Shown here: positions 1-64,000 of the stretch, one piece after another
Position numbering within the stretch: position 1 is the first letter of the stretch
Layout: the number at the start of each line of letters is the position of its first letter
Source: Candidatus Hydrogenedentota bacterium
GTDB taxonomy: Bacteria; Hydrogenedentota; Hydrogenedentia; Hydrogenedentales; Hydrogenedentaceae
Direction: 5' to 3'
Length of the DNA: 64,000 bases
Assembly: GCA_026415215.1 (NCBI GenBank)
Contig: JAOAHN010000065.1
Location: forward strand, 1-64,000
Notes under the pieces: model-generated
What the model saw: the letters and a program-made list of their open reading frames with translations, nothing else
What the model was told of the DNA's origin: nothing
Databases searched by the model: none
Made by a program: the position numbers and the translations under genes

Positions 1-78
1 ACTATGAAAGTTTCTGTAGAAATTTTTAATAGGGCAACATCAATAGAAGTGGAAACATGGCAAGCAGAAATATTCTAA
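1..78 (+). CDS. nusG: Transcription termination/antitermination protein NusG, C-terminal end (partial)
   Basis: Only the last 25 codons are inside the window; the reading frame is open from base 1 and ends at a TAA at 76-78. The peptide (VSVEIFNRATSIEVE and onward) matches the end of the NusG KOW domain, where the family has a V-x-I-F-G-R-x-T-P-V-E-L pattern. NusG couples RNA polymerase to Rho and the ribosome. It lies directly before rplK, the usual bacterial nusG-rplK-rplA order, which supports the call more than the short peptide alone. The start is off the left edge. Confidence 0.8.
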   Translation, partial: TMKVSVEIFNRATSIEVETWQAEIF

Positions 79-97
79 AAATGAAGGGATATAAACT

Positions 98-526
98 ATG
101 CCACCGAAAAGAATCAAAGCAGTAGTAAAACTTCAAGTTCCTGCGGGACAGGCTACACCTGCTCCCCCTGTAGGTCCGGCATTAGGTCAACATGGTGTTA
201 ATATCATGGACTTTGTTAGACAATTCAACGACCGGACTAAAGATCAGCAAGGGATGGTTATTCCAGTAGTTATTACAATATACGAAGATAGGTCTTTTGT
301 ATTCATAACGAAGTCACCACCTGCATCTGTTTTGTTAAAGAAGGCGGCACAACTTGCAAAAGGATCTGGTGAGCCTAATCGAAACAAAGTAGGTAAGGTT
401 ACTGAAGCTCAAATTGAAGAGATAGCTAAAATTAAGCTTCCGGATTTGAATACTACATCTCTTGAGTCAGCGAAAAGCATGATTCGAGGAACTGCAAGGA
501 GTATGGGTATACTTGTAGAAGGGTGA
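98..526 (+). CDS. rplK: 50S ribosomal protein L11
   Basis: 142 residues, the standard bacterial length. The N-terminal domain carries the proline-rich [20 protein letters not shown] segment typical of L11 and the C-terminal rRNA-binding domain ends in SMGILVEG. L11 binds the GTPase-associated region of 23S rRNA and is needed for factor-dependent steps and stringent-response sensing. It starts 19 bp after nusG, with AAGGGAT as ribosome-binding site, so nusG-rplK-rplA are probably cotranscribed. Nothing unusual is seen in the protein. Confidence 0.98.
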
Positions 527-586
527 TTTTTAGCTTAAGATGTGGTAGGAACTTTAGGTTGTTATATGTAAGTTTAACTCTAAGCA

Positions 587-619
587 TGTGGGAGGACAAG
601 AAATTGTCCGTCGACCACA
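587..619 (+). promoter_or_regulatory. Structured RNA leader beside the rplA ribosome-binding site (possible L1 autoregulatory site)
   Basis: In the 106-bp gap between rplK and rplA there is a two-part stem. The inner helix is GGACAA (594-599) with TTGTCC (604-609), closed by a GAAA tetraloop. The outer helix is TGTGG (587-591) with CCACA (615-619). The two are separated by an asymmetric internal loop (GA against GTCGA). The Shine-Dalgarno sequence AGGAGGG (619-625) begins at the last base of the outer helix. L1 is known to repress its own mRNA by binding a two-helix element with an asymmetric loop that mimics its 23S rRNA site, so this is a plausible operator. The assignment to L1 is inference. 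Confidence 0.45.
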
Positions 620-632
620 GGAGGGTTGTTAA

Positions 633-1355
633 ATGGCAAAAAAAAGTAAGCGGATGCGGGCTCTCTACGAGAAGGTAGACCGCACAAAGTATTATTCTTT
701 ATCCGAGGCATCTAAAATAGTAAAAGAATGTGCTACGGCTAAGTTTGATGAGACTATTGAATTAGCTTTCCTACTGGGTGTTGATCCTCGACACGCTGAA
801 CAGATGGTAAGAGGAGCAGTTACTCTACCTCATGGCACGGGTAAGAAGATAAGGGTAATAGCATTTTGCAAGAATGAAGACCAGATAAAATCAGCAAAAG
901 AAGCAGGGGCTATAGAAGCTGGTGCAGAAGAGTTAATAGAAAAAATTCAAAAAGGTTGGTTAGACTTTGATGCTGCGGTGGCTACACCTGACATGATGGG
1001 ACAAGTAGGGAAACTCGGTAAAATATTAGGTCCCCGTGGGTTGATGCCAAGTCCGAAAGCTGGTACAGTGACTCCTAATGTTGGAGCTGCGGTTGCCGAG
1101 ATTATGAAAGGAAAAATTGAGTTCCGAGTAGATAAGAATGCCAATATACATGTGCCGATTGGAAAGGCTAGTTTTACACCTCAACAGATAGAAGAAAATG
1201 CTGCGGCAGTAATATCAGCAATTTTGAAAGCAAGACCTGCTTCTCTCAAGGGTGCATATCTCAAATCTTGTGCTATGTCCTCTACTATGGGTCCGGGTGT
1301 TAAATTAGACCCTGCTGCACTCACTGCAAAATATAAACCAGGTTCTTCATTGTAG
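633..1355 (+). CDS. rplA: 50S ribosomal protein L1
   Basis: 240 residues, within the usual bacterial range. It has the lysine-rich start (MAKKSKRM), the conserved [11 protein letters not shown] strand, the [16 protein letters not shown] signature near residue 130, and a C-terminal [18 protein letters not shown] segment. L1 forms the mobile L1 stalk that helps tRNA leave the E site and is a translational repressor of its own operon. A strong AGGAGGG ribosome-binding site precedes the start. The gene is followed at 47 bp by metK and not by rplJ/rplL, which is unusual. Confidence 0.98.
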
Positions 1356-1402
1356 TCTATCTAAAAATTTAATCTTCAAGCCTGTAGAGAAAGGGTTTAG
1401 AA

Positions 1403-2599
1403 ATGGAAGAGGGGATGTTGTTTACCTCTGAATCTGTTACTGATGGACATCCGGATAAGGTCGCGGATATTATATCCGATACTATCTTGGATTCGATGCT
1501 TGAACAAGACCCGTATAGTAGAGTTGCCTGCGAAACTTTAGTTAAGACTAATTTATGTGTAGTAGCAGGAGAGATAACCTCTAAGGCTAAAGTAGACTTT
1601 ACTTCTCTTATACGCCAGACCATTATAGATATAGGATACGGTCCAGGCTATGTAGGTTTCAATGGTGAGACCTGTTCTATTCTGGTTGCCCTTGAGAAAC
1701 AGTCTCCTGATATAGCGAGGGGAGTGGATGCTACGGAGGGCCATGAACAGGGTGCGGGGGATCAAGGGATGATGTTCGGTTATGCAGTGAGGGAGACACC
1801 CGAACTAATGCCTCTACCTATATCTCTTGCTCATAAACTTGGTTTACAATTGAAGAAGATTCGCAAGGAGAAAGTAATTTCCTGGCTTATGCCGGATGGT
1901 AAGTCCCAGGTAACTGTGGAGTACAGAGATGGAAAACCCTACAGAGTGGATACAGTAGTAGTTTCTAACCAACACTTGCCTCTTTATGGAGGGATGGACC
2001 CTACGCCTCAGGATCTTGAAAGGGAGCACAAAGAGATTGAGGAAGCGATTGTGGAACTTGTAATAAAGCCTGTAATTCCCCAAGAGTTAATTAAGGGCAA
2101 AATTAAATATTTTGTAAATCCTACAGGTAGGTTCGTGACGGGTGGGCCTGTAGGAGACTGTGGTTTGACTGGTAGAAAGATTATAGTAGATACTTATGGT
2201 GGAATGGGAAGGCATGGTGGAGGCGCTTTTAGTGGGAAGGACCCCACAAAAGTAGACAGAAGCGCCGCATACATGGCAAGATATATAGCCAAAAATGTAG
2301 TAGCAGGGGGCTTAGCAGATAAATGTGAGGTTCAATTGGCTTATGCTATTGGTGTGGCACAACCAGTTTCCCTTAATGTTACAACATTTGGAACTGGAAA
2401 AATTGAAGATGGTAAGTTAGCCAAGATATTAAAGGAAGTGTTTGATTGTCGACCTGCTGCTATAATAGAATTCCTTGATTTGAGGAAGCCAATATATAAG
2501 AAAACTGCATGCTATGGGCATTTTGGCAGAGAAGACCAGGGTTTCCGGTGGGAGGATACTGATTCTGTCCCCGTGTTAAGGGAAAAGGTTGGAGTATAA
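1403..2599 (+). CDS. metK: S-adenosylmethionine synthetase
   Basis: 398 residues. Makes S-adenosylmethionine from methionine and ATP. The ATP/methionine-binding signature [13 protein letters not shown] is at residues 7-19, [12 protein letters not shown] near residue 117 and the phosphate-binding [19 protein letters not shown] segment near residue 276. Start is the ATG after an AAAGGG site; the start residue spacing to the first motif fits the family. It sits in the ribosomal operon 47 bp after rplA, too close for a SAM riboswitch of its own. Confidence 0.98.
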
Positions 2600-2653
2600 A
2601 AAAGTAGTTGGGGACTTATAGTTATCGTGGGTATTAAAACTGACATTGTATTT

Positions 2654-2697
2654 AATAGGAGAAAAAGGAGTTGGGGTTTGGGCCTTTTTTCCCTATT
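2654..2697. repeat. Imperfect inverted repeat between metK and the ATP-cone gene
   Basis: Two 15-base arms at 2654-2668 and 2683-2697 pair with two mismatches around a 14-base loop. The right arm holds a run of six T followed by CCC. It lies 54 bp after the metK stop. It could fold as an mRNA hairpin and act as a weak terminator or a stability element for the ribosomal-metK transcript, but the stem is not followed by a U-tract on the plus strand, so I do not call it a terminator. Confidence 0.35.
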
Positions 2698-2790
2698 ATG
2701 GAGGTGTACAGAGCTAATCAGTGTGTTTATTTTGGGATAGTTGTATTAACATTGTTAAAATATTTTACCGCTTAATATGGAGCGCAAAGT

Positions 2791-4986
2791 ATGACTGGCT
2801 CCGGTTATGAGGAGAGAGAAGAGTTCTCTGACCTTTTTGGACCTGTGAGTTCACCTTTGGGAGATGAACTAAGAGTTAAAAAGAGCAATGGACACACGGA
2901 GCCGTTCAACCTAAAGAAACTCACATCCTCCATAAAGAATGCTTTTCTGTTCGCTGGGGAAGAGAGTTCCGATTCGGCGTATAGCTTAGCTGTTGCCATA
3001 AAAAATTATTTGAGAAGTGTTTATGGTGCAGGGTCTATAGTTAAAAGTGAGGAGTTATTTAAGACAACTATACATGTTCTTGATGATATGGGATATAGTA
3101 AGGTGTCCCGCGTTTATAAGGAGTATGAGCGGTTAAAAAAACTAAAGAATTTTGTGGAAGAAAGAATTACGGAGGAACTAAATAAAAACGCTGGAAATGA
3201 AGCAATTCTTATAGAATATGATGACTTGATTTTGCATGGTGCAAATAGACTTTTTGAAATATTTAGTGAAGTTTGTGAAGATTCGAATTTGGTTTTGGAT
3301 ATAGCTAAGAGGGGGAAAATCCTAAAAAAGGTGGAAGATTATCTAAAGCTTTTAGTTAATCCAAAGATTGTGCCCTCTGCAAGTTTTATCAGAGAACTTT
3401 GTGTAATGGTTTTGATTGCTGAGGGTTATGAGTTGACCAATAAAGAGAAATTTATTTCTCTGGATTTGGAGAAGATTTTGGAGATTCTTGCGAGTGCGAA
3501 CCAAGATGTCCCACTTACCCCGAAGAGTTCCGCTTTTGCCATTGGAGATGAAGTAAAAAAACAGCTCAGTAAGGACTATGTTTTTTCAAAGAAAGTTATT
3601 GAGGCAGGTGAAAAAGGAAAAATCAGCTTGTTGCATAGTCCTTGTTTTGATAAATTAGATTCAGTTTCTATTCCCATGTATAGCGTATGGGAACTTATAA
3701 AGGGAGAGGAAAAATACATTTTAAGCCCAGATGACTTTTTAGAATGTTCCCTCAAAATTTCTACGGAGATTTGTGATTTTTTTTCAAGCTCCGTGGAATG
3801 GTGGGGTATGAACCTCATATTAGCCCCATTGCTGAAGGGATTTGAGGGTAGTGAATACAAAGATTGGCTCTTAAGGATTAACAAAATTCTATGTAATAAT
3901 TACCATTTTTCTCGGAATAGTTTCCACTACACGATTGATTGGGACTTACCAGAGGGTGTATCCCAACTCTCGGCAAGAGGCGTAAAAGGTAATAATCTTG
4001 GCACTATTTATCCCAATTATTTAACAGATGCTCGGGAACATTTCTTTAACTTCTTGTCAATTTTTGCCTTCCCTAACAAAGATATAAACACCACCTCGCA
4101 TCTAATTTGGAGGTTTGACTCGGAAAGTTCAGAGGTTCCTTCTCTGGCTGTGTGGTCGGTAGTAGCATCTGTGTTAGAAAATGGAAAGTTCCCAATAAAT
4201 TTTAGATTTATCCCATTTTCTACATTAAAAATTATTCCTCAGGTAAGTTTGTATAAAATTACCATCGACCTCGTAAACTTATACCTGGTCAGTGAAAACG
4301 AACAAGATTTCCTCTCTGATTTTTTTGACACCGTATTAATAGTAACGCAGGCGTTTGAAGAATATTTATGTTTTCTTCATAAGTGCAAAAAGATTTTTGG
4401 CTTGACAATTTGGGAAAAACTTCTATCACGCGTGTATGGAAAAAATGCTACAAACTTATCTTTTGAATCTTTTCCAGTTACAGTTTCTCTTGCTGGGCTC
4501 CGAGAGTGTGTTCATCTTATGAGTAAAGAGAAAAAAATGGATGAAATTGAATTCCTTAGGAGTGTTAATAATACTTTGGGAAAGTTAAAGCAAATAATAT
4601 ATAGCGTTAATAAGTTAAAGGGTCTTAATATAAAAATAAAGATGGAAAACGATTCTATTCTTCTAAGGAGTATGTTTAAGAAGACAAGTTTTATTTATCC
4701 TAATTTGTTAGATTATATGGAGAATTTTTCTTCTAAATTAGGATACGAGAGTAAAATCTTACAATTTGGAACTTTTGAAGTGGAGAAGTTAGTTCATATA
4801 TTTAGAATGTTTTTACCTTTAACCCGACACTTTCATTACCCTCTGCAAATTGAGCTTTCAAATGATAGCTCCATTGATGGCAGATTACTCTCGGAAGTAA
4901 TGAACTGCATTTTCTACGAGACGAAAAAGTTTTCGATGGGTAATAGGGGTGAGGGTGTATCTTTTGAAATAGGTTTAGTACCTTAA
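2791..4986 (+). CDS. ATP-cone protein resembling a class III ribonucleotide reductase (NrdD) but without radical residues
   Basis: 731 residues. Residues 28-115 form an ATP-cone (VKKSNGHTEPFNLKKL start, F-x-x-x-K-L-x-x-S-I pattern), the nucleotide-sensing domain of NrdR and ribonucleotide reductases. The remaining ~600 residues follow the order of NrdD: a segment near 245-290 (SSAFAIGDEVKKQLSKDY, then KVIEAGEKGKISLLH) resembles the NrdD stretch that normally ends in HIHDLD; FPNKDINTTSHLIW resembles the active-site-loop strand; VTVSLAGLRECVHLM resembles the family's G-L-x-E segment. The HIHDL motif is degenerate, no Cys is found where the thiyl radical Cys would be, and the C-terminal zinc/glycyl-radical domain is absent. 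Likely a non-catalytic paralogue or regulator. NrdD relation is by eye, moderate confidence. Gene stands alone. Confidence 0.6.
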   Translation: MTGSGYEEREEFSDLFGPVSSPLGDELRVKKSNGHTEPFNLKKLTSSIKNAFLFAGEESSDSAYSLAVAIKNYLRSVYGAGSIVKSEELFKTTIHVLDDMGYSKVSRVYKEYERLKKLKNFVEERITEELNKNAGNEAILIEYDDLILHGANRLFEIFSEVCEDSNLVLDIAKRGKILKKVEDYLKLLVNPKIVPSASFIRELCVMVLIAEGYELTNKEKFISLDLEKILEILASANQDVPLTPKSSAFAIGDEVKKQLSKDYVFSKKVIEAGEKGKISLLHSPCFDKLDSVSIPMYSVWELIKGEEKYILSPDDFLECSLKISTEICDFFSSSVEWWGMNLILAPLLKGFEGSEYKDWLLRINKILCNNYHFSRNSFHYTIDWDLPEGVSQLSARGVKGNNLGTIYPNYLTDAREHFFNFLSIFAFPNKDINTTSHLIWRFDSESSEVPSLAVWSVVASVLENGKFPINFRFIPFSTLKIIPQVSLYKITIDLVNLYLVSENEQDFLSDFFDTVLIVTQAFEEYLCFLHKCKKIFGLTIWEKLLSRVYGKNATNLSFESFPVTVSLAGLRECVHLMSKEKKMDEIEFLRSVNNTLGKLKQIIYSVNKLKGLNIKIKMENDSILLRSMFKKTSFIYPNLLDYMENFSSKLGYESKILQFGTFEVEKLVHIFRMFLPLTRHFHYPLQIELSNDSSIDGRLLSEVMNCIFYETKKFSMGNRGEGVSFEIGLVP

Positions 4987-5076
4987 ATTAGGTGGAGTAA
5001 TATCTAAGTATTCTAATGATGGATATTCTAATGATGGAGCGATTTTTAAAAGGGTAGAAAAGGATTCCTTTTATGG

Positions 5077-6624
5077 TTATTCCCATTCTATTGTGGCTGG
5101 AGGTTTAGTGGTTATGTCGTATAAGACTCTATTTACACCGTGAACTTCATTGCAGATTCTACTCGCCACCTTTTGGAGAAATTCGTGAGGAAATTTGAAC
5201 CAATCTGCAGTCATTGCATCCTCAGAAACTACTGCTCTTAGTGTGCATACTTCTTTGTAGGTTCTTTCATCCCCTTGTACACCTACACTTTTTACTGGGA
5301 GCAAACATACTAATGCTTGCCATATTTTGTCGTATAGGTTTGCCTTTTTAATTTCTTCTATGAAAATTGCATCAGCCTCGCGGAGTGTATTTAGTCTTTC
5401 TTCTGTAATTTCTCCTATACACCGAACTCCTAATCCTGGACCTGGAAATGGGTGACGCTTAATAATTTCGTCTGGGAGACCTAATTGTCTTCCGACTTCC
5501 CTTACTTCATCCTTGAACAGTTCTCTGAGTGGCTCTAAAAGTTTTAAGTTCATTTTTTCTGGTAAACCACCTACATTATGGTGGCTTTTTATTGTTGAGG
5601 AGGGACCGCCTGTCGCCGATACAGATTCTATAACATCTGGGTATAGGGTGCCCTGAGCAAGAAAAGAGAAGTTGCCTAACCTTTTTGCCTCCTCTTCGAA
5701 TATCTCTATGAAAAGGTTGCCTATAGTCTTTCTTTTTTCTTCAGGATCGGTTACCCCTTTCAAGGCGGATAGAAATCGTGTCTTAGCGTCAACTATGTGT
5801 AAGTTTATATGAAAATGGTTTCTGAAGACTTTTTCTACCATTTCTGGTTCGCCTTTGCGAAGTAAACCGTTGTCTACAAAGACGCAATGTAAATTGTCAC
5901 CTATGGCTTTGTAAATGAGAACTGCGGTTACACTTGAATCTACTCCTCCGCTCAGAGCACACAGCACCTTTTCATTTCCTACAATCTCTTTAATTTTCTT
6001 TATCGAATTAGTAATAAAATTTTCCATAGTCCAGGGGGTATTAACATTGCAAATCTTGTGCAGAAAATTGGAGATAATCTTTGTTCCTTCAGGGGTATGG
6101 ACTACCTCAGGATGAAATTGCACACCGTAAAACTTCTTTTCATCGTTGCCAATTATTGCATAAGAGCAGTTTTCAGTGTTTCCTAAGGCTGAGAATCCCG
6201 AAGGGAGTTTGGATACTTGGTCCCCATGGCTCATCCATACTTGGGTAGGGGAGGGTATGTTTTTTAACAAATCTGTGTTCCCCTGATGATTGAGAAAAGC
6301 AATGCCATATTCTTTGTATCGTGCAGGTTCTACCTTACCTCCAAGCATATGAGCAAAGATTTGGGTGCCGTAACATATCCCGAGTATTGGAACACCTAAT
6401 TCAAATAAATCTCTGGATGGTAGTGGTGCGCCAGGCTGGTGCACGCTCGCCGGCCCGCCACTAAAGATAATCCCTGCTAAATTTAGTTTTTTTATCTTTT
6501 CTGTGGGTGTATTGTAGGGTAGGATTATGCTGTATACTCCGCATTCACGAACTCTGCGTGCAATGAGCTTGCTATATTGAGCACCGAAATCCAAAACGAG
6601 TATAACAGGCCCGTTATATTCCAT
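5077..6624 (-). CDS. guaA: GMP synthase (glutamine-hydrolysing)
   Basis: 515 residues. Converts XMP to GMP using glutamine and ATP. The N-terminal class I glutamine amidotransferase domain (residues 8-190) has the nucleophile in GICYGTQ and the His-Glu pair in QFHPEV. The ATP-pyrophosphatase domain begins near 205 with the P-loop LSGGVDSSV, and the C-terminal dimerisation domain ends in the typical KPPATIEWE. Five bases separate it from the upstream guaB, so guaB-guaA form an operon for the last two steps of GMP synthesis. Confidence 0.98.
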
Positions 6625-6629
6625 TTCCT

Positions 6630-8117
<1,488 letters not shown>

Positions 8118-8300
8118 TTAGTTTTGGTGTAGATAACTATGAAACCCCAGAAGGTGCTCCCGGGTGTAAAATTATAAGGCAATGAATGCATAATTTTAAA
8201 ATCGGAAATATCGAAATTCAAGCGAATTAGAAAATACTGCTGAGTTTGTGTAATATAATACACCATCTTCTCTAAATCTTACTAATGAATTACCTCTACT

Positions 8301-9713
8301 ATGAAGCAGTTCGATAGAGAAATAGTATCGGGAAATATTTTTAATTCTCTTTGGAAATTAACTTGGCCTCTTGTGCTTTTGAATCTCGTAAATGGTCTTC
8401 ACGGTTTTATAGACCAGATTTTGGTGGGGCATTTTGTAAAAGTGCCAAACAACGCTGGAAATGCGGCTATTGGGGTTTCTTGGCAGGTGTTCATGGTAGT
8501 GGTAGTTTTTATTGCGTCACTATCCCATGGGATGAATGTTCTTATAGCCCGTTACTCAGGAAGACAAGACAGAGGCATGGTGAGTCTCATATTTTTTCAG
8601 TCATTGGGAGGCGCTATAATTTTCTTAGTTTTCATAGTTGCACCCATAGGCTATTTTTTGGCACCCGCATTACTAAACTTTATCGGAGTTGAAAGGGATG
8701 TATATGAACTTGCCTTGCCTTACTTAAGACTTCTTTTTGTTTTCAATTGGACTTTGTTCCTCTTGATTTTAGTGTCGGGTGCGATACAGGCATCTGGTTT
8801 CCCGAAAATTGCATTAGCATTAAATGTTGTGAGCTCACTCTTGAATGTGTTGATAAGTTTCGTATTAATAACAGGTATTGGCATTTTCCCCTCGTTAGGA
8901 GTAATGGGTGCAGGTATAGGAACTGTGATGGCTCCTGCTGTTGCACTACTATGGGCCTGGATTTTGATAGTTAAGGGGTATACTGTTTTTGATTGGAAGA
9001 CATTTTATAAAGTTCTCCCGCAAAGCGAAGTTCTGAAGGTAATTTTAAGAGTAGGAGTGCCGACTGGTATCCAAGGAGTAGTACTTAATCTTGGGGGCGT
9101 GCTCCTTATAAAGTTTTTGAGTACCCTCCCCAATAGTACAGCGGTATTATCTGCTTATACTATTTGCTATAATCAGCTATTCTCTTTTGTGACCTGGACT
9201 TCGTTTGGACTTCGTTCCGCATGCGGTACTGTTATGGGGCAAAACATAGGTGCGGGTAATCCTGAGAGAGGAAGGAGAGTAGTTAGGGTAGGTGCATATC
9301 TCGGTTCAGTTTGGGGTGCTTCTATTGGATTTTTCTTTATTTTTTTCCCAGGATACCTTTTGAACTTATTTGATGTCCAATCTAATGAGCTCGTATTTGA
9401 ATATGGGCGAAATCTCTTGCAGTTTCTTGCATTTTCCGCAATTTTTCTGTCCGCTACTCTTGCTATGACGGGAGGGATACAAGGAGCAGGGGCGACACAA
9501 ATCCCCATGATTATAGCAATGATTACTCAGTTAGGTATTCTTCTCGGCAGTTGTACTTTACTGTATTATTTAGGAAGTCTTACTGCCTACAGAGTTTGGG
9601 GTGTAATTTTGCTATCTCATATTGTAAGGTATTTTTTAACATTGGGAGTATTTCGTTCGGACAGATGGATGCATACAAGGGTAGAGGTGTCAATGGATAT
9701 TGACCTCGCTTAA
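8301..9713 (+). CDS. MATE family multidrug/cation antiporter
   Basis: 470 residues with about twelve hydrophobic segments arranged in two similar halves, as in the MATE family of Na+- or H+-coupled drug exporters of the inner membrane. The start (NIFNSLWKLTWPLVLLNLVNGLHGFIDQ split over the first helix) and the second-half repeat near VLKVILRVGVPTGIQGVV are characteristic. A TATAAT at 8254-8259 precedes it by about 40 bp, without a clear -35. Substrate cannot be read from sequence. Confidence 0.88.
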   Translation: MKQFDREIVSGNIFNSLWKLTWPLVLLNLVNGLHGFIDQILVGHFVKVPNNAGNAAIGVSWQVFMVVVVFIASLSHGMNVLIARYSGRQDRGMVSLIFFQSLGGAIIFLVFIVAPIGYFLAPALLNFIGVERDVYELALPYLRLLFVFNWTLFLLILVSGAIQASGFPKIALALNVVSSLLNVLISFVLITGIGIFPSLGVMGAGIGTVMAPAVALLWAWILIVKGYTVFDWKTFYKVLPQSEVLKVILRVGVPTGIQGVVLNLGGVLLIKFLSTLPNSTAVLSAYTICYNQLFSFVTWTSFGLRSACGTVMGQNIGAGNPERGRRVVRVGAYLGSVWGASIGFFFIFFPGYLLNLFDVQSNELVFEYGRNLLQFLAFSAIFLSATLAMTGGIQGAGATQIPMIIAMITQLGILLGSCTLLYYLGSLTAYRVWGVILLSHIVRYFLTLGVFRSDRWMHTRVEVSMDIDLA

Positions 9714-9759
9714 AGCATAATCGGTTAAAGTTAATTATTTACCATCTTGTTAAATTTTC

Positions 9760-9789
9760 TTGAAATTAGATTTTACTTTTTAGTATGTT
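9760..9789 (+). promoter_or_regulatory. Candidate sigma-70 promoter for the porin gene
   Basis: TTGAAA (9760-9765), 18-bp spacer, TATGTT (9784-9789), 65 bp before the porin start, within an AT-rich gap of 141 bp after the MATE gene. Confidence 0.35.
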
Positions 9790-9854
9790 AATTCATCTTT
9801 AGTATATTAAATTATCAATTTTTAGCATTATTGAACTTAAGAAAGGATAAGTTT

Positions 9855-11405
9855 ATGAGGCACAAATTAGCTTTTCTTTTACTGATTTCTTTTTTAGTGT
9901 CCTTTGCAGTTTTTGCTGAGCTTCAAAATGTTGAAGTCGGAGGTAGTATTCGTCTCAGGTGGAACTATATTAGTAATAACTTTACTGACTTTGCTGGACC
10001 TGCACCTGTGCCTGCAACTCGTTGGGGAGCTTTATCGGTTCTTGGCAGACCCATTGGGAATCTATTGGGTCCAGGTGTATCAAGCATTTTTGATTGGGAT
10101 AATGAGGGGAGTGACCTTTCATTTGTTGAGCAGAGGACTCGACTTCATATAAACGCAGATTTTACGGACCAGGTGAGGGCGTATTTAGAACTTGACTCTT
10201 ATGATGTTTGGGGTGAAGATTTTCGTTCGGTAGATTATGTTACTGGTGTGGATACGCGGGCGAAGTCAACGGAAGATGTTGAGGTATATCAAGCCTATGT
10301 GGAGGCTAATGAAATGTGGGGCACTCCTCTAAAGTTGAGAGTAGGTAGACAGGAGCTTGCATTTGGAAGTCAGTTCTTGGTCGGACCTCGTGATTTTGCT
10401 TTCTTCTGGACTGGATTATCTTTTGATGCAGTGAGGTTGACATACGATGCCGAGACATTTACTGTGGATGCTTGGGCAAGTAAACTTTATGAGTCTATGT
10501 CAGATTTCTTTGAAGACGATCTAAATTTCTATGGTGTGTATGCTACCTGTAAAGCAGTAGAAAATGTTGTTTTCGACATTTATTGGATGTTGCTCGAAGA
10601 TGACAGACCTATACCGAATGATTTAGCGGTTATTCCAGATGGAGATTTCTTAAGTAGCTTGCTCGGTGTAGGAAATTATGATAAAACAATGCTACACACT
10701 GTAGGGTTTCGCTCCGCAGGTAAATTTGATGCATTTGATTATGATGTAGAAGTAGCATATCAATTCGGAGAGGCGGACCACATTGGTAAATTGTTTAGAG
10801 TTGGTTTGATAGGAGATGATGATGCCGATTTTGATAATTGGGGTGGAAAGTTGGATGTTGGCTATACGCTTGATTTTTGGCGTCAACCACGAGTCTTTGC
10901 AAGCTTCAGGTATTTCGGGGGAGAGGATAATAGAGCGGTTTCATTGTGGGAATGGCTTAATCCCTTCTACAAACCAGAGGCAAGTGTGAGTTTCAATCGG
11001 TTATTCTCAAATGAGATTTCCTCAGGATTCTTAGATTTATGGAATGATTTATCTAATGCTTGGTGGGCAAGGGTAGGTGCGAATGGAGCCCTCACAGATT
11101 CACTCAGAGCAATTTTGTTTGTATCATATTATGAGGCGGTGGAGACATTTGAGAGACCCGTTTGGCCCTATATCTTCCCGTGGTGGACAAAAAGTAGTGA
11201 TGATTACCTCGGCACAGATTTGGCTCTGTTCTTCGAGTATCAATACTCTCCTGATTTAGTTATAGAATTTGGTTGGTCTCATTTGTTTGTGGGTGATGGT
11301 TTAACTGAAGGGAACTTCGTCAGATGGAATGGAATGCTTTATACTGGTGGCTCTGACGATGATGGTGTAGACTATGTATACGCGGGTTGTAAGTTGAATT
11401 TCTAA
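9855..11405 (+). CDS. Outer-membrane beta-barrel porin, alginate-export-like
   Basis: 516 residues from the ATG at 9855, which has GAAAGGA at 9841-9847 as ribosome-binding site and opens a clean signal peptide (MRHKLAFLLLISFLVSFAVFA, cleavage after about residue 21). A TTG 24 bp upstream is in frame but has no such support. The mature protein alternates aromatic and polar residues and contains GSIRLRWNY, a FVEQRTRLHINADFTD segment and LRVGRQELAFG, as in the AlgE-like alginate-export porin family; it ends in an aromatic residue (KLNF) as barrels do. Probably a passive channel for anionic or sugar solutes. A hairpin terminator follows. Confidence 0.75.
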   Translation: MRHKLAFLLLISFLVSFAVFAELQNVEVGGSIRLRWNYISNNFTDFAGPAPVPATRWGALSVLGRPIGNLLGPGVSSIFDWDNEGSDLSFVEQRTRLHINADFTDQVRAYLELDSYDVWGEDFRSVDYVTGVDTRAKSTEDVEVYQAYVEANEMWGTPLKLRVGRQELAFGSQFLVGPRDFAFFWTGLSFDAVRLTYDAETFTVDAWASKLYESMSDFFEDDLNFYGVYATCKAVENVVFDIYWMLLEDDRPIPNDLAVIPDGDFLSSLLGVGNYDKTMLHTVGFRSAGKFDAFDYDVEVAYQFGEADHIGKLFRVGLIGDDDADFDNWGGKLDVGYTLDFWRQPRVFASFRYFGGEDNRAVSLWEWLNPFYKPEASVSFNRLFSNEISSGFLDLWNDLSNAWWARVGANGALTDSLRAILFVSYYEAVETFERPVWPYIFPWWTKSSDDYLGTDLALFFEYQYSPDLVIEFGWSHLFVGDGLTEGNFVRWNGMLYTGGSDDDGVDYVYAGCKLNF

Positions 11406-11440
11406 ATTTTAACTGGAGCTATTTAGAAATATATAAGCAT

Positions 11441-11470
11441 GGGAGTATCGAATTGATACTCCCAATTTTT
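11441..11470 (+). terminator. Rho-independent terminator after the porin gene
   Basis: Perfect 9-bp stem GGGAGTATC (11441-11449) and GATACTCCC (11455-11463) with a 5-base loop, followed by AATTTTTATTTT. It lies 36 bp after the porin stop. Confidence 0.85.
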
Positions 11471-11559
11471 ATTTTGTATCTGGATTTAATAAAATTTTAC
11501 TTCAAGTGGGTTAGTTCTCAAGTCTTTTATTAACCTAAAAGTAGATGAGGATGATGCAG

Positions 11560-12126
11560 ATGAGGAGTATTTGTATATTTGCAGGCTCAAGCGATTTTGC
11601 AATAGACACATACAAAGAAGAGGTCGAAAAGTTGGCAGAGTACTTAGTCTCGAAGGGTGTAGATATTGTGTATGGGGCAGGAAGAGTAGGTTTAATGGGT
11701 GTTTTGTCTCGGAAAGTCCATTCACTCGGTGGAAAATTGATTGGAGTAGTCCCAGGGTATTTTAATACTTGGAGATTAGTTTTTGATGCCTGTAATGAAC
11801 TGATAGTAACCCGTGACCTTCAGGAGAGAAAATCTGTAATGGCAGGGAGGGCTGATGGTTTTTTAGTCTTACCAGGTGGTATTGGGACTCTCGATGAATT
11901 TGCGGAAGTCTTAGCGTGGAAGCAAGCGCACCAGCATCAAAAACCAATTTTCCTTATGAACCTTTACTCATTTTATGACCCGCTAATTTCTCTTTTTGAG
12001 AACATGCTTAAGAAGAACTTTGTTTTATCATCTCATATGAGTTTATTCAAAGTGTTTAATTCTACAGATGAGTTTATAGTATTTTCAGAGAGAGAAATTT
12101 TTGCAAAAGACCAGGTCTCGAGATGA
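11560..12126 (+). CDS. LOG family protein (cytokinin-type nucleoside 5'-monophosphate phosphoribohydrolase)
   Basis: 188 residues from the ATG at 11560, which has GAGG at 11547-11550; an upstream ATG at 11545 is in frame but poorly supported. The protein begins with SICIFAGSS, typical of the LOG/TIGR00730 Rossmann fold, and holds the two diagnostic motifs LQERKSVM and PGGIGTLDE, which bind the nucleotide phosphate. These enzymes release the base from AMP-like nucleotides or isopentenyl-AMP; the bacterial role is usually purine nucleotide salvage. It ends 7 bp before the next gene. Confidence 0.88.
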   Translation: MRSICIFAGSSDFAIDTYKEEVEKLAEYLVSKGVDIVYGAGRVGLMGVLSRKVHSLGGKLIGVVPGYFNTWRLVFDACNELIVTRDLQERKSVMAGRADGFLVLPGGIGTLDEFAEVLAWKQAHQHQKPIFLMNLYSFYDPLISLFENMLKKNFVLSSHMSLFKVFNSTDEFIVFSEREIFAKDQVSR

Positions 12127-12133
12127 GTATGTG

Positions 12134-14839
12134 ATGAAGAATAAAATTGATACCTCTGTTATTCTTACGATAGTGATATATTTGCTTTTCTTTTTCTCGG
12201 GAGCCACAGCTCTGGTTTATCAGATAGTTTGGACACGGAAGTGTATTCTTCTTTTAGGTAGCACTGCATACGCAATAAGTTCTGTATTAGGGATATTCTT
12301 TTTAGGGATTGGGATAGGCAGTATACTTGGGGGAAGATTAGCGAGTATTAGTAGAAATCCCTTGAGAATATATGGCATCTTAGAAGTTTTTATAGGTCTG
12401 TGGGCTTTGTTTATTTCTGAATGGCTTTCCTCTCCTTTCATAGTTATGAAGATATTCAAACTTGTACCATCCTCCGATTTCCTTATATATGCAATCCGAG
12501 TAAGTTTTGCTATATTCTGGTTCTTGTTTCCCTCAATATGTATGGGTATGACTTATCCTCTCCTTGCAAGATATGACTATATAACTGGGAAATTTGTCAA
12601 TGCTCATCTTTCTCTCCTCTATATGGCTAATACTATAGGGGCTACAGTAGGCGCTTTTATAGCGGGATTTGTTGCTATCCCGTATTGGGGTTACAATAAT
12701 GTGCTGTTAGTCGCAGTGATGATAAATGTGCTTGTGGGTGTTTTAGCATGGATGGTTAGTGTAGTAATTAAAGGGGTGTATTATAGTGAGAATGAAGATT
12801 CGAACTTTGTGAAGGTTAGCTCGGCAACCGAAGGTAAGAGCATCGAGCCAATTGCGTATCTGGGTGTTTTTCTATCGGGTTTTTGTTCAGTAGCTTTAGA
12901 GGTGTTATGGACCCGTATTTTGATAATGATTTTTTTAGGCACAACTTATGCATATTCATCTGTTCTCGTATCTGTTCTTGCAGGTATAAGTTTGGGCTCG
13001 CTTCTCCTTTCTTTAGTTATGAAAAGATTAAAATTTAGTTTGTCAGGTCTTGGTTTTGGATATTTTGCTTGTGGTTTGTTCATTTTGCTGACAACAGTGT
13101 ATATTTCCTATTTACCCACAGTGGTTCAAATATACGGTTTGGAAACATCTACGGACTGGTCTCGAGCCATTTTGGGAAAATTCTTTCTAATCTTTCTTGT
13201 TTTGGTAGTTCCTATGTTAGCATTTGGTTTTACCTTCCCGTATGCGCTCTCCATAATAAGGAGTGTTAGTTCCGTTCCGTATTACTCTATAGGGAAAGCC
13301 TACGGATTAAACACGGTAGGAAGTATCCTTGGATCAGTATTTGGAGGATTTATTATACTGCCACTTATGGGGTGCGAATTTGGTATAAAGCTGTTGGGCT
13401 TAACTCTTGCCCTGTTTGGGATAGTAATTTCGTTATTTGGGAACAAAGGAAAACGAGTGGCTTTTTTAGGCAGTGCATCTGTCTTAGGTTTATGTTTATC
13501 TATTTTACCTTCCTCAGTTATGAAAGAAATTAATAAGTTCTATCTTCCAACTTCTCACAAACTGATGTATTTTTCTGAAGGTGTAGAGGGCACCGTGGCT
13601 GTGAGTGCACCACCAGTTCTTTCTTCAGAAGATGAAAGGGTCCTATGGATTAATAGAGTCCAAGCGACTACAGCCGTTGAGAAAGGTGTCCATATGAACA
13701 GGTTTCAAGGAATACTTCCTTGGTTGTTTGACAGAAATCCCCGAAGTGCACTTTTTATGTGTTTTGGATCTGGTATCACCTGTGGCACACTTGCAGTAAG
13801 TGGCTTTGAAAAGGTTGATGCAGTTGAAATTTCACCAGAGGTTATAGAAGCAAGTAAATGTTTTTCTGATAAAAACCTTGATGTATTGAGTAGACCTAAT
13901 GTTAAAGTTCATATAGATGATGCTCGAAACTTTTTAATCCGTTCCAAAGAGAAATATGATTTCATTACATTAGAGCCTATGCCCTTGGCACTTGCTGGGG
14001 TCTCTGTTTTTTACAGTGAGGATTTTTATAATTTTTGTATGAATGCGATGAATAGTGAAGGTATGATGTCTCAATGGGTGCCCTTCCACAGTACGGACCC
14101 TTTCATTGTTAAGTCCGTTGTTGCAACCTTTTTAAGGGTCTTCCCTGAAGCCAAAGCTTTCTTTGTTAATTCAGACCTTTTCATTGTTGGTTCTAAGAAA
14201 TCATTAGTTTTGGATCCACAGGGTTTAAAGGAGAAATTAAGGGTTAATAAGGAACTTGAGCAAGCCTTGTATGAAGCGAGGTTTCGAGATGTTGAGGAAA
14301 TATTTGCTACTTTCGTTATGGATAGGGAGGCTCTTATAAAATTTTCAAAGGGTGGGAGAATAATTACTGACAGAACACCGTGGGTGGAGTTTTCTTCTCC
14401 AAAATATATCTACTATCGTGGATCGGTTCCTGCGAATATTCGCAATTTAATAGAGTGTTATACTTTTATAGAGAGGGTGCTAAAGATAGATAATGCTGAT
14501 TCTGCAATCCTAACCTCAGTTATCCAAAGGCATAAGTCTCACTATTCTGATCTGGAAGGTATTATTAGATACTATGAGGGATTTATAATAAGTGATGACA
14601 TTCGGAAGCCTTTCTTGAATTCCTTAAGTATAGATCCGAAAAATAGACAAGCAAAGTATTACTTGCGAGTTATATCAAAGACACAAATAGAAAAATACCT
14701 TATATGGGAAGAGGAAGAAAAGGTAAAGCAAATTTTGGCGGAAGTGACTCCTTATTTGAAGGATGATGAAGAGTGGAATGAATGGTTAAGTTCAAAAAAT
14801 ATTCCAATGTCTCTACCAGAGAATAAAGGGGGGATATGA
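12134..14839 (+). CDS. Fused multi-pass membrane protein / spermidine-synthase-like methyltransferase fold
   Basis: 901 residues from ATG 12134 (an upstream in-frame TTG would overlap the LOG gene). The first ~510 residues hold about fourteen membrane helices in two repeats, each starting SG-x-x-x-L-x-x-Q-x-x-W-T-R (FFFSGATALVYQIVWTRK; FLSGFCSVALEVLWTR). Residues about 500-760 resemble SpeE: nucleotide loop FGSGITCG near 544, acidic VEIS after the second strand. The aminopropyltransferase Asp motif is replaced by LEPMPLALAGVSVFYSEDFY, the form usual in fused MFS/spermidine-synthase proteins of unknown activity. A ~150-residue helical C-terminal tail follows. Function not known. Confidence 0.75.
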   Translation: MKNKIDTSVILTIVIYLLFFFSGATALVYQIVWTRKCILLLGSTAYAISSVLGIFFLGIGIGSILGGRLASISRNPLRIYGILEVFIGLWALFISEWLSSPFIVMKIFKLVPSSDFLIYAIRVSFAIFWFLFPSICMGMTYPLLARYDYITGKFVNAHLSLLYMANTIGATVGAFIAGFVAIPYWGYNNVLLVAVMINVLVGVLAWMVSVVIKGVYYSENEDSNFVKVSSATEGKSIEPIAYLGVFLSGFCSVALEVLWTRILIMIFLGTTYAYSSVLVSVLAGISLGSLLLSLVMKRLKFSLSGLGFGYFACGLFILLTTVYISYLPTVVQIYGLETSTDWSRAILGKFFLIFLVLVVPMLAFGFTFPYALSIIRSVSSVPYYSIGKAYGLNTVGSILGSVFGGFIILPLMGCEFGIKLLGLTLALFGIVISLFGNKGKRVAFLGSASVLGLCLSILPSSVMKEINKFYLPTSHKLMYFSEGVEGTVAVSAPPVLSSEDERVLWINRVQATTAVEKGVHMNRFQGILPWLFDRNPRSALFMCFGSGITCGTLAVSGFEKVDAVEISPEVIEASKCFSDKNLDVLSRPNVKVHIDDARNFLIRSKEKYDFITLEPMPLALAGVSVFYSEDFYNFCMNAMNSEGMMSQWVPFHSTDPFIVKSVVATFLRVFPEAKAFFVNSDLFIVGSKKSLVLDPQGLKEKLRVNKELEQALYEARFRDVEEIFATFVMDREALIKFSKGGRIITDRTPWVEFSSPKYIYYRGSVPANIRNLIECYTFIERVLKIDNADSAILTSVIQRHKSHYSDLEGIIRYYEGFIISDDIRKPFLNSLSIDPKNRQAKYYLRVISKTQIEKYLIWEEEEKVKQILAEVTPYLKDDEEWNEWLSSKNIPMSLPENKGGI

Positions 14840-14855
14840 AACTTAAAAGATGAGT

Positions 14856-15026
14856 CTAACTTTCATGGGGAAAAGAATGTGAATTAATATTTTCTTCGTC
14901 CTCTTCCTCAGCCCCCGGTATTATTAAATTTTTACTTGTTAGAATTTTATAAAAACAGTATATGTTCAGGATTATAATTATTGCCCATACTATGAACATA
15001 TATATATATGAATACCAAGTCATCAT
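14856..15026 (-). CDS. Small one-helix membrane protein, MetS-like putative small subunit of the NSS transporter
   Basis: 56 residues, beginning 18 bp after the symporter stop with a consensus AAGGAG ribosome-binding site (complement of 15036-15041). Residues about 7-26 are one hydrophobic helix (YIYMFIVWAIIIILNIY), followed by a polar, acidic tail (PGAEEEDEENIN). Corynebacterium MetP and related NSS methionine/alanine importers need a short one-helix partner, MetS, encoded immediately downstream; size, topology and position match. Sequence similarity is too short to judge by eye, so the subunit role is inferred from context. Its end is convergent with the spermidine-synthase-like gene, 16 bp away. 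Confidence 0.65.
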   Translation of the reverse strand: MMTWYSYIYMFIVWAIIIILNIYCFYKILTSKNLIIPGAEEEDEENINSHSFPHES

Positions 15027-15044
15027 AGTGGATACTCCTTTTAA

Positions 15045-16634
15045 CTATACTTGGTTGATGTTTTCGTTTTCCTCATCCTCAAAGAATTTAGGATGAGTTT
15101 GCCAAGCATACCAAACGCCCCAAATTAAGAATAAAGTTACGCTTAATATCATTATTCTTGCTAACCATAAGTATGGCACATCCTCAGGAGCTACATATTT
15201 CATTGAAATTTTTTCCAGGAGTCCATCGTAACAATACCACAATACTAAACCTACAGAGAAAACGGGTGTTACATATTTCATTATATAGTAATAAATCCTT
15301 GGAACTCGTAACTCGGCTCCTTGGTGTAGTTCTTTCCACCCTTTGTCTACTCCGAAAATCCAGGAGAATATAACCGTCTCAATCGCTACGAAGAGGACTA
15401 AGCCAAAGGTTCCCATCCAGTAGTCGAGTTCGTCTAAGACTTTGTGATGGTTAAATAAAATAACTGGTTGCATAAATACGAAAGCAAAAAATGACACCAA
15501 TAGAACACCAACACGCCTATCTATTTGGAGCTCATCTTCTAAAAATACTAACAGTGGTGTAAACATAGCCATACTTGAGGTAAGCCCAGCAAGGAAGAGT
15601 AATATAAACCACATAACCCCGAATATTTCTCCGTAGGGAATTTGCTCAAAAATTAGAGGAAGAGCATAAAAGCCTATTGCAAATGTTCCATCAGTGGCGA
15701 CTATCTCTCTTGTCTTTTCTACGCCGAAGAAAACTACAGCTGCGGGGATTACTATAGAGCCACCAAGTATTACCTCGACGAACTCATTTGTCATACAAGC
15801 GGTGAGTCCATTGAGAGTAAGGTCGTGTTTCTTTTTTAAGTAGCTTGCATAGGTGTGAACCATTCCTAATCCTACACTGAGGGTGAAGAAGATTTGGCCC
15901 GTAGCAGAAATCCAAACATGTGGTCGTGTTAGTGTTTTTAAGTCGTTTAGGGTTAGACGCCATATTTGTGCTAATCCATGACTGACGGTTTGGTCCTCGC
16001 CCCTTGGAGGGAGGGTAAGCACCCTCACTGTGAGTATTATACCGAGTACTATTAGGATTGGCATACAGTATTTAGCCACAATTTCAATACCTTTAGATAT
16101 GCCCCTACTCAATACAAATATGTTCATTGCGAAGGCTATTAAAAAAAATGTGTAGGAGATACTGCTAAAACTTATCAAATTGGCGTTTGTAGTGCCGACA
16201 TAAGAGCCAAATGCTAATTTCATTTCTTCGTAGGCATGCTTTCCCCTGAGCATCCCTGTGGCCATTTGCCAAGCATATCCAAGAGCCCAAGACTCGATGT
16301 AAATGTAGTAGATTCCCACCATTGCAGGCAATAGAATTCCAAATATACCGAGGTACTTAGATACTGGATGTTTCCATAAGCGATAAAACATTCCTGGAGT
16401 AGTGCCATGCTTAAATGCGCCTCCTCTCCTTCCTATACTCCATTCTATCCACGCAAGGGGTATTCCTATAAGAATCAAGGCTATAAAGTATGGAATCATG
16501 AAAGCACCGCCGTAAGGAACAGCCTGTCCAGGAAAGCGAAGAAAGTTGCCAAGCCCCACCGCATTTCCCGCCATTGCCATGACTAAACCGAAACGACTAC
16601 CCCAGCCTAATTCTTTAGGAGGTTCTCTTCGCAT
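15045..16634 (-). CDS. Sodium-dependent symporter of the neurotransmitter:sodium symporter (NSS/SNF) family
   Basis: 529 residues with twelve predicted helices. The N-terminal GNAVGLGNFLRFP and PYGGAFMIPYF motifs of helix 1 and 2 are the NSS sodium- and substrate-binding signature. Members import amino acids with Na+ across the inner membrane. Start ATG has GGTGGG upstream. The gene is followed directly by a one-helix protein resembling MetS, which points to a hydrophobic amino acid importer of the MetPS type. It diverges from the photolyase gene over a 97-bp gap that holds an operator-like inverted repeat. Confidence 0.92.
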   Translation of the reverse strand: MRREPPKELGWGSRFGLVMAMAGNAVGLGNFLRFPGQAVPYGGAFMIPYFIALILIGIPLAWIEWSIGRRGGAFKHGTTPGMFYRLWKHPVSKYLGIFGILLPAMVGIYYIYIESWALGYAWQMATGMLRGKHAYEEMKLAFGSYVGTTNANLISFSSISYTFFLIAFAMNIFVLSRGISKGIEIVAKYCMPILIVLGIILTVRVLTLPPRGEDQTVSHGLAQIWRLTLNDLKTLTRPHVWISATGQIFFTLSVGLGMVHTYASYLKKKHDLTLNGLTACMTNEFVEVILGGSIVIPAAVVFFGVEKTREIVATDGTFAIGFYALPLIFEQIPYGEIFGVMWFILLFLAGLTSSMAMFTPLLVFLEDELQIDRRVGVLLVSFFAFVFMQPVILFNHHKVLDELDYWMGTFGLVLFVAIETVIFSWIFGVDKGWKELHQGAELRVPRIYYYIMKYVTPVFSVGLVLWYCYDGLLEKISMKYVAPEDVPYLWLARIMILSVTLFLIWGVWYAWQTHPKFFEDEENENINQV

Positions 16635-16684
16635 ATAAATCCCACCTTAACCTTACAAAGTTAATAAATTAAGTGAAAAATTAT

Positions 16685-16702
16685 ACAATATTACAATATT
16701 GT
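16685..16702. repeat. Operator-like inverted repeat between NSS symporter and photolyase genes
   Basis: ACAATATT (16685-16692), 2-bp centre, AATATTGT (16695-16702), a perfect 8-bp dyad. It is in the divergent promoter region; a TATAAT-like -10 for the symporter (complement of 16680-16685) touches the left arm. A dimeric repressor site is a reasonable reading, but no regulator is identified. Confidence 0.4.
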
Positions 16703-16731
16703 CTATAAAAATTTGATTTTGGAGGGGTAGA

Positions 16732-18141
16732 ATGGTTGAGAAACCTTATAAGTTAGGAATTTTTATATTTAGAAGGGATTTAAGATTGCATGACAACTCC
16801 GCATTGTTGTTAGCTGGAAAATTATGTCATAAAGTTCTACCGTGCTTTATATTTGATCCAAGACAAATTGAGAATAATCCGTATAGGGGGGAATTTGCAG
16901 TTCAATTTATGTTAGAGAGTATAGAGGATTTAAGTAGCGAAATAGAGAAAGTGGGAGGAAAACTATTTTTGTTCTACGGCTATCCTCATGAGGTGATAAC
17001 GCAGTTGATTAATAAGCTCAATGCGGATTCAGTATTCATAAACAACGATTATACACCCTTTTCTAAAGAAAGGGATGAGCAAATCAAGATTAGTGCAAAA
17101 GAGAGAGGAGTACCTTTATACTCCAGAGATGATGTGTTACTTACCTCCCCAGATGCAATTCTAAAGGAAGATGGCTCTCCAATTATAGTGTTCAGCAGGT
17201 TTTATAAAAGGGCAATAGAAAATGTACCAGTTCCTGAACCAGTTAGACTAAAAGATGTTAATTGGTTTAAAGAGCAAATAGGTTCGGAGGTTTTCCAGAG
17301 TCTCTTTGGTAAGGTTCTCAAAAGCTATAATAACTCTGTGCCGGTAAAAGGAGGGAGGAAGTCAGGTTTAGATATTTTGAGGCGGGCTTATGGTCTATAT
17401 AATTATGGGGAGAGCCATGATATGCTTGACGAGGATGGGACGACCATGCTCTCTCCCTATCTTAAATTTGGATGTCTATCAGTAAGAGAAGTTTACTGGG
17501 GGCTTAAATTGAATCACCCGGATCCAACTCCTATAATACGCCAACTATATTGGCGAGATTTTTTTACACTGATAGCAAACCATTATCCTGAAGTATTCGG
17601 TAGGGAATTCAATAGGTTATATAGGGGGATATGGTGGAGTGAGGATGTGGATTTATTCCGTAAATGGAGTGAGGGGTTAACAGGTTTTCCTATCGTTGAT
17701 GCAGGAATTCGTGAGTTAGTTCAGACTGGATGGATGCACAATAGAGCACGATTGATAACTGCTTCTTTTTTTACTAAAGACTTGCACTTGAATTGGAGAT
17801 TGGGTGAGAAATTTTTTGCTAATTACCTTGTTGATTATGACCCATCGGTAAATAACGGTAATTGGCAGTGGTGTGCGGGAACAGGGTGCGATGCTCAACC
17901 TTATTTTCGTATTTTTAATCCATGGCTTCAGGCAAGAAAATTTGACCCTCGTGCTAAATACATAAAAAAGTGGGTTCCTGAGTTAAGAGACCTGTCAACC
18001 GATGAGATTCATAACTGGGACAAAGTATCAGAAATGGGATTGCACAAGAGGAATTATCCTGCTCCCTTTGTGAATCATTATGAGGAGTCAGAAAAAACAA
18101 AACTTATCTTTAAAGAGTATGTGAAAAGAAAGGAGGGCTAA
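16732..18141 (+). CDS. phr: Deoxyribodipyrimidine photolyase (cryptochrome/photolyase family)
   Basis: 469 residues. Repairs cyclobutane pyrimidine dimers with blue light and FADH-. The N-terminal antenna domain starts LGIFIFRRDLRLHDN; the FAD-binding domain contains LYWRDFF, GWMHNRARLITASFF and the hallmark NNGNWQWCAGTGCDAQPYFRIFNP near residue 370, with the Asn and Trp residues that contact FAD and substrate. Ribosome-binding site GGAGGGG lies 5 bp before the start. Ends 2 bp from the convergent sulfatase-like gene. A light-exposed habitat at least part of the time is suggested. Confidence 0.95.
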   Translation: MVEKPYKLGIFIFRRDLRLHDNSALLLAGKLCHKVLPCFIFDPRQIENNPYRGEFAVQFMLESIEDLSSEIEKVGGKLFLFYGYPHEVITQLINKLNADSVFINNDYTPFSKERDEQIKISAKERGVPLYSRDDVLLTSPDAILKEDGSPIIVFSRFYKRAIENVPVPEPVRLKDVNWFKEQIGSEVFQSLFGKVLKSYNNSVPVKGGRKSGLDILRRAYGLYNYGESHDMLDEDGTTMLSPYLKFGCLSVREVYWGLKLNHPDPTPIIRQLYWRDFFTLIANHYPEVFGREFNRLYRGIWWSEDVDLFRKWSEGLTGFPIVDAGIRELVQTGWMHNRARLITASFFTKDLHLNWRLGEKFFANYLVDYDPSVNNGNWQWCAGTGCDAQPYFRIFNPWLQARKFDPRAKYIKKWVPELRDLSTDEIHNWDKVSEMGLHKRNYPAPFVNHYEESEKTKLIFKEYVKRKEG

Positions 18142-18143
18142 TC

Positions 18144-19556
18144 TTAATTTCCCAGGTATCCTAAAGATTCGAGCTGAGACTTTATGTCGGTGGTGAGCTC
18201 TGTAGTATTGACACCTGTATACTCAATATTAGTAATATAGTTCTTCATCTCATTCAACAAGTATTTAACTATCTCTTCGTTGGTTTTACTTATATTAACC
18301 ATTTCTTTACTGTCTTCTTCGAGATTATACAATTCAATTTCACCCGTAATTATGTTTTCAATAAGTTTCCAGGGGAACTTTATAATACCTCTTAATTGAA
18401 TATTAAGTTCTCTCCAGGGTCCCCAAGTTACCATGTAGGAAGAAATATCTTCGCTCTCTCCAATTGTTAGCATATCTCGTTCTTCGAATTGAGGGGGAGT
18501 GGGAATGTTAGATAGTCTTAGTATAGTGTTTGCTAACCCTGCTGTGGAAACCGGCTTAGTAATATTTTTGGGTGGGGCATTCCATCCGTGTATGATTACT
18601 GGAACCCTGACCTGCTCCTCATATAGTGTTGTGCCGTGCCCTACGCAATTGTGCTCCCAAAACTCCTCTCCGTGGTCTGAAAGTATAATGAAGATAGTTT
18701 TGGGGTAGTTTCGCTTAATGAACTCTACTATTTTTTGTACTTCTGTATCAACATACAAAACTTCGCCGAGATATAGCCTGTGCAATTCTTGTTTTCCCGC
18801 GTTAGAGTATTCAAAGTTGGGAGGTTCCGCTTTGGTTTTAGTTCTATATTTAATTAGGTCTGTTAAATACTCCATATACTTATGGGGCTTGGTCCATTCT
18901 CTCTCTTCTTCTGATAAAATTTGTTCATTTGCTACCTTTTCTAAGATTTCCATAGGAGGAGAATAAGGGGCATGGGGATCTAAATAATGTAAGTACAAGA
19001 AAAAAGGGGACTTAGCATTACTTAATATTTCTTTGGCCTTTTGGGTAACCGTGGAGGCTACCGCACCGAGTAAGAAATGGTAGTTTTCTGGATTAAATCC
19101 TTGTGCGAACCCCAGTTGTGGTACAAGGTTACCATTTGTTTGTACAGCGTAGGTTTCATATCCATACTGAGATAAATATTCAGGAAGTGTCAAGTACTTC
19201 TCAGGAAGAACATCGCTTGTGGGTTTATTCGGATCTTCATTTATTGTGCTATACCTTACCTGATGCTTTTCAGGGGAGATTCCTGTAAAAAGTGTTGCCA
19301 TTGTTGGTTTAGTCCAACTACAAGGAGTAACAGCATCGGAGAAATATATCGAATTTTCTGCCAAAGATGACAGAAAAGGGGTAATTGGATGAGGTTTCAA
19401 TGATGGGTCTACACAATCTGCTCGAAGGGTATCTATGAGTATAAAAACTATATTAGGATAAGGGGGTATTATTTTTTTTATGTAATGACCTGCCCAGATA
19501 AAAGTGAATCCAACTATTATCAGTACGCATACTAATATTTTCTGGGTTTTATTCAT
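18144..19556 (-). CDS. Membrane-anchored sulfatase-superfamily hydrolase/phosphotransferase with Thr nucleophile
   Basis: 470 residues. One N-terminal helix (residues about 8-24) anchors an alkaline-phosphatase-fold catalytic domain in the periplasm. Metal ligands are seen in NIVFILIDTLRAD and in ILSDHGEEF. The family active-site block reads TKPTMATLFTG: at the nucleophile position is Thr82, not Cys or Ser, and the following Arg of C-x-P-x-R is Met. It is therefore not a formylglycine sulfatase; such Thr versions occur in phosphoglycerol and phosphoethanolamine transferases. Substrate unknown. It is followed (upstream, same strand) by the nitrilase-fold gene at 24 bp. Confidence 0.75.
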   Translation of the reverse strand: MNKTQKILVCVLIIVGFTFIWAGHYIKKIIPPYPNIVFILIDTLRADCVDPSLKPHPITPFLSSLAENSIYFSDAVTPCSWTKPTMATLFTGISPEKHQVRYSTINEDPNKPTSDVLPEKYLTLPEYLSQYGYETYAVQTNGNLVPQLGFAQGFNPENYHFLLGAVASTVTQKAKEILSNAKSPFFLYLHYLDPHAPYSPPMEILEKVANEQILSEEEREWTKPHKYMEYLTDLIKYRTKTKAEPPNFEYSNAGKQELHRLYLGEVLYVDTEVQKIVEFIKRNYPKTIFIILSDHGEEFWEHNCVGHGTTLYEEQVRVPVIIHGWNAPPKNITKPVSTAGLANTILRLSNIPTPPQFEERDMLTIGESEDISSYMVTWGPWRELNIQLRGIIKFPWKLIENIITGEIELYNLEEDSKEMVNISKTNEEIVKYLLNEMKNYITNIEYTGVNTTELTTDIKSQLESLGYLGN

Positions 19557-19580
19557 TATGTTTTTGGGTAATCGTATTAC

Positions 19581-20309
19581 TTACTCTGTTTCAATCTGGA
19601 GATCATAAACAAAAGTATGCTCTCCCTGGAGGGGACATTGAACTATCCATTTACCTTCAGGGGACATTATCCCAGAAGGGGAATTTATTACTCCATGAAT
19701 AGATGCGGCGTTCACGGTTACTATATAACACCTACTTTCTTTTGCTCTAAGTCTCAGATTAATATCATAATAAGGCAAATAAGTTTGGTCAATGCCTGTG
19801 TTTGCGAGATGGAATATCAGTTGCGCGCCTCTCTTACCGAGTTGGTAAGATAAGCGAGGATCTGGGTAGGGCCCAAATCCAGGTGCTACCCATAGGTCGT
19901 TACCTATCAGGCATCCAAATACAACCCCTTTATACTTGAACAACCTTAGTTCTTCTCCTGGTCTACACCATTTTCGATCTTCTTCAGTTGGGACGAGTTT
20001 TTCTTGGGTTCCGAGTAATTTGCCCTCATCGGTATATATACGACACTGAATATATGTATGTCCGTCTTTTCTAACTCCAGTTCCAATTATTGCACATACA
20101 TAATTTTTTTTGCAGGCGGAGGCGATTTGTTTCCAAGCTTCTGTAGTTCTGGTATCGCTAAAATTGTTGTTGTATCCTGTAAGGCTCATTTCAGGGAAAA
20201 CTATTATGTCACAGTTGCCTGCTTCTATATGCTCGAGTATCTTTGGAAGGTTTTCCTTTTTGCTCTCGCCAACTTTCATCTGCACACCTTTTATTCTCAG
20301 CGTTTTCAT
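19581..20309 (-). CDS. Nitrilase/carbon-nitrogen hydrolase-fold protein lacking the catalytic Cys
   Basis: 242 residues. Start ATG has GAGGTAAGT upstream. The catalytic Glu (E40, FPEMSLTGY) and Lys (K104, EKLVPTEEDRKW) of the nitrilase Glu-Lys-Cys triad are present. Where the family has I-C-x-D, this protein has FGCLIGNDLW, so the nucleophile position (136) is Gly; a Cys at 133 is three residues too early. It may be inactive, use another residue, or act as a binding protein. Probably cotranscribed with the sulfatase-like gene. Confidence 0.7.
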   Translation of the reverse strand: MKTLRIKGVQMKVGESKKENLPKILEHIEAGNCDIIVFPEMSLTGYNNNFSDTRTTEAWKQIASACKKNYVCAIIGTGVRKDGHTYIQCRIYTDEGKLLGTQEKLVPTEEDRKWCRPGEELRLFKYKGVVFGCLIGNDLWVAPGFGPYPDPRLSYQLGKRGAQLIFHLANTGIDQTYLPYYDINLRLRAKESRCYIVTVNAASIHGVINSPSGIMSPEGKWIVQCPLQGEHTFVYDLQIETE

Positions 20310-20640
20310 AATACTTACCTCGTTGTGATGTGAGATTAAATAAATATTTATTTCGTGTGTAAAGATTATTACAAAAACAGAGTTATCATTTGAAATTGTG
20401 GGTATGGGGTATTTGGGCTTACCTATGGTATATCTGTTGTAGCCATATACTAAATCAATCCATATTTTTGCAATAATATCATTTACTGTTATTAAAAGAT
20501 GGAGTAATCTTTTAAAAATAGCATTTTTTTGTTATTTTGTTAACAAATATTTGTTAAATCGTGTTATAATTTATATCACAGTAAAAAAGTTTAAGAAGAG
20601 TGGGAAGAGGACATAATTTGTGGGATAGGTCTTAAACGGA
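20310..20640. other. 331-bp divergent intergenic region with inverted repeats and a promoter
   Basis: AT-rich gap between the nitrilase-fold gene and the MshEN gene. It holds a hairpin at 20492-20515 (9-bp arms TTAAAAGAT/ATCTTTTAA, 6-base loop), a 12-bp palindrome TTTGTTAACAAA at 20536-20547 and an extended -10 at 20562-20570. No short gene is visible. Confidence 0.6.
20536..20570 (+). promoter_or_regulatory. Extended -10 promoter with adjoining palindrome, upstream of the MshEN gene
   Basis: TGTTATAAT at 20562-20570 is a consensus extended -10 element (TG-n-TATAAT). The palindrome TTTGTTAACAAA (20536-20547) occupies the -35 region, and its half-site recurs as TTTGTTAAAT at 20550-20559. A repressor bound here would block RNA polymerase. 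No good -35 is seen, as expected for an extended -10. Confidence 0.5.
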
Positions 20641-21678
20641 ATGCAACCTAATGAAGAAAAAAAAGATTTAAGAAGTTTTAATCCGACATCAGTTACTCCT
20701 GAGTCAACTAAAAATTTGGACCGAGAGATTCTGGAGTGGTCAAAATATTACAGCGAAATCTTTTCTCGGATTACTCAAATGGTAGATAGAATCAGGGATA
20801 AACTTCCCCGCTTCAAAATCTCCCTCCAAAACAGACGGAGACTCAACGCTTTTATGAAGAAACTCCAGAGCTCAGTTCAGCGGGCGATTACGGTTGAGGA
20901 AAAGACGCGATTAATTTATTTAGCGCAGGAGCAGATAAGAGAAATTAGGTCAGCTCTTGCCCATTGTTATACAGCAACTGTAGCATTTGAGGATGCTTTA
21001 GAAAGAACGCTGAGGTTATTGGAAGGTTTGCCTGAAGACACGGTTGAAGTCGAAACTCATGAGGGTAAGAGTAAGGAAATAGAAGTGGGTTCTCAACAAA
21101 CACCTGAGGATTCATTTTTTAAGGAATTTTATCGTAAGGTTCCTGGGCTTGTTACAAATGAGGAAATACTTCGAAAGCAGTGGGATAGAAAAGAAGGGGA
21201 AGAACCCGAATTAGAAAGAGAAGAAGAATACGCTGAGAAACTTAGATTTGGGGAGATTTTGATAAAAGAAGGTGTGGTTACAAGAGAACAGCTTCAAAAA
21301 GCTTTGCTATATCAAAGACAAATGAGCAGTCGTCGTGAACCTCTTGGCTCAATCCTTGTTAGATTAGGTTATACAGACGATGTCTCGATTGCAAGAGCCC
21401 TTGCGAAACAGAGTGGATACACATTTATCTCAAATCTTACTGATTATCCAATTCATTCTTCAGCGGTTAAGCTGGTTCCGGAACGGTTGGCAAGAACCCA
21501 TGAGTGTATGCCTCTTGAGGTGCGGGGAAATACTCTGAGAATAGCTATTGCGAATCCATATAACCTTTTGGCTTTAGAGGATTTAAAGCTTGTTACAAAC
21601 TGTAACTTAGAAATAGTGGTTGCTCCGAAGGGACAAATAATGTCAATGATAAGGAGGAGTTATAAGCCAACTATTTAG
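20641..21678 (+). CDS. Stand-alone MshEN (GspE N-terminal) domain protein
   Basis: 345 residues. The first ~150 are charged and probably helical (RITQMVDRIRDKL, RNRRRLNAFMKKLQ-like stretches), then an acidic linker, then residues about 200-345 match the MshEN/T2SSE_N domain: RFGEILIKEGVVTREQLQKAL, LGSILVRLGY, ALAKQSGYTFISNL and the closing LRIAIANPYNLLALEDLKL. That domain normally precedes the ATPase of type II secretion/type IV pilus motors and can bind cyclic di-GMP. No ATPase follows here; the neighbour rng is convergent and overlaps by 8 bp. Possible regulator or adaptor. Confidence 0.7.
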   Translation: MQPNEEKKDLRSFNPTSVTPESTKNLDREILEWSKYYSEIFSRITQMVDRIRDKLPRFKISLQNRRRLNAFMKKLQSSVQRAITVEEKTRLIYLAQEQIREIRSALAHCYTATVAFEDALERTLRLLEGLPEDTVEVETHEGKSKEIEVGSQQTPEDSFFKEFYRKVPGLVTNEEILRKQWDRKEGEEPELEREEEYAEKLRFGEILIKEGVVTREQLQKALLYQRQMSSRREPLGSILVRLGYTDDVSIARALAKQSGYTFISNLTDYPIHSSAVKLVPERLARTHECMPLEVRGNTLRIAIANPYNLLALEDLKLVTNCNLEIVVAPKGQIMSMIRRSYKPTI

Positions 21679-23218
21679 AAAAGTTCCCACTGATTCTTGA
21701 CTCTATGATGTATCTGCTTTTTCCGCTGAGGATTCTATAATCTTCAAGGTGAAAATCTGAGACCGATTCGAGATTTATTTCTATGTTGTTCTTCTTGCAA
21801 AAATCATCTAATATCTCTGAATATTCTTCCCTGTATCTTTTTATGATTGCGGGATGTGCTTGCAGTATAAATTTCTTTTCACGAGCGGTAACGGAGATCT
21901 CTTTCAATCTTCTGGATATTTCCATCATAACTGTAGTTACGGAACGGATGTAACCCTTGCCTTCACAATAAGGACACGACTGGGATAGGGTTTTTACCAC
22001 ATTTTGCTTTACTCTTTGGCGAGTCATTTCTATCATTCCCAGCTGAGTTATTTCGGATATAGTAATTTTGGCTCTATCGTTTTTAAGGGATTCTAAGAAA
22101 TGGTTTAAAAGTTTTTTTCTGTTTTGTTCTTGGGTCATGTCAATAAAATCGATTACTATAATTCCGCTTAGGTCTCTCAACCTAACTTGGCGGGCAATTT
22201 CTTCTGCTGCTTCTAAGTTTGTTTGGAGAATAGTTTCCTCTAATTCTTTCTTACCGGTGAAACTTCCAGTATTTACATCGATTGCCACAAGAGCCTCTGT
22301 TAGGTCGATTGTTATATATCCGCCGGATTTCAGTGGAACATTTCTATGGAAAAGCTTTTCTATCTCTTTTTCTATATTCATCTTAGAGAATATAGGGGTT
22401 TTAAGCTTGTATAATTTGACTCGAGTTTTCAAGTGAGGATCGAGTATATCAAGGAATTTCAAAATTTTTTCATAGTAGTATGCATCATCTATTGTAAGTC
22501 TATTAATTTCTTTGGTAAATCGATCTCTAACTACTCTTAAGATAGGACTTAAATCTTCTCTAATTAATCCCGGCCCCTTTAATGAATGAAACTTGTTCTG
22601 AATTTGTTCCCATAGCCTTAAAAGATAGTCCACATCATTTTTTAAGTCTTCTAAGGGTTTGTTGTTGGACGCTGTTCTTAATACAATTCCCATATCTTTT
22701 GGTTTTATCTGCTGAATAATTTTTTTTAATCTCTCACGCTCCTTTTCAGAGTCTATTTTTCTTGAGATTCCCGTAGCATTGATAGTGGGAAATAAGACAA
22801 CATATCGCCCAGGTAAGGTAATAAATGTAGTTAGTCTTGCTCCTTTATTGCCTATTTGGTCCTTTACTACTTGAACAAGCAAATATTGGTTTTCACGGAT
22901 TAAATCTTGGATTTTTGGAGGGCCTTGAAAGCCTTTTTTATAGATTGGTTTCGGAACCATTTCTTCATCAATTGTAAAATCTTCAAACTCTTTTGATATA
23001 TCGGATACATATAAAAATCCGTTTTTGCCTGTTCCTATGTTTATGAAAGCAGCTTGAATTCCTGCGACTATATCTTCTACCCTCCCTTTGTAGATATTTC
23101 CTACGAGTGAAGGAGCTTCAGCTCTTTCTATGATAAGTTCAGCCAATTTATTGTTCTCTAATAAAGCTATTCGCGTTTCTAATTTTTCTACATTAATTAC
23201 AAGCTCTTTCATTGTCAC
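21671..23218 (-). CDS. rng: Ribonuclease G/E family endoribonuclease
   Basis: 515 residues. Processes rRNA and degrades mRNA. The N-terminal S1 domain (residues about 35-130, GNIYKGRVEDIVAGIQAAFINIGTG split) is followed by the RNase E/G catalytic core with the metal-binding ITIDLTEALVAIDVNTGSF-type segment near 305 and DLSGIIVIDFIDM. The Zn-link CPYCEGKGY is near residue 412. No E-type degradosome scaffold follows, so RNase G length. Start is GTG, overlapping the rodA stop by 4 bp (GTGA). It is the last gene of the mre-rod operon, as often seen. Confidence 0.93.
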   Translation of the reverse strand: MTMKELVINVEKLETRIALLENNKLAELIIERAEAPSLVGNIYKGRVEDIVAGIQAAFINIGTGKNGFLYVSDISKEFEDFTIDEEMVPKPIYKKGFQGPPKIQDLIRENQYLLVQVVKDQIGNKGARLTTFITLPGRYVVLFPTINATGISRKIDSEKERERLKKIIQQIKPKDMGIVLRTASNNKPLEDLKNDVDYLLRLWEQIQNKFHSLKGPGLIREDLSPILRVVRDRFTKEINRLTIDDAYYYEKILKFLDILDPHLKTRVKLYKLKTPIFSKMNIEKEIEKLFHRNVPLKSGGYITIDLTEALVAIDVNTGSFTGKKELEETILQTNLEAAEEIARQVRLRDLSGIIVIDFIDMTQEQNRKKLLNHFLESLKNDRAKITISEITQLGMIEMTRQRVKQNVVKTLSQSCPYCEGKGYIRSVTTVMMEISRRLKEISVTAREKKFILQAHPAIIKRYREEYSEILDDFCKKNNIEINLESVSDFHLEDYRILSGKSRYIIESRISGNFSK

Positions 23219-24441
23219 TCAACCTTGAACAAAAAGGCTTTTTGCTTTGGCACACTGAATATTAAGCCGATAGCTACCATACAAGTTAGATAAAATGATC
23301 TCCCATAACTTAGGAAAGGTAAAGGTAATCCTGTAACTGGTAGCAGTCCCATAGTAATCCCTATGTTTACAGATATGTGGAAGAAGAATATAGCAGTTAC
23401 TCCTACAATTAATAGTTTTCCTTCATATTCAGTAGCTTTATAAGCGAGAGTAAGCATTCTTATTAGCAATAAAAGATACAATATTAGCAGGCCTAAAGAT
23501 TTGTAAAAGCCATTTTCTTCTGCAAAGTGAGAAAATATAAAATCTGTATGATATTCTGGAAGATAGTTTAATCTTGATTGGGTACCTTTTCTGAAACCTT
23601 TTCCATATATACCACCACTTCCAATAGTGATTTTACTTTGATAGGTTTGCCATCCGCTTCCCTTAATGTCTGCATCTGGATTAAAGAATGAGTATATTCT
23701 CATAAGCTGATGGGGTTTTAAGGGGAGGTAAGGTGGATGCTCCCCCGCTCTGATTTTCTCTGGTGTAAGGCTACTTATTTCTAAGTAGAGAAATACTATG
23801 ACTATAAACCCTGCTAATATGGTAGCAACCCAGTGCCAAATTTTACACCCACCTATGAGAAGCATAAATATTACGATGGGTATAAGGCTGACTGCAGTAC
23901 CAAGATTTGGCTGAAGTAATATTAGAATTGCTGGAATAGCAGTGATTACGAAAGCCATTGCGTACCACCAAAATTTACGAATCCTTTCTTCTACCATTTT
24001 GAAATACCAGGTTAGTGTGAGAACTAATAAAATTTTATTTATTTCTGATGGTTGGAATCTAAGAGCTCCGAGTTCATACCACCTTTCACTCCCTTTTACT
24101 TGTATTCCTAACCCGAAAATCCCTACTAATATGATGATAGAGATTATGTAAAATACTGGGGAGATTGACACGAATATTTTGTAGTCAATTATGGTAAGGA
24201 GGAAAACAATTGGGAGTGTTATGAAAAATATTGTGAGGTGTTTGTAAAAGTAAGATATAGAATGTTCTTCACTTGCACTAAACATATTTAACCAGCCAAT
24301 TACAACCAGTGCTATAGCTAATATAGAGAGAAGCGGATCAATATTTTTTACCTTTCTGAAATCTAATAGTTTGAAGTTATCTTCCCCAGTAATTGAGGCA
24401 AAGGTAGATATTTTGTTATTAATTGGGGCGGGTGAATTCAT
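23215..24441 (-). CDS. rodA: Peptidoglycan glycosyltransferase RodA (SEDS family)
   Basis: 408 residues with about ten membrane helices. Polymerises lipid II during cell elongation together with PBP2. Family signatures visible: GAGGSGIYGKGF-like IGSGGIYGKGFRKGTQSRL, LPEYHTDFIFSHFAEENGF with the conserved H-T-D-F, and GLLPVTGLPLPFLSYGRS. The start overlaps the mrdA stop by ATGA. An extra ~30-residue polar N-terminus precedes the first helix. Confidence 0.96.
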   Translation of the reverse strand: MNSPAPINNKISTFASITGEDNFKLLDFRKVKNIDPLLSILAIALVVIGWLNMFSASEEHSISYFYKHLTIFFITLPIVFLLTIIDYKIFVSISPVFYIISIIILVGIFGLGIQVKGSERWYELGALRFQPSEINKILLVLTLTWYFKMVEERIRKFWWYAMAFVITAIPAILILLQPNLGTAVSLIPIVIFMLLIGGCKIWHWVATILAGFIVIVFLYLEISSLTPEKIRAGEHPPYLPLKPHQLMRIYSFFNPDADIKGSGWQTYQSKITIGSGGIYGKGFRKGTQSRLNYLPEYHTDFIFSHFAEENGFYKSLGLLILYLLLLIRMLTLAYKATEYEGKLLIVGVTAIFFFHISVNIGITMGLLPVTGLPLPFLSYGRSFYLTCMVAIGLIFSVPKQKAFLFKVE

Positions 24442-26384
24442 CTCTGGGTAAACTCCTCCGAATTCCTTCCTTTTGCTATAAGGGAATCTTGTGTTTTTTG
24501 GCGATCGCGGGAGTAGAAGAAGGATATGATTTCTTTCGCTAAGGGAGCAGCTGCAGATGACCCATGTGCCCCGTGTTCTATGATGATGCAGATGGCTATT
24601 GGGGGCTTTTTGTCAATTACTCCTGCGATGAACCACGCATGATCTCTAAGCTCTTTCGGCATGTCCTCTACGGATTTGTATTTTTTTTGAACTTCAAGTG
24701 AGACTACTTGGGCTGTTCCTGTCTTACCGATTACCGTTATTCCTTCTACCCTGGCTTGTTTGCCTGTTCCCGCGGGTTTGTTTCCAATAGGTTCTACACA
24801 GAGTTGCATGCCCTGGATTACAGTTTTCAGGGTTTTTTCTGAAAAAATTCTTTCAGTAGAAATTGGTGGAGTGTAAGATGCATTGACATGAGGATACACT
24901 CTGTATCCCCCATTAATTATTGTTGCCATTAGAACCGCATTTTGTAGAGGTGTAGTTGAGCAACTCCCTTGACCTATACTTAGGTTTACTGTATCTCCCG
25001 GATACCATCTTTGTTCCCAGATTGGTTTATCCGCATTTACTTTAGATTTCCATTCTTTGTTCGGTATAAGTCCAGGCACTTCAATAGGTAAATCTATGCC
25101 TGTATAACATCCTAAACCTATTTTTTTAGCGTATTCTGAGATATTGTCTATTCCTAATTTTAGCCCTACATTATAAAAGAAGACATCACATGAGTATGCA
25201 ATTGCATCGACTACATTTACGGAGCCATGCCCATGTTTCTGCCAACATAGCCATTCACGGCCTTTCCCGTCAATTTTAAAAGAGCCTGGGCAGTAAAATG
25301 TTGTAGTAGGTGTTATTACCCCTTTCTCAAGCGCAGTTGCAGCAAGGAATATTTTTAAAACAGAGCCGGGTGGATAATGCTCACTTATTGCACGATTAGC
25401 CATTTTATTAGGTTTGCTTTTTAGAGTTTCCAACCTTTCTAAGTCCTTACCTTTAGTTACAAATATATTTGGGTCGTATCTCGGGCTACTTGCCATTGCA
25501 AGCACTGCCCCTGTTTCCGCTTCTAATACTACTATGGCTCCACTTTCTGTAGAGAGTAGGTTCTCACAGAAGCTCTGGAGTGCAATGTCGAGGGTTAGAA
25601 TTACATCATTCCCAGGTTTTGGTTCCTCCTTGTAAAGTTCCTCTTCTAAAAGGAAGTGTCCTCGAGTATCTCTTCTCGCAAGAACGAAATTCCCGTATTT
25701 ATCTGTTCTGAGTTGAGGTAGCCCCGCGGCATATTTTGTGATCATCATCCAACCTGGAGTACCTCTGAGCAAGTTTTCATAATATTTTTCTACCCCGGCT
25801 CTGCCTATTAAATCTCCGATATAGTAATCATTGTTAATTTCTAATTCTTCTTTGCTAATCTCGTTTATGTAACCAATTATTTGGCCTGCAGTAGAACCAT
25901 AGGGGTATCTTCGTTGAGGTTGGGTAATTGTATATATCCCTGGTAATCTAAAAATGTTTTCTTCCAATTTTATCCAGTCTGAGCGAGGGATGTCTCTCTT
26001 GATTATTATTTGAGTAAATGGTTCATTTCTGAATTTTTCCACTTGTTGGGAGAGCCAATCAGGGTTTATATTCAAAATTATATTAAGTGTTTTTGCTACT
26101 TCATTTAATTTTTCTTTAGGACAATCTCCCGGAACGAAAATTACATCAGTGGAAGTTCTATTATCTGCTAATATTATCCCTTCTCTGGTTAAAATTTTGC
26201 CTCTTTCCGCTTTTAATATTTGTGGCCAAACTTTATTGTTTTCTGCCTTTTCTTTGTAGATTTCGCCTTGCTTGACTTGAAGTTCCCACAGTCGTGAGAT
26301 CAGAGCTAATATAACTACTGTTATGAATAAGCCAAGAACTACGATTCTTTTATTAATTTCATTTTGAAGTTCTTTATTTTCCAT
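24438..26384 (-). CDS. mrdA: Penicillin-binding protein 2 (elongation transpeptidase)
   Basis: 648 residues. Single N-terminal membrane helix (RIVVLGLFITVVILALISRLW), a pedestal/dimerisation domain, then the transpeptidase domain. Catalytic motifs: S-x-x-K as PPGSVLK, S-x-N-type SIGQGSC and K-T-G as GKTGTAQ. Crosslinks peptidoglycan on the outer face of the inner membrane in complex with RodA. Lies between mreD (4-bp gap) and rodA (4-bp overlap), the standard order. Confidence 0.96.
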   Translation of the reverse strand: MENKELQNEINKRIVVLGLFITVVILALISRLWELQVKQGEIYKEKAENNKVWPQILKAERGKILTREGIILADNRTSTDVIFVPGDCPKEKLNEVAKTLNIILNINPDWLSQQVEKFRNEPFTQIIIKRDIPRSDWIKLEENIFRLPGIYTITQPQRRYPYGSTAGQIIGYINEISKEELEINNDYYIGDLIGRAGVEKYYENLLRGTPGWMMITKYAAGLPQLRTDKYGNFVLARRDTRGHFLLEEELYKEEPKPGNDVILTLDIALQSFCENLLSTESGAIVVLEAETGAVLAMASSPRYDPNIFVTKGKDLERLETLKSKPNKMANRAISEHYPPGSVLKIFLAATALEKGVITPTTTFYCPGSFKIDGKGREWLCWQKHGHGSVNVVDAIAYSCDVFFYNVGLKLGIDNISEYAKKIGLGCYTGIDLPIEVPGLIPNKEWKSKVNADKPIWEQRWYPGDTVNLSIGQGSCSTTPLQNAVLMATIINGGYRVYPHVNASYTPPISTERIFSEKTLKTVIQGMQLCVEPIGNKPAGTGKQARVEGITVIGKTGTAQVVSLEVQKKYKSVEDMPKELRDHAWFIAGVIDKKPPIAICIIIEHGAHGSSAAAPLAKEIISFFYSRDRQKTQDSLIAKGRNSEEFTQR

Positions 26385-26388
26385 AAAT

Positions 26389-26904
26389 TTACTCTGATAT
26401 TTGATAATTAAATATTGTGTCAGAGAAGTTGAGAATACTGCTAATAACCCAGAAGGCTATTGGAGTCAAAATAGCGGTATAGAATGATTGTGGAATAGTA
26501 TCTGCTATTAATGTATAGAAAAAGTTGGTAAATGGATCTTGTAAATAAGATACAGTATTAAAGATGACTCCGTAAAGTAAGGAAGCGAAGAAGATTAATG
26601 TAGCTTTTACCGCTGGATGTAATGATATTAATCTGGCAGAAATTTTTCCAAAAGCGAACGCTGGTACTACAAAACAGAGTATGTGGAAACCTAAGGTAGT
26701 ATTGCTCGCAACATCGAGGTAAAGTCCTGCTAATATACTCGCCACCATAGCTCGTTCTTCTCCATAAGTGAGGGCTATATAAATGATTCCAATAAGAGGT
26801 AAGTTAGGCGAAGCGTTTCCTATTTTTAGAATTTCGGGCCAACTTATCTGGAGCCCGACTAATAAAAATGTTGTGAAAATCCAAATAATGTGATAGATAA
26901 TCAT
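26389..26904 (-). CDS. mreD: Rod shape-determining protein MreD
   Basis: 171 residues, five to six hydrophobic segments, with GEERAMVASILAGLYLDV and the LGFHILCFVVPAF stretch seen in MreD. Its place between mreC and mrdA makes the call firm despite the family's low conservation. An inner-membrane partner of MreC in the elongasome. Confidence 0.9.
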   Translation of the reverse strand: MIIYHIIWIFTTFLLVGLQISWPEILKIGNASPNLPLIGIIYIALTYGEERAMVASILAGLYLDVASNTTLGFHILCFVVPAFAFGKISARLISLHPAVKATLIFFASLLYGVIFNTVSYLQDPFTNFFYTLIADTIPQSFYTAILTPIAFWVISSILNFSDTIFNYQISE

Positions 26905-26910
26905 GGTGGT

Positions 26911-27834
26911 TTACGGAGCTAAGAGTTCCTGAATGGGTAGCTGTTTGCTGGTTTCTGTATTAGCTTCATCTATATTTTGGACATATACAGAATCCAATGG
27001 GTCTATTTTTGTCTCCAATACATACACCACATCTAAATTATAAGGGTCTACTATGGGGATTATATCTGCGGTTTTCCACATAGTTCCGGTTTCGTGAATG
27101 GCTTGGATTTTCCCGATAGGTATTCCAGCGGGAAATAAACTCTCGGGGCTTGTAACTATTAAGTCGCCTATTTTAACCGTTTCATATATATCGATGTAGT
27201 TCATAGTGCAGACTTTTCTAAAATCACCTGCAGGGAAAATTACTCCATCGTATGCGCGGAGTCGGGTTCTCTCAATCATAGCCCCGATTCTACAATTTTT
27301 ATTGTGAAGCGTCGCTACAACGGAAGTATAGGGGGAGGTTTCGATTATAATCCCAACTACTCCTTCGGGTGCTATAACACCTTGAGATACTGTGACGCCA
27401 TCTTTTGTTCCTTTATCTATCCTGAGAGTTCCGCGATAAATTTCCACTACATTAGCAGGAATAAGTTTTGATTGTGGAAATTTTTCTTTTTTAATATCAT
27501 TTATGTTGAGGTAATTCTTTATTTTCTGAATACTCTCATTCTTCTCAATAAGTGCCAAACGAAGTTTCGTTAGTTCTTCTTTTAGTGATTGGTTTTCTCT
27601 TTGCAACTTTTCAGCGTGAAATATTGCTGTTATAGTGGTGTCTAAGCTTTTATTGATATAGTCTTTTGCAAAATATATAGGGACGGTAATAAAACTAAAA
27701 AACTCTTTTATAAATTTTTGAATAGGTTGAGTGGATGTTTCTGTGATTAGAGAAATTAAACAAAGAGAACATATAACGATGAAGATTATGGTAGAGCGGA
27801 AGTATGGATAACGAACTGAAGAGGTGGCTCTCAT
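26911..27834 (-). CDS. mreC: Rod shape-determining protein MreC
   Basis: 307 residues. One N-terminal membrane helix (IIFIVICSLCLISLI), a coiled coil (about 70-105, QRENQSLKEELTKLR), then the two beta domains with GTKDGVTVSQGVIAPEGVVG and NKNCRIGAMIERT. Periplasmic scaffold that binds PBP2 and activates RodA. 20-bp gap from mreB. Confidence 0.95.
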   Translation of the reverse strand: MRATSSVRYPYFRSTIIFIVICSLCLISLITETSTQPIQKFIKEFFSFITVPIYFAKDYINKSLDTTITAIFHAEKLQRENQSLKEELTKLRLALIEKNESIQKIKNYLNINDIKKEKFPQSKLIPANVVEIYRGTLRIDKGTKDGVTVSQGVIAPEGVVGIIIETSPYTSVVATLHNKNCRIGAMIERTRLRAYDGVIFPAGDFRKVCTMNYIDIYETVKIGDLIVTSPESLFPAGIPIGKIQAIHETGTMWKTADIIPIVDPYNLDVVYVLETKIDPLDSVYVQNIDEANTETSKQLPIQELLAP

Positions 27835-27854
27835 CTTGTTTTATCACCGCTTTA

Positions 27855-28937
<1,083 letters not shown>

Positions 28938-28955
28938 TTAGCTGTTAGGTTTTAA

Positions 28956-28964
28956 ATTATACCA
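28956..28964 (-). promoter_or_regulatory. Extended -10 promoter of the mreB operon
   Basis: On the minus strand TGGTATAAT, a consensus extended -10, about 73 bp before the mreB start. No clear -35. Confidence 0.5.
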
Positions 28965-29069
28965 AATTCAAGTTTATTATTTTATATAAGAAGTTTTTCA
29001 AAATGTCTCGAAGGTTTTCGGAGAGCCCCTCCTTTTTAAAGTTAAGTGTATCTATATGGACTACAGGAA

Positions 29070-29099
29070 TTGTGAGAATATGTGAATTTGTTGTATCAT
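29070..29099 (+). promoter_or_regulatory. Candidate promoter of the ftsH operon
   Basis: TTGTGA (29070-29075), 18-bp spacer, TATCAT (29094-29099), 42 bp before the ftsH start. The 258-bp mreB-ftsH gap holds no other gene. Confidence 0.4.
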
Positions 29100-29141
29100 A
29101 ATAAAATTGATTATTTATTGAGAAATAGAGGTCAGTAGAAG

Positions 29142-31094
29142 ATGAATACCTTTCTTAAACAAATATCTCTTTGGATAGTATTTTTGATCATCATGGTGTT
29201 AGTTCTGTCTAACTTTTCAAAGGTAAGGGGTCCTCAAAGAGAACTTCTTGAGCCGGATTTTGTTGAGCAATTGGACCGGGAAAACATAAAGTCGGTGGTA
29301 ATAAAAGAAGTGGGAAATAATCTTAAGCAAGTAGTGGCAGAGCTGAGAACGGAAGTGGATGGACAAAAGAGGATACAGTTTAATACTGACAATTTTAAGG
29401 AGGAATGGAAGAAGAAACTCGAAGAGCAAAAGGTGACCTATAAATATGAGACGGATAATCAGTTTTGGCAGGGACTTTTACTAAATGTATTGCCACTGAT
29501 AATAATAATGGGACTATTTTGGTTTTTTATGTTTAGGCAGGTCCAGGGAGGGAGTAGCAAAGCTCTTTCATTTGGCAAGAGTAGAGCAAGGCTTGTTAAC
29601 CAAAGCGATAAGGTTGTGACATTTGAGGATGTAGCGGGAGTAGATGAAGCTAAAGAAGAATTGCAGGAAATAGTGGAGTATCTAAAGGATCCAAGGAAAT
29701 TCTCAAGGTTAGGAGGTAAGATACCGAGAGGGGTTTTATTGGTAGGTCCTCCTGGGTCTGGAAAAACCTTGTTGGCAAGGGCAGTAGCCGGAGAGGCTAA
29801 TGTTCCCTTTTTCAGTATAAGTGGCTCGGATTTTGTTGAGATGTTTGTAGGTGTGGGAGCGAGCAGAGTTAGAGACTTGTTCCAGCAGGGATATAAGAAT
29901 GCGCCTTGTATTATTTTTATAGATGAAATTGATGCAGTGGGTAGACAAAGAGGAGCAGGGTTAGGAGGAGGACATGACGAAAGAGAACAGACTTTGAATC
30001 AACTCCTTGTTGAAATGGACGGCTTTAATAGTAATGAAGGTGTTATCTTGATGGCAGCTACTAATAGGCCCGATGTATTAGATAAAGCTTTGTTGAGACC
30101 GGGTAGGTTTGACCGCCAGATAGTAGTAGGTTTGCCTGATGTAAGAGGACGAAGACAGATACTTGAGGTCCATATAAGGAAACAGAAGGTTCCCTTAGAT
30201 GATGATGTTGATTTAGATATACTTGCGAAAAGTACACCAGGATTCTCGGGGGCTGATCTCGCTAATATGGTTAATGAAGCAGCTTTACTTGCGGCGAGAC
30301 GGAACAAAGAGAAAGTTAGTATGATAGATTTTGAAGATGCAAAAGACCGGGTTCTTATGGGTCCCGCTCGAAAGAGTCTTGCTTTAAGTCCGAAGGAGAA
30401 ATTACAGACAGCATATCACGAGGCGGGGCACGCTTTGGTGGCGAGATTGTTACCGGATGCAGATCCGATTCACAAAGCAACTATTATTCCCCGAGGTCCG
30501 TCTTTAGGTGTTACCAGCTTTCTTCCTGAAGAGGATAGACATAACCTTACGCAGAAATGGTGTCTTGCTACAATTAGGGTTACGATGGGTGGGAGAGCGG
30601 CAGAAGAAATAGTTTTCAATGAGTTTACAAGCGGTTGTGCTAATGATTTATTACAAGCGACTAAGCTAGCACATTCAATGGTATGTGAGTGGGGTATGAG
30701 CTCACTCGGACCTATAGCCTTTGGTAGAAACGACGAGGTATTCTTGGGAAGGGATTTCGTGAGGATGCGTGAGTTTAGCGAGGAAACAGCCGCGGCAGTA
30801 GATAGAGAAGTGCATAAGATACTCGAAGAGGCATATAGGGATGCAAAGACCTTATTAGAAAGGCACAAAAACGTGCTTGATGAGTTAGCCAAAAAACTGC
30901 ACGATAAAGAAGTTCTTGAATCGGATGAGGTTGATGAAGTTATATGTACAGTTGGAGGTGAACACTTACTACCGGAGAAATGGAGAGAGAGGAGGATAAA
31001 AAAGAAATTAGAGAGTGAAAAGAAAGAAAAACCATCTGAAGAATTGGTGCCAAACACTCCGCCTTTTCAACCTCCAATACCTGATTTGGCATAG
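29142..31094 (+). CDS. ftsH: ATP-dependent zinc metalloprotease FtsH
   Basis: 650 residues. Two N-terminal helices (about 8-23 and 110-128) bracket a small periplasmic domain; the AAA+ domain follows with Walker A GPPGSGKT, Walker [12 protein letters not shown] and the second region of homology [18 protein letters not shown]; the protease domain has the zinc site HEAGH near residue 427. It degrades unneeded membrane and regulatory proteins, including LpxC in Gram-negatives. First gene of an eight-gene plus-strand run; followed at 56 bp by folP. Confidence 0.98.
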
Positions 31095-31150
31095 GAAGAC
31101 TGTATATATATTGTGTATGGGTGTCTTTACGGGATGGGAGTTAGGGGAAT

Positions 31151-31957
31151 ATGCGTAATAGAACTTTAGTAATGGGTGTGTTAAATGTCACACCAGATTC
31201 TTTTTTCGATGGGGGACTTTATCTCTCTCCGGATAAGGCTTATTTGCGTGCTATGCAAATGATTGAAGAGGGTTGTGATGTAATAGACATAGGCGGTGAA
31301 TCTTCCAGACCTGGGGCTGTTCCAATTGGTGCAGATGAGGAGAAAAGGAGAATTCTACCCGTGTTGGAAGCTTTACAAGGGATTTCTATATCACTCTCTG
31401 TAGATACTTACAGAGCAGAAACTGCTCGTATAGCGTTAAAATACGGTGTTTCTATGGTAAATGACATCTCTGCCTTTAGATTAGATCCTGATCTTGTAGA
31501 AGTAGTAGCTGAGGCGGGTTGTCAATATGTTTTGATGCATATGCAGGGAACTCCCCAAACAATGCAAATAAACCCTCGATATGAGGATGTGGTCTCAGAT
31601 ATATGCTACTTTTTCGAAGAAAGGTTAAAATTTGCTACCGAGCACGGAGTAAAAGAGGAAAAAGTGTGGTTAGACCCTGGGTTTGGTTTTGGTAAGACTG
31701 TAGAGCAGAATCTTACTCTACTAAGGAGAATTAAGGAGTTTTTCCAATTTGGTAGACCTGTTTTGGTAGGGACATCGAATAAGTCTACTATTGGAGCGGT
31801 ATTGAATCTTCCAGTGGAAGAAAGACTTGAGGGCACATCAGCTACGGTAGCTTGGGCAGTTTTCCAAGGTGTTCACGGTGTTAGAGTTCACAATGTAAAG
31901 GAGATGGTTAGAGTTGTTAGAATGAGTGAGGCTATAATGTATGGAGTGAAAGGATAA
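31151..31957 (+). CDS. folP: Dihydropteroate synthase
   Basis: 268 residues. Joins p-aminobenzoate to dihydropterin pyrophosphate in folate synthesis. Both signatures are seen: MGVLNVTPDSFFDGG at residues 8-22 and IDIGGESSRPGA near 46, plus DPGFGFGKT and the final VHNVKEMVRV. Ordinary length. Five bases before glmM, a linkage (ftsH-folP-glmM) common in bacteria. Confidence 0.97.
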   Translation: MRNRTLVMGVLNVTPDSFFDGGLYLSPDKAYLRAMQMIEEGCDVIDIGGESSRPGAVPIGADEEKRRILPVLEALQGISISLSVDTYRAETARIALKYGVSMVNDISAFRLDPDLVEVVAEAGCQYVLMHMQGTPQTMQINPRYEDVVSDICYFFEERLKFATEHGVKEEKVWLDPGFGFGKTVEQNLTLLRRIKEFFQFGRPVLVGTSNKSTIGAVLNLPVEERLEGTSATVAWAVFQGVHGVRVHNVKEMVRVVRMSEAIMYGVKG

Positions 31958-31962
31958 AGATT

Positions 31963-33315
31963 ATGGGTGATAGGCTTTTTGGAACAGACGGCGTTAGAGG
32001 TGTTGCAAATGAGTATCCGATGACAGTTGAAATGGCTCTAAAGATAGGAAGGGCAACAGGTACTATTTTTCAGCGTGAAAATCGGCAACATACAGTGTTG
32101 ATTGGAAAGGATACTCGAAGATCTTGTTATATGTTTGAGAATGCACTTACTGCTGGATTATGCTCGGTGGGTGTAAGAGTTTTGCTTACTGGTCCTTTAC
32201 CTACCCCGGGGGTCTCATATATTATGCGTAGTCTTAGATGTGATGGCGCAATTATGATTAGTGCTTCCCACAATCCTTATTATGATAATGGTATAAAGAT
32301 TTTTGGTCCGGATGGATACAAAATTCCAGATGAGGTTGAGGATGAAATAGAGAGGTTAATAAAAACGGGAGAAGTTGATCAACTTAGGCCTAAGGGAGAG
32401 AAAATAGGGACTGCTAAAAGGATAGATGATGCGGTGGGGAGATATATCGAGTTTGTAAAGGCGACATTTCCAAAGGGTATGAGGTTGGATGGATTAAAGA
32501 TTGTAGTAGATTGTGCTAATGGAGCAATGTATAAAGTGGGTCCGGATACGCTTTCAGAGTTAGGAGCTACCGTTATTCCTATAGCGAATGAGCCCAATGG
32601 AATTAATATTAATGATAAGTGTGGCTCAGTTTATCCTGAGGAAATGCGTGCTCAAGTAATTAGGGAAAAGGCGGATGTTGGAATTGCTTTCGATGGGGAC
32701 GGAGATAGAATCGTTATGGCGGATAATCAAGGTAGATTACTCGATGGTAATGCTATTCTCGCAATACTTGGATACGACTTTATAAAACGAAAGGTCTTGG
32801 GAAATAATACTGTAGTTACAACTGTGATGGCGAATGCAGGATTAGAAAGAGCACTTGTTCCGTTTGGGGGCAGGGTTGTTAGAACTAAGGTAGGAGATAG
32901 AATGGTGGCGGAATCGCTTAAACGAGAGAGTTCTAACCTCGGTGGAGAGCCCTCAGGTCATATAGTCTTGCTTGATTACAATGTTACAGGTGACGCAATG
33001 ATTGCTGCTCTACAGGTGCTTGCCATCATGGTTCGGGTAGACCAACCTCTATCAGAGTTGGCAAGCATTTACCAGCCTTTGCCTGAATATCATGAAAAGG
33101 TGCAGATTAATGAGGGAAAGATGCCTTCTGAAGAAGAATTGGATAAGATAGCGAGAAAGTGTGAAACAGAGCTCAATGGTGAAGGGAGGGTAGTCATTAG
33201 ATATTCTGGAACAGAGCCAGTCATAAGAATAATGGTTCAACATCGGGAATTGAAGAAGGCAGAGGCTTATTGTAAAGAATTGGTAGAACGAGTTATATCG
33301 TTGATAAATTCTTAA
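31963..33315 (+). CDS. glmM: Phosphoglucosamine mutase
   Basis: 450 residues. Interconverts glucosamine-6-phosphate and glucosamine-1-phosphate for UDP-GlcNAc synthesis. The phosphoserine loop is MISASHNPYYDNG (Ser near residue 103), the metal loop AFDGDGDR, the sugar loop GGEPSGH and the phosphate loop RYSGTEPVIRI. Starts with FGTDGVRG. Feeds peptidoglycan and lipid A. Confidence 0.98.
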   Translation: MGDRLFGTDGVRGVANEYPMTVEMALKIGRATGTIFQRENRQHTVLIGKDTRRSCYMFENALTAGLCSVGVRVLLTGPLPTPGVSYIMRSLRCDGAIMISASHNPYYDNGIKIFGPDGYKIPDEVEDEIERLIKTGEVDQLRPKGEKIGTAKRIDDAVGRYIEFVKATFPKGMRLDGLKIVVDCANGAMYKVGPDTLSELGATVIPIANEPNGININDKCGSVYPEEMRAQVIREKADVGIAFDGDGDRIVMADNQGRLLDGNAILAILGYDFIKRKVLGNNTVVTTVMANAGLERALVPFGGRVVRTKVGDRMVAESLKRESSNLGGEPSGHIVLLDYNVTGDAMIAALQVLAIMVRVDQPLSELASIYQPLPEYHEKVQINEGKMPSEEELDKIARKCETELNGEGRVVIRYSGTEPVIRIMVQHRELKKAEAYCKELVERVISLINS

Positions 33316-33326
33316 GGAGAGGTAAA

Positions 33327-34052
33327 ATGATAGAACTTGGAGTGAATATTGACCATGTTGCTACTTTGAGGGAGGCGAGGAAAGGCAAAGTGCCCGATGT
33401 AATAACAGCAGCAAAAGTTTGTGAGATTGCAGGGGCACATCAGATTACTGTTCATCTTCGCCAGGATAGAAGACATATACAGGACAAAGATGTTGAGAGG
33501 CTAAAAGAAGTTTTGCTTGTCAGATTAAATCTTGAAATGGCTGCGGTTCCCGAGATAATAGAAATTGCTCATAGGATTGTGCCGTACGCAGTGTGTCTTG
33601 TCCCGGAGAACAGGCAAGAAATAACTACAGAAGGGGGACTAAATGTAAAAGAACAGAGAGATTGGCTAAAGAAGGTGGTGGATGGAATGCATGAATTGGG
33701 CATAAAGGTGAGTATGTTTGTTGACCCAGAGATAGAACAGATTGAGGCGAGTGCGGAAGTAGGTGCAGATAGTGTAGAGCTTCATACTGGGGCGTATGCT
33801 AATGCAGAGGGTAAGCAGATAGATAGGGAGCTAAAGCGTTTGTATGACGCTGGAGCGGTTGCTGTAAAATTGGGACTCAATCTACATGCGGGACATGGAT
33901 TGACTGTCAGAAATTTGGAACCAGTAGCAAAAATTCCTCATTTGAAAGAGGTAAATATTGGTCACGACATAATTGCGAGGGCGGTTTTTATTGGTCTTGA
34001 GTCTGCTGTGAAAGAGATTCTTGCAATACTCGATAGAGTTAGTCATTCATAG
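33327..34052 (+). CDS. pdxJ: Pyridoxine 5'-phosphate synthase
   Basis: 241 residues. Condenses 1-deoxyxylulose-5-phosphate with aminoacetone phosphate in PLP synthesis. Begins with GVNIDHVATLREAR, contains HLRQDRRHIQDKDV and VELHTGAYAN, and ends with EVNIGHDIIARAVFIGL, all PdxJ hallmarks. AAGGAGAGG precedes the start, 11 bp after glmM. PLP is needed by the Alr encoded elsewhere in the window. Confidence 0.98.
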   Translation: MIELGVNIDHVATLREARKGKVPDVITAAKVCEIAGAHQITVHLRQDRRHIQDKDVERLKEVLLVRLNLEMAAVPEIIEIAHRIVPYAVCLVPENRQEITTEGGLNVKEQRDWLKKVVDGMHELGIKVSMFVDPEIEQIEASAEVGADSVELHTGAYANAEGKQIDRELKRLYDAGAVAVKLGLNLHAGHGLTVRNLEPVAKIPHLKEVNIGHDIIARAVFIGLESAVKEILAILDRVSHS

Positions 34053-34110
34053 TGGAGATATTCCCCAAGATAGGTATCTTTATGGGTGGATTAAGGAGAG
34101 AGTTTTTATT

Positions 34111-35289
34111 ATGAGTAGTGTCAGTGGTAAAAGGATTACAATGTTGAGCGTGTTACATGAGCCTTATGATAAGAGGATGTATCATAAGTTAGCCAAAAGT
34201 TTGGTCTCGGCGGGTTATAGAGTAACATATATCTGCCCTGTGTCTGATAATGTATCTCCTAAGAGAGATTTCGGAGTAGAGTTCATAGTCTATGGATATA
34301 GAAAGGGTTGGATTCATAGGTTGAGGTCGATATTTAGGATAGTTAGATTAGGATGGAATCTTAACTCGGATCTATACATTGCTCCAGAGCCTGAGTCCTG
34401 GCTCTCTGCATTAGTATTAAAGATTTTCAGAAGGGGTAAAGTAGTTTTTGATATGCATGAACACAATCCCAATAAGATGGCTCAGTTTTTTCCGAGTTTT
34501 TTACACAAAACTGTGGAATGGATAACTACGAAAGTTATGAGATTAATGGCTCGTTTTACTGATTTAATAATACTTACGAGAAGTAGTTTTGACGATATAT
34601 GGAAAGGGCTTTCTACTCCAAGAATCACTGTTATTAATACAAATCACTTGCAACCTGTGTGTAAGGATATTCCCGAGGAACTTATAAAAGAATATGGGGT
34701 TAGGAATACAATAATTCATGAGGGGGTTTTTGGAACAATTCGTGGATCATACCAACTTCTTGAAGCGGTAGCTATAGCAGTTAAAAAAGTGCCCGACCTT
34801 TGTTGTATAATACTTGGTGAGTATGTTTATGGGAGTGAAGAAGAATATAGAAAATCTATTAGGGAGCGAGGTTTACAGAACAATATTCATCTTTTGGGAG
34901 TAGTGCCTTTTGAGGAAGTTCCTAAATATATACGAGTTTCAAAAATAGGATTGATTGTGTTTCAACCAGGTTATCTAAACCATACGCTTGCTATGCCGCA
35001 TAAACTTTTTGATTATATGCGAGAGGAAATTCCGGTGATAGTACCTGATTTTGCAATTGAGGTTTCAAGAATTGTAAAAGAATCTAAATGCGGGTTGTGC
35101 GTAGATGTTTCAGATCCTCAGGCAATAGCAGATGCAATAGTATACCTGCTTACGCACCCTGAAGAGTCCGAGGAGATGGGGAAAAATGGCAGGAAAGCGA
35201 TAGAAACTCGATACAATTGGCAGAGAGAAGAAGGAGTTCTTCTCGAAGGTATAAAAAGGGCTTTATATGAGTCGTTAGATAGGAATTAA
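34111..35289 (+). CDS. GT-B glycosyltransferase (group 1/GT4-like)
   Basis: 392 residues from ATG 34111 with AAGGAGAG upstream; a longer frame from a TTG at 34021 would overlap pdxJ and has no ribosome-binding site. The N-terminal half has the HEPYDKRMYHKLAKSLVSAGY segment of a nucleotide-free Rossmann domain; the C-terminal half has AMPHKLFDYMREEIPVI and a D-P-x-A-x-A-D-A-I-x-x-L-L helix as in GT4 enzymes. Likely transfers a sugar to an envelope glycan; donor and acceptor cannot be read. Followed at 7 bp by a PHP-family gene. Confidence 0.8.
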   Translation: MSSVSGKRITMLSVLHEPYDKRMYHKLAKSLVSAGYRVTYICPVSDNVSPKRDFGVEFIVYGYRKGWIHRLRSIFRIVRLGWNLNSDLYIAPEPESWLSALVLKIFRRGKVVFDMHEHNPNKMAQFFPSFLHKTVEWITTKVMRLMARFTDLIILTRSSFDDIWKGLSTPRITVINTNHLQPVCKDIPEELIKEYGVRNTIIHEGVFGTIRGSYQLLEAVAIAVKKVPDLCCIILGEYVYGSEEEYRKSIRERGLQNNIHLLGVVPFEEVPKYIRVSKIGLIVFQPGYLNHTLAMPHKLFDYMREEIPVIVPDFAIEVSRIVKESKCGLCVDVSDPQAIADAIVYLLTHPEESEEMGKNGRKAIETRYNWQREEGVLLEGIKRALYESLDRN

Positions 35290-35296
35290 GGCACAA

Positions 35297-35911
35297 ATGG
35301 GATATAGGTTTGATATTCATATTCATACCAGAGAATACTCACCGTGTAGCTTGCTTTACCCAGATGAAATGGTAGAAAGTGCCTTGGCTTCTAACTTGCA
35401 TGGAATAGTTATTACAGAGCATCACTACCAGTGGGAAGAGGCCGAAATTAAGCAGTTTAAGGAAAAGGTGAATTGTAATGGTCTCATGATTTTTTCTGGA
35501 GCGGAGATAACTACGGATGCAGGTGATTTAATCGTGTTAGGTATGCCGAGGGAAGTCATATCTAAATGGAAACAATTTGTGCCGATAGAGAAGGTATTAG
35601 AGGATATAGAAAAGTATTCGGGCTTTTGTATTGCTGCACATCCTACAAGAAGTTATCATCATTTCGATAATAGGTTGGAAATATTATCTATACCAGCCAT
35701 TGAGGTTTCCAGCGTAAATATGAATGTTTACGAGCAAGAAAGGGCTATAGACTGGGCCCGTAAGTTAGGTAGAATTCAGGTATGTGCGAGTGATGCTCAT
35801 CAGGTTCATCAAGTAGGGAAGTACTGGTTAGATTTCGAATGTCCTATTAATACAGAGTCAGACTTGATTAAAGCTCTAAAATCTGGTAAGTTTAAAATGG
35901 GTTCTCGGTAG
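35297..35911 (+). CDS. PHP-domain metal-dependent phosphoesterase
   Basis: 204 residues. The four PHP motifs are in order: FDIHIHT (residues 5-11), TEHHYQW near 42, IAAHPTRSYH near 115 and CASDAH near 160, giving the His/Asp/Glu set for a trinuclear metal centre. Members hydrolyse phosphate esters such as nucleotides or histidinol phosphate; which one is not visible. In the middle of an envelope-biased operon between a glycosyltransferase and lepB. Confidence 0.8.
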   Translation: MGYRFDIHIHTREYSPCSLLYPDEMVESALASNLHGIVITEHHYQWEEAEIKQFKEKVNCNGLMIFSGAEITTDAGDLIVLGMPREVISKWKQFVPIEKVLEDIEKYSGFCIAAHPTRSYHHFDNRLEILSIPAIEVSSVNMNVYEQERAIDWARKLGRIQVCASDAHQVHQVGKYWLDFECPINTESDLIKALKSGKFKMGSR

Positions 35912-36583
35912 TTGGAAAATGTTCGGAGTATGGAACCATTAGAAGAAAAAAATATTGGGATGGAAAAGAAACAAAAAAGCGAAGCATCGAGTTTTTATCA
36001 AGAAGTATTTTCCTTTATAAAAATTCTCTTTGTAGTTCTCTTATTTTTATGGGTGATGCATACTTTCGTTATAGAGGGTTACGAAGTTTGGGGACCGTCT
36101 ATGATGACTACTTTAAGTGAGGGGGATAGGATAATAGTCTTCAAACTGCCTTGTGTTTTGAAAAATTTCCCCTATCTGCCTGAAAGTTGGAAAATTCACG
36201 AAGGAGATATAGTAGTATTTCAGGGCAAGGATAGGAATGAAAGAAGATATGTGAAAAGAGTAGTCGCTATGTTACCTTCCTCTGGTAAAGTAGTAAATGC
36301 TTCTGGAATAAAAAACCATGAGTATCCGATTAAAAAAGTTGAGTATTCTAATAGTAAGGTATATGTAAATAATAGAGTTATTGAAGAAAATTATTTGAAT
36401 CCTCATCTCAGCTCCTCTAATGAAGAGGATGTTGTATATTTACATCCTGGAGAGTATTATGTGCTTGGTGATAACAGAAAAAATAGCAAAGACAGCAGGA
36501 TTTTTGGTCCGATCTTAGAAGAGCAGATTATAGGTAAGGCTATTTTCAGATTTTGGCCTCTCAGTAAGATAGGAAGATTGTGA
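35912..36583 (+). CDS. lepB: Signal peptidase I
   Basis: 223 residues as listed from a TTG directly after the previous stop; in-frame ATGs at 35930 and 35957 are alternative starts and the ribosome-binding site does not decide. One membrane helix (FIKILFVVLLFLWVMHTFV). The catalytic Ser is in GPSMMTTL (about residue 63) and the general-base Lys in RRYVKRVVA (about 115), with box E LGDNRKNSKDSR. Cleaves signal peptides of exported proteins such as the porin and proteases in this window. Overlaps lpxH by 4 bp. Confidence 0.93.
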   Translation: MENVRSMEPLEEKNIGMEKKQKSEASSFYQEVFSFIKILFVVLLFLWVMHTFVIEGYEVWGPSMMTTLSEGDRIIVFKLPCVLKNFPYLPESWKIHEGDIVVFQGKDRNERRYVKRVVAMLPSSGKVVNASGIKNHEYPIKKVEYSNSKVYVNNRVIEENYLNPHLSSSNEEDVVYLHPGEYYVLGDNRKNSKDSRIFGPILEEQIIGKAIFRFWPLSKIGRL

Positions 36584-37326
36584 GTTTCGATATTATCATA
36601 TCTGATGTTCACCTCAAGGCGAGTCCCAAGGAAAATAGTAGGAGAGAGAGTTTTGAATCTTTTCTTAGAGGATTTTTAGAAAATAACCCTCGCAGGATTA
36701 TTTGTTTAGGTGACATATTTGAATTCTGGTTTGAATATAAATATGTGATGTTTTCACCTTATTTTGGAGTCCTTTCTGCTTTTTATGAGTTGAAGAAAAA
36801 AAACACTGAATTGATATTTATCGGGGGTAACCATGATTACTGGGCAGGGGAAACTCTTAAAGAGATTGGTTTCAAAATAATGAATTCAGGGGATGTTTTA
36901 GATTTTGACCATATAAAAGCTTTGCTAATACATGGCGACGGATTAAACAAGAGAGATTATGGTTATAGGCTTTTCAAGAGAATTTCGAGGAATAGGTTTT
37001 TGGTTAGATTGTTTAAGATGGTTCATCCTGACTTCGCCATGAGCATAGCTTCAATAATGAGTAGAGGTAGTAAGGGGATACAAAAAAGCAGAAGAGATGG
37101 GCAGTTAAGAGATGCAAGTGCGATTAGGGATTTTGCTAGGAAAGTGTTTGAAACTGGCGAGATAGACGCAGTGATTGCAGGACATTGTCATATTCCCGAG
37201 TGTATTTCATTTGAAATAAAAGGGAAGAGATGTTGGTATGTTAATTCTGGAGATTGGGTATATAACAACACATATGTGGTTTGGGACGGGAGAGAGTTTA
37301 TATTGAAAAAAATCACTGACGCATAG
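36580..37326 (+). CDS. lpxH: UDP-2,3-diacylglucosamine hydrolase-like metallophosphoesterase
   Basis: 248 residues from GTG (GTGA overlap with lepB). Calcineurin-type phosphoesterase with metal motifs IISDVHL, CLGDIFEFW, GGNHDYW, LLIHGDG and AGHCHIP. The FEFWFEYKYV segment after the second motif and the overall length fit LpxH, the lipid A pathway enzyme that makes lipid X, better than general phosphoesterases. LpxH versus an LpxH-like paralogue cannot be settled here. Last gene of the ftsH operon. Confidence 0.75.
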   Translation: MSFDIIISDVHLKASPKENSRRESFESFLRGFLENNPRRIICLGDIFEFWFEYKYVMFSPYFGVLSAFYELKKKNTELIFIGGNHDYWAGETLKEIGFKIMNSGDVLDFDHIKALLIHGDGLNKRDYGYRLFKRISRNRFLVRLFKMVHPDFAMSIASIMSRGSKGIQKSRRDGQLRDASAIRDFARKVFETGEIDAVIAGHCHIPECISFEIKGKRCWYVNSGDWVYNNTYVVWDGREFILKKITDA

Positions 37327-37341
37327 GAATTTAATACGAGT

Positions 37342-40299
37342 TTATTTTCCTGTTTTTCTGCGAAAGCCTACACTTTTGGGGTTAGGTTTAAACTCGGTCG
37401 GGGTAGTTTGTGTGGGCATGATTTGAATCTCTACATTTTTATCTTTTTCCATCTTTTTTTCTTTAGGGGAAGAGTCGAGAGAGGAGGGAGCAGTTGGTGC
37501 TGGTGGTATGTTTTGTGTCTGGGCTTGGGGTGCTTTGCGGAGCTCCTGAATAGTTTTTAGCATTTCCTCTATACATAATGCTACTTCTTCTCTTTTTTTC
37601 AGGAGGAGCTCAGAGTTACGGGTGAAGTTTACAAGGTTGGGAACTATCTGCTTAAAATCGTAAATTGAATCTGCCTTTTTTACAATGTCAGAGTTTGGAA
37701 TTTTCTGTTTGAGTTCCTTCAATAGTTTACTAAATATTGTCAGGTAGTCATAATCATCAATACCATCTCGTATGATTTCCCAGCGTATCGAATTAACGGG
37801 ACCGTCTTCTCCAGGATATATTAGATAACCGTCTCCATTCGTGGGGATGACATCGAGAGGACATATAGTAGGGTTTCTTTCTTTAGTGTAATTTACACAC
37901 CAGTAGTGCATTCCCTTTATTCCTAACATCCACATCTGCCAAAATAGAATTCTATGTTCGATGCCTGCAAAGTCGATGAAGAAATTTGCATAAGGGCGTG
38001 GAGGTGAGTGATCAACACACCACCATACTTCTTTGCCTTTTTGGATTTGCTCGAGTAATATTTGATTATACGGCGTGTCGATTATCGGGCTATGGATGCA
38101 CCATATATCAACTTTTTCTGGTAGAACAGGATAAATACCTCTTGTGGTCAACATAAGGGGAATATTAGGCGCGATTTCTTTCCATTTACTTGTAAGGGAT
38201 AGGATTGAGTCAACATCTGTTTCTTTGGGATATTCCCATATTTGTGAGAAGGTATATTGAGTAAGGTTGTGTTGAAGCAAGAAGTTGTGTAACTTTGTAA
38301 GTTTGTCAGGTTGCTCTATTATTTTTGATGGGACAGAGAATAGATTTACGCCTACCTTTTGTAATTTCTGAATTTTTGGTAGTAAATTTTCAAGTTCCTT
38401 TTCATACTCTGGTGTTTGTGGCAAAGGGAACTGACATAGCTCTCTAAGAGTTACACGATGTTCTATTGCATTTATGAGATATGCGGTTGCTATTCGATTT
38501 GTGTCAGGATCTTTCCCAGTAAGGTAGCGGGCTCCTCTTATTGCAGTTTCCCAGGAGAAGCCGAAATCTGTTTTTAGATAGGGAGTTTTAGGTATAGCGA
38601 ACTCTAATACTTTTACTTTTGTTTCGAGCTCTATTGGGTCGGACAAGTTGGTGGTAATTTCCATTTGACAGGTATATTCACCCGGAGGAATGTCCTCCGG
38701 TGCGTGAGCGGTTACCCAAAAAGCACCTGTGGATTTTGGAGGGATTTTTATTCTATTTGTGGGATACAGAGAATCAGGCCAATAACCTGTGGGTCCCTCG
38801 TAGTAGGATGGTATTTTAACTCGGTGAAATTTAACCTCGTAGGTGGAGATTGATTCAGAAGGGAAAAGAATGCCATTGGAGGAGCCTTTAATTCTTAATA
38901 TGGTGAGTTGTGCGTGGAGCATCTCATCGGAGTTGTTTCTTAGTGCTACTTGAAAGGACTCTCTTTCTCCTCTCGCCAATACGAGTCCACTAAAACTCTC
39001 AGCATTGTTAAAGACAGGTTCGGGGTTATCCTCTGGATAAATTTTAAATATAGAATTCTCTAACCATCCTTTGATTAGTTTATTGTTTATAAAAAGAGCC
39101 TTATTTAGACTTCTTCCTTTTTTATCGAGGGAATATGGAGCATCGGTCCATGGGGGAAAGGTATCTTCGTTATTAACAGTAGAGTAAGAATTTCCTACTA
39201 TAAATTGAGTATCTATACCTCCGTGGGGGGAGCCAGTCTCTTTACCTAAGTAGAAAGTCTTGTTTTCTTGTTCAATCTTTGCAAGAAAATCATACCTGCC
39301 TTCTTTTGGGGCTTTCCAGTCATAGGTGCATCTAATTAAGATGTTGGGTTCGAAACTGAACTTCTTGGTGGGGAGTCGCCAAACTGTTCCGTCGTCTCCC
39401 AAGACTCGAGCTTTAATATACATATTATTTAGAGAACGGTTAGGCGATAGTAAGAGTGTCATTTTTCCGTCTGTGTTGTTGTATTCGAGTTGAGCGGAGA
39501 TTTCTTCTGAAGCGAAGTCCAAGTGGCTTAATCCTCTCATTATCGAGAGCTTATATATGGTATTCCATTCGTCGCCTGGTTTTAGAACCATAGGAGTAAA
39601 CCAAGTTTGTACTCCTTGCTTATTTTCCTGTGGTTCCCAGACCGCAAGGAATGAATGGATTTGCTCCGCATGAAATATTAAACACACATTAGTGAGAAGT
39701 TCTGGATCGGTATAACTTGCCCAGTTTCTTGATGCTAAGTAGTGCCCACTTTGAGTTACTCTTATAATGCCATCGGTGGTGGGTATTTCTAACCTGTCTG
39801 ATTCGGTCCATTTACCTCCTGGATTGATGGAGTTTGCGACCCACGGTGCAATCCACTGAGATTCAGAACCTTTGTTCATCACTTTTAATCTTACAGTTAT
39901 GCCAGCTTCTTGTGGATATACGAGTATAGTTCGTGTTACTGATAGCCCTTGGATGTTTGGTCCCTCACAGTCGTAGGTGTATCTCAATTCCTTAATGTTG
40001 TCGTTTCGGGGAATAAGTTCCCATTTTTCGTTAATTTTTCTGTTTGGGACATAAAAACTGCCAACACCAAAACCCTCTTGAAACATACCCAAAGGACCAG
40101 AGATATTATCGGGAGGGGATATTAAACCTAATTCTGTGATGACACCTTCATTTTCAGGGTTTATTTTTAGCCAAATAAAATTATTTTTTATTTCTACAGG
40201 ATTTGTTATTAGTTCAGGATAGACTTTTTCTCCGAGGATTAAAGTGGAGAATACAAAAATAAATGGCAGTAATATTCTTTTTATACGGACTATAGCCAA
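37342..40299 (-). CDS. Large secreted DUF4091 glycan-related protein
   Basis: 985 residues from a TTG start that has a strong AAGGAG six bases upstream (complement of 40306-40311). N-terminal signal peptide (RILLPFIFVFSTLILG). Residues about 50-560 are beta-rich with carbohydrate-binding-like and Ig-like character (ARGERESFQVALRN; the VTAHAPEDIPPGEYT segment). The C-terminal part is a TIM-barrel-like region ending in the DUF4091 signature RWEIIRDGIDDYDYL near residue 846, with an acidic pair (GEDGPVNS) before it. A Pro/Ala-rich, basic tail (about 935-985) closes the protein. DUF4091 proteins are presumed glycoside hydrolases. Monocistronic and convergent with lpxH. Confidence 0.75.
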   Translation of the reverse strand: MAIVRIKRILLPFIFVFSTLILGEKVYPELITNPVEIKNNFIWLKINPENEGVITELGLISPPDNISGPLGMFQEGFGVGSFYVPNRKINEKWELIPRNDNIKELRYTYDCEGPNIQGLSVTRTILVYPQEAGITVRLKVMNKGSESQWIAPWVANSINPGGKWTESDRLEIPTTDGIIRVTQSGHYLASRNWASYTDPELLTNVCLIFHAEQIHSFLAVWEPQENKQGVQTWFTPMVLKPGDEWNTIYKLSIMRGLSHLDFASEEISAQLEYNNTDGKMTLLLSPNRSLNNMYIKARVLGDDGTVWRLPTKKFSFEPNILIRCTYDWKAPKEGRYDFLAKIEQENKTFYLGKETGSPHGGIDTQFIVGNSYSTVNNEDTFPPWTDAPYSLDKKGRSLNKALFINNKLIKGWLENSIFKIYPEDNPEPVFNNAESFSGLVLARGERESFQVALRNNSDEMLHAQLTILRIKGSSNGILFPSESISTYEVKFHRVKIPSYYEGPTGYWPDSLYPTNRIKIPPKSTGAFWVTAHAPEDIPPGEYTCQMEITTNLSDPIELETKVKVLEFAIPKTPYLKTDFGFSWETAIRGARYLTGKDPDTNRIATAYLINAIEHRVTLRELCQFPLPQTPEYEKELENLLPKIQKLQKVGVNLFSVPSKIIEQPDKLTKLHNFLLQHNLTQYTFSQIWEYPKETDVDSILSLTSKWKEIAPNIPLMLTTRGIYPVLPEKVDIWCIHSPIIDTPYNQILLEQIQKGKEVWWCVDHSPPRPYANFFIDFAGIEHRILFWQMWMLGIKGMHYWCVNYTKERNPTICPLDVIPTNGDGYLIYPGEDGPVNSIRWEIIRDGIDDYDYLTIFSKLLKELKQKIPNSDIVKKADSIYDFKQIVPNLVNFTRNSELLLKKREEVALCIEEMLKTIQELRKAPQAQTQNIPPAPTAPSSLDSSPKEKKMEKDKNVEIQIMPTQTTPTEFKPNPKSVGFRRKTGK

Positions 40300-40491
40300 T
40301 TTACACTCCTTGTTGTGTGTGAGTCTTTAGTAAAAGGGTTATTAGAATCGCTTAGAATAAAAAGCACTATAGTATAAATAAAGTTTGATGAAAAAATCTC
40401 TTGAGTTAAGTTTAAAATCTGTTAGATATTAAATTATCATATATTTAACTTTTCTGTATGAGCCAAAATGTAAGTAGTAGGTGTGAAAATC

Positions 40492-41538
40492 ATGAAGGCA
40501 CTGCGGTTGTATGCTCCGGGTGATATTCGTTTTGAAGAAGTTCCAACACCATTTCCTAAACAGGATGAAATGTTGATAAGAGTTTTGGCTTGTGGTGTGT
40601 GTGGGTCTGATATTCCTCGAGTATTCGATAATTGGGCTCACAGATACCCTCTAATCCCTGGACACGAATTTTCCGGGGAAGTCGTTGAAGTTGGGGGAGA
40701 TACTGGTAAAGATTGGATAGGCAAAAGAGTAGTTATATATCCACTTATTCCTTGTGGGAAATGTTCCGCTTGTTATTCAGGACTTCCTACACAGTGTATA
40801 AACTATGATTACTTAGGTTCGAGAAGAGATGGAGGATTTGCGGAATATGTTGCAGTTCCCAGGGATAATGTCATACCAGTTCCAGAAGGTATTTCGGGCG
40901 AGGTTTCTGCCCTTACGGAACCTTCTGCGGTGGCGTTGAGAGCAGTGAGGAAATCAAGTATTAACGCAGGTGATACTGTCCTAATAGTTGGAGTGGGAAC
41001 GATAGGATTGTTGATAGGTTTTTGGGCTCAGTTGGCAGGTGCCAGTGTTATGATGATGGATGTAGTAATTGAGAAGCTGAGGTTTGCAAAAAAATTAGGC
41101 TTTCAATATTTAGTAGATGCAAATCAACCAGATGTAGTAGATTGGGTGCGGAAAAGAAGTGATATGGGTGTAGATGTGGTGTTTGAAACATCGGGACATT
41201 ACTCTGGATTAGAGAAGGCTATTATGAGTGCGAGAGTAAATGGGAAAATCGTTTTAGTAGGGAATCCTATAGGAGACAAAATAAGTATAGAGTCTAAAGT
41301 ATATGGAGAGATATTAAGAAGGGAGTTGAGTATCATAGGAATTTGGAATTCAAATAGATTGGAATATCCTAAAAATGAATGGTCCGTGGTGCTTCAGGAA
41401 TTTAGGAGGGAAAGGGTTCCCTTTGAAAAATTGATAACCCATAAAGTATCTCTTTCAGGTATGAAAGATTTACTTTTTGATATTTACCGGAAAAAAGTGT
41501 TTCCCATAAAGGCAATGTATATCAATAATGAGGAGTAG
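40492..41538 (+). CDS. Zinc-dependent alcohol/polyol dehydrogenase (MDR family), first of a pair
   Basis: 348 residues from ATG 40492 (AGGTG eight bases upstream; GTG 40483 is an in-frame alternative). Catalytic zinc ligands in CGVCGSD and GHEFSGEVV, structural zinc Cys cluster CGKCSACYSGLPTQC, and the NAD-binding fold GVGTIGLL. It resembles galactitol-1-phosphate 5-dehydrogenase and sorbitol dehydrogenases (Y-x-x-G-D-I-R-F-E-E-V start). Oxidises a sugar alcohol or its phosphate to a ketose. Five bases before a second, diverged dehydrogenase. Confidence 0.82.
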   Translation: MKALRLYAPGDIRFEEVPTPFPKQDEMLIRVLACGVCGSDIPRVFDNWAHRYPLIPGHEFSGEVVEVGGDTGKDWIGKRVVIYPLIPCGKCSACYSGLPTQCINYDYLGSRRDGGFAEYVAVPRDNVIPVPEGISGEVSALTEPSAVALRAVRKSSINAGDTVLIVGVGTIGLLIGFWAQLAGASVMMMDVVIEKLRFAKKLGFQYLVDANQPDVVDWVRKRSDMGVDVVFETSGHYSGLEKAIMSARVNGKIVLVGNPIGDKISIESKVYGEILRRELSIIGIWNSNRLEYPKNEWSVVLQEFRRERVPFEKLITHKVSLSGMKDLLFDIYRKKVFPIKAMYINNEE

Positions 41539-41543
41539 GTCGA

Positions 41544-42581
41544 ATGTTAGCACTTGTATTAGAAGACATAGGAAGGCTTGTTTTGAAGGAGGTAGAAGTT
41601 CCCAAGGTAGTGCCGGGTTCTATACTTGTAAAAGTGCATGCATGTGCAATATGTGGTTCAGATGTTAGGATTGCAAATCATGGAAATCCCCGAGTAAAAG
41701 TACCTGCTATACTTGGGCATGAATCAGCAGGTGAAGTAGTATCAGTAGGAGAAGGCGTAACAAAGTTTAAGGTTGGGGATAGGGTTGCAATAGGTTCTGA
41801 TGTGCCTTGCGGAAGCTGTGTTTATTGCGAAGCGGGAATAGGAAATGTGTGTGAGACCAACTATGCAATGGGGTATCAGTTCCCTGGTAGTTTTGCGGAA
41901 TATGTGTTATTAAACCCGTTAGTAGTAGAGTTTGGGCCAGTGCATTTGATACCGCCTAATCTTTCCTACGAAGAATCTGCTCTTGCAGAGCCTTTGGCTT
42001 GTTGCCTTAATGCTTTGGAACTCACCGGGGTAAATTTAGGAGAAACTGTGATTGTAATTGGGGGAGGTCCGATCGGCTGTATGATTATGGAGGTAGCAAA
42101 AAGAATGGGTGCTGGAAAAGTGATTGCTGTGTTGAGGTCAAGAAAAAGGCTGGAGATCGTTGGAAGCGTTGCTGATGTAGTAATTATTTCAAGTGAAGAG
42201 GATGTCAGAGAGAGGGTGAAGTCGGAGACATACGGGTTGGGATCTGATGTAGTTATAACCGCTTGCTCTTCTCCTGATGCTCAAGCAGATGCTTTACATC
42301 TTGCGAGGGGTAGGGGAAGGGTTAACTTCTTTGGAGGTTTACCGCCTAATTCTGAAAAGCCAAAGTTGGATTCAAATCTGATACATTACAGGGAATTGTT
42401 AGTTACAGGAGCGCATGGTTCAGTTCCTCGACATCATAGACAGGCTCTTTCGTTGATAGAACAGGGGCTTATAGATGTAAGAAAATATATATCATCTATA
42501 TACTCCTTAACCGATGGTGTTAAAGCTTTTCAGAAAGCCTCAGAAAGGTCCGAGATGCGAATAATTGTTAAGCCTAATTAA
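41544..42581 (+). CDS. Zinc-dependent alcohol/polyol dehydrogenase (MDR family), second of a pair
   Basis: 345 residues. Same family as its neighbour: CAICGSD and GHESAGEVV for the catalytic zinc, a Cys cluster CGSCVYCEAGIGNVC for the structural zinc, and the GGGPIGCMI nucleotide fold. The HGSVPRHHRQALSLIEQG segment near the end is typical of sorbitol/L-threonine-type dehydrogenases. The two proteins are clearly paralogous yet quite different, so they probably act on different substrates of one pathway. Confidence 0.82.
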   Translation: MLALVLEDIGRLVLKEVEVPKVVPGSILVKVHACAICGSDVRIANHGNPRVKVPAILGHESAGEVVSVGEGVTKFKVGDRVAIGSDVPCGSCVYCEAGIGNVCETNYAMGYQFPGSFAEYVLLNPLVVEFGPVHLIPPNLSYEESALAEPLACCLNALELTGVNLGETVIVIGGGPIGCMIMEVAKRMGAGKVIAVLRSRKRLEIVGSVADVVIISSEEDVRERVKSETYGLGSDVVITACSSPDAQADALHLARGRGRVNFFGGLPPNSEKPKLDSNLIHYRELLVTGAHGSVPRHHRQALSLIEQGLIDVRKYISSIYSLTDGVKAFQKASERSEMRIIVKPN

Positions 42582-42619
42582 TACCCTTTGTGAGTTGTAA
42601 GTTTTTGATTTGTTATTTA

Positions 42620-42628
42620 TGTTATATT
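42620..42628 (+). promoter_or_regulatory. Extended -10 promoter upstream of cysE
   Basis: TGTTATATT at 42620-42628 (TG-n-TATATT), 35 bp before the cysE start, in a gap of 82 bp. Confidence 0.4.
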
Positions 42629-42663
42629 AAGTATTAATCTGCAGTATGAGGTAGGAATTGATT

Positions 42664-43458
42664 ATGAAAAAGGCTGACCCTATATGGGCGAGGATTCGTG
42701 AAGAGGCTCAAGAGGGTATACAGAATGAGCCTCTCTTGGCAAGTTTTCTTAATTCCACTATATTATCTCACAAGACATTAGAGGATGCTTTGAGCTACCA
42801 TCTTTCAAGCAAACTTGAGAGTCTTACATTACCTGCATTAGGTTTAAGGGAGCTTATTGATGAGGCATTTGCTAATGAAAAGGGGATAGGAGATGCTATT
42901 AGGGCTGACCTTGTAGCTGTGCACGATCGTGACCCCGCTTGTAGAATGTTTTGCCAGCCCTTGCTTTATTTCAAAGGATTTCAGGCTCTTCAGGCTTATA
43001 GGGTTGCTCACTATTATTGGAATAGGGGCAGGTATCACCTTGCGCTTTTCTTGCAGAGTAGAATTTCTGAAGTTTTTGGTATAGATATACATCCTGCTGC
43101 GAGGATAGGTAAGGGCATATTAATTGACCATGGCACCGGAGTTGTTATTGGGGAAACAGCTATTGTGGGGAATAATGTCTCGATGTTACACGAGGTTACC
43201 CTCGGTGGAACAGGTAAGGAGAGAGGCGATAGACACCCCAAAGTTGCTGATGGGGTATTAATTGCAGCAGGTGCAAAGATATTGGGCAATGTTAAGATAG
43301 GGCAGGGGGCTAAGGTTGCTGCAGGTGCGGTTGTGTTGCGTGATGTTCCTCCACATACTACGGTGGCAGGTGTTCCTGCTAAGCCCGTAGGACCTACTGC
43401 AGAAGAAGTCCCCGCTTTGGTTATGGATCAGTATTTCTCGGATGGTGAAGGCCTTTGA
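42664..43458 (+). CDS. cysE: Serine O-acetyltransferase
   Basis: 264 residues from ATG 42664 (GAGGTAGG upstream; the in-frame TTG at 42658 is unlikely). N-terminal helical SATase domain (DPIWARIREEAQEG; AVHDRDPACRMF) and C-terminal left-handed beta helix of hexapeptide repeats with the catalytic HGTGVVIGET loop and AGAKILGNVKIG. Makes O-acetylserine, the precursor of cysteine. Long form, as in enterobacterial CysE, with the C-terminal tail that can bind cysteine or CysK. Confidence 0.96.
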   Translation: MKKADPIWARIREEAQEGIQNEPLLASFLNSTILSHKTLEDALSYHLSSKLESLTLPALGLRELIDEAFANEKGIGDAIRADLVAVHDRDPACRMFCQPLLYFKGFQALQAYRVAHYYWNRGRYHLALFLQSRISEVFGIDIHPAARIGKGILIDHGTGVVIGETAIVGNNVSMLHEVTLGGTGKERGDRHPKVADGVLIAAGAKILGNVKIGQGAKVAAGAVVLRDVPPHTTVAGVPAKPVGPTAEEVPALVMDQYFSDGEGL

Positions 43459-43950
43459 TTTGTAACTTTAATTTACCCTCAACTTTTTCAGCTTCTGACA
43501 TTATATATTTAACTGAGGGAATGGAATGTTCCTCCCGAAAATGAATTTTCTTACTAATATTTTTTATTTGTTATGAGGTTTTGCAGAAGTTAGTTTTTTG
43601 TAAAAATGTGAAGTGATCGAGTTGCAAATATTTTGATACTCCGTTTGGTAAACTGTTCTTTTGTTTTTGTAAGGATATTGTGTTCTATTTTTTAACCGTC
43701 TCCACCTATTATAAATCCACACCGGTCACGATTAGCGTTGGAGAAGATTTTCTATATTTTCTTAATGGAACTAATCAGGAAAAGCTCTGTAATCATTTAG
43801 CGTTTTTTAGTTTACCTTCTCCACTTTCTTTCATTTAGATGTTGCAGGTAAAGGCTTATTAATCACGACTGAGATATTGTTAACCGCATTTCATTAGCTA
43901 ATGTTATTCTGGTTATTCTGGATGGGGAGAGTAAATAGTTCGCGGTTCTC
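43459..43950. other. 492-bp convergent intergenic region with no gene seen
   Basis: Lies between the 3' ends of cysE and the first protease gene. No start codon with a useful frame, no tRNA-like cloverleaf, no clean hairpin with a T-run. A 9-bp tandem duplication (43903-43920) is the only visible repeat. It may be a decayed gene remnant or an untranslated RNA, but I see no positive evidence for either. Confidence 0.5.
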
Positions 43951-46236
43951 TTATTTTTCAGGATTCAAATTTGAAGTGCTGATTTTTACATCTTTGAACC
44001 AAGGGATTTTTTGGGATTCAAAGGGGACAAAGTCAAGACTATCTGTAGGGTCTGTCCCATAGTGAATTTCTACCCAATCGCTTACTCCGTCTCCATCGGT
44101 ATCTCTACTCGTTGGGTTAGTGGCATAACCGTGTGTGCTCATTAACTCATCGTAGTCTGTCAAGCCGTCATAGTCAGAATCTACCTTATTGGGGTCGGAT
44201 GGAAATCCGAAAATCCCGTTGATTTCATCGTAGTCTGATATACCATCTCCGTCAGTATCAGTGTCATTATCTTGAATAACTAACTCAAAGGATAGGTTAT
44301 TTTCGGCTAATCTCAAACATTGGGGTGACTCAAGGGTTAGTTTTATTTTTTTCTCTGGTTCAGTATGAGTGTTATCAATTATTTGTATAGTTACATAACT
44401 TTGGGTTGAGTTGGGAGTGAAGTTCACCGTGGTTGAACTGAGGGTATAATCTATACCACTGGAGGCATTTTCAGTTTCTACTTTGAGTGTCACTTCTCCG
44501 CTATTACTCCTTGCAGGGCTACTGAGTGTCAGCATAACATTTTTTGTATAATTCTGCTCTTCAATTACGAAGGAGGTTTCTGCAAATTTAACGGCTGGTG
44601 GTTCCAAAAAATCTTTCGCAAGTCGATATGTAACATCGAATCTTCCGAAGTAGTCTGGCTCTGTTGGGGTATTACAAGATGCTCCACCGCCCCATAGTTG
44701 TCCTATGATTTGTTTAGTATTCGTGAGTAGTAATGGGCTACCAGAGGAACCAGGTTCAGTTGTTCCTTGGTCCCAAGTTACTTCGTGATAATAGAGAGAG
44801 TAGGGGTTGTCATTGTTAGTTTTTCTTCCAAAGCTTATTCTTTTATAGCTTCCACTGGGATGGTGTATATCAGTTACTTGCGTACCTATAGCAAGAATGG
44901 CGGTGGTCCATCCAACGAATACTGAGTCTTCCGGGGGGGAATTTCGCATTCTCATTAAGGTGAAGTCATTACCGCCACCATAATAGGCACTTCCCCCCAT
45001 TCCTACAAGGTAATCTGCACCTCCTGTAGTTCTTGGAACACTTGAGAGGCTCGGCGGAGTGCCATTACAGGTAGATGTTTGATAAAACCAATAGAATTCC
45101 ACGGTGTCCGCTCCCCTATATCCACTTTGTGAGTTGACACAGTGGTTTGCAGTTAATATATATGGAATCTGAGTGCAGGGGTCATTATCGGCAATTAATG
45201 TTCCTGTGCAGAAGAGAGCGTATGGCTGGCTTACTACTCCCAATCCTACGACTCCCTTCCCTATTTCTGACCAATTGGGATAGCAAGTGAAATCTAAATT
45301 ACAGCTTCCTGCTTTTGATAATATCTGTATAGGATCCTGGTATATTCCAATTACCTCGGATATTTCAAAGTCTGCTTCACTTATACTACTATCAGGTTCA
45401 ACTCGGCATATTACTCTGACTTTGTCTGAAAAACAAGTGGGTAGCCAATTAGATAGCGAATGAATGGTATCAGCATTTAATGGCCCTATGCACTGCGTAT
45501 CGGTGCGGATCGGAATTATCAAAAAAGAGACACTATTAGACATTTTGGAGAGGGGTTGAATGTTTATCCTCATGCCTATGCTGTGTGGAAAGTGAATGTC
45601 TAATGCCCATATAAATGACCCGTCGGGAAGAATCCTCCAATTCCCATGAGATGTATTCTCTCCGATTACTATAATATCTTCTGGAAGCTTCTCAATAATC
45701 CCTATTCTATAAATGCCTTTTTCCCAATTAACTATGGATTTACTATCTTCTTCTATCAATTTTTCTTTCGCTAATGGGGGCAGGGTTATAAGTTCTACAC
45801 CATCTAACCTGATGAATTTTTCTATTTCCTTTTGGGTAAGAAACCTCTCCTCTCTCTGTTTATAATGTGGAGAAACGAAATTCTCTGATGATACGGACAC
45901 CTCCTTAAATTTAGATAAATCTTTATTTGTTATACCCAGTTCGTCTTTTTCTTTCTGGGATAGAAGTTTTCCATTTAGATAGTAAAGTTCGTAATGTTTG
46001 TTTGTAGAAAGTTCCCTGATTATTGCCCCTTTGAGTATAGAATTTTCATTTTTAGGTGCTCGTTCGTCCCATAGAGCGTGAATTTCATATCCTTGTTTTT
46101 TTGAGTTCATTAAGTCTTGCAGTTCTATTGGGAAATTAGGTTCTCCGAAGAGAGTGTAACTATAGGTAAGAAGAATTATGGATGAGAATAGGTATAGAGA
46201 CCTGTAATAGGATTTTTTCACACAGCCCATCAACAT
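43951..46236 (-). CDS. Secreted lysyl-endopeptidase-like serine protease with Calx-beta and thrombospondin type 3 modules
   Basis: 761 residues. Signal peptide within the first ~31 (YLFSSIILLTYSYTLFG). Residues 32-290 are a unique N-terminal region shared with the neighbour. The protease domain (about 325-535) has His in TANHC (~364), Asp in NDFTLM (~422) and Ser in EPGSSGSPLL (~497); IHHPSGSYKRIS and GQLWGGGASC match Achromobacter lysyl endopeptidase. Then a Calx-beta domain (~545-660) and three Ca2+-binding TSP type 3 repeats (TDTDGDGISDYDE, VDSDYDGLTDYDE, RDTDGDGVSDWVE). Likely an extracellular, calcium-stabilised protease. Nine bases downstream of its paralogue. Confidence 0.85.
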   Translation of the reverse strand: MLMGCVKKSYYRSLYLFSSIILLTYSYTLFGEPNFPIELQDLMNSKKQGYEIHALWDERAPKNENSILKGAIIRELSTNKHYELYYLNGKLLSQKEKDELGITNKDLSKFKEVSVSSENFVSPHYKQREERFLTQKEIEKFIRLDGVELITLPPLAKEKLIEEDSKSIVNWEKGIYRIGIIEKLPEDIIVIGENTSHGNWRILPDGSFIWALDIHFPHSIGMRINIQPLSKMSNSVSFLIIPIRTDTQCIGPLNADTIHSLSNWLPTCFSDKVRVICRVEPDSSISEADFEISEVIGIYQDPIQILSKAGSCNLDFTCYPNWSEIGKGVVGLGVVSQPYALFCTGTLIADNDPCTQIPYILTANHCVNSQSGYRGADTVEFYWFYQTSTCNGTPPSLSSVPRTTGGADYLVGMGGSAYYGGGNDFTLMRMRNSPPEDSVFVGWTTAILAIGTQVTDIHHPSGSYKRISFGRKTNNDNPYSLYYHEVTWDQGTTEPGSSGSPLLLTNTKQIIGQLWGGGASCNTPTEPDYFGRFDVTYRLAKDFLEPPAVKFAETSFVIEEQNYTKNVMLTLSSPARSNSGEVTLKVETENASSGIDYTLSSTTVNFTPNSTQSYVTIQIIDNTHTEPEKKIKLTLESPQCLRLAENNLSFELVIQDNDTDTDGDGISDYDEINGIFGFPSDPNKVDSDYDGLTDYDELMSTHGYATNPTSRDTDGDGVSDWVEIHYGTDPTDSLDFVPFESQKIPWFKDVKISTSNLNPEK

Positions 46237-46245
46237 ATTCCCGTT

Positions 46246-47970
46246 TTATGTATTTAACTGGTTCCAAATTAATTGGATATCCGAGGCGTTAAATTTTCCG
46301 TCTTTATTTAAATCGCAAGATGGCTCGTAAATTATTCCCAATGATGAGTTCACTATGTAAGTTAGGTCTACCTCGTTTACTTCGCCTGAATTATCTATAT
46401 CGTAGTTTACCTCAGATACAGGGAGGAATGGTTCAAGGATTGGGTAGCTTACATCGAACCTTCCAAAATAATCGGGCTCGGTCATATTGTTACAACTTGC
46501 AGTGCCACCCCATAGTTGACCTATAACGAGACCCGTAGATGCCCAAATCAATGGGGAACCAGAGGAACCTGCTTCAGTGCTACTTTGATAATACTTTACC
46601 TCATGGAATCTCTTTAAAGGTTGTAAGTTTGCTCCTCCATAGTACGGGCTTCCACCGTTAGTTGTATTGCCGAAAGATATATGTTTGTAGCTACTCCCGG
46701 GATGGTGAATGACAACTACATCTGTTCCTAAAGAGATGGGATAGTTAGTATAGCCAAACTCAAATATGTTATCGGGAGGAGGGTTATTAATTTGTAGAAG
46801 GGTTACATCGGTTCCTGTTTCTAAAGGCGAGGTGGCAAGTAACTGAGCTCCCCCAGTTGTTATTGGCACTGTAGATATCGAAGGCACTATGCCTTTACAT
46901 TGGTCAGATTGGTAGAACCAGATAAATTCCAGTGACTCCGCTTTAGCTTGGTCAGATACACAATGATTTGCTGTTAGGATTAAGTTGGAAACAGTAGTTG
47001 GGTCATTGTTGCTGAGAACACTTCCCGTGCAGAATATTATGTACTTATGGCTAATGGTCTCGAGACCTAATACTCCTGAGCTCATAATGTCCCAGGGTGA
47101 ATAGCACATAACATCTTCATAGCAAGAAGCTACTTTTGTAAGCTCCTCAAAGGGGTCTTTTAATATGCATCCATAGGCCATAATTTCAATAGTGTGAAAG
47201 TCCGAACTTGAAGAAGATGGTTTGATGTAGTAGAGATGAGCAATGGGTCCCTTAGCAAGAGGAGTCCATACTTCTTTATTGTAGAAATAAACTACTCTGA
47301 AATCATCTTCTGCTTCGCCTTTGATGATAATTTTGTGCTGTGGAGGAAGCATACCGTCCACTCGGAGTTTCAATCTTATTCCCAAGGCGTTGTTAGAAAA
47401 GAATCCTATCGTTTTTATGTCCATCCTATCTATCTTTTTTGCGTCACATTTAATTTCTGAAAATTTGCTAAATATCTTTATCTTTTCATCTAAATCTTTA
47501 ACTTTTCCTATTACCTTGCCCTCTTTGGATAGAGAGAACTCTACTTCCCACTGTTCTATTTGTGGAAGGGTAATGTAGTTACTCGGGGCAGGCATAAGAG
47601 AACAAATTTTGTCATAGGTAGTATCGAGCTGTGCAAGTTTATTGGGCAATTTGTCTTTTTTGAATTTGCTATTTAGTGATGGAGGTATTTCAATATACCC
47701 AGGATTCCAATTTTTTGGCTTGAGTTGGACGAGTGATATATCATCTCTACTTAAAATTTTCCCTTCGGGGGTTATGTAGATTTCTTCATATTTGTTGGTA
47801 TTAGTATTCAGAAGGAGTATTCCTTCAACGAAGCCATTGGGAGTTTTTTCTTCCCAAGTAAGTTGCAATTTAAACGGTGGGTTAGTATATCCTAATTTCT
47901 CCAGAGTATTTTCTATTTCAGCAGTTTGATGGTGAAGTAAGAGCAAAGAAATATGTAAAATCAAATACAT
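46246..47970 (-). CDS. Secreted lysyl-endopeptidase-like serine protease with dockerin-like C-terminus
   Basis: 574 residues from ATG 47970, chosen because it has AAGGAT upstream and opens a signal peptide (MYLILHISLLLLHHQTAE); a longer frame to 48075 would run into the divergent gene. The protease domain has His in TANHC (~332), Asp in GTDVTLL (~385) and Ser in EAGSSGSPLI (~471), and shares GQLWGG-ASCN and EPDYFGRFDV with the next gene. The C-terminal ~55 residues hold two EF-hand-like dockerin repeats (DIDNSGEVNEVDL; DLNKDGKFNASDI), a module that in other bacteria binds cohesins or anchors proteins. First gene of the protease pair. Confidence 0.82.
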   Translation of the reverse strand: MYLILHISLLLLHHQTAEIENTLEKLGYTNPPFKLQLTWEEKTPNGFVEGILLLNTNTNKYEEIYITPEGKILSRDDISLVQLKPKNWNPGYIEIPPSLNSKFKKDKLPNKLAQLDTTYDKICSLMPAPSNYITLPQIEQWEVEFSLSKEGKVIGKVKDLDEKIKIFSKFSEIKCDAKKIDRMDIKTIGFFSNNALGIRLKLRVDGMLPPQHKIIIKGEAEDDFRVVYFYNKEVWTPLAKGPIAHLYYIKPSSSSSDFHTIEIMAYGCILKDPFEELTKVASCYEDVMCYSPWDIMSSGVLGLETISHKYIIFCTGSVLSNNDPTTVSNLILTANHCVSDQAKAESLEFIWFYQSDQCKGIVPSISTVPITTGGAQLLATSPLETGTDVTLLQINNPPPDNIFEFGYTNYPISLGTDVVVIHHPGSSYKHISFGNTTNGGSPYYGGANLQPLKRFHEVKYYQSSTEAGSSGSPLIWASTGLVIGQLWGGTASCNNMTEPDYFGRFDVSYPILEPFLPVSEVNYDIDNSGEVNEVDLTYIVNSSLGIIYEPSCDLNKDGKFNASDIQLIWNQLNT

Positions 47971-48066
47971 TCGTTGTGTATCCTTGCTATATGAGCTGTC
48001 GCCAAAGCAATATATTTGATTATACACTAAAAATAATTGGGTTAGTGTTGTTTCTGGCTTGTTGAG

Positions 48067-49188
48067 ATGTTTCATAAGTTTTCTTACAATAAGGTAAGTA
48101 GAGTAATTATATTTCTCATCGGGATGTGGTTTAATTCTTTGTCCTTTTCAATAGAGCTTGGGGTAAACTACAGTTCCTCCGATGAGATGGAAATTGGAGA
48201 TATTAAATTCAAGTCTGGAAAGTATAGTGAAGGAATCTCAATTACCTTTGTCAAAGATAAAGTAAAACCATTTGTAACATTTTTGTTTTCACCGAGCCCG
48301 AAAGATAGTGAATTAGCAGAAGTGGAATTAGTGGGAAAGAGGATAAGAAATCCTGTATTTAAGGCAGTTTGTTATGAGTTAAAATCTGAAAATAGTAGAG
48401 TTGAGAGGGACTATTATTGGTTCGTATTAACACATCCTAAGATTTTTTTATTCATAATGAAGACTCCAATCATAGAGGTGCAGTGTGAACTAAAGGGCAT
48501 ATTTAACAACCTGCTTCTTGAGCAAGGTAAGTTAAGCACTGATGTAAATGGTGAAAAAATGATTGTGATACCCATCTCTCCGGAGGTTATAACTGCTAAT
48601 TTGAATGATGCATCTGATAGTCCTATGATAAAATTTGCTTCTCAGAATATAGAACAGAGCAAGATATACGGATTTATATTTTTTGTTTCGCCACCCATTA
48701 TGCCTAAACTTTATTATTCTCCATCTGATTTTGGTTTTGAGCATGGGTTTAGTTTCTCTATGGTTAATCCATATTCTCCATCATCGACTTGTGATTTTTT
48801 TATTCCTGAGGCGGACAAAGTTAGTTCTTTTAGGAGAGGAGAGTTCCTAATTTGGGGAAAGTTTTTATATCAATTAGGTGAATATGGACAATACAGTAAG
48901 CTTGTGATATTCGATATGTCTACTTTGTCATATAATAAAGAATCAATAAAGTGGCAATTGGCTTTTGACACTCCTTTTACGGGGTCAATTACTTTTAAAG
49001 GGAGATTGTCAAACATAGGTTCAGCAGTAATAAATGGTGTAGTAGATGAATCTCTAAAATATATACCTGTTAGATGTCGCATAGAAAAGGGAACTGCTAA
49101 GAAAGAAGAAATGGTATTAGATGTTCCTCAAAGAGAAGACTATCAACTGTATAGCGACATCTTACCCGAATTGAAAAAAAATCCCTAA
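48067..49188 (+). CDS. Secreted protein of unknown family
   Basis: 373 residues, not recognised. A signal peptide is likely (SRVIIFLIGMWFNSLSFS, cleavage near residue 28). The mature part is beta-rich with alternating hydrophobic and polar residues and only a few Cys (for example in KAVCYELK, EVQCELKG, SSTCDFF and VRCRIEKG), and no catalytic motif is visible. The ATG has no clear ribosome-binding site. It is divergent from the protease pair, sharing a 96-bp control region, so a joint role in secretion, inhibition or substrate binding is possible but unproven. Ends 10 bp from the convergent yqaA-like gene. Confidence 0.6.
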   Translation: MFHKFSYNKVSRVIIFLIGMWFNSLSFSIELGVNYSSSDEMEIGDIKFKSGKYSEGISITFVKDKVKPFVTFLFSPSPKDSELAEVELVGKRIRNPVFKAVCYELKSENSRVERDYYWFVLTHPKIFLFIMKTPIIEVQCELKGIFNNLLLEQGKLSTDVNGEKMIVIPISPEVITANLNDASDSPMIKFASQNIEQSKIYGFIFFVSPPIMPKLYYSPSDFGFEHGFSFSMVNPYSPSSTCDFFIPEADKVSSFRRGEFLIWGKFLYQLGEYGQYSKLVIFDMSTLSYNKESIKWQLAFDTPFTGSITFKGRLSNIGSAVINGVVDESLKYIPVRCRIEKGTAKKEEMVLDVPQREDYQLYSDILPELKKNP

Positions 49189-49198
49189 GAAATCTTTT

Positions 49199-49795
49199 CT
49201 ATGAAGCCCACCATTTGATTACTAAGAATCCTCCTATCAGTAGTATTGTAAATGCGATGACACACCATTCGAACCACTTGTCGATGAAAGTTCTTATGCG
49301 TTCGCCGAAGAAGAAGATTAATATTCCAACTAAGAAAAATCTGGCAGACCTACCTATTGTAGATGCAATTACGAACATAGGAAAATTGATTGTGCACACT
49401 CCAGCAGCTATTGTAATTACCTTATAGGGTATTGGAGTGAATGCGGCTGTAAATACTACCCAAAAATTGTGGGTTTCATAGAGATTTCTTACATATTCAA
49501 AGTTTTCCCTTGTGAATCCGGGAACATAACTAAAAAAGAAGTCCTGAACTATCAGCCAAGTGGAGTATCCTATAATATACCCTCCTATCCCACCTAAGAT
49601 TGACCCTATACTACACACAGAAGCGAACCAAAAAGATTTTTTGGGGTCACCTACACATAGCGCTATTAATAATACATCAGGAGGTATGGGGAAAAAGCTC
49701 GATTCTGCAAACGCTAGTAGAAAGAGAGCAATGGTTCCGTAAGGTGATTCTGCCCAACTTAATACCCATTCATATAACCTTTTCAAAAAACTCAT
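49199..49795 (-). CDS. YqaA-like SNARE-associated/DedA family membrane protein
   Basis: 198 residues from ATG 49795 (AAAGG seven bases upstream; an in-frame TTG at 49819 is less likely). About five hydrophobic segments with SSFFPIPPDVLLIALCV near residue 40 and FTPIPYKVITIAAGV near 125, the re-entrant-loop signature (F-x-P-x-P-x-E/D) of DedA/VTT proteins. These flip phospholipids or undecaprenyl phosphate across the inner membrane. Cotranscribed after surE (gap 31 bp). Confidence 0.85.
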   Translation of the reverse strand: MSFLKRLYEWVLSWAESPYGTIALFLLAFAESSFFPIPPDVLLIALCVGDPKKSFWFASVCSIGSILGGIGGYIIGYSTWLIVQDFFFSYVPGFTRENFEYVRNLYETHNFWVVFTAAFTPIPYKVITIAAGVCTINFPMFVIASTIGRSARFFLVGILIFFFGERIRTFIDKWFEWCVIAFTILLIGGFLVIKWWAS

Positions 49796-49826
49796 TAGAT
49801 AGCCTTTGGCGTTAAGCAATTCTAAT

Positions 49827-50591
49827 TTATAGCTCGATTCTCGGGTCTGTAAAGTAAGAAAATGCTTCGTAATTAGTTAGATCTCTTTTTAGTGGGGTAA
49901 CGCTAATCATATTTTGTTCAATTGCGTCAAAATCTGTGCCTGGCTCAGGATAGTGTGTGGGTTGTGGTCCTCCAATCCAATAATACACCTCTCCCCGTGG
50001 GTCTTCTCGTTGGATTATCTCGTCTTGATAATTCCTTCTTCCCATTTTTGTAATTGCAACTCCTTTTAATTCTGAATATGGTAGGTCGGGAACATTAACA
50101 TTAAGCATGGTATCTTTTGGAAGCCCGTATTTTAATATGTATCTCGCTAACTTTACTGCAAATATACCGGCAGATTCATAGTGCTGAGGTTCGGGCGATA
50201 CTATAGAGATAGAAAAGGATGGAATTCCAAGAAGCATACCCTCAAATGCGCCTGCCACTGTTCCGGAGTAAGTCACATCATCGCCTAAGTTAGCTCCTGC
50301 GTTGATGCCTGAAATAACCATAGCGGGCTTGTTACCTATTAACTGTCTAACTGCAAGCATTACACAGTCTGTAGGTGTTCCATCAACCATGTACCAGTTT
50401 GGTTTGTCTTGATTATACTTTTTTACTCTTAATGGTTTTTTAAGTGAAACACAGTGTCCTACCGCACTTTGCTCTCTATCAGGGGCATAAACATAAACCT
50501 CAGCGATAGTTTCTAAAACTTCTGCTAAGATAGATAAACCCTTAGCATGAATTCCATCATCGTTAGTTAAGAGAAGAGAAGGCCTGGGCAT
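49827..50591 (-). CDS. surE: 5'/3'-nucleotidase SurE
   Basis: 254 residues. Survival-protein E family acid phosphatase on nucleoside monophosphates. Metal-binding LLTNDDGIHAKG at the start (residues 7-18), YAPDREQSAVGH, VMVISGINAGANLGDD-type SGINAGAN and a TPTDCVMLAV segment. Read from a TTGACA promoter about 95 bp upstream. Standard length. Confidence 0.97.
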   Translation of the reverse strand: MPRPSLLLTNDDGIHAKGLSILAEVLETIAEVYVYAPDREQSAVGHCVSLKKPLRVKKYNQDKPNWYMVDGTPTDCVMLAVRQLIGNKPAMVISGINAGANLGDDVTYSGTVAGAFEGMLLGIPSFSISIVSPEPQHYESAGIFAVKLARYILKYGLPKDTMLNVNVPDLPYSELKGVAITKMGRRNYQDEIIQREDPRGEVYYWIGGPQPTHYPEPGTDFDAIEQNMISVTPLKRDLTNYEAFSYFTDPRIEL

Positions 50592-50660
50592 AATAAGAGT
50601 AACCTTATTAAGGTGTTTTTAGTTTTGGGGGCAATATAAAGTCATTATTATTGGCTTAAT

Positions 50661-50690
50661 ATTTTATCCTATCCGAAATAAGAGTGTCAA
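50661..50690 (-). promoter_or_regulatory. Sigma-70 promoter of surE-yqaA
   Basis: On the minus strand TTGACA (50685-50690), 18-bp spacer, TAAAAT (50661-50666), about 70 bp before surE. Confidence 0.6.
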
Positions 50691-51022
50691 ATTTTATTAT
50701 AAAAATGAAAAAGATAAAATTATACTTTTATTGAAGTAGTTTACAAAGTTTTTATATTTTTTATCTTTTTTATTATATTAAACTTATACTAATGTGTTTT
50801 TTTCATTCTGATATAAATTTTATTTTTTATGAAAAATGATTATAATTTAATAGCTTATAATTGATTTTCATTGAATTAACTAATAACCAAATCAATAAAA
50901 TCAATACAATATATAGGGGCTATCATAAATTAAAAGTCTCAAACAGATAATTTTTATTTTGGTTTTTATTGTTTAATTTGTAACTAACTGTTAAACAGAT
51001 ATTTAATAAATAATAATTACTA

Positions 51023-51051
51023 TTGACAAATTATGATAATTGTGTTATCAT
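51023..51051 (+). promoter_or_regulatory. Strong promoter of the ftsK operon
   Basis: Consensus -35 TTGACA (51023-51028), 17-bp spacer, -10 TATCAT (51046-51051) with an extended TG at 51043-51044. The ftsK start is 40 bp downstream with AAGGAG. The best promoter in the window. Confidence 0.8.
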
Positions 51052-51091
51052 ATAAGATCATATATATAGTGTTTATATTAAGGAGTTTCTT

Positions 51092-53881
51092 ATGTATACT
51101 CGTCAGAGTGAATTCAATAGAAAGTTCTTGGGTCTGGTTTTTATCTTTATATCAACTACTTTTCTCTTTCTGGTTTTAGATATTACGAATGATGTTAGGC
51201 TAAGAAATCACATAGGTAATATTTCTCTGCCATTTAGAAATTTGGATGATGTGAAAGTTGTGATGCGAGATATTAATAGCAAAGACTATTTAGTAGATCA
51301 AGGTGCAGGGAGTAGCATTGATGAAGAAAAGAATCACGACAAAGGAGTAAATACTAAAGAGACTTCAACAATTAGTGAAAATAAATCAAGTAGGAATATC
51401 ATATCTTTTATTAGGAATGGCATAGGTGATTTTTCAATTCATGGTATTTACATAATTTTGTTTTTATTAGGAATTTCTTCATTTGGTCGTCCTAAAGGAT
51501 TTAGTAGGTGGGTCAAAGGGATTGGAATACTATCTTTTCTATTTGGGTTAATGATTATTGAGGGCAGTATTTTTTGTATTAGAAATTCGGCAACCGGGTC
51601 TGGTGGACCTATATTACCTTATTATACAGGTGGTCAGATAAGCCATTTTGTTGGTGAATATGTGGGAATAATAGTGGGAGTGTTTATCTCTATTATTGGC
51701 TTTTTCTTGGCTCTCGATTGGCTTGCAGTAATATTGCTATATAAGTTAATGGATATTGGAATGTTCTTCGGTAAGCTTTTGTACGGCATTACTTCCAAAT
51801 TAATAGTGGCTTTGATATGGGTGTTTAAGTTCATGGTGAGTGAGGTAGAAGATGAAGAGGGTGATGAGAAGGTGTCCCCTGATAGATTTCAACAGATGGA
51901 GATAGATTTTGCCTCAAATTCAGAAAGCTCTGTTAAAAAATCTACCAGAGCTGGTTTAGAGTTTCCAGAAAACAAAACGGTTTCTGTCTCGAAGACATCA
52001 GTGTTACCAAATTTTCCCGATGTGGAATGTGTGGGTAATGAGGATGCAACTTTTAATCAGGGGAGTGATGAGTATTTGAAAAAGAGTGACACACTTGTAG
52101 CTAAGGGAGAAATCGAGAGAAGTTGTGTGATGGGTAATGCTGGGAATGAGGGCATAAAAGAAGAAAGGACTTTAGCCAAGAAAGTAAGTTTGGTCAGAGA
52201 GGAGAGACCCATTGCTGATAAAGAAAGAGATTCGTCATTAGAAGGTTTTGGGTCAACTTCGAAAGAGTCTTCTCTTTCTAAGAATGATACTTTATGCTAT
52301 AGTGAACAAATCCCGGTAGTGAATGGAGAGGAGAAGATTTATACTAAGCCCCCAATCGAACTGTTTGATTCTCCGCCACCTGGGAGTAAAAAAGGATATT
52401 CTCAGGTGGTTTTAGAATCAATGGCTAAGCAGTTAGAAGAGACTCTTGAACGATTTGGGGCTAAAGCAAAAGTAGTGAGCATTACTTGTGGTCCTTCAGT
52501 TACCCGTTTTGAACTTATCCCCGATCCGAATGTAAGAGTGAATAAGTTTCAGGCATTAGCAGATGATATTACCCTTGCTTTGAAAGTAGATAGAGTTAGG
52601 GTAGAAGCGCCTATACCCGGAAAGGGTAAGGTGGGAGTAGAGGTGCCAAATAAAGAGAGAGAGAATGTTTGGATTAGAGAGCTTTTAGAAGATGAAGAAT
52701 TATTGGCATTCCCAGGTAGACTCAAGGTGCCATTAGGAAAGGATGTGACGGGGAAAGTGAGAGTTGTAGATATAGCGAAGATGCCTCATCTACTGATTGC
52801 AGGTTCTACGGGTTCAGGTAAAACAGTTTTCACGAAGCAAATACTTGTAAGTCTATTATGTCAATATACGCCAAGCGAGTTGAAAGTGGTATTGATAGAC
52901 CCTAAACGAGTCGAGTTTTCTGTTTTTGATGGCATACCTCATTTATTAATGCCTGTGATAAGTGAACCAAAAGAGGCGGTAGAAAGTTTATCTCTGTTGG
53001 TAGGTGAGATGCATAGGAGGTATGAACTTCTTGCCCAAAACAGTGTGAATAATATAGAGGTTTACAATAATCGAATAGAAAATGGAGAGGTGGACTTATT
53101 TAAGTTTTCTGACAAAAGTAGAGGGTTAGATTCTGGCGATACATATTCAGGCAAGCTTCCTTACATAGTCTGTGTAATAGACGAATTGGCTGATTTACTG
53201 ATCTTACAGAAGAACTTAGTGGAGACCTCAATCGTTCGACTATCTCAACTGGCAAGAGCTGTGGGGATTCATTTAGTAGTAGCTACTCAAAGACCATCTG
53301 TGGACATTATGAAAGGGTTGATAAAGGCAAATTTCCCTGTTAGAATTTCGTTTAGAGTTTCGAGCAAAGCTGATTCCCAATGCATTCTTGACTCAATTGG
53401 TGGAGAGAAATTAATAGGAAATGGAGATATGCTTTACTATAATGGGCAAAAACCTGTTAGAATTCAGGGAGCTTATGTTAGTGAGCGCGAGATATTAGCT
53501 TTGGTAGATTTCTTGAAAAAGCAGGGTTCACCGGAGTATATTAATAGCAATAGTATAAGTTTTATAAACAGTGCTTCCCAAGAGGAATATGGAGATGATG
53601 ACCCTCTATATGAGGAGGCGGTTAGGATTGTGTTAAAAGAGAGACAGGCATCTGTGTCTCTCTTACAGAGAAAGTTGAGAATAGGATATGCACGCGCAGG
53701 GCACTTAATAGATTTGATGGAGCGCCGAGGCATAGTGGGCCCGTATCGTGGCTCTAAACCGAGAGAGATTTTATTGACGCCAGATGAAATTAGGAAAATA
53801 TTGAGATTTGACCCAACTGATATGGGTGAAGATGGAGAGGATGAAGGGGAAACTCCTTTAGATCCAGTAGTGGTTACTTAG
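51092..53881 (+). CDS. ftsK: DNA translocase FtsK
   Basis: 929 residues. N-terminal membrane domain with four helices (to about residue 250), a charged linker (250-430), then the alpha/beta motor with Walker A GSTGSGKT near residue 570 and Walker B VCVIDELADLL, and a C-terminal winged-helix gamma domain (about 836-900, SLLQRKLRIGYARAGHLIDLMERRG) that reads KOPS-like DNA. Pumps chromosome dimers at the division septum. First gene of ftsK-rodZ-like-pgsA-alr-yacP. Confidence 0.96.
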   Translation: MYTRQSEFNRKFLGLVFIFISTTFLFLVLDITNDVRLRNHIGNISLPFRNLDDVKVVMRDINSKDYLVDQGAGSSIDEEKNHDKGVNTKETSTISENKSSRNIISFIRNGIGDFSIHGIYIILFLLGISSFGRPKGFSRWVKGIGILSFLFGLMIIEGSIFCIRNSATGSGGPILPYYTGGQISHFVGEYVGIIVGVFISIIGFFLALDWLAVILLYKLMDIGMFFGKLLYGITSKLIVALIWVFKFMVSEVEDEEGDEKVSPDRFQQMEIDFASNSESSVKKSTRAGLEFPENKTVSVSKTSVLPNFPDVECVGNEDATFNQGSDEYLKKSDTLVAKGEIERSCVMGNAGNEGIKEERTLAKKVSLVREERPIADKERDSSLEGFGSTSKESSLSKNDTLCYSEQIPVVNGEEKIYTKPPIELFDSPPPGSKKGYSQVVLESMAKQLEETLERFGAKAKVVSITCGPSVTRFELIPDPNVRVNKFQALADDITLALKVDRVRVEAPIPGKGKVGVEVPNKERENVWIRELLEDEELLAFPGRLKVPLGKDVTGKVRVVDIAKMPHLLIAGSTGSGKTVFTKQILVSLLCQYTPSELKVVLIDPKRVEFSVFDGIPHLLMPVISEPKEAVESLSLLVGEMHRRYELLAQNSVNNIEVYNNRIENGEVDLFKFSDKSRGLDSGDTYSGKLPYIVCVIDELADLLILQKNLVETSIVRLSQLARAVGIHLVVATQRPSVDIMKGLIKANFPVRISFRVSSKADSQCILDSIGGEKLIGNGDMLYYNGQKPVRIQGAYVSEREILALVDFLKKQGSPEYINSNSISFINSASQEEYGDDDPLYEEAVRIVLKERQASVSLLQRKLRIGYARAGHLIDLMERRGIVGPYRGSKPREILLTPDEIRKILRFDPTDMGEDGEDEGETPLDPVVVT

Positions 53882-53915
53882 ACGAGGAAATAAGATTAAG
53901 AACTTGGAAGATAAG

Positions 53916-54401
53916 ATGGAAAATAAAAATCTCAATTGGAATAGATTAAGAATAAAGCGAGAAGAGAGGGGACTTACTGTTCAGCAGGTTTTTGAGCAGA
54001 CGCGTGTCCCTGTGAAGTATATTCTTGCTTTTGAAGAAGGCAATTTTGAAGGTATTGGCTTAGGGACTAATATATATCCATTTTTATCCACTTATTGTAA
54101 ATTTATTGGTGAGGATCCTAATGTATATTATGATCTCTACCTTGAGTGGGCTCGGGAAAATTTGAAGAAATCTTCATCGGAAGTATTTAAGGACAAAGTT
54201 GGCAGTGTAGAATCGGAGGGAAATTTTAAACTTCCTATTTGGGTTGACCATTTATTTACTTGGGGAATCATTTCCGTGATTTTACTTTTATTATGGGTTA
54301 TATATTCTTTTGTTACCTACCCATTAAGAAACGACCTTTCAAATAAAGTGGATGCTGGGACACGGGAATCCTCTGTGGTTCATTTTGAGGAAGAGTATTA
54401 A
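53916..54401 (+). CDS. RodZ-like helix-turn-helix membrane protein
   Basis: 161 residues from ATG 53916 (GGAAG upstream). An N-terminal HTH_25 domain (RLRIKREERGLTVQQVFEQT, YILAFEEGNFEGI) is followed by one membrane helix at about 111-131 and a ~30-residue tail. RodZ links MreB filaments to the membrane through this HTH; here the periplasmic part is very short, so it is RodZ-like and not full-length. Location between ftsK and pgsA is common for such genes. Confidence 0.82.
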   Translation: MENKNLNWNRLRIKREERGLTVQQVFEQTRVPVKYILAFEEGNFEGIGLGTNIYPFLSTYCKFIGEDPNVYYDLYLEWARENLKKSSSEVFKDKVGSVESEGNFKLPIWVDHLFTWGIISVILLLLWVIYSFVTYPLRNDLSNKVDAGTRESSVVHFEEEY

Positions 54402-54426
54402 CTATCCAGTTTATAAAAACGGGTAT

Positions 54427-55035
54427 ATGAATCTGAATCTTCCAAATCAGTTGTCAATAGCAAGGTGTATATTAGCAATTGTTTTCGTTCTCTTTATGTC
54501 TTTTACACACTGGATTAGTTTTATGCTTGCCTATCTTGTGTTCACTTTTGCAGCGATTACGGATTACTGGGATGGAAAGATAGCAAGAAGAACGAAGTCT
54601 GTGACTAAGTTTGGTCAACTAATAGATCCAATAGCAGACAAGGTGCTAATGGTTGCTGCATTCGTAATGATGATGAAATTAGAAGAGCTAAAGATTCCTG
54701 GATGGTGTGTGGTTTTAATTTTTGCTCGGGAATTTTTAATTACAGGCGTGAGAACTATTGCAGCAGTTGAGGGGAGTATTATTCCCGCAGATCCCTGGGG
54801 AAAATTTAAGACAGTTCTACAAATGAGCTATGTTTTCACATTTCTACTAATTGTTACATTGCGAAGATTCTATCTTGACATGAGTTTAAGGTGGTATTCG
54901 AGAGATATTTTAGAATCATTTGATTACTGGATAGGTTTTGCGTCTTTGGTCAGTATAATTTTAGTTTCGACATATACTATATATTCAGGATTAGAAATTG
55001 TATGGAAGAATTGGGCAAAGATGAAAATGGATTAG
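54427..55035 (+). CDS. pgsA: CDP-diacylglycerol-glycerol-3-phosphate 3-phosphatidyltransferase
   Basis: 202 residues from ATG 54427, chosen because the conserved NLPNQLSIARCILA start follows at once; a longer frame from 54352 would overlap the previous gene. The CDP-alcohol phosphotransferase motif D-x2-D-G-x2-A-R-x8-G-x3-D-x3-D is complete (DYWDGKIARR, then GQLIDPIADK). Four to five membrane helices. Makes phosphatidylglycerol phosphate. Confidence 0.95.
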   Translation: MNLNLPNQLSIARCILAIVFVLFMSFTHWISFMLAYLVFTFAAITDYWDGKIARRTKSVTKFGQLIDPIADKVLMVAAFVMMMKLEELKIPGWCVVLIFAREFLITGVRTIAAVEGSIIPADPWGKFKTVLQMSYVFTFLLIVTLRRFYLDMSLRWYSRDILESFDYWIGFASLVSIILVSTYTIYSGLEIVWKNWAKMKMD

Positions 55036-55073
55036 AAGAAGAACTTAACAGTAGTTTAATTAGAGAGTGTGAG

Positions 55074-56189
55074 ATGTCTAAAGTAATTATTAATCTAACA
55101 AAATATAAGAAAAATTTAAGTGCAGTAAAAAGAATAGTGGGTAAGGATAGAAAAGTTATAGCAGTAGTTAAGGCTAATGCATACGGTCATGGGCTTGTGC
55201 AGTTAGCTAAAGTGGCAGAATCAGATGGGGTGGATATGTTTGGGGTTGCAAATGTGGAAGAAGGAGTAAAACTTCGAGATAGTGGTATAAAGAAGCCGAT
55301 ACTCATTTTACTTCAGCCTAATGAAGATGAGATAGGTGAGCTGATTCAATATAACTTAACACCGTTAATTTCGGAATTTGACTTCGCTCGTAAGCTTTCG
55401 GAAGAAGCTACAAAGCTAAGGAAGATTGTCAAAGTTCATTGTAAAGTCGACACTGGAATGGGAAGGCAAGGAATTCACATAGATTATGCACCTAAAGAAA
55501 TAAGAAATATTGTACATTTACCGAGTATTGATCTGGAAGGAGTAGCTACCCATTTTCCGTGTGCAGAGATTGAAAACGACGGTTTTACAGAAAATCAAAT
55601 ATCAATTTTTTCCAAATTGTTGGAGGATTTAGGGAAAGCTGGGATTCCTTATGAATTAGCTCATTGTGCGAATTCCGCGGGAATAATCAACTATCCTTCG
55701 AGTTATTTTGATGCAGTTAGACCGGGAATAATTACATACGGAGTATTGCCGGTGAATAATAGTAAAGCGAGAGAATTGGTGTCTCCTATTTTGAGATGGG
55801 AGTCAAAGATAATACAAGTAAAAACGATACCTAAGGGTTTTACTATAGGATATGGAAGGACATTTGAGGCTCCGTATGATATGAATGTAGCTATAGTGCC
55901 GGTTGGCTATGCAGATGGTTTTAAACTTTCCCTCTCTAACAAGGGTGAAGTGTTGATTGGTGGAGTTAGATGTCCAGTCAGAGGAAATGTGTCTATGGAC
56001 CAAATAGTGGTAGAACTCAAGACAAATAAGTTAGTTAAAAGTGGTGATCCAGTAGTTATTATTGGTAAAGATGGAGATGATGAAATCACAGTTGAAGAAA
56101 TGGCACAAAAGGCAGGGACGATTCCTTACGATATATTGACTGGGATAGGAGCGAGGGTCAAACGGGAATACGAAGAGACGGGAGGGTAG
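55074..56189 (+). CDS. alr: Alanine racemase
   Basis: 371 residues from ATG 55074 (an in-frame ATG at 55002 would overlap pgsA by 34 bp). PLP-binding Lys33 in VVKANAYGHG, the second catalytic residue Tyr in GYGRTF near 260, VGYADGF, and MDQIVVEL. Provides D-alanine for peptidoglycan. PLP supply links it to pdxJ. Followed by yacP at 11 bp. Confidence 0.96.
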   Translation: MSKVIINLTKYKKNLSAVKRIVGKDRKVIAVVKANAYGHGLVQLAKVAESDGVDMFGVANVEEGVKLRDSGIKKPILILLQPNEDEIGELIQYNLTPLISEFDFARKLSEEATKLRKIVKVHCKVDTGMGRQGIHIDYAPKEIRNIVHLPSIDLEGVATHFPCAEIENDGFTENQISIFSKLLEDLGKAGIPYELAHCANSAGIINYPSSYFDAVRPGIITYGVLPVNNSKARELVSPILRWESKIIQVKTIPKGFTIGYGRTFEAPYDMNVAIVPVGYADGFKLSLSNKGEVLIGGVRCPVRGNVSMDQIVVELKTNKLVKSGDPVVIIGKDGDDEITVEEMAQKAGTIPYDILTGIGARVKREYEETGG

Positions 56190-56200
56190 CTCAATAAAAG

Positions 56201-56716
56201 ATGAGAGAGCATTACTATATAGACGGCTACAATTTTCTCTGTTCGTATTATGCTCAACCTGTAAGGGGCAGAACGAAGAGAACACTTGAAGAAGCGAGAG
56301 AGCATCTCGTAAATTTTTTAAAGGAATTTTCTGCAATTTCCGGTTGCAAAGTTACTGTTGTCTTTGATGGCAAAAAGTTTATGGGGGAAAAGGACCATCG
56401 AGTTCCTAAGGAAAGAGAGTCGGTTCGGGTTATATATGCTCCTCCTTCCTCTGATGCAGATTCTACTATAGAATCTTTGGTCTACAAGGAGCTTTACAAG
56501 GAGAAGATATATGTGGTGTCCTCTGATGCGGTTCTTAGACAGACTTGTTTAGGTATAGGAGTGTTAGTTATGAAACCTGAAAATTTTCTGAAATACTCCG
56601 CTCAATTGTTACAGTCTGTTCAGATTCATCACAAATACAATGCACCCACGGTTCGTGTGGAAACTCCTCTTAGTGAAAAAATTCGCTCTGTTTTCGAAGA
56701 TATAATTAGCCAATGA
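56201..56716 (+). CDS. yacP: YacP-like NYN-domain RNase
   Basis: 171 residues. The NYN/PIN-like fold starts YYIDGYNFL with the first catalytic Asp, then VTVVFDGKK, SDADSTIESLV and VVSSDAVLRQ supplying the other acidic residues. Bacterial YacP (Rae1) is a ribosome-associated endonuclease. Last gene of the ftsK operon. Confidence 0.85.
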   Translation: MREHYYIDGYNFLCSYYAQPVRGRTKRTLEEAREHLVNFLKEFSAISGCKVTVVFDGKKFMGEKDHRVPKERESVRVIYAPPSSDADSTIESLVYKELYKEKIYVVSSDAVLRQTCLGIGVLVMKPENFLKYSAQLLQSVQIHHKYNAPTVRVETPLSEKIRSVFEDIISQ

Positions 56717-56835
56717 ATTAACTTGGTTTCCTTTACAAGAAAAACAGCATCTTAAAAATTTTCACTGATAAATTTAAGTCGTAATTAAATGTTTTTCTGA
56801 TTTTTCCCTTAATTTAATTAGGTTTTGTCTCCTGT

Positions 56836-56849
56836 TTTTCTTAAGAAAA
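56836..56849. repeat. 14-bp perfect palindrome upstream of the kinase gene
   Basis: TTTTCTTAAGAAAA, centred in a 229-bp gap; a TATAAT -10 follows at 56880-56885 without a clear -35. Possible operator for the kinase gene. Confidence 0.35.
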
Positions 56850-56945
56850 CTTTTCTCATAAATTGATTTGATAGTAGTGTATAATCATAATTGTTGCTAC
56901 TGGAATATGTTTTAGTTGAGCAACTGGTATCATAGGATTCCTTAG

Positions 56946-58982
56946 ATGGCACAGGTTAAATGTTCGAAATGTGAATATATAAACCCTTTAGGAGTTAGTA
57001 AATGTCAGAAGTGTGGGAATCCTCTTCCAAGTATTAGATTGGAAGAGAATTTGGGTGATCGTGAGAAGAGGTCATTATCCCCAAGAGAATTGCGCAAAGA
57101 AACTCCTTCTATAAGCTCCCTTAGGAGAGGCGAGACTTTCGCTGGTAGATACACTGTTGTCAAATTGATTGGTAGAGGTGGGATGGGGAGTATATATAAG
57201 GTTTTTGATAATACACTTAGAGAGGAGGTAGCTCTCAAGTTACTACTTCCGCAATTTGCTAAAGACCCTATGATAGTAGAAAGATTTCTAAATGAGGCTC
57301 GAATTGCCCGCAAATTGTCTCATCCGAATATTATTAGAGTTCACGATATAGGTATTTCGGGGAATATTCTCTATATATCTATGGAGTATATAGAAGGGAA
57401 GTCGTGGAGAGAAATTTTAGAATCACTTCCTCCTGGTCAAAGGCTACCGCTTCGAAAAGTACTAATATATTTCGACCAACTTTGTTCTGCATTGGAGTAT
57501 GCCCATCAATTTACTGTGCACAGGGATATTAAACCTGAAAACATAATGATAAATAATCAGGATGTCGTAAAACTCATGGATTTTGGCATCTCGAAACTAA
57601 TGGCGGACACTCGCCTTACAGGAGTTTCAATGGTAATGGGAACTCCTTTTTATATGTCCCCTGAGCAAGTTAGGAATAGTAGGGATGTGGATGCGCGTTC
57701 GGATATTTACAGCTGTGGAGTGATGCTGTATGAGGTATTGACTGGACAGGTTCCTACCGGCATTCCCAAACCCGCTTCGGAATTGGTGAAAGACCTGCCA
57801 CCGGAATTAGATAAGATAGTAGAAAAATGTATCCAACCGGACCCGAAAGATAGATTTCAAAGTGCTACAGAGTTAAGAAATGCTCTTAAGCCACTGAAAG
57901 ACCTCATCCTCTCAGGTGAAGAAAAGACCGTTTTTACCACGCCCACAAAGAAAATAAAAAGTGATAAATGGACAATTTCACGGAGATTAGTAGGTTGGTT
58001 GTTGATAATAATAGTAATTCTTTGCACATCTGGAGGCTGGCTTTTAGCAGAGCAGTATAGAGGCCGTATGCTATCTCAGGTGGATAGTGGTATTACCGTG
58101 TCGCTTGCTGTAGATAGTGACAATGTTTACACAGTAGAGAGATATATAGACATACTATTTCAACTATCTGATAAAGTGAGGGAAAAGTCAGTATCTAATA
58201 CAGAGTTTCAGACATACTTGTCTTATGCTGAACCATTACTGAACCAGATAAAGAGTAAAATATTAAATAAGGAACAAGTTCCTCTTGAGATGCTTTATTC
58301 CTGTGCTCGATATCTTTCCGCCGGATTTTGTGAACATGAGGGAATGATTTTTATCCCAGAGGGAACTGTAAAGTGGCGAGGAAAAACTTTTACAGTACCT
58401 GCTTTTTTTATTGATGTAAACGAAGTAACTGTAGAAAAATATGTTGAATTTTGTGCTAATAATCCAGAAGAGTGTGAATCTAATTTCAAATCTGGGGTAG
58501 TGGAAGAGTCTTCTCTTATACCTGTGACAATGGTTTCATTTTACGATGCTCTTAATTACGCAGTCGCTAATAAGAAAAATCTTCCCACAGTGCTTCAATG
58601 GTTGCGGGCAAGTCAGGGGGATGCACAGTATCAATATCCTTGGGGAGATAGTTGGAAAAGTGACTCAGCTAATATTGGAGGGATACAATCTTATCCTCAA
58701 CCTGTAGGTAGTTATCAAGATGATAGGAGTCCCTTTGGTTGTTATGACATGTTGGGTAATGTTGCGGAGTGGACTCGTTCTGTTGTTGATGAGAATTGTG
58801 ATGTAGATGTGAATTTATTATGTGCTCGGATAGTAATGGGAGGCGATTTCTCAAGTGTGCCTAATCCTCTCACTCAGGAAAGGGCTATAGAACCTGATGT
58901 TCGCTCTCCATTAATAGGTTTTAGGTGCGTTAAGGAAATACCAATATTCCCAGAGATTTTGCTTCAGATCTTAGGAAAATAA
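56946..58982 (+). CDS. Transmembrane Ser/Thr protein kinase fused to zinc ribbon and FGE-sulfatase domain
   Basis: 678 residues. Residues 5-25 form a zinc ribbon (CSKC, CQKC). The Hanks-type kinase (about 65-320) has the glycine loop IGRGGMGSIYK, Lys98 in VALKLL, HRDIKPEN with Asp194, and DFG in MDFGISK. One membrane helix (about 348-367) leads to a periplasmic FGE-sulfatase (SUMF1-type) domain from about 460 with FIPEGTVKWRG, VTVEKYVEFC, YPWGDSW and MLGNVAEWTR. The catalytic Cys pair of true FGE is not at the expected end positions, so this domain is probably a sensor. A signalling receptor with output in the cytoplasm. Confidence 0.88.
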   Translation: MAQVKCSKCEYINPLGVSKCQKCGNPLPSIRLEENLGDREKRSLSPRELRKETPSISSLRRGETFAGRYTVVKLIGRGGMGSIYKVFDNTLREEVALKLLLPQFAKDPMIVERFLNEARIARKLSHPNIIRVHDIGISGNILYISMEYIEGKSWREILESLPPGQRLPLRKVLIYFDQLCSALEYAHQFTVHRDIKPENIMINNQDVVKLMDFGISKLMADTRLTGVSMVMGTPFYMSPEQVRNSRDVDARSDIYSCGVMLYEVLTGQVPTGIPKPASELVKDLPPELDKIVEKCIQPDPKDRFQSATELRNALKPLKDLILSGEEKTVFTTPTKKIKSDKWTISRRLVGWLLIIIVILCTSGGWLLAEQYRGRMLSQVDSGITVSLAVDSDNVYTVERYIDILFQLSDKVREKSVSNTEFQTYLSYAEPLLNQIKSKILNKEQVPLEMLYSCARYLSAGFCEHEGMIFIPEGTVKWRGKTFTVPAFFIDVNEVTVEKYVEFCANNPEECESNFKSGVVEESSLIPVTMVSFYDALNYAVANKKNLPTVLQWLRASQGDAQYQYPWGDSWKSDSANIGGIQSYPQPVGSYQDDRSPFGCYDMLGNVAEWTRSVVDENCDVDVNLLCARIVMGGDFSSVPNPLTQERAIEPDVRSPLIGFRCVKEIPIFPEILLQILGK

Positions 58983-59081
58983 TACATATTTTTTTATATA
59001 TTTGGCAGGTAAGAAAGGGAGAAGGTGATAAGCGGTAATTCGATATTCTATAGATTTAAAAATATGTTGATGATGAATTTG

Positions 59082-61190
59082 TTAAAGAGTAAAGTGTAGA
59101 GATGGATTATGTATTTTTTTTCTCCAATCGGTAGGATAGAATGCTATTAGAAGCATACCTAAAATGCCAAATATTCCAGCAAATGGACCTACAAAAAGCA
59201 CGCCTGTAAAGTCTTCTACTGAATTTCCCCATTTGTTCATTGATTGTGATGCTAAAAGAATAGAGCCAGCCATAGAAGCTTTCCAAATGAATGCGCTAAG
59301 CCCATTATAAACCGCTTCCCTTCTTTCTCCTGAAAGACTCTCATCATAGTCTATGATATCTCCGAGCATGGGAATCATCATTACATATATTATTGCTTGC
59401 CCTATGCCACAGTAACCAAATAGTAGCATCCCCCCGAGAGTTTTCCAGTAGAAGTCCATATTTGATTTTCCAATTACATATAAGAAGGGCATTCCGGAAG
59501 CGATTATTCCCAAAGCAATAAAAATAAGCCACTTCATATGCAAATACCTTGCGAGAAGTGGAATAAATCCATAAGAGATAACTGCCAATAAGATGAATGG
59601 AATTAGTAGAAAGGTTATTGTGCTTTCGTCGCCATCAAGTCCAAGTTCGGCCCAGTAGGGCAAAACCCTCTGCACTGCGAGAAATCCAATGGTGAAAAAG
59701 AAGAATGCCCCTGCATATATTAGAAAAGGAATATTTCGAAAAGCGTCTTTTAGTCCTTGTCCCCAAGGTAAAGGCTCACTCTGAATAGCATCGGAATCAT
59801 ATCTTTCTTTAACGAATATCACTGGTAAAAGGAAGAGTATAAAAGATAATATGCTAAATATAATTGCAACTCTTCTATACCCGGTGGGAGAAAAACTTTC
59901 TTCTAACCAGACAATTTTGATTGGTATGTTCAATGATAGTAACCAGTTCTGAATTTCTATTTTGCTTATCTCTTTCGCAAGCGGTTTGGTTATTACTATT
60001 ATGTTTTTTGACCAACGGGGTATAAGTAGGTTCTGATTAATAACTATTTTGAGTAATCTATTTATTAGTTCTTCTGTATTTACTGAAGATCCTTCCAATA
60101 TAAATTCAAGGTAGTCATTGTCTAATTTGAACCTATTTCTGAGTTCACTAAATTCTGTTTCTATATTATCCTTTTTTACTTGTTCCAATATTTTAGACCT
60201 GAACACGATACGGTTATTATTAATAGAGGATTGCAGTCCAAGCGACTCTTTAGCTAATGGTAGTAGATTTTTGAAGAGATTGTCCCGGGTATATTTTAGG
60301 ATTGCTTCTGGATCTCCTTCTAATATTTCACAGGCCCAGAATGCTTTTCGAGGGGATTTTTCAAGTTTTTTTGCTCCTCCTTCTTTGAGCAAAGAGAGGA
60401 TCTTATTAGTAGTAGCGAGTTCTTTTAAGTAAGAAAGAGTGCTACCCTTGATTTCTAAAGTATTTTCTTTTATTAGAACATCTGTTCCTTGAAATGTGTC
60501 TATTCCCAATGTTGAAAATTGTTTATGTAAAAGGTTTTTTACTTGATCGATGTTCATTGTGTCTATAGAAAGTTTATTTTCTGTTCTCGCAGGGTCGAGT
60601 TTAGAAATAAGGATGCCTGGTAGTGCATTTGCAAAGGCTAAACCAACTATCATACCTACAGCAGTCCAAGTGCCGAGAGCGACTCGAGCCGACTCGGAAC
60701 GAGCGATTTCTGGACCGAGAGCATTTAGCGGTATCACTGCTACGGAAAATAGTGTCCAGTGAGCACAGAGAATTGCAGTGGCGTATATGAAATTAATTGG
60801 AGAAAGACCTTCTATAGGTGGATACCAAAAACTTATCATCGTGAATAACATAAGTAGAGAGCCGAAGAAGATATAAGGCCTTCTTCTCCCGTGTATTGGG
60901 ATAATTCTCCATTTTCCTGGACGAGAAGGAGTTTTATCTGAGATAGCTCCTACTACAGGGCTACTGAAGGCATCCCAAATTGTGCCTATTATAAAGATAT
61001 ATCCAACTATGCTGATTGATACATAGACGGTTCTACCTACACCACCTGAGGGTGAGTAGAAGTATAGTCCCCACTGATTTATAACCTCACTACACAATTG
61101 AACACCTATCATTGATAGGCATATTGCTAATCCTTCATACCATCTAAATTCTTTACTGGAATAGATTAATTCTGAGGATGAGTTTGTCAT
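59082..61190 (-). CDS. GPH-type sugar transporter (MFS_2) with a large soluble insertion
   Basis: 702 residues, compared with about 450-500 for the family. N-terminal ~200 residues contain six helices with the GPH motif ISDKTPSRPGKWRIIP and FGSLLMLF; C-terminal half (from ~435) has six more. Between them lie about 230 residues (200-430, starting NKLSIDTMNIDQVKNLL) of charged, helical, soluble sequence with no recognised domain. Start overlaps the glgC stop by 4 bp. Likely imports a sugar or oligosaccharide with Na+/H+; the insert may bind a regulator. The insert is not a frameshift, as frame is open throughout. Confidence 0.75.
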   Translation of the reverse strand: MTNSSSELIYSSKEFRWYEGLAICLSMIGVQLCSEVINQWGLYFYSPSGGVGRTVYVSISIVGYIFIIGTIWDAFSSPVVGAISDKTPSRPGKWRIIPIHGRRRPYIFFGSLLMLFTMISFWYPPIEGLSPINFIYATAILCAHWTLFSVAVIPLNALGPEIARSESARVALGTWTAVGMIVGLAFANALPGILISKLDPARTENKLSIDTMNIDQVKNLLHKQFSTLGIDTFQGTDVLIKENTLEIKGSTLSYLKELATTNKILSLLKEGGAKKLEKSPRKAFWACEILEGDPEAILKYTRDNLFKNLLPLAKESLGLQSSINNNRIVFRSKILEQVKKDNIETEFSELRNRFKLDNDYLEFILEGSSVNTEELINRLLKIVINQNLLIPRWSKNIIVITKPLAKEISKIEIQNWLLSLNIPIKIVWLEESFSPTGYRRVAIIFSILSFILFLLPVIFVKERYDSDAIQSEPLPWGQGLKDAFRNIPFLIYAGAFFFFTIGFLAVQRVLPYWAELGLDGDESTITFLLIPFILLAVISYGFIPLLARYLHMKWLIFIALGIIASGMPFLYVIGKSNMDFYWKTLGGMLLFGYCGIGQAIIYVMMIPMLGDIIDYDESLSGERREAVYNGLSAFIWKASMAGSILLASQSMNKWGNSVEDFTGVLFVGPFAGIFGILGMLLIAFYPTDWRKKIHNPSLHFTL

Positions 61191-62500
61191 ACTTTTCCAA
61201 TTTTCGTGTTATTTGAAATTATTGCGTTTTTATGGATGACGACTATCCCGTCTCTTATTGAAAATCCATCCCCGTCTGCGTTGCTAAGATCATTACTACC
61301 AATTATAATCACATTTTTGCCTATTCTCGCGTTGTGGTCAATGATTGCTTTTTCAATATAACTTCCTTCACCTATGCCCATTGGTATTCCCGAAGGATGT
61401 CTGGTAGGCTCGATTTCGAAGGAATCTGCTCCGCATAGTATACTTTCTTTTATTATGGCATTCGGTCGGATTACACTTCTTATTCCTATGATTGAGTTGG
61501 AGATTTTTGATTGAGCTATCTTTACTCCTGAGCAAATGATTGCATGGTCGATTTCTGCATTCGAAATTTTGGCTCCGGGAAGAGCTCTCCTGTGAGTATA
61601 TATGGGCTGGTCAGGGTCATGAAATTCGAAAGGTGGAGCATCGGTTGTCATTGCAATGCTCACTTCGTAATATGAACGAACAGTTCCTATATCTTCCCAG
61701 AAGCCATCGAACATGTGGGCATATACCTTGTGTTCTTTTAGTGCTCCAGGGATGAGTTGTTTTCCGAAGTCAATCCACTCAAGATGTTCTCTCAATAGTT
61801 TTATCAATACTTCCGCATTGAAAACATATACACCCATCGATGCCAGGTATGGTTTACCCTCTCCATTGATTCCGAACTCTTCAAACAGAGATGAGGGGGT
61901 AGTTAGTTGCTCAAGAATTTCATCGGATTTCGGTTTTTCCACAAATTGCGTTATTTTTCCATTAGAATCTACTTGCATGATTCCGAATTGATGAGCATGT
62001 TCTCGGGCTACTGGTATAGCTGATACGGTTATGTCAGCATTTTTAGCTATATGAGTGTTTAATAGTTCTTTATATTCCATTCTATACAATTGGTCTCCAG
62101 AGAGAATTAGATAGAAACTTATTTCGGGGTCGTAGATGTGAAGAAGGTGTTTTCTAACTGCATCCGCAGTGCCCTGGAACCAGTCTCCTGTTTCATTGGT
62201 CTGCTCCGCAGCAAGGATTGTGACACTACCTCTATGGAATTCATCAAAATGATATGTGTTCATTATATGACGGTTCAAAGAGTGGCTGTTGAATTGAGTG
62301 AGGACAACAATTCTCATTATTCCGGAGTTGATGCAATTGCTCAAGGGAATGTCTACCAGTCTGTATCTTCCGCATAACGGGACAGCTGGTTTAGCTCGGT
62401 ATTTAGTGAGTGGATAGAGGCGAGTACCTCTACCTCCACCTAATACAATCCCCATTGTTCTCCTTGTCAATCTGTGTAGTTCGTAATGGGCTTTCAACAT
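61187..62500 (-). CDS. glgC: Glucose-1-phosphate adenylyltransferase
   Basis: 437 residues. Makes ADP-glucose, the glycogen precursor. Nucleotidyltransferase core with LGGGRGTRLYPLTKYRAKPA (catalytic Arg), QGTADAVRK, LSGDQLYRMEY and FVEKP, then a C-terminal left-handed beta helix with NAEIDHAIICSG and HNARIGKNVIIIG hexapeptides. The start has GGGGA upstream. Directly coupled to a sugar transporter, so glycogen storage of an imported sugar is suggested. Confidence 0.95.
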   Translation of the reverse strand: MLKAHYELHRLTRRTMGIVLGGGRGTRLYPLTKYRAKPAVPLCGRYRLVDIPLSNCINSGIMRIVVLTQFNSHSLNRHIMNTYHFDEFHRGSVTILAAEQTNETGDWFQGTADAVRKHLLHIYDPEISFYLILSGDQLYRMEYKELLNTHIAKNADITVSAIPVAREHAHQFGIMQVDSNGKITQFVEKPKSDEILEQLTTPSSLFEEFGINGEGKPYLASMGVYVFNAEVLIKLLREHLEWIDFGKQLIPGALKEHKVYAHMFDGFWEDIGTVRSYYEVSIAMTTDAPPFEFHDPDQPIYTHRRALPGAKISNAEIDHAIICSGVKIAQSKISNSIIGIRSVIRPNAIIKESILCGADSFEIEPTRHPSGIPMGIGEGSYIEKAIIDHNARIGKNVIIIGSNDLSNADGDGFSIRDGIVVIHKNAIISNNTKIGKV

Positions 62501-62524
62501 TTCCCCAGACCCTTTTATCTAAGT

Positions 62525-63409
62525 TTAGAAGTATTTTCCCCAATATATGAGGCCAATGTTAAGTATTGCCCACAAAAGGACACATGCTAATGTTGGAATA
62601 TCGGATATTAGAACTTTGCTGGGATCAGAGCCTTCATTTTTATAGTGAACGAGGTATAAGTATCTGAATAGGCCGTATATTACAAATGGGAGACCCAAAT
62701 ATAACTTATCTGTTCCTAACCTCTTTACAACTTCAGGAGAACAAGTGTAGATTGTGTAGGTAATAATTGCACCTCCTGCAACTACTAATAAAAGTTGGTC
62801 AAGGTATTCTTTTGTATAATATATTAATACAGATCTATGATTTTCTGCCCCTTCCTTTAGTAATAACAGTTCACTTCGCCGTTTTGCTAATCCGAGAAAT
62901 AACGCAAGGAAAAGGGTGCATACGATCAGCCAGTTTGAGAAAACTACATTTATTGCTACCGCACCTGCAATGGCTCTAACTACGAATCCTAATGCAAGGA
63001 CAAGGACATCGAGTAGAAAAATCCCTTTCCATATTAGAGAATAGCTCACGGTTAGAAAAACATATACACACAGAATTATGAAAAACCTAATTCCGAGATA
63101 GAAGCTCAAAGCTATAGCAATCATACTTAGTAGGGCAATAAGTATGATTGCAAATAAAATGCTTATGTCTCCCTTAGGTATAGGTCTTTGGCTTTTCTCG
63201 GGATGGAGTCGGTCACGCTCAATATCTATAATGTCGTTTAGAATGTATGCTGAACTTGCGGAGAGGCAAAAAGCAACAAAGGCTATGATTGTTTTAATAA
63301 GTGCAGGGATATCTATAAGTTCCCCAGCAAAAACCAAAGCTGCAAATACCAAGAGATTTTTTGTCCATTGGTATATTCTTAGTAGTTTAATTATTGAGAG
63401 TATTTTCAT
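62525..63409 (-). CDS. UbiA-type decaprenyl-phosphate phosphoribosyltransferase-like protein
   Basis: 294 residues with about eight hydrophobic helices. Asp-rich motifs of UbiA prenyltransferases: ILNDIIDIERDRLHP (helix 2-3 loop) and a second LAKRRSELL-region motif. The start LLRIYQWTKNLLVFAALVF and LHPEKSQRPIP resemble DPPR synthase, which puts phosphoribose on a polyprenyl phosphate. Next to the DprE2-like reductase, giving two steps of lipid-linked D-arabinose synthesis. Confidence 0.8.
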   Translation of the reverse strand: MKILSIIKLLRIYQWTKNLLVFAALVFAGELIDIPALIKTIIAFVAFCLSASSAYILNDIIDIERDRLHPEKSQRPIPKGDISILFAIILIALLSMIAIALSFYLGIRFFIILCVYVFLTVSYSLIWKGIFLLDVLVLALGFVVRAIAGAVAINVVFSNWLIVCTLFLALFLGLAKRRSELLLLKEGAENHRSVLIYYTKEYLDQLLLVVAGGAIITYTIYTCSPEVVKRLGTDKLYLGLPFVIYGLFRYLYLVHYKNEGSDPSKVLISDIPTLACVLLWAILNIGLIYWGKYF

Positions 63410-63423
63410 TAAGGTTCACGAAT

Positions 63424-64000
63424 TTACAGTTGAGTTCTTAAGAAAATAAATCTTGGTAAGTGTTGAATTATTAGCATAATATATCGCCAAAACCATTTTA
63501 CATATACTACCTGTTTATTCTTTTGCCAGGATTTGAAGATAATTCTACCAGCTTCCTCTGGACTTGCAATCAGCCTTTTTGGTAGGTTCATTCCATAGGT
63601 CATGGAAGTATCCATAAAACCTGGCTTCACTATCAAAACTCTAATATTACTTCTTGCAAACCTATGCTGTAATCCTTCTAAGTATCTTGTAAGTGCACCT
63701 TTGGAAGAACCATAGATGTAGTTACTCTTTCTACCTCTATCTCCCGCTACTGAAGATATCGCAATTATGAATCCATGATTTCGCTCTTCAAACTTTTCAA
63801 GAAATTTCTCTAACACTGATACTACACCAAGATAATTTATATTAACTGTTTTCTTAACCAAGGCGAAATTCTTCTGTGCCTCTTCTTGAGGGGGCATGTA
63901 TCCGAAGCATATAACTATACCCTCTGGATAGCCACACACCTTTTTTGTTATCTCTGAAATGAATTCATGATGTCGGTCGAAATCTTCAGCATCAAAGAAG
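63424..64000 (-). CDS. SDR-family reductase, DprE2-like (partial, cut at the right edge)
   Basis: 192 codons are visible and the frame stays open to the edge (64000), so the true start and the nucleotide-binding motif lie outside; an internal GTG at 63939 is not a start. Seen: VICFGYMPPQEEAQ, catalytic Ser in IAISSVAGDRGR, the Y-x-x-x-K pair in YGSSKGALTRYL and VKPGFMDTSM. The C-terminal extension with WRYIMLIIQHLPRF is typical of DprE2, which reduces decaprenylphosphoryl-keto-ribose to arabinose. Fifteen bases upstream of the UbiA gene on the same strand. Confidence 0.75.
   Translation of the reverse strand, partial: FFDAEDFDRHHEFISEITKKVCGYPEGIVICFGYMPPQEEAQKNFALVKKTVNINYLGVVSVLEKFLEKFEERNHGFIIAISSVAGDRGRKSNYIYGSSKGALTRYLEGLQHRFARSNIRVLIVKPGFMDTSMTYGMNLPKRLIASPEEAGRIIFKSWQKNKQVVYVKWFWRYIMLIIQHLPRFIFLRTQL

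Follow-up and report, generated by a model that had tools for sequence, protein, structure and literature searches.

An NrdD-derived ATP-cone protein of Candidatus Hydrogenedentota: a likely pseudoenzyme and candidate nucleotide sensor

What is left for a protein to do when it has the build of the anaerobic ribonucleotide reductase NrdD, an ATP-cone at its N terminus and none of the residues on which radical chemistry depends? The question is raised by an open reading frame in the window (the whole stretch of 64,000 nucleotides analysed here), which comes from a Candidatus Hydrogenedentota genome of 3.33 Mb that is 93.6% complete. The frame starts with ATG and is uninterrupted (Table 1).

Table 1 Pseudo-NrdD gene of the window, its parts and its neighbours
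Feature	Position	Strand	Description	Basis
metK (S-adenosylmethionine synthetase), presumed from sequence knowledge	1403..2599	+	upstream neighbour	ORF
Pseudo-NrdD gene	2791..4986	+	731 aa; ATP-cone 1, degenerate ATP-cone 2, NrdD-type barrel	ORF, Pfam, family alignments, AlphaFold2, Foldseek
ATP-cone 1	2872..3141	+	residues 28-117; contacts V29, K31, E37, F39, K43; S32 is the R51 equivalent	Pfam, E 9.5e-10
Putative degenerate ATP-cone 2	3226..3435	+	about residues 146-215; contact residues K, R, E lost	alignments A1/A3
Remains of the NrdD 10-stranded barrel (predicted)	3436..4932	+	about residues 216-714; structural motifs retained, catalytic ones gone	Foldseek and motif table
Deletion site of the Cys-radical loop (AKISECCRLSFKL in active relatives)	approx. 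4228..4245	+		alignment A3
Gap between pseudo-NrdD and guaA	4987..5076	+	90 bp; all frames free of a hidden Zn/glycyl domain	
guaA (GMP synthase)	5077..6624	-	convergent neighbour	ORF and neighbourhood comparison
guaB (IMP dehydrogenase)	6630..8102	-	beyond guaA	ORF and neighbourhood comparison

The first-pass annotation had placed the gene between the ribosomal operon and guaAB with no NrdG activase beside it. Both gua genes do lie downstream; the upstream side is refined in that the immediate neighbour is metK, preceded by rplK and rplA. None of the adjacent ORFs inspected is NrdG, which sits with a canonical NrdD on another contig. A C-terminal domain hidden by a frameshift beyond 4986 is ruled out, as nothing is readable in the three forward frames across 4901-5300. 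The guaA gene also adjoins the pseudo-NrdD gene in two loci of the same genus (L025 and L027) and in L055 of family f9, and this common neighbour supports orthology of the window gene with all of them.

Sequence searches with the window protein gave faint signals beyond the first cone. The Pfam NRDD match (residues 485-616, E 2.9e-4) is sub-threshold, at 20.1 bits for a cut-off of 26.2; a search of PDB sequences returned weak NrdR cones alone (E about 0.04), and a contig scan with this protein as the only query gave zero matches. The N-terminal Zn ribbon of NrdR (RRRR-C-C) is absent from the ORF. Structure prediction was more informative: the AlphaFold2 model of the window protein (pLDDT 74, pTM 0.64), for which the underlying alignment included canonical NrdDs, has exclusively NrdDs as its top PDB matches in Foldseek (Thermotoga maritima 4con, E 2.5e-12). 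A model of the family member L080 that was built from pseudo-type rows only (pLDDT 82) also has NrdDs as all of its best matches (9d3x, E 1.1e-22), and its barrel superposes on the NrdD cores of T4 (1h78; TM-score 0.70, rmsd 4.3) and Prevotella copri (8p2s; TM-score 0.71, rmsd 4.8). Both models support a 10-stranded RNR/GRE-type barrel of the NrdD kind, so the ATP-cone and NrdD-like body described at first pass hold up, and alignment and predicted fold together show that the protein shares ancestry with NrdD.

The body as first described also appears to include a second, degenerate ATP-cone that had been overlooked. Two Pfam ATP-cone stretches are found in the relatives L080, L081, L090 and L101, L120 has a cone of the second type only (24.4 bits), and the L080 model contains a second unit of a hairpin and four helices at about residues 164-240. 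The contact residues of this cone are replaced (K to T, R to S and E to A) alike in the family and in active relatives. Canonical NrdDs of Desulfobacterales, Nitrospinota and others (L118-L159) carry the degenerate cone alone at their N termini; with a match just under the cut-off, as in L120, this type of cone may have been overlooked in cone surveys.

We compared the NrdD motifs defined structurally in the P. copri enzyme (PMC11226230) between 19 aligned members of the pseudo family and 18 catalytic-type relatives, among which the NrdDs of Eisenbacteria, UBP2 and Edwardsbacteria are themselves incomplete, having no glycyl segment in cis. The relatives retain the NxN flap, HxHD, both cysteines, loop 2 and the phosphate loop almost without exception. 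For the NxN flap, first-strand Cys, Cys loop and phosphate-loop core, retention is 94-100% in these relatives versus 0-11% in the family, in which the flap and loop 2 are each kept in 0-5% of members and the phosphate-loop core (PAES) in 0-11%. The second Cys, on the first barrel strand, occurs in 0 of 19 members, with none at that column in the window protein. The radical-initiator Cys of the CCR loop is likewise found in 0 of 19, the loop being deleted from the window protein and its family, and the Zn/glycyl-radical domain is absent in cis from both. The HxHD motif has decayed gradually, with the first His present in 89% of members, the second in 53% and the Asp in 26%. The window protein thus retains neither the HxHD motif nor the Cys of the first strand; its NxN flap, phosphate loop and loop 2 are missing too, as are the Cys loop and the Zn/glycyl C terminus. 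Its same-genus homologues share its C-terminal endpoint (725-729 aa). The three losses claimed at first pass, of an HIHDL-type motif, the thiyl-radical Cys and the glycyl-radical/zinc C terminus, are all confirmed within this longer list.

Tandem-cone NrdDs without the glycyl segment occur among the relatives as well (L090, L091, L096, L103-L106, L110-L112 and L117; genomes G100, G101, G103 and G105-G112). These keep the CCR loop and the Zn cysteines, and their glycyl-radical segment is missing or has its Gly changed to Asp. Their genomes contain a separate ORF of 97-225 aa that bears NRDD positions about 526-560, which suggests a split NrdD that draws its glycyl domain from another polypeptide, much as pyruvate formate-lyase has GrcA. 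At one such locus (L111, genome G110, contig C61) the separate glycyl-domain ORF (ITRVTGYFSKVNSWNKGKKAEL) lies just 3' of the truncated NrdD, in the region from 8307 onwards. An Eisenbacteria NrdD (L098, about 2540-2600) reads KVTS-stop-FSRISGWNSGKK: the glycyl Gly has become Ser, an in-frame TAG follows directly and the remainder of the domain is still readable past it; no second NRDD match was found in this 1.7-Mb genome. The glycyl-less NrdDs of L096, L098, L103-L106, L110, L112 and L117 are closely followed by a small glutaredoxin-like ORF (FVKxxCxAC).

For the pseudo family, a glycyl domain supplied in trans, as seen in Eisenbacteria-type genomes, was considered and rejected, because the thiyl Cys is also gone and genomes without a canonical NrdD showed no such fragment. 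At E 1e-3, the only NRDD C-terminal fragment found in trans in the phylum genomes is a 67-aa frame in G058, a genome that has a fragment of canonical NrdD too.

The first-pass annotation had proposed to survey the phylogenetic spread of this architecture and the other reductase genes of the genome. By tblastn against 100 relatives, full-length homologues occur in each of the three genomes of the same genus (31-32% identity) and weaker homologues over the rest of the order, with none in the 32 sampled genomes outside it. Among 68 sampled Candidatus Hydrogenedentota genomes, mostly metagenome-assembled (MAGs), our tally found the pseudo-type gene in 61, including 37 of 38 of high quality. It was not detected in G008, G032, G040, G051, G058, G063 and G064. 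Completeness reaches 90% in just one of these, G032, where NrdR also went undetected, so a single missing contig could explain both absences. Canonical NrdD is rarer (39 of 68 genomes): it accompanies the pseudo-type gene in 36 genomes, and 25 genomes carry the pseudo-type gene without it.

The pseudo-type protein is not the sole reductase where NrdD is absent, a possibility that was rejected when TIGR02505 identified class II NrdJ in 62 of 68 genomes, among them all 25 just mentioned (PF02867, for NrdA/NrdJ, matched in only 9 of 68). NrdR was detected in 62 of 68. Four pseudo-bearing genomes (G038, G044, G046 and G060) have no detectable NrdJ and some have no NrdR; gaps in the MAGs may account for this. 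The window genome itself encodes an active-type NrdD with adjacent NrdG, a cone-less class II NrdJ and a separate NrdR, and its only three proteins with ATP-cones are NrdD, NrdR and pseudo-NrdD. Phylogenetic profiles did not discriminate between candidate partners, because pseudo-NrdD, NrdJ and NrdR are all near-universal in the phylum.

In a maximum-likelihood tree (a quick search without bootstrap), 30 pseudo-type sequences form one clade with support of 100, separate from tandem-cone NrdDs, delta-type NrdDs and the canonical Hydrogenedentota NrdDs, the last of which are distant from it. The branch that leads to the window genus is very long (3.88); besides the tree, the guaA neighbour common to L025, L027 and L055 places it in the family. 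A GTDB-scale scan, from which the best 80 of 459 relatives were kept so that similar dead NrdDs may exist elsewhere, points to the tandem-cone NrdDs of WOR-3/Stahlbacteria (L092, L097 and L101) as the nearest catalytically complete relatives. These are about 39% identical to the family outside the window genus and share with it the order cone 1, cone 2, barrel, the structural motifs GLNE and LNLPRAAY and, in several cases, an nrdR gene directly upstream. Unlike the family, they keep the NxN flap, HxHD, both cysteines, loop 2, the phosphate loop, the Zn cysteines and the radical Gly. Degeneration of NrdD was seen once more in a Syntrophaceae genome (G117), where L145 has no CCR and no HxHD-type motif and has Gln in place of Gly (ITQYF), with its Zn cysteines kept; this case looks independent, and the genome has a second, canonical NrdD.

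Is anything in the protein still under selection? The NrdR cone contacts nucleotides through V48, K50, R51, E56, F58 and K62 (PMC9110341), and these six positions align in exact register with cone 1 of the pseudo family. They are conserved in 32 homologues as V/I (32), K (32), R (29), E (22), F (31) and K (31), and of the six only the Arg equivalent to R51 is missing from the window protein. Mean identity among 18 family members is 0.59 for cone 1, 0.57 for cone 2 and 0.50/0.31/0.35 along the barrel, versus 0.63, 0.54 and 0.78/0.79/0.64 among ten tandem-cone relatives. Conservation in the family is therefore inverted, with the cones above the barrel, the opposite of the active relatives. Identity within the window genus is 0.43-0.50 for cone 1 and 0.05-0.33 for the remaining domains; over the whole protein it is 29-32%, versus 83% for canonical NrdD. 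dN/dS is 0.10-0.15 in five close family pairs with unsaturated dS, three of which have dS above 1.6 and so give rough values.

Taken together, the kept fold (as predicted), the lost catalytic residues and the purifying selection support a pseudoenzyme, in which the focus of selection has shifted off the catalytic barrel and onto the nucleotide-sensing cones. The contact residues of cone 1 support a putative ATP/dATP site as the feature retained. At first pass the protein had been suggested to sense ATP/dATP and regulate something else; its status as a pseudoenzyme and the conserved cone-1 contacts partly support that suggestion.

An ATP/dATP-sensing regulator is the best reading of these data, because the protein is a selected, phylum-conserved pseudoenzyme with retained cone-1 contacts. 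We propose, with moderate confidence, a nucleotide-sensing regulatory pseudoenzyme of dNTP supply that descended from a tandem-ATP-cone NrdD; that it acts as a regulator is probable, and that it regulates DNA-precursor supply specifically is possible. Cone 1 would bind ATP or dATP, and the bound nucleotide would alter the oligomeric state of the protein, as in NrdD and NrdR. Cone 2 may serve as a structural relay and the inert barrel as a present-day scaffold. The output, the weakest step, would be control of dNTP supply through contact with a partner, for which class II NrdJ is the likeliest candidate and NrdR the alternative. We prefer NrdJ because it is the main reductase of the phylum, because cones in the window genome are confined to NrdD, NrdR and pseudo-NrdD and because the gene persists without canonical NrdD; NrdR ranks next because its gene adjoins in several families.

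Class II NrdJ of the type found in this phylum is monomeric, so a barrel-barrel partner is not obvious, and the four pseudo-bearing genomes without detectable NrdJ weaken an exclusive NrdJ role. That the window species has lost the residue matching R51 and that its protein evolves very fast would also fit a drifting function. In its most specific form, in which the phylum converted an anaerobic reductase into a free-standing dATP/ATP-sensing pseudo-RNR that switches the cone-less NrdJ on or off in trans, the proposal is tentative and rather unlikely to hold in full. A cone that acts from a non-catalytic RNR subunit has a precedent in class I NrdB (PMC5794259).

The foremost alternative is that pseudo-NrdD works as a co-factor of NrdR, its cones oligomerizing with the NrdR cone to tune the form of the repressor, with the nrdR-pseudo operon as one regulatory unit. 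The gene had been said to stand alone; this is true of the window and does not hold in general, as nrdR is the immediate upstream neighbour, in the same orientation, in 13 genomes (G005, G006, G009, G013, G019, G020, G021, G024, G028, G036, G044, G050 and G061) from five families, none of them that of the window. NrdR functions through cone oligomerization (PMC9110341) and is widespread in the phylum. In a search with a hand-weighted consensus for paired sites and shuffled sequences as controls, NrdR-box-like pairs preceded nrdR in six of six linked operons tested (shuffle p 0.00-0.02). In the window genus they also preceded canonical NrdD (scores 37, 34 and 34 versus shuffle maxima of 32, 31 and 29). 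Upstream of the window gene (p 0.91), of the unlinked pseudo genes tested and of NrdJ in ten genomes, pairs did not exceed shuffles. Spacing within the best pairs (30, 31 and 33) varies by operon, with several values off the usual 31-32, so we treat the pairs as leads.

The linkage itself appears to be old. nrdR is directly upstream of NrdD in five loci outside the phylum (L092, L097, L101, L102 and L111), and the same order occurs with catalytically intact NrdD in WOR-3/Stahlbacteria; it may therefore be merely inherited. The pseudo gene appears to descend from an nrdR-nrdD operon, and the age of the pair means that linkage is not by itself evidence for a new joint function. With linkage absent from the window genus, the isolated site of the window gene is most simply a derived state. 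The two genes lie apart in most genomes, including that of the window, one genome (G059, 97% complete and 10% contaminated) has the pseudoenzyme with no NrdR detected, and the job would need no barrel. We consider the co-factor role unlikely.

A barrel that has been retained could instead have adopted a new reaction in its cavity, and residues such as H301, D315, R316, N537 and E718 (family level, A4 numbering) are invariant. However, the middle and C-terminal half of the barrel are the least conserved parts of the protein (0.31-0.35), no new motif is evident and the one Cys that is widely conserved (in 26 of 28 sequences outside the genus) is missing from the three genus mates of the window species, which makes a different enzyme improbable. 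More doubtful still is an inactive partner that forms a heterodimer with canonical NrdD and modulates the class III enzyme: common descent, the predicted fold, the dimeric nature of NrdD and the co-occurrence tallied above would suit it, but 25 genomes hold the pseudoenzyme without any canonical NrdD, and the canonical NrdD of Hydrogenedentota belongs to a remote subtype, well across the tree. A pseudogene in decay, or an assembly or frameshift artefact, for which only the very fast evolution of the window genus (branch 3.88) speaks, is contradicted by long intact reading frames in nearly all homologues, the low dN/dS, presence in nearly every high-completeness genome of the phylum and the lack of any hidden domain downstream, and can be set aside.

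We found no description of a class III RNR pseudoenzyme in the open-access full-text literature, and in Hydrogenedentota this dead form of NrdD is commoner than the active one. If the sensing regulator proposed here acts on NrdJ or NrdR, it would show a route of control for a reductase that has no allosteric switch of its own, and would be a natural case in which RNR sensing has parted from RNR chemistry. Several known systems resemble it in part. The repressor NrdR has an ATP-cone with the same K-R-E-F-K contact register and, in 13 genomes, an adjoining gene; it differs in its Zn-ribbon DNA-binding domain, whereas pseudo-NrdD has no ribbon and a large NrdD-type barrel. Betaherpesviruses encode catalytically inactive homologues of the class I large subunit R1, which are of a different class, host and origin and are not ATP-cone sensors in a bacterial nrdR setting. 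In class I NrdB with an ATP-cone (PMC5794259) the cone is likewise on a polypeptide other than the catalytic subunit, but that protein generates the radical, whereas pseudo-NrdD has no radical chemistry and represents an inactive copy of a catalytic subunit. The trypanosomal prozymes, regulatory dead paralogues of enzymes (PMC5201418, PMC3663545), share with pseudo-NrdD a catalytically dead paralogue held by selection; they differ in that their active paralogue partner is proven, whereas canonical NrdD is often absent from genomes with pseudo-NrdD.

Follow-up and report, generated by a model that had tools for sequence, protein, structure and literature searches.

Tandem lysyl-endopeptidase-like zymogens of Candidatus Hydrogenedentota, one of them possibly held at the cell envelope through a dockerin

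Two adjacent genes for lysyl-endopeptidase-like proteases, here called P1 and P2, were analysed in the window, that is, the whole 64,000 nucleotide stretch of contig JAOAHN010000065.1 of a Candidatus Hydrogenedentota genome. Our results suggest, with a probability of roughly 0.6, that P1 and P2 are an ancient, co-transcribed pair of zymogens and that P2 is tethered at the envelope by cohesins, as part of a surface set of peptidases. Both ORFs lie where a preliminary description of this DNA had placed them (Table 1). The longest P2 ORF begins at 48075 and position 47970 corresponds to an internal ATG; the start is ambiguous because the ORF from 48075 would overlap a divergent ORF at 48067.

Table 1. 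Features of the P1 and P2 genes (positions in the window)
Feature	Position	Strand	Basis or remark
P1, lysyl-endopeptidase-like protease with Calx-beta + TSP3 tail	43951..46236	-	ORF, Pfam, PDB match
P1 pro-region, to Lys308 before the mature N-terminus	45313..46131	-	upper boundary approximate
P1 protease domain, aa 306-545	44602..45321	-	Pfam, PDB match
P1 Calx-beta domain, aa 547-641	44314..44598	-	Pfam
P1 TSP3 repeats, aa about 659-732	44041..44262	-	Pfam
P1 IPWFK motif, corresponding to hxhPWF at the C-terminus of P1-type relatives	43993..44007	-	
P2, lysyl-endopeptidase-like protease with C-terminal dockerin	46246..48075	-	start may be 47970
P2 N-terminal hydrophobic start and pro-region, to Lys314	47134..47970	-	matched by profile to pro-regions from other phyla; Lys at junction
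P2 protease domain, aa 312-552	46420..47142	-	PDB match, alignment
P2 type I dockerin, two Ca-loop repeats, DIDNSGEVNEVD and DLNKDGKFNASD	46252..46404	-	Pfam

The assignment of both proteins to the lysyl endopeptidases was borne out by Pfam (Trypsin_2, 7.3e-7 in P1 and 1.2e-11 in P2) and by the closest PDB entries, which for P1 and P2 were the lysyl endopeptidases 1arb, 4nsv and 9omd; the PDB sequence matches were restricted to the mature part, plus the Calx-beta domain in P1. Achromobacter protease I (API; 1arb, 4nsv) was the best match by sequence and by fold, and the chymotrypsin-like fold, the His/Asp/Ser residues and a counterpart of its pocket residue Asp225 were all found. His371, Asp423, Ser505 and Asp535 of P2 were invariant in a 16-row alignment of P2-type enzymes, Asp535 being aligned with Asp225 of API, which suggests that P1 and P2 may cleave after lysine. 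They differ from API in their Calx-beta/TSP3 or dockerin tails and in forming a tandem pair, and the position of His210 of that enzyme (number counted from the alignment) is occupied by Trp here.

The N-terminal region of about 260 residues, considered undescribed at first, turned out to be the pro-region common to lysyl-endopeptidase-like proteases of other phyla, located as in them N-terminal to the protease. Profile comparison with hhalign gave probabilities of 98.7-99.9 against four sets from other phyla and 0.2 for the reversed control. A Lys was present near the pro-region/protease junction in 48 of 53 sequences (4.5 expected) and missing in the other five. Each enzyme may be made with a pro-region that would be cut off at the Lys preceding the mature N-terminus, in a plausible scheme either autocatalytically or by its partner.

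P1 and P2 share 33% identity over 529 residues and 47-48% within the protease part, so that their description as paralogues stands; the local duplication proposed with it does not. Sixty genomes of the order were searched for the pair, loci being fetched from 36 of them (source genome included), and a P2-type gene together with a P1-type gene was found in at least 15 of the 60, in seven families. The P2-type gene was always the first, order and strand were constant, and an exact 4-bp overlap was seen in six pairs; P1 and P2 are probably co-transcribed. In the tree, the 15 P1-types of the pairs fell within one clade of 16 rows (97/94), and P2 clustered with the other P2-types from the genus (100/99), which rules out a recent local duplication; judged from these sequences, the duplication is old and common to families of the order. 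The genes adjoining P2 had matches in members of the genus only, among the loci compared, and were discarded as part of the unit.

Different tails were confirmed for the two proteins by Pfam, with Calx-beta (2.2e-7) and TSP3_bac (9.1e-9) in P1 and a true dockerin in P2. The two calcium-loop repeats of P2 matched Dockerin_1 with 2.7e-7 and 31.1 bits, above the gathering score of 22.9, which defines a type I dockerin, whereas EF-hand_1 reached only 12.3 bits (E 0.14; cut-off 25.4), and a generic EF-hand tail was therefore rejected. Both loops have acidic or polar residues at positions 1, 3, 5, 9 and 12, which we take to be the calcium positions. The structure prediction of the dockerin was poor (block pLDDT 34-48). 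The swapping of tails is not an exact description: the P2-types of the tandem pairs carry a dockerin in eight genomes and a C-terminal Cys/membrane-helix/basic tail in seven, and the paired P1-types keep a stable tail. This alternation suggests that the P2-type dockerin probably stands in for a surface anchor, and since one enzyme bears either a dockerin or a membrane tail at the same place of the gene pair, the idea of the dockerin as a detachable surface anchor is directly testable. NCBIfam models of C-terminal sorting signals gave no match in the six helix-tailed proteases and four cohesin proteins tried. The PWFK end of P1 was also considered as a genome-wide sorting signal and rejected, given that a single form of the motif had 21 exact matches in 60 genomes (four of them known P1-type ends) against 19 for the reversed-pattern control.

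A dockerin could also be a general surface tag of the phylum, placed on many unrelated secreted proteins with no proteolytic complex behind it, which we consider unlikely but the most serious of the alternatives. Besides P2 (S1), the dockerin ORFs of the source genome encode an M14 carboxypeptidase (C75) and small proteins without an enzyme domain, a feature consistent with such a tag (one of the small ORFs, on C52, was outside the Pfam run). The same can be said of six genomes of family f5 (G020, G033, G039, G044, G050 and G058) with 10-64 dockerin matches each: in a sample of 20 dockerin ORFs out of G020, G033 and G039, picked from the match table with preference for those below about 1100 aa, 19 had no match to the four peptidase profiles, the other one being an M4, and the commonest Pfam families on f5 dockerin ORFs were CarboxypepD_reg and propeller repeats (best 25 of 66 families). 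Against the tag, a peptidase domain (M4, M14, S1 or C13) was found in 34 of 87 dockerin ORFs from 30 relatives, compared with one FGE-sulfatase-like and one CotH protein, and no glycoside hydrolase or plant-wall enzyme appeared in the 27 of these ORFs run against Pfam. These figures cover 56 of the 87 ORFs, 27 assessed with Pfam and 32 with local peptidase profiles (three with both), the latter built from P1/P2, L023/L167, L157 and L164. Thirty ORFs were initially labelled 'other' and some were re-assigned by reading, to a small family (L184, L137 6575, L175, L140 9395), to operon proteins (L137 7130, L145 3625) or to 5'-cut ends (L178, L188, L190, L195), and to C13 after Pfam (L214, L224).

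The cohesin partner that the dockerin led us to expect was searched for in the source genome, and one candidate above the Pfam cut-off (C62:11895-12254, E 1.9e-12) and two weaker ones were found, C37:828-1214 (E 1.4e-3, below the cut-off) and a third matched by the local cohesin profile only, without a Pfam match. The cohesin genes of C62 adjoin two dockerin genes, and the end of C62 and the start of C37 overlap by 442 bp at 95.2%. The C37 ORF has a predicted C-terminal hydrophobic (membrane) helix and the best supported cohesin, on C62, has none. If the cell is a diderm, a C-terminal helix might place the cohesin on the periplasmic side, which counts against surface tethering. Cohesins were found in 51 of 60 genomes (E <= 0.01), also in those whose P2-type has a membrane tail, and so are not tied to the P2-type protein. 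Over the 60 genomes, dockerin and cohesin counts were correlated (Spearman 0.55) and their presence or absence associated (Fisher p 0.012), both uncorrected for relatedness; when only the 40 genomes with a completeness of 90% or more were considered, the association was not significant (p 0.36).

The arrangement of these cohesins bears on whether a multi-cohesin scaffold, planctosome- or cellulosome-like, brings the enzymes together or whether every enzyme has a separate anchor. Nine multi-cohesin stretches were re-examined. Single proteins combine two or three cohesins in G020, G033, G039 and G044, all of family f5 and the only genomes with at least 20 dockerins each, and Pfam gave two-cohesin frames in G005, G018, G022 and G043, the first three unconfirmed by the local profile; the module types and the dockerin M14 carboxypeptidase are also those of the planctosome proposal, as far as its accessible text goes (PMC6461901). 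Nevertheless, the cohesins of the source genome, a draft of 146 contigs, were in separate ORFs with no multi-cohesin protein found, none of its three cohesin ORFs had LTD or Dockerin_1 by Pfam, and two cohesins were present in 0 of 54 ORFs at the operon loci (L137-L156, chosen for their matches and not at random), where 36 of the 49 complete ones had a C-terminal helix. We regard a scaffold as quite improbable for the source genome. The four f5 genomes with multi-cohesin proteins, and the three in which 19 of 20 sampled dockerin ORFs lacked a peptidase match, indicate that single-cohesin tethering is not universal.

It is very improbable that the dockerin meets no cohesin and acts as a calcium-dependent stabiliser, since calcium-binding modules (TSP3, Calx-beta, EF-hand) are plentiful in these proteins but Dockerin_1 passes its cut-off where EF-hand does not, cohesins are present in the source genome and most of its relatives, and tandem orthologues exchange the dockerin for a membrane helix, not for another calcium module.

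According to the tethered zymogen pair that we favour, P1 and P2 would be secreted serine proteases, and P2 would most likely be tethered to the cell envelope through its dockerin, the partners being single-cohesin proteins from a distinct cohesin operon (C62/C37), of which one or more has a membrane helix; in other families of the order the same enzyme would be anchored by its own Cys/membrane-helix/basic tail. P1, encoded downstream, may work beside P2 with its calcium-binding Calx-beta/TSP3 arms and its own C-terminal motif. Together with the dockerin M14 carboxypeptidase, and with M4 thermolysins in relatives, they could form a surface set in which cuts after Lys are followed by carboxypeptidase trimming. 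The P2 dockerin and the cohesins of the genome point, on these sequence data, to protein digestion at the cell surface and not to a cellulose-degrading machine.

Cohesin-dockerin pairs outside cellulosomes are widespread, and to our knowledge few have a known job; the mucinolysome of Limousia is reportedly a cellulosome-like complex with a job other than plant-wall degradation, its substrate being mucin. LasB is an M4 enzyme. Dockerin-cohesin modules are common to the present system and the cellulosome, whose scaffoldin with several cohesins was not found in the source genome draft, nor were dockerin-borne plant-wall enzymes among the dockerin proteins examined. Pseudomonas protease IV (PIV), a secreted lysine-specific endoprotease, has an inhibitory N-terminal propeptide degraded by LasB (PMC5493658); P2 has in addition a dockerin and a tandem partner, neither mentioned for PIV in the accessible part of that source. 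The cellulosome-like complex of Ca. Stygibacter (Cloacimonadota) includes, in the text available, dockerin-bearing peptidases, as here, together with one large multi-cohesin scaffold and glycoside hydrolases (PMC8542988), unlike the separate cohesin ORFs of the source genome and the 27 Pfam-run dockerin ORFs. The hypothetical planctosome of Nemodlikiaceae (Planctomycetes), as outlined in the portion available, would hold peptidases, including an M14 carboxypeptidase, at the cell surface by cohesin-dockerin modules, with an adaptor bearing dockerin and cohesin, a lamin-tail anchor and M12B (PMC6461901). The source genome likewise has dockerin-bearing endo- and exopeptidases (S1 and M14), and differs in its single-cohesin proteins, which in relatives often have a membrane helix, and in its S1 enzyme, joined by M4 in relatives; neither a lamin-tail cohesin anchor nor a dockerin/cohesin adaptor was found by Pfam in its three cohesin ORFs. 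LTD, dockerin and cohesin (the last by local profile) were found together at L231 of the relative G032. In the open literature on Hydrogenedent*, within the terms tried and the text available, cohesin and dockerin are named in separate statements. With our reading, the idea of a proteolytic cohesin-dockerin system, already published for the planctosome, would apply in a second phylum whose peptidases differ in part.

With clearly less than even odds, we tentatively envisage a wider surface digestion system, in which every single-cohesin protein of the operon, many of them membrane-helical, would bind a single dockerin-bearing peptidase, be it a Lys-C-like S1 enzyme, an M4 thermolysin or an M14 carboxypeptidase, the Lys-C-like pair being the long-kept endopeptidase unit. 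Co-tethering could then aid zymogen activation as LasB does for PIV, and the multi-cohesin scaffold would have grown in the dockerin-rich relatives. The conserved cohesin operon is available as a test partner for the P2-type dockerins.

P2 and P1, the paired lysyl-endopeptidase-like proteases, are arranged head to tail with 9 bp between them, in a draft genome of 3.33 Mb (146 contigs, completeness 93.6%). Both contained a Trypsin_2 domain in Pfam, accompanied by Calx-beta and TSP3 in P1 and by Dockerin_1, over the cut-off, in P2. Lysyl endopeptidases were the top matches of both by sequence and, in a fold search carried out for P2 only, by fold too; the pocket residue Asp225 of Achromobacter protease I (number counted from the alignment) is conserved in both enzymes, where it is the Asp of PDYFGR. 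A third relative in this genome, on contig C29 (536 aa, 29%), showed neither a dockerin nor a Calx-beta/TSP3-like tail. Divergent from P2 lies a 373-aa ORF with no match in Pfam or NCBIfam, which adjoins P2 in G001 and G003 (two genomes of the order) as well.

Coordinates of the protease pair, the adjoining ORF and members of the small secreted dockerin family
Feature	Sequence	Coordinates	Strand
P1	window	43951-46236	minus
P2	window	46246-48075	minus
373-aa ORF	window	48067-49188	plus
Small secreted dockerin protein	L020	9918-10424	
Small secreted dockerin protein	L022	4159-4776	
Small secreted dockerin protein	L137	6575-7066	
Small secreted dockerin protein	L151		
Small secreted dockerin protein	L192		
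Small secreted dockerin protein	L204		
Small secreted dockerin protein	others		

As judged from comparison within the order, the pair is old. P2 relatives were present in 46 of its 60 genomes, the own one included (E <= 1e-10), and 40 stretches fetched from 35 other genomes gave, together with the window, 57 protease ORFs. Among the loci fetched, those of 15 genomes from seven families encoded an enzyme corresponding to P2 (P2-type) directly upstream of one corresponding to P1 (P1-type) in the same orientation; the two genes overlapped by exactly 4 bp in six genomes, and two P2-types preceded the P1-type in G004. In a maximum-likelihood tree of 65 rows the 15 paired P1-types fell within one 16-row clade (97/94) and P2 grouped with the P2-types of its own genus (100/99), no single clade being resolved for the P2-type rows overall. 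Several genomes had only one of the two types, G001 having one P2-type and merely a distant second match, and, of the loci compared, only those of G001 and G003 shared the neighbour genes of P2.

The N-terminal region shared by both proteases, called undescribed in the preliminary description, which suggested checking it for a propeptide role, proved to have counterparts elsewhere. The approximately 150 residues preceding the mature part matched the same regions of lysyl-endopeptidase-like proteases in four sets from other taxa, with probabilities of 98.7 (Bacteriovoracaceae), 98.8 (Lysobacter/Comamonadaceae), 99.3 (Bacteroidota) and 99.9 (pooled), compared with 0.2 for the reversed control. 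Of 53 Hydrogenedentota sequences, 48 had a Lys 3-8 residues ahead of the first mature Cys (26/26 P2-types and 15/18 P1-types), where the 100 residues before would predict 4.5; for other phyla the corresponding figures were 48 of 73 observed and 12.8 expected, with six more sequences unscored. The propeptide of Pseudomonas protease IV is described as cleaved off, inhibitory and degraded by LasB (PMC5493658).

Two kinds of tail were found in the tandem P2-types: a C-terminal dockerin in eight genomes (G000, G002, G003, G005, G013, G017, G021 and G022) and, in seven (G004, G018, G047, G049, G054, G055 and G059), a hydrophobic helix, called by mean hydropathy, after at least one Cys. We read this exchange as alternative means by which one enzyme may be tethered to the envelope. 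The helix tails may resemble the MYXO-CTERM type; no NCBIfam model for a C-terminal sorting signal of this kind matched the six helix-tailed proteases or the four cohesin proteins searched. The tandem P1-types kept Calx-beta, usually with TSP3, and ended in an hxhPWF motif, which in P1 lies 13 residues from the C-terminus; their tail was cut by the contig end in G004 and G059. Among 84 protease ORFs at the 80 top-scoring loci of named genome records, three had a dockerin match, two from Hydrogenedentota and one, weak (2e-4), from Flavobacteriales.

The dockerin had been taken to imply a cohesin partner, and candidate partners were indeed found in the own genome: Pfam gave one cohesin over the cut-off (contig C62) and one under it (C37), and a third, located where C62 ends, was recognised by a local profile but had no Pfam match. 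Two dockerin proteins, one small and one of 429 aa, are encoded next to each other on C62 (L020), followed by a protein that combines a cohesin with an ELLR repeat pair and lacks a helix, and then by a cohesin protein whose ORF is cut by the contig end. The start of C37 (L021) apparently continues this last ORF (overlap of 442 bp, 95.2%), and the next gene encodes a cohesin protein whose C-terminus bears a hydrophobic helix and a basic end; the same five genes are intact in G003 (L137). Strain variation within the cohesin operon may have caused the break in the assembly. At least two adjacent cohesin ORFs occurred in 17 of 20 loci fetched for cohesins (L137-L156), with a dockerin ORF too in 13 of the 17 (E < 1e-5). 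When the own loci were added, 36 of 49 complete cohesin ORFs had a C-terminal helix, and none of 54 cohesin ORFs contained two cohesins.

Across the order, PF00963 (cohesin) was detected in 51/60 genomes (E <= 0.01) and PF00404 (dockerin) in 48/60 (E <= 0.001). Their counts were correlated (Spearman 0.55, or 0.62 in the 40 genomes at least 90% complete), and presence/absence gave p values of 0.012 and 0.36, respectively, kinship not being corrected for in either comparison. A cohesin accompanied the dockerin-tailed Lys-C-like (lysyl-endopeptidase-like) enzyme in 15 of 16 genomes, the base rate of 51/60 being hardly lower.

In the own genome dockerins were borne by P2, the 429-aa protein, small secreted proteins and an M14 carboxypeptidase (M14 E 1.8e-65), whose dockerin, at 19.3 bits, was below the Pfam cut-off and passed it in the genome scan only when counted with its neighbours. 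Thirty relatives had 88 matches in 87 ORFs, including peptidases of the M4 (13), M14 (10), Lys-C-like (7), other S1 (2) and C13 (2) types; the remainder were small proteins, operon proteins, cohesin-dockerin proteins and others, with one FGE-sulfatase-like and one CotH protein. Fifty-six of the 87 were assessed, and no glycoside hydrolase was seen in the 27 run against Pfam. The two C13 proteins (L214 and L224), with the match near the C-terminus, came from one genome, G010. In the small secreted family (about 160-200 aa) the dockerin lies close to the N-terminus and the proteins end in a conserved motif such as NAPP, HAPP or SPP; their genes often stand beside cohesin genes.

Anatomy, conservation, the gene pair and the tail exchange are evident from the sequences; beyond this we infer that P1 and P2 are most likely secreted as zymogens whose pro-region would be removed at the Lys, P2 then probably being held by cohesin at the envelope with P1 acting beside it, and that the M14 enzyme would trim the newly made C-termini. 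If the cell is diderm, cohesins anchored by a plain helix would face the periplasm. Peptidases on cohesin-dockerin modules have already been published, as the hypothetical planctosome of Planctomycetes (PMC6461901) and in Ca. Stygibacter (PMC8542988); the terms searched in the open-access literature returned no description of such a system for Hydrogenedentota.

Family f5 of the order had eight dockerin-tailed Lys-C-like ORFs among the 57 protease ORFs. Its genomes G020, G033, G039 and G044, the four with at least 20 dockerins (64, 47, 25 and 20 matches), encode proteins of approximately 960-1020 aa that each contain two or three cohesins (L358, L363, L360 and L359, respectively), so that dockerin expansions and these proteins coincide there (L338-L360, L363). 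Frames with two cohesins were listed by Pfam for certain other genomes as well; of these, the ones fetched from G005, G018 and G022 were unconfirmed by the local profile. In a sample of three f5 genomes (25-64 dockerins) only one of 20 dockerin ORFs matched a peptidase profile (M4), and CarboxypepD_reg and propeller repeats were the most frequent of the Pfam families listed. Because the sampled ORFs were mostly non-peptidase, the dockerin appears to be a wider surface tag in these dockerin-rich genomes. Finally, G001 and G002, members of the same genus as the own genome, encode PASTA-repeat proteins (L216, L221 and L223) in which a cohesin is directly followed by a dockerin, and which could self-assemble.
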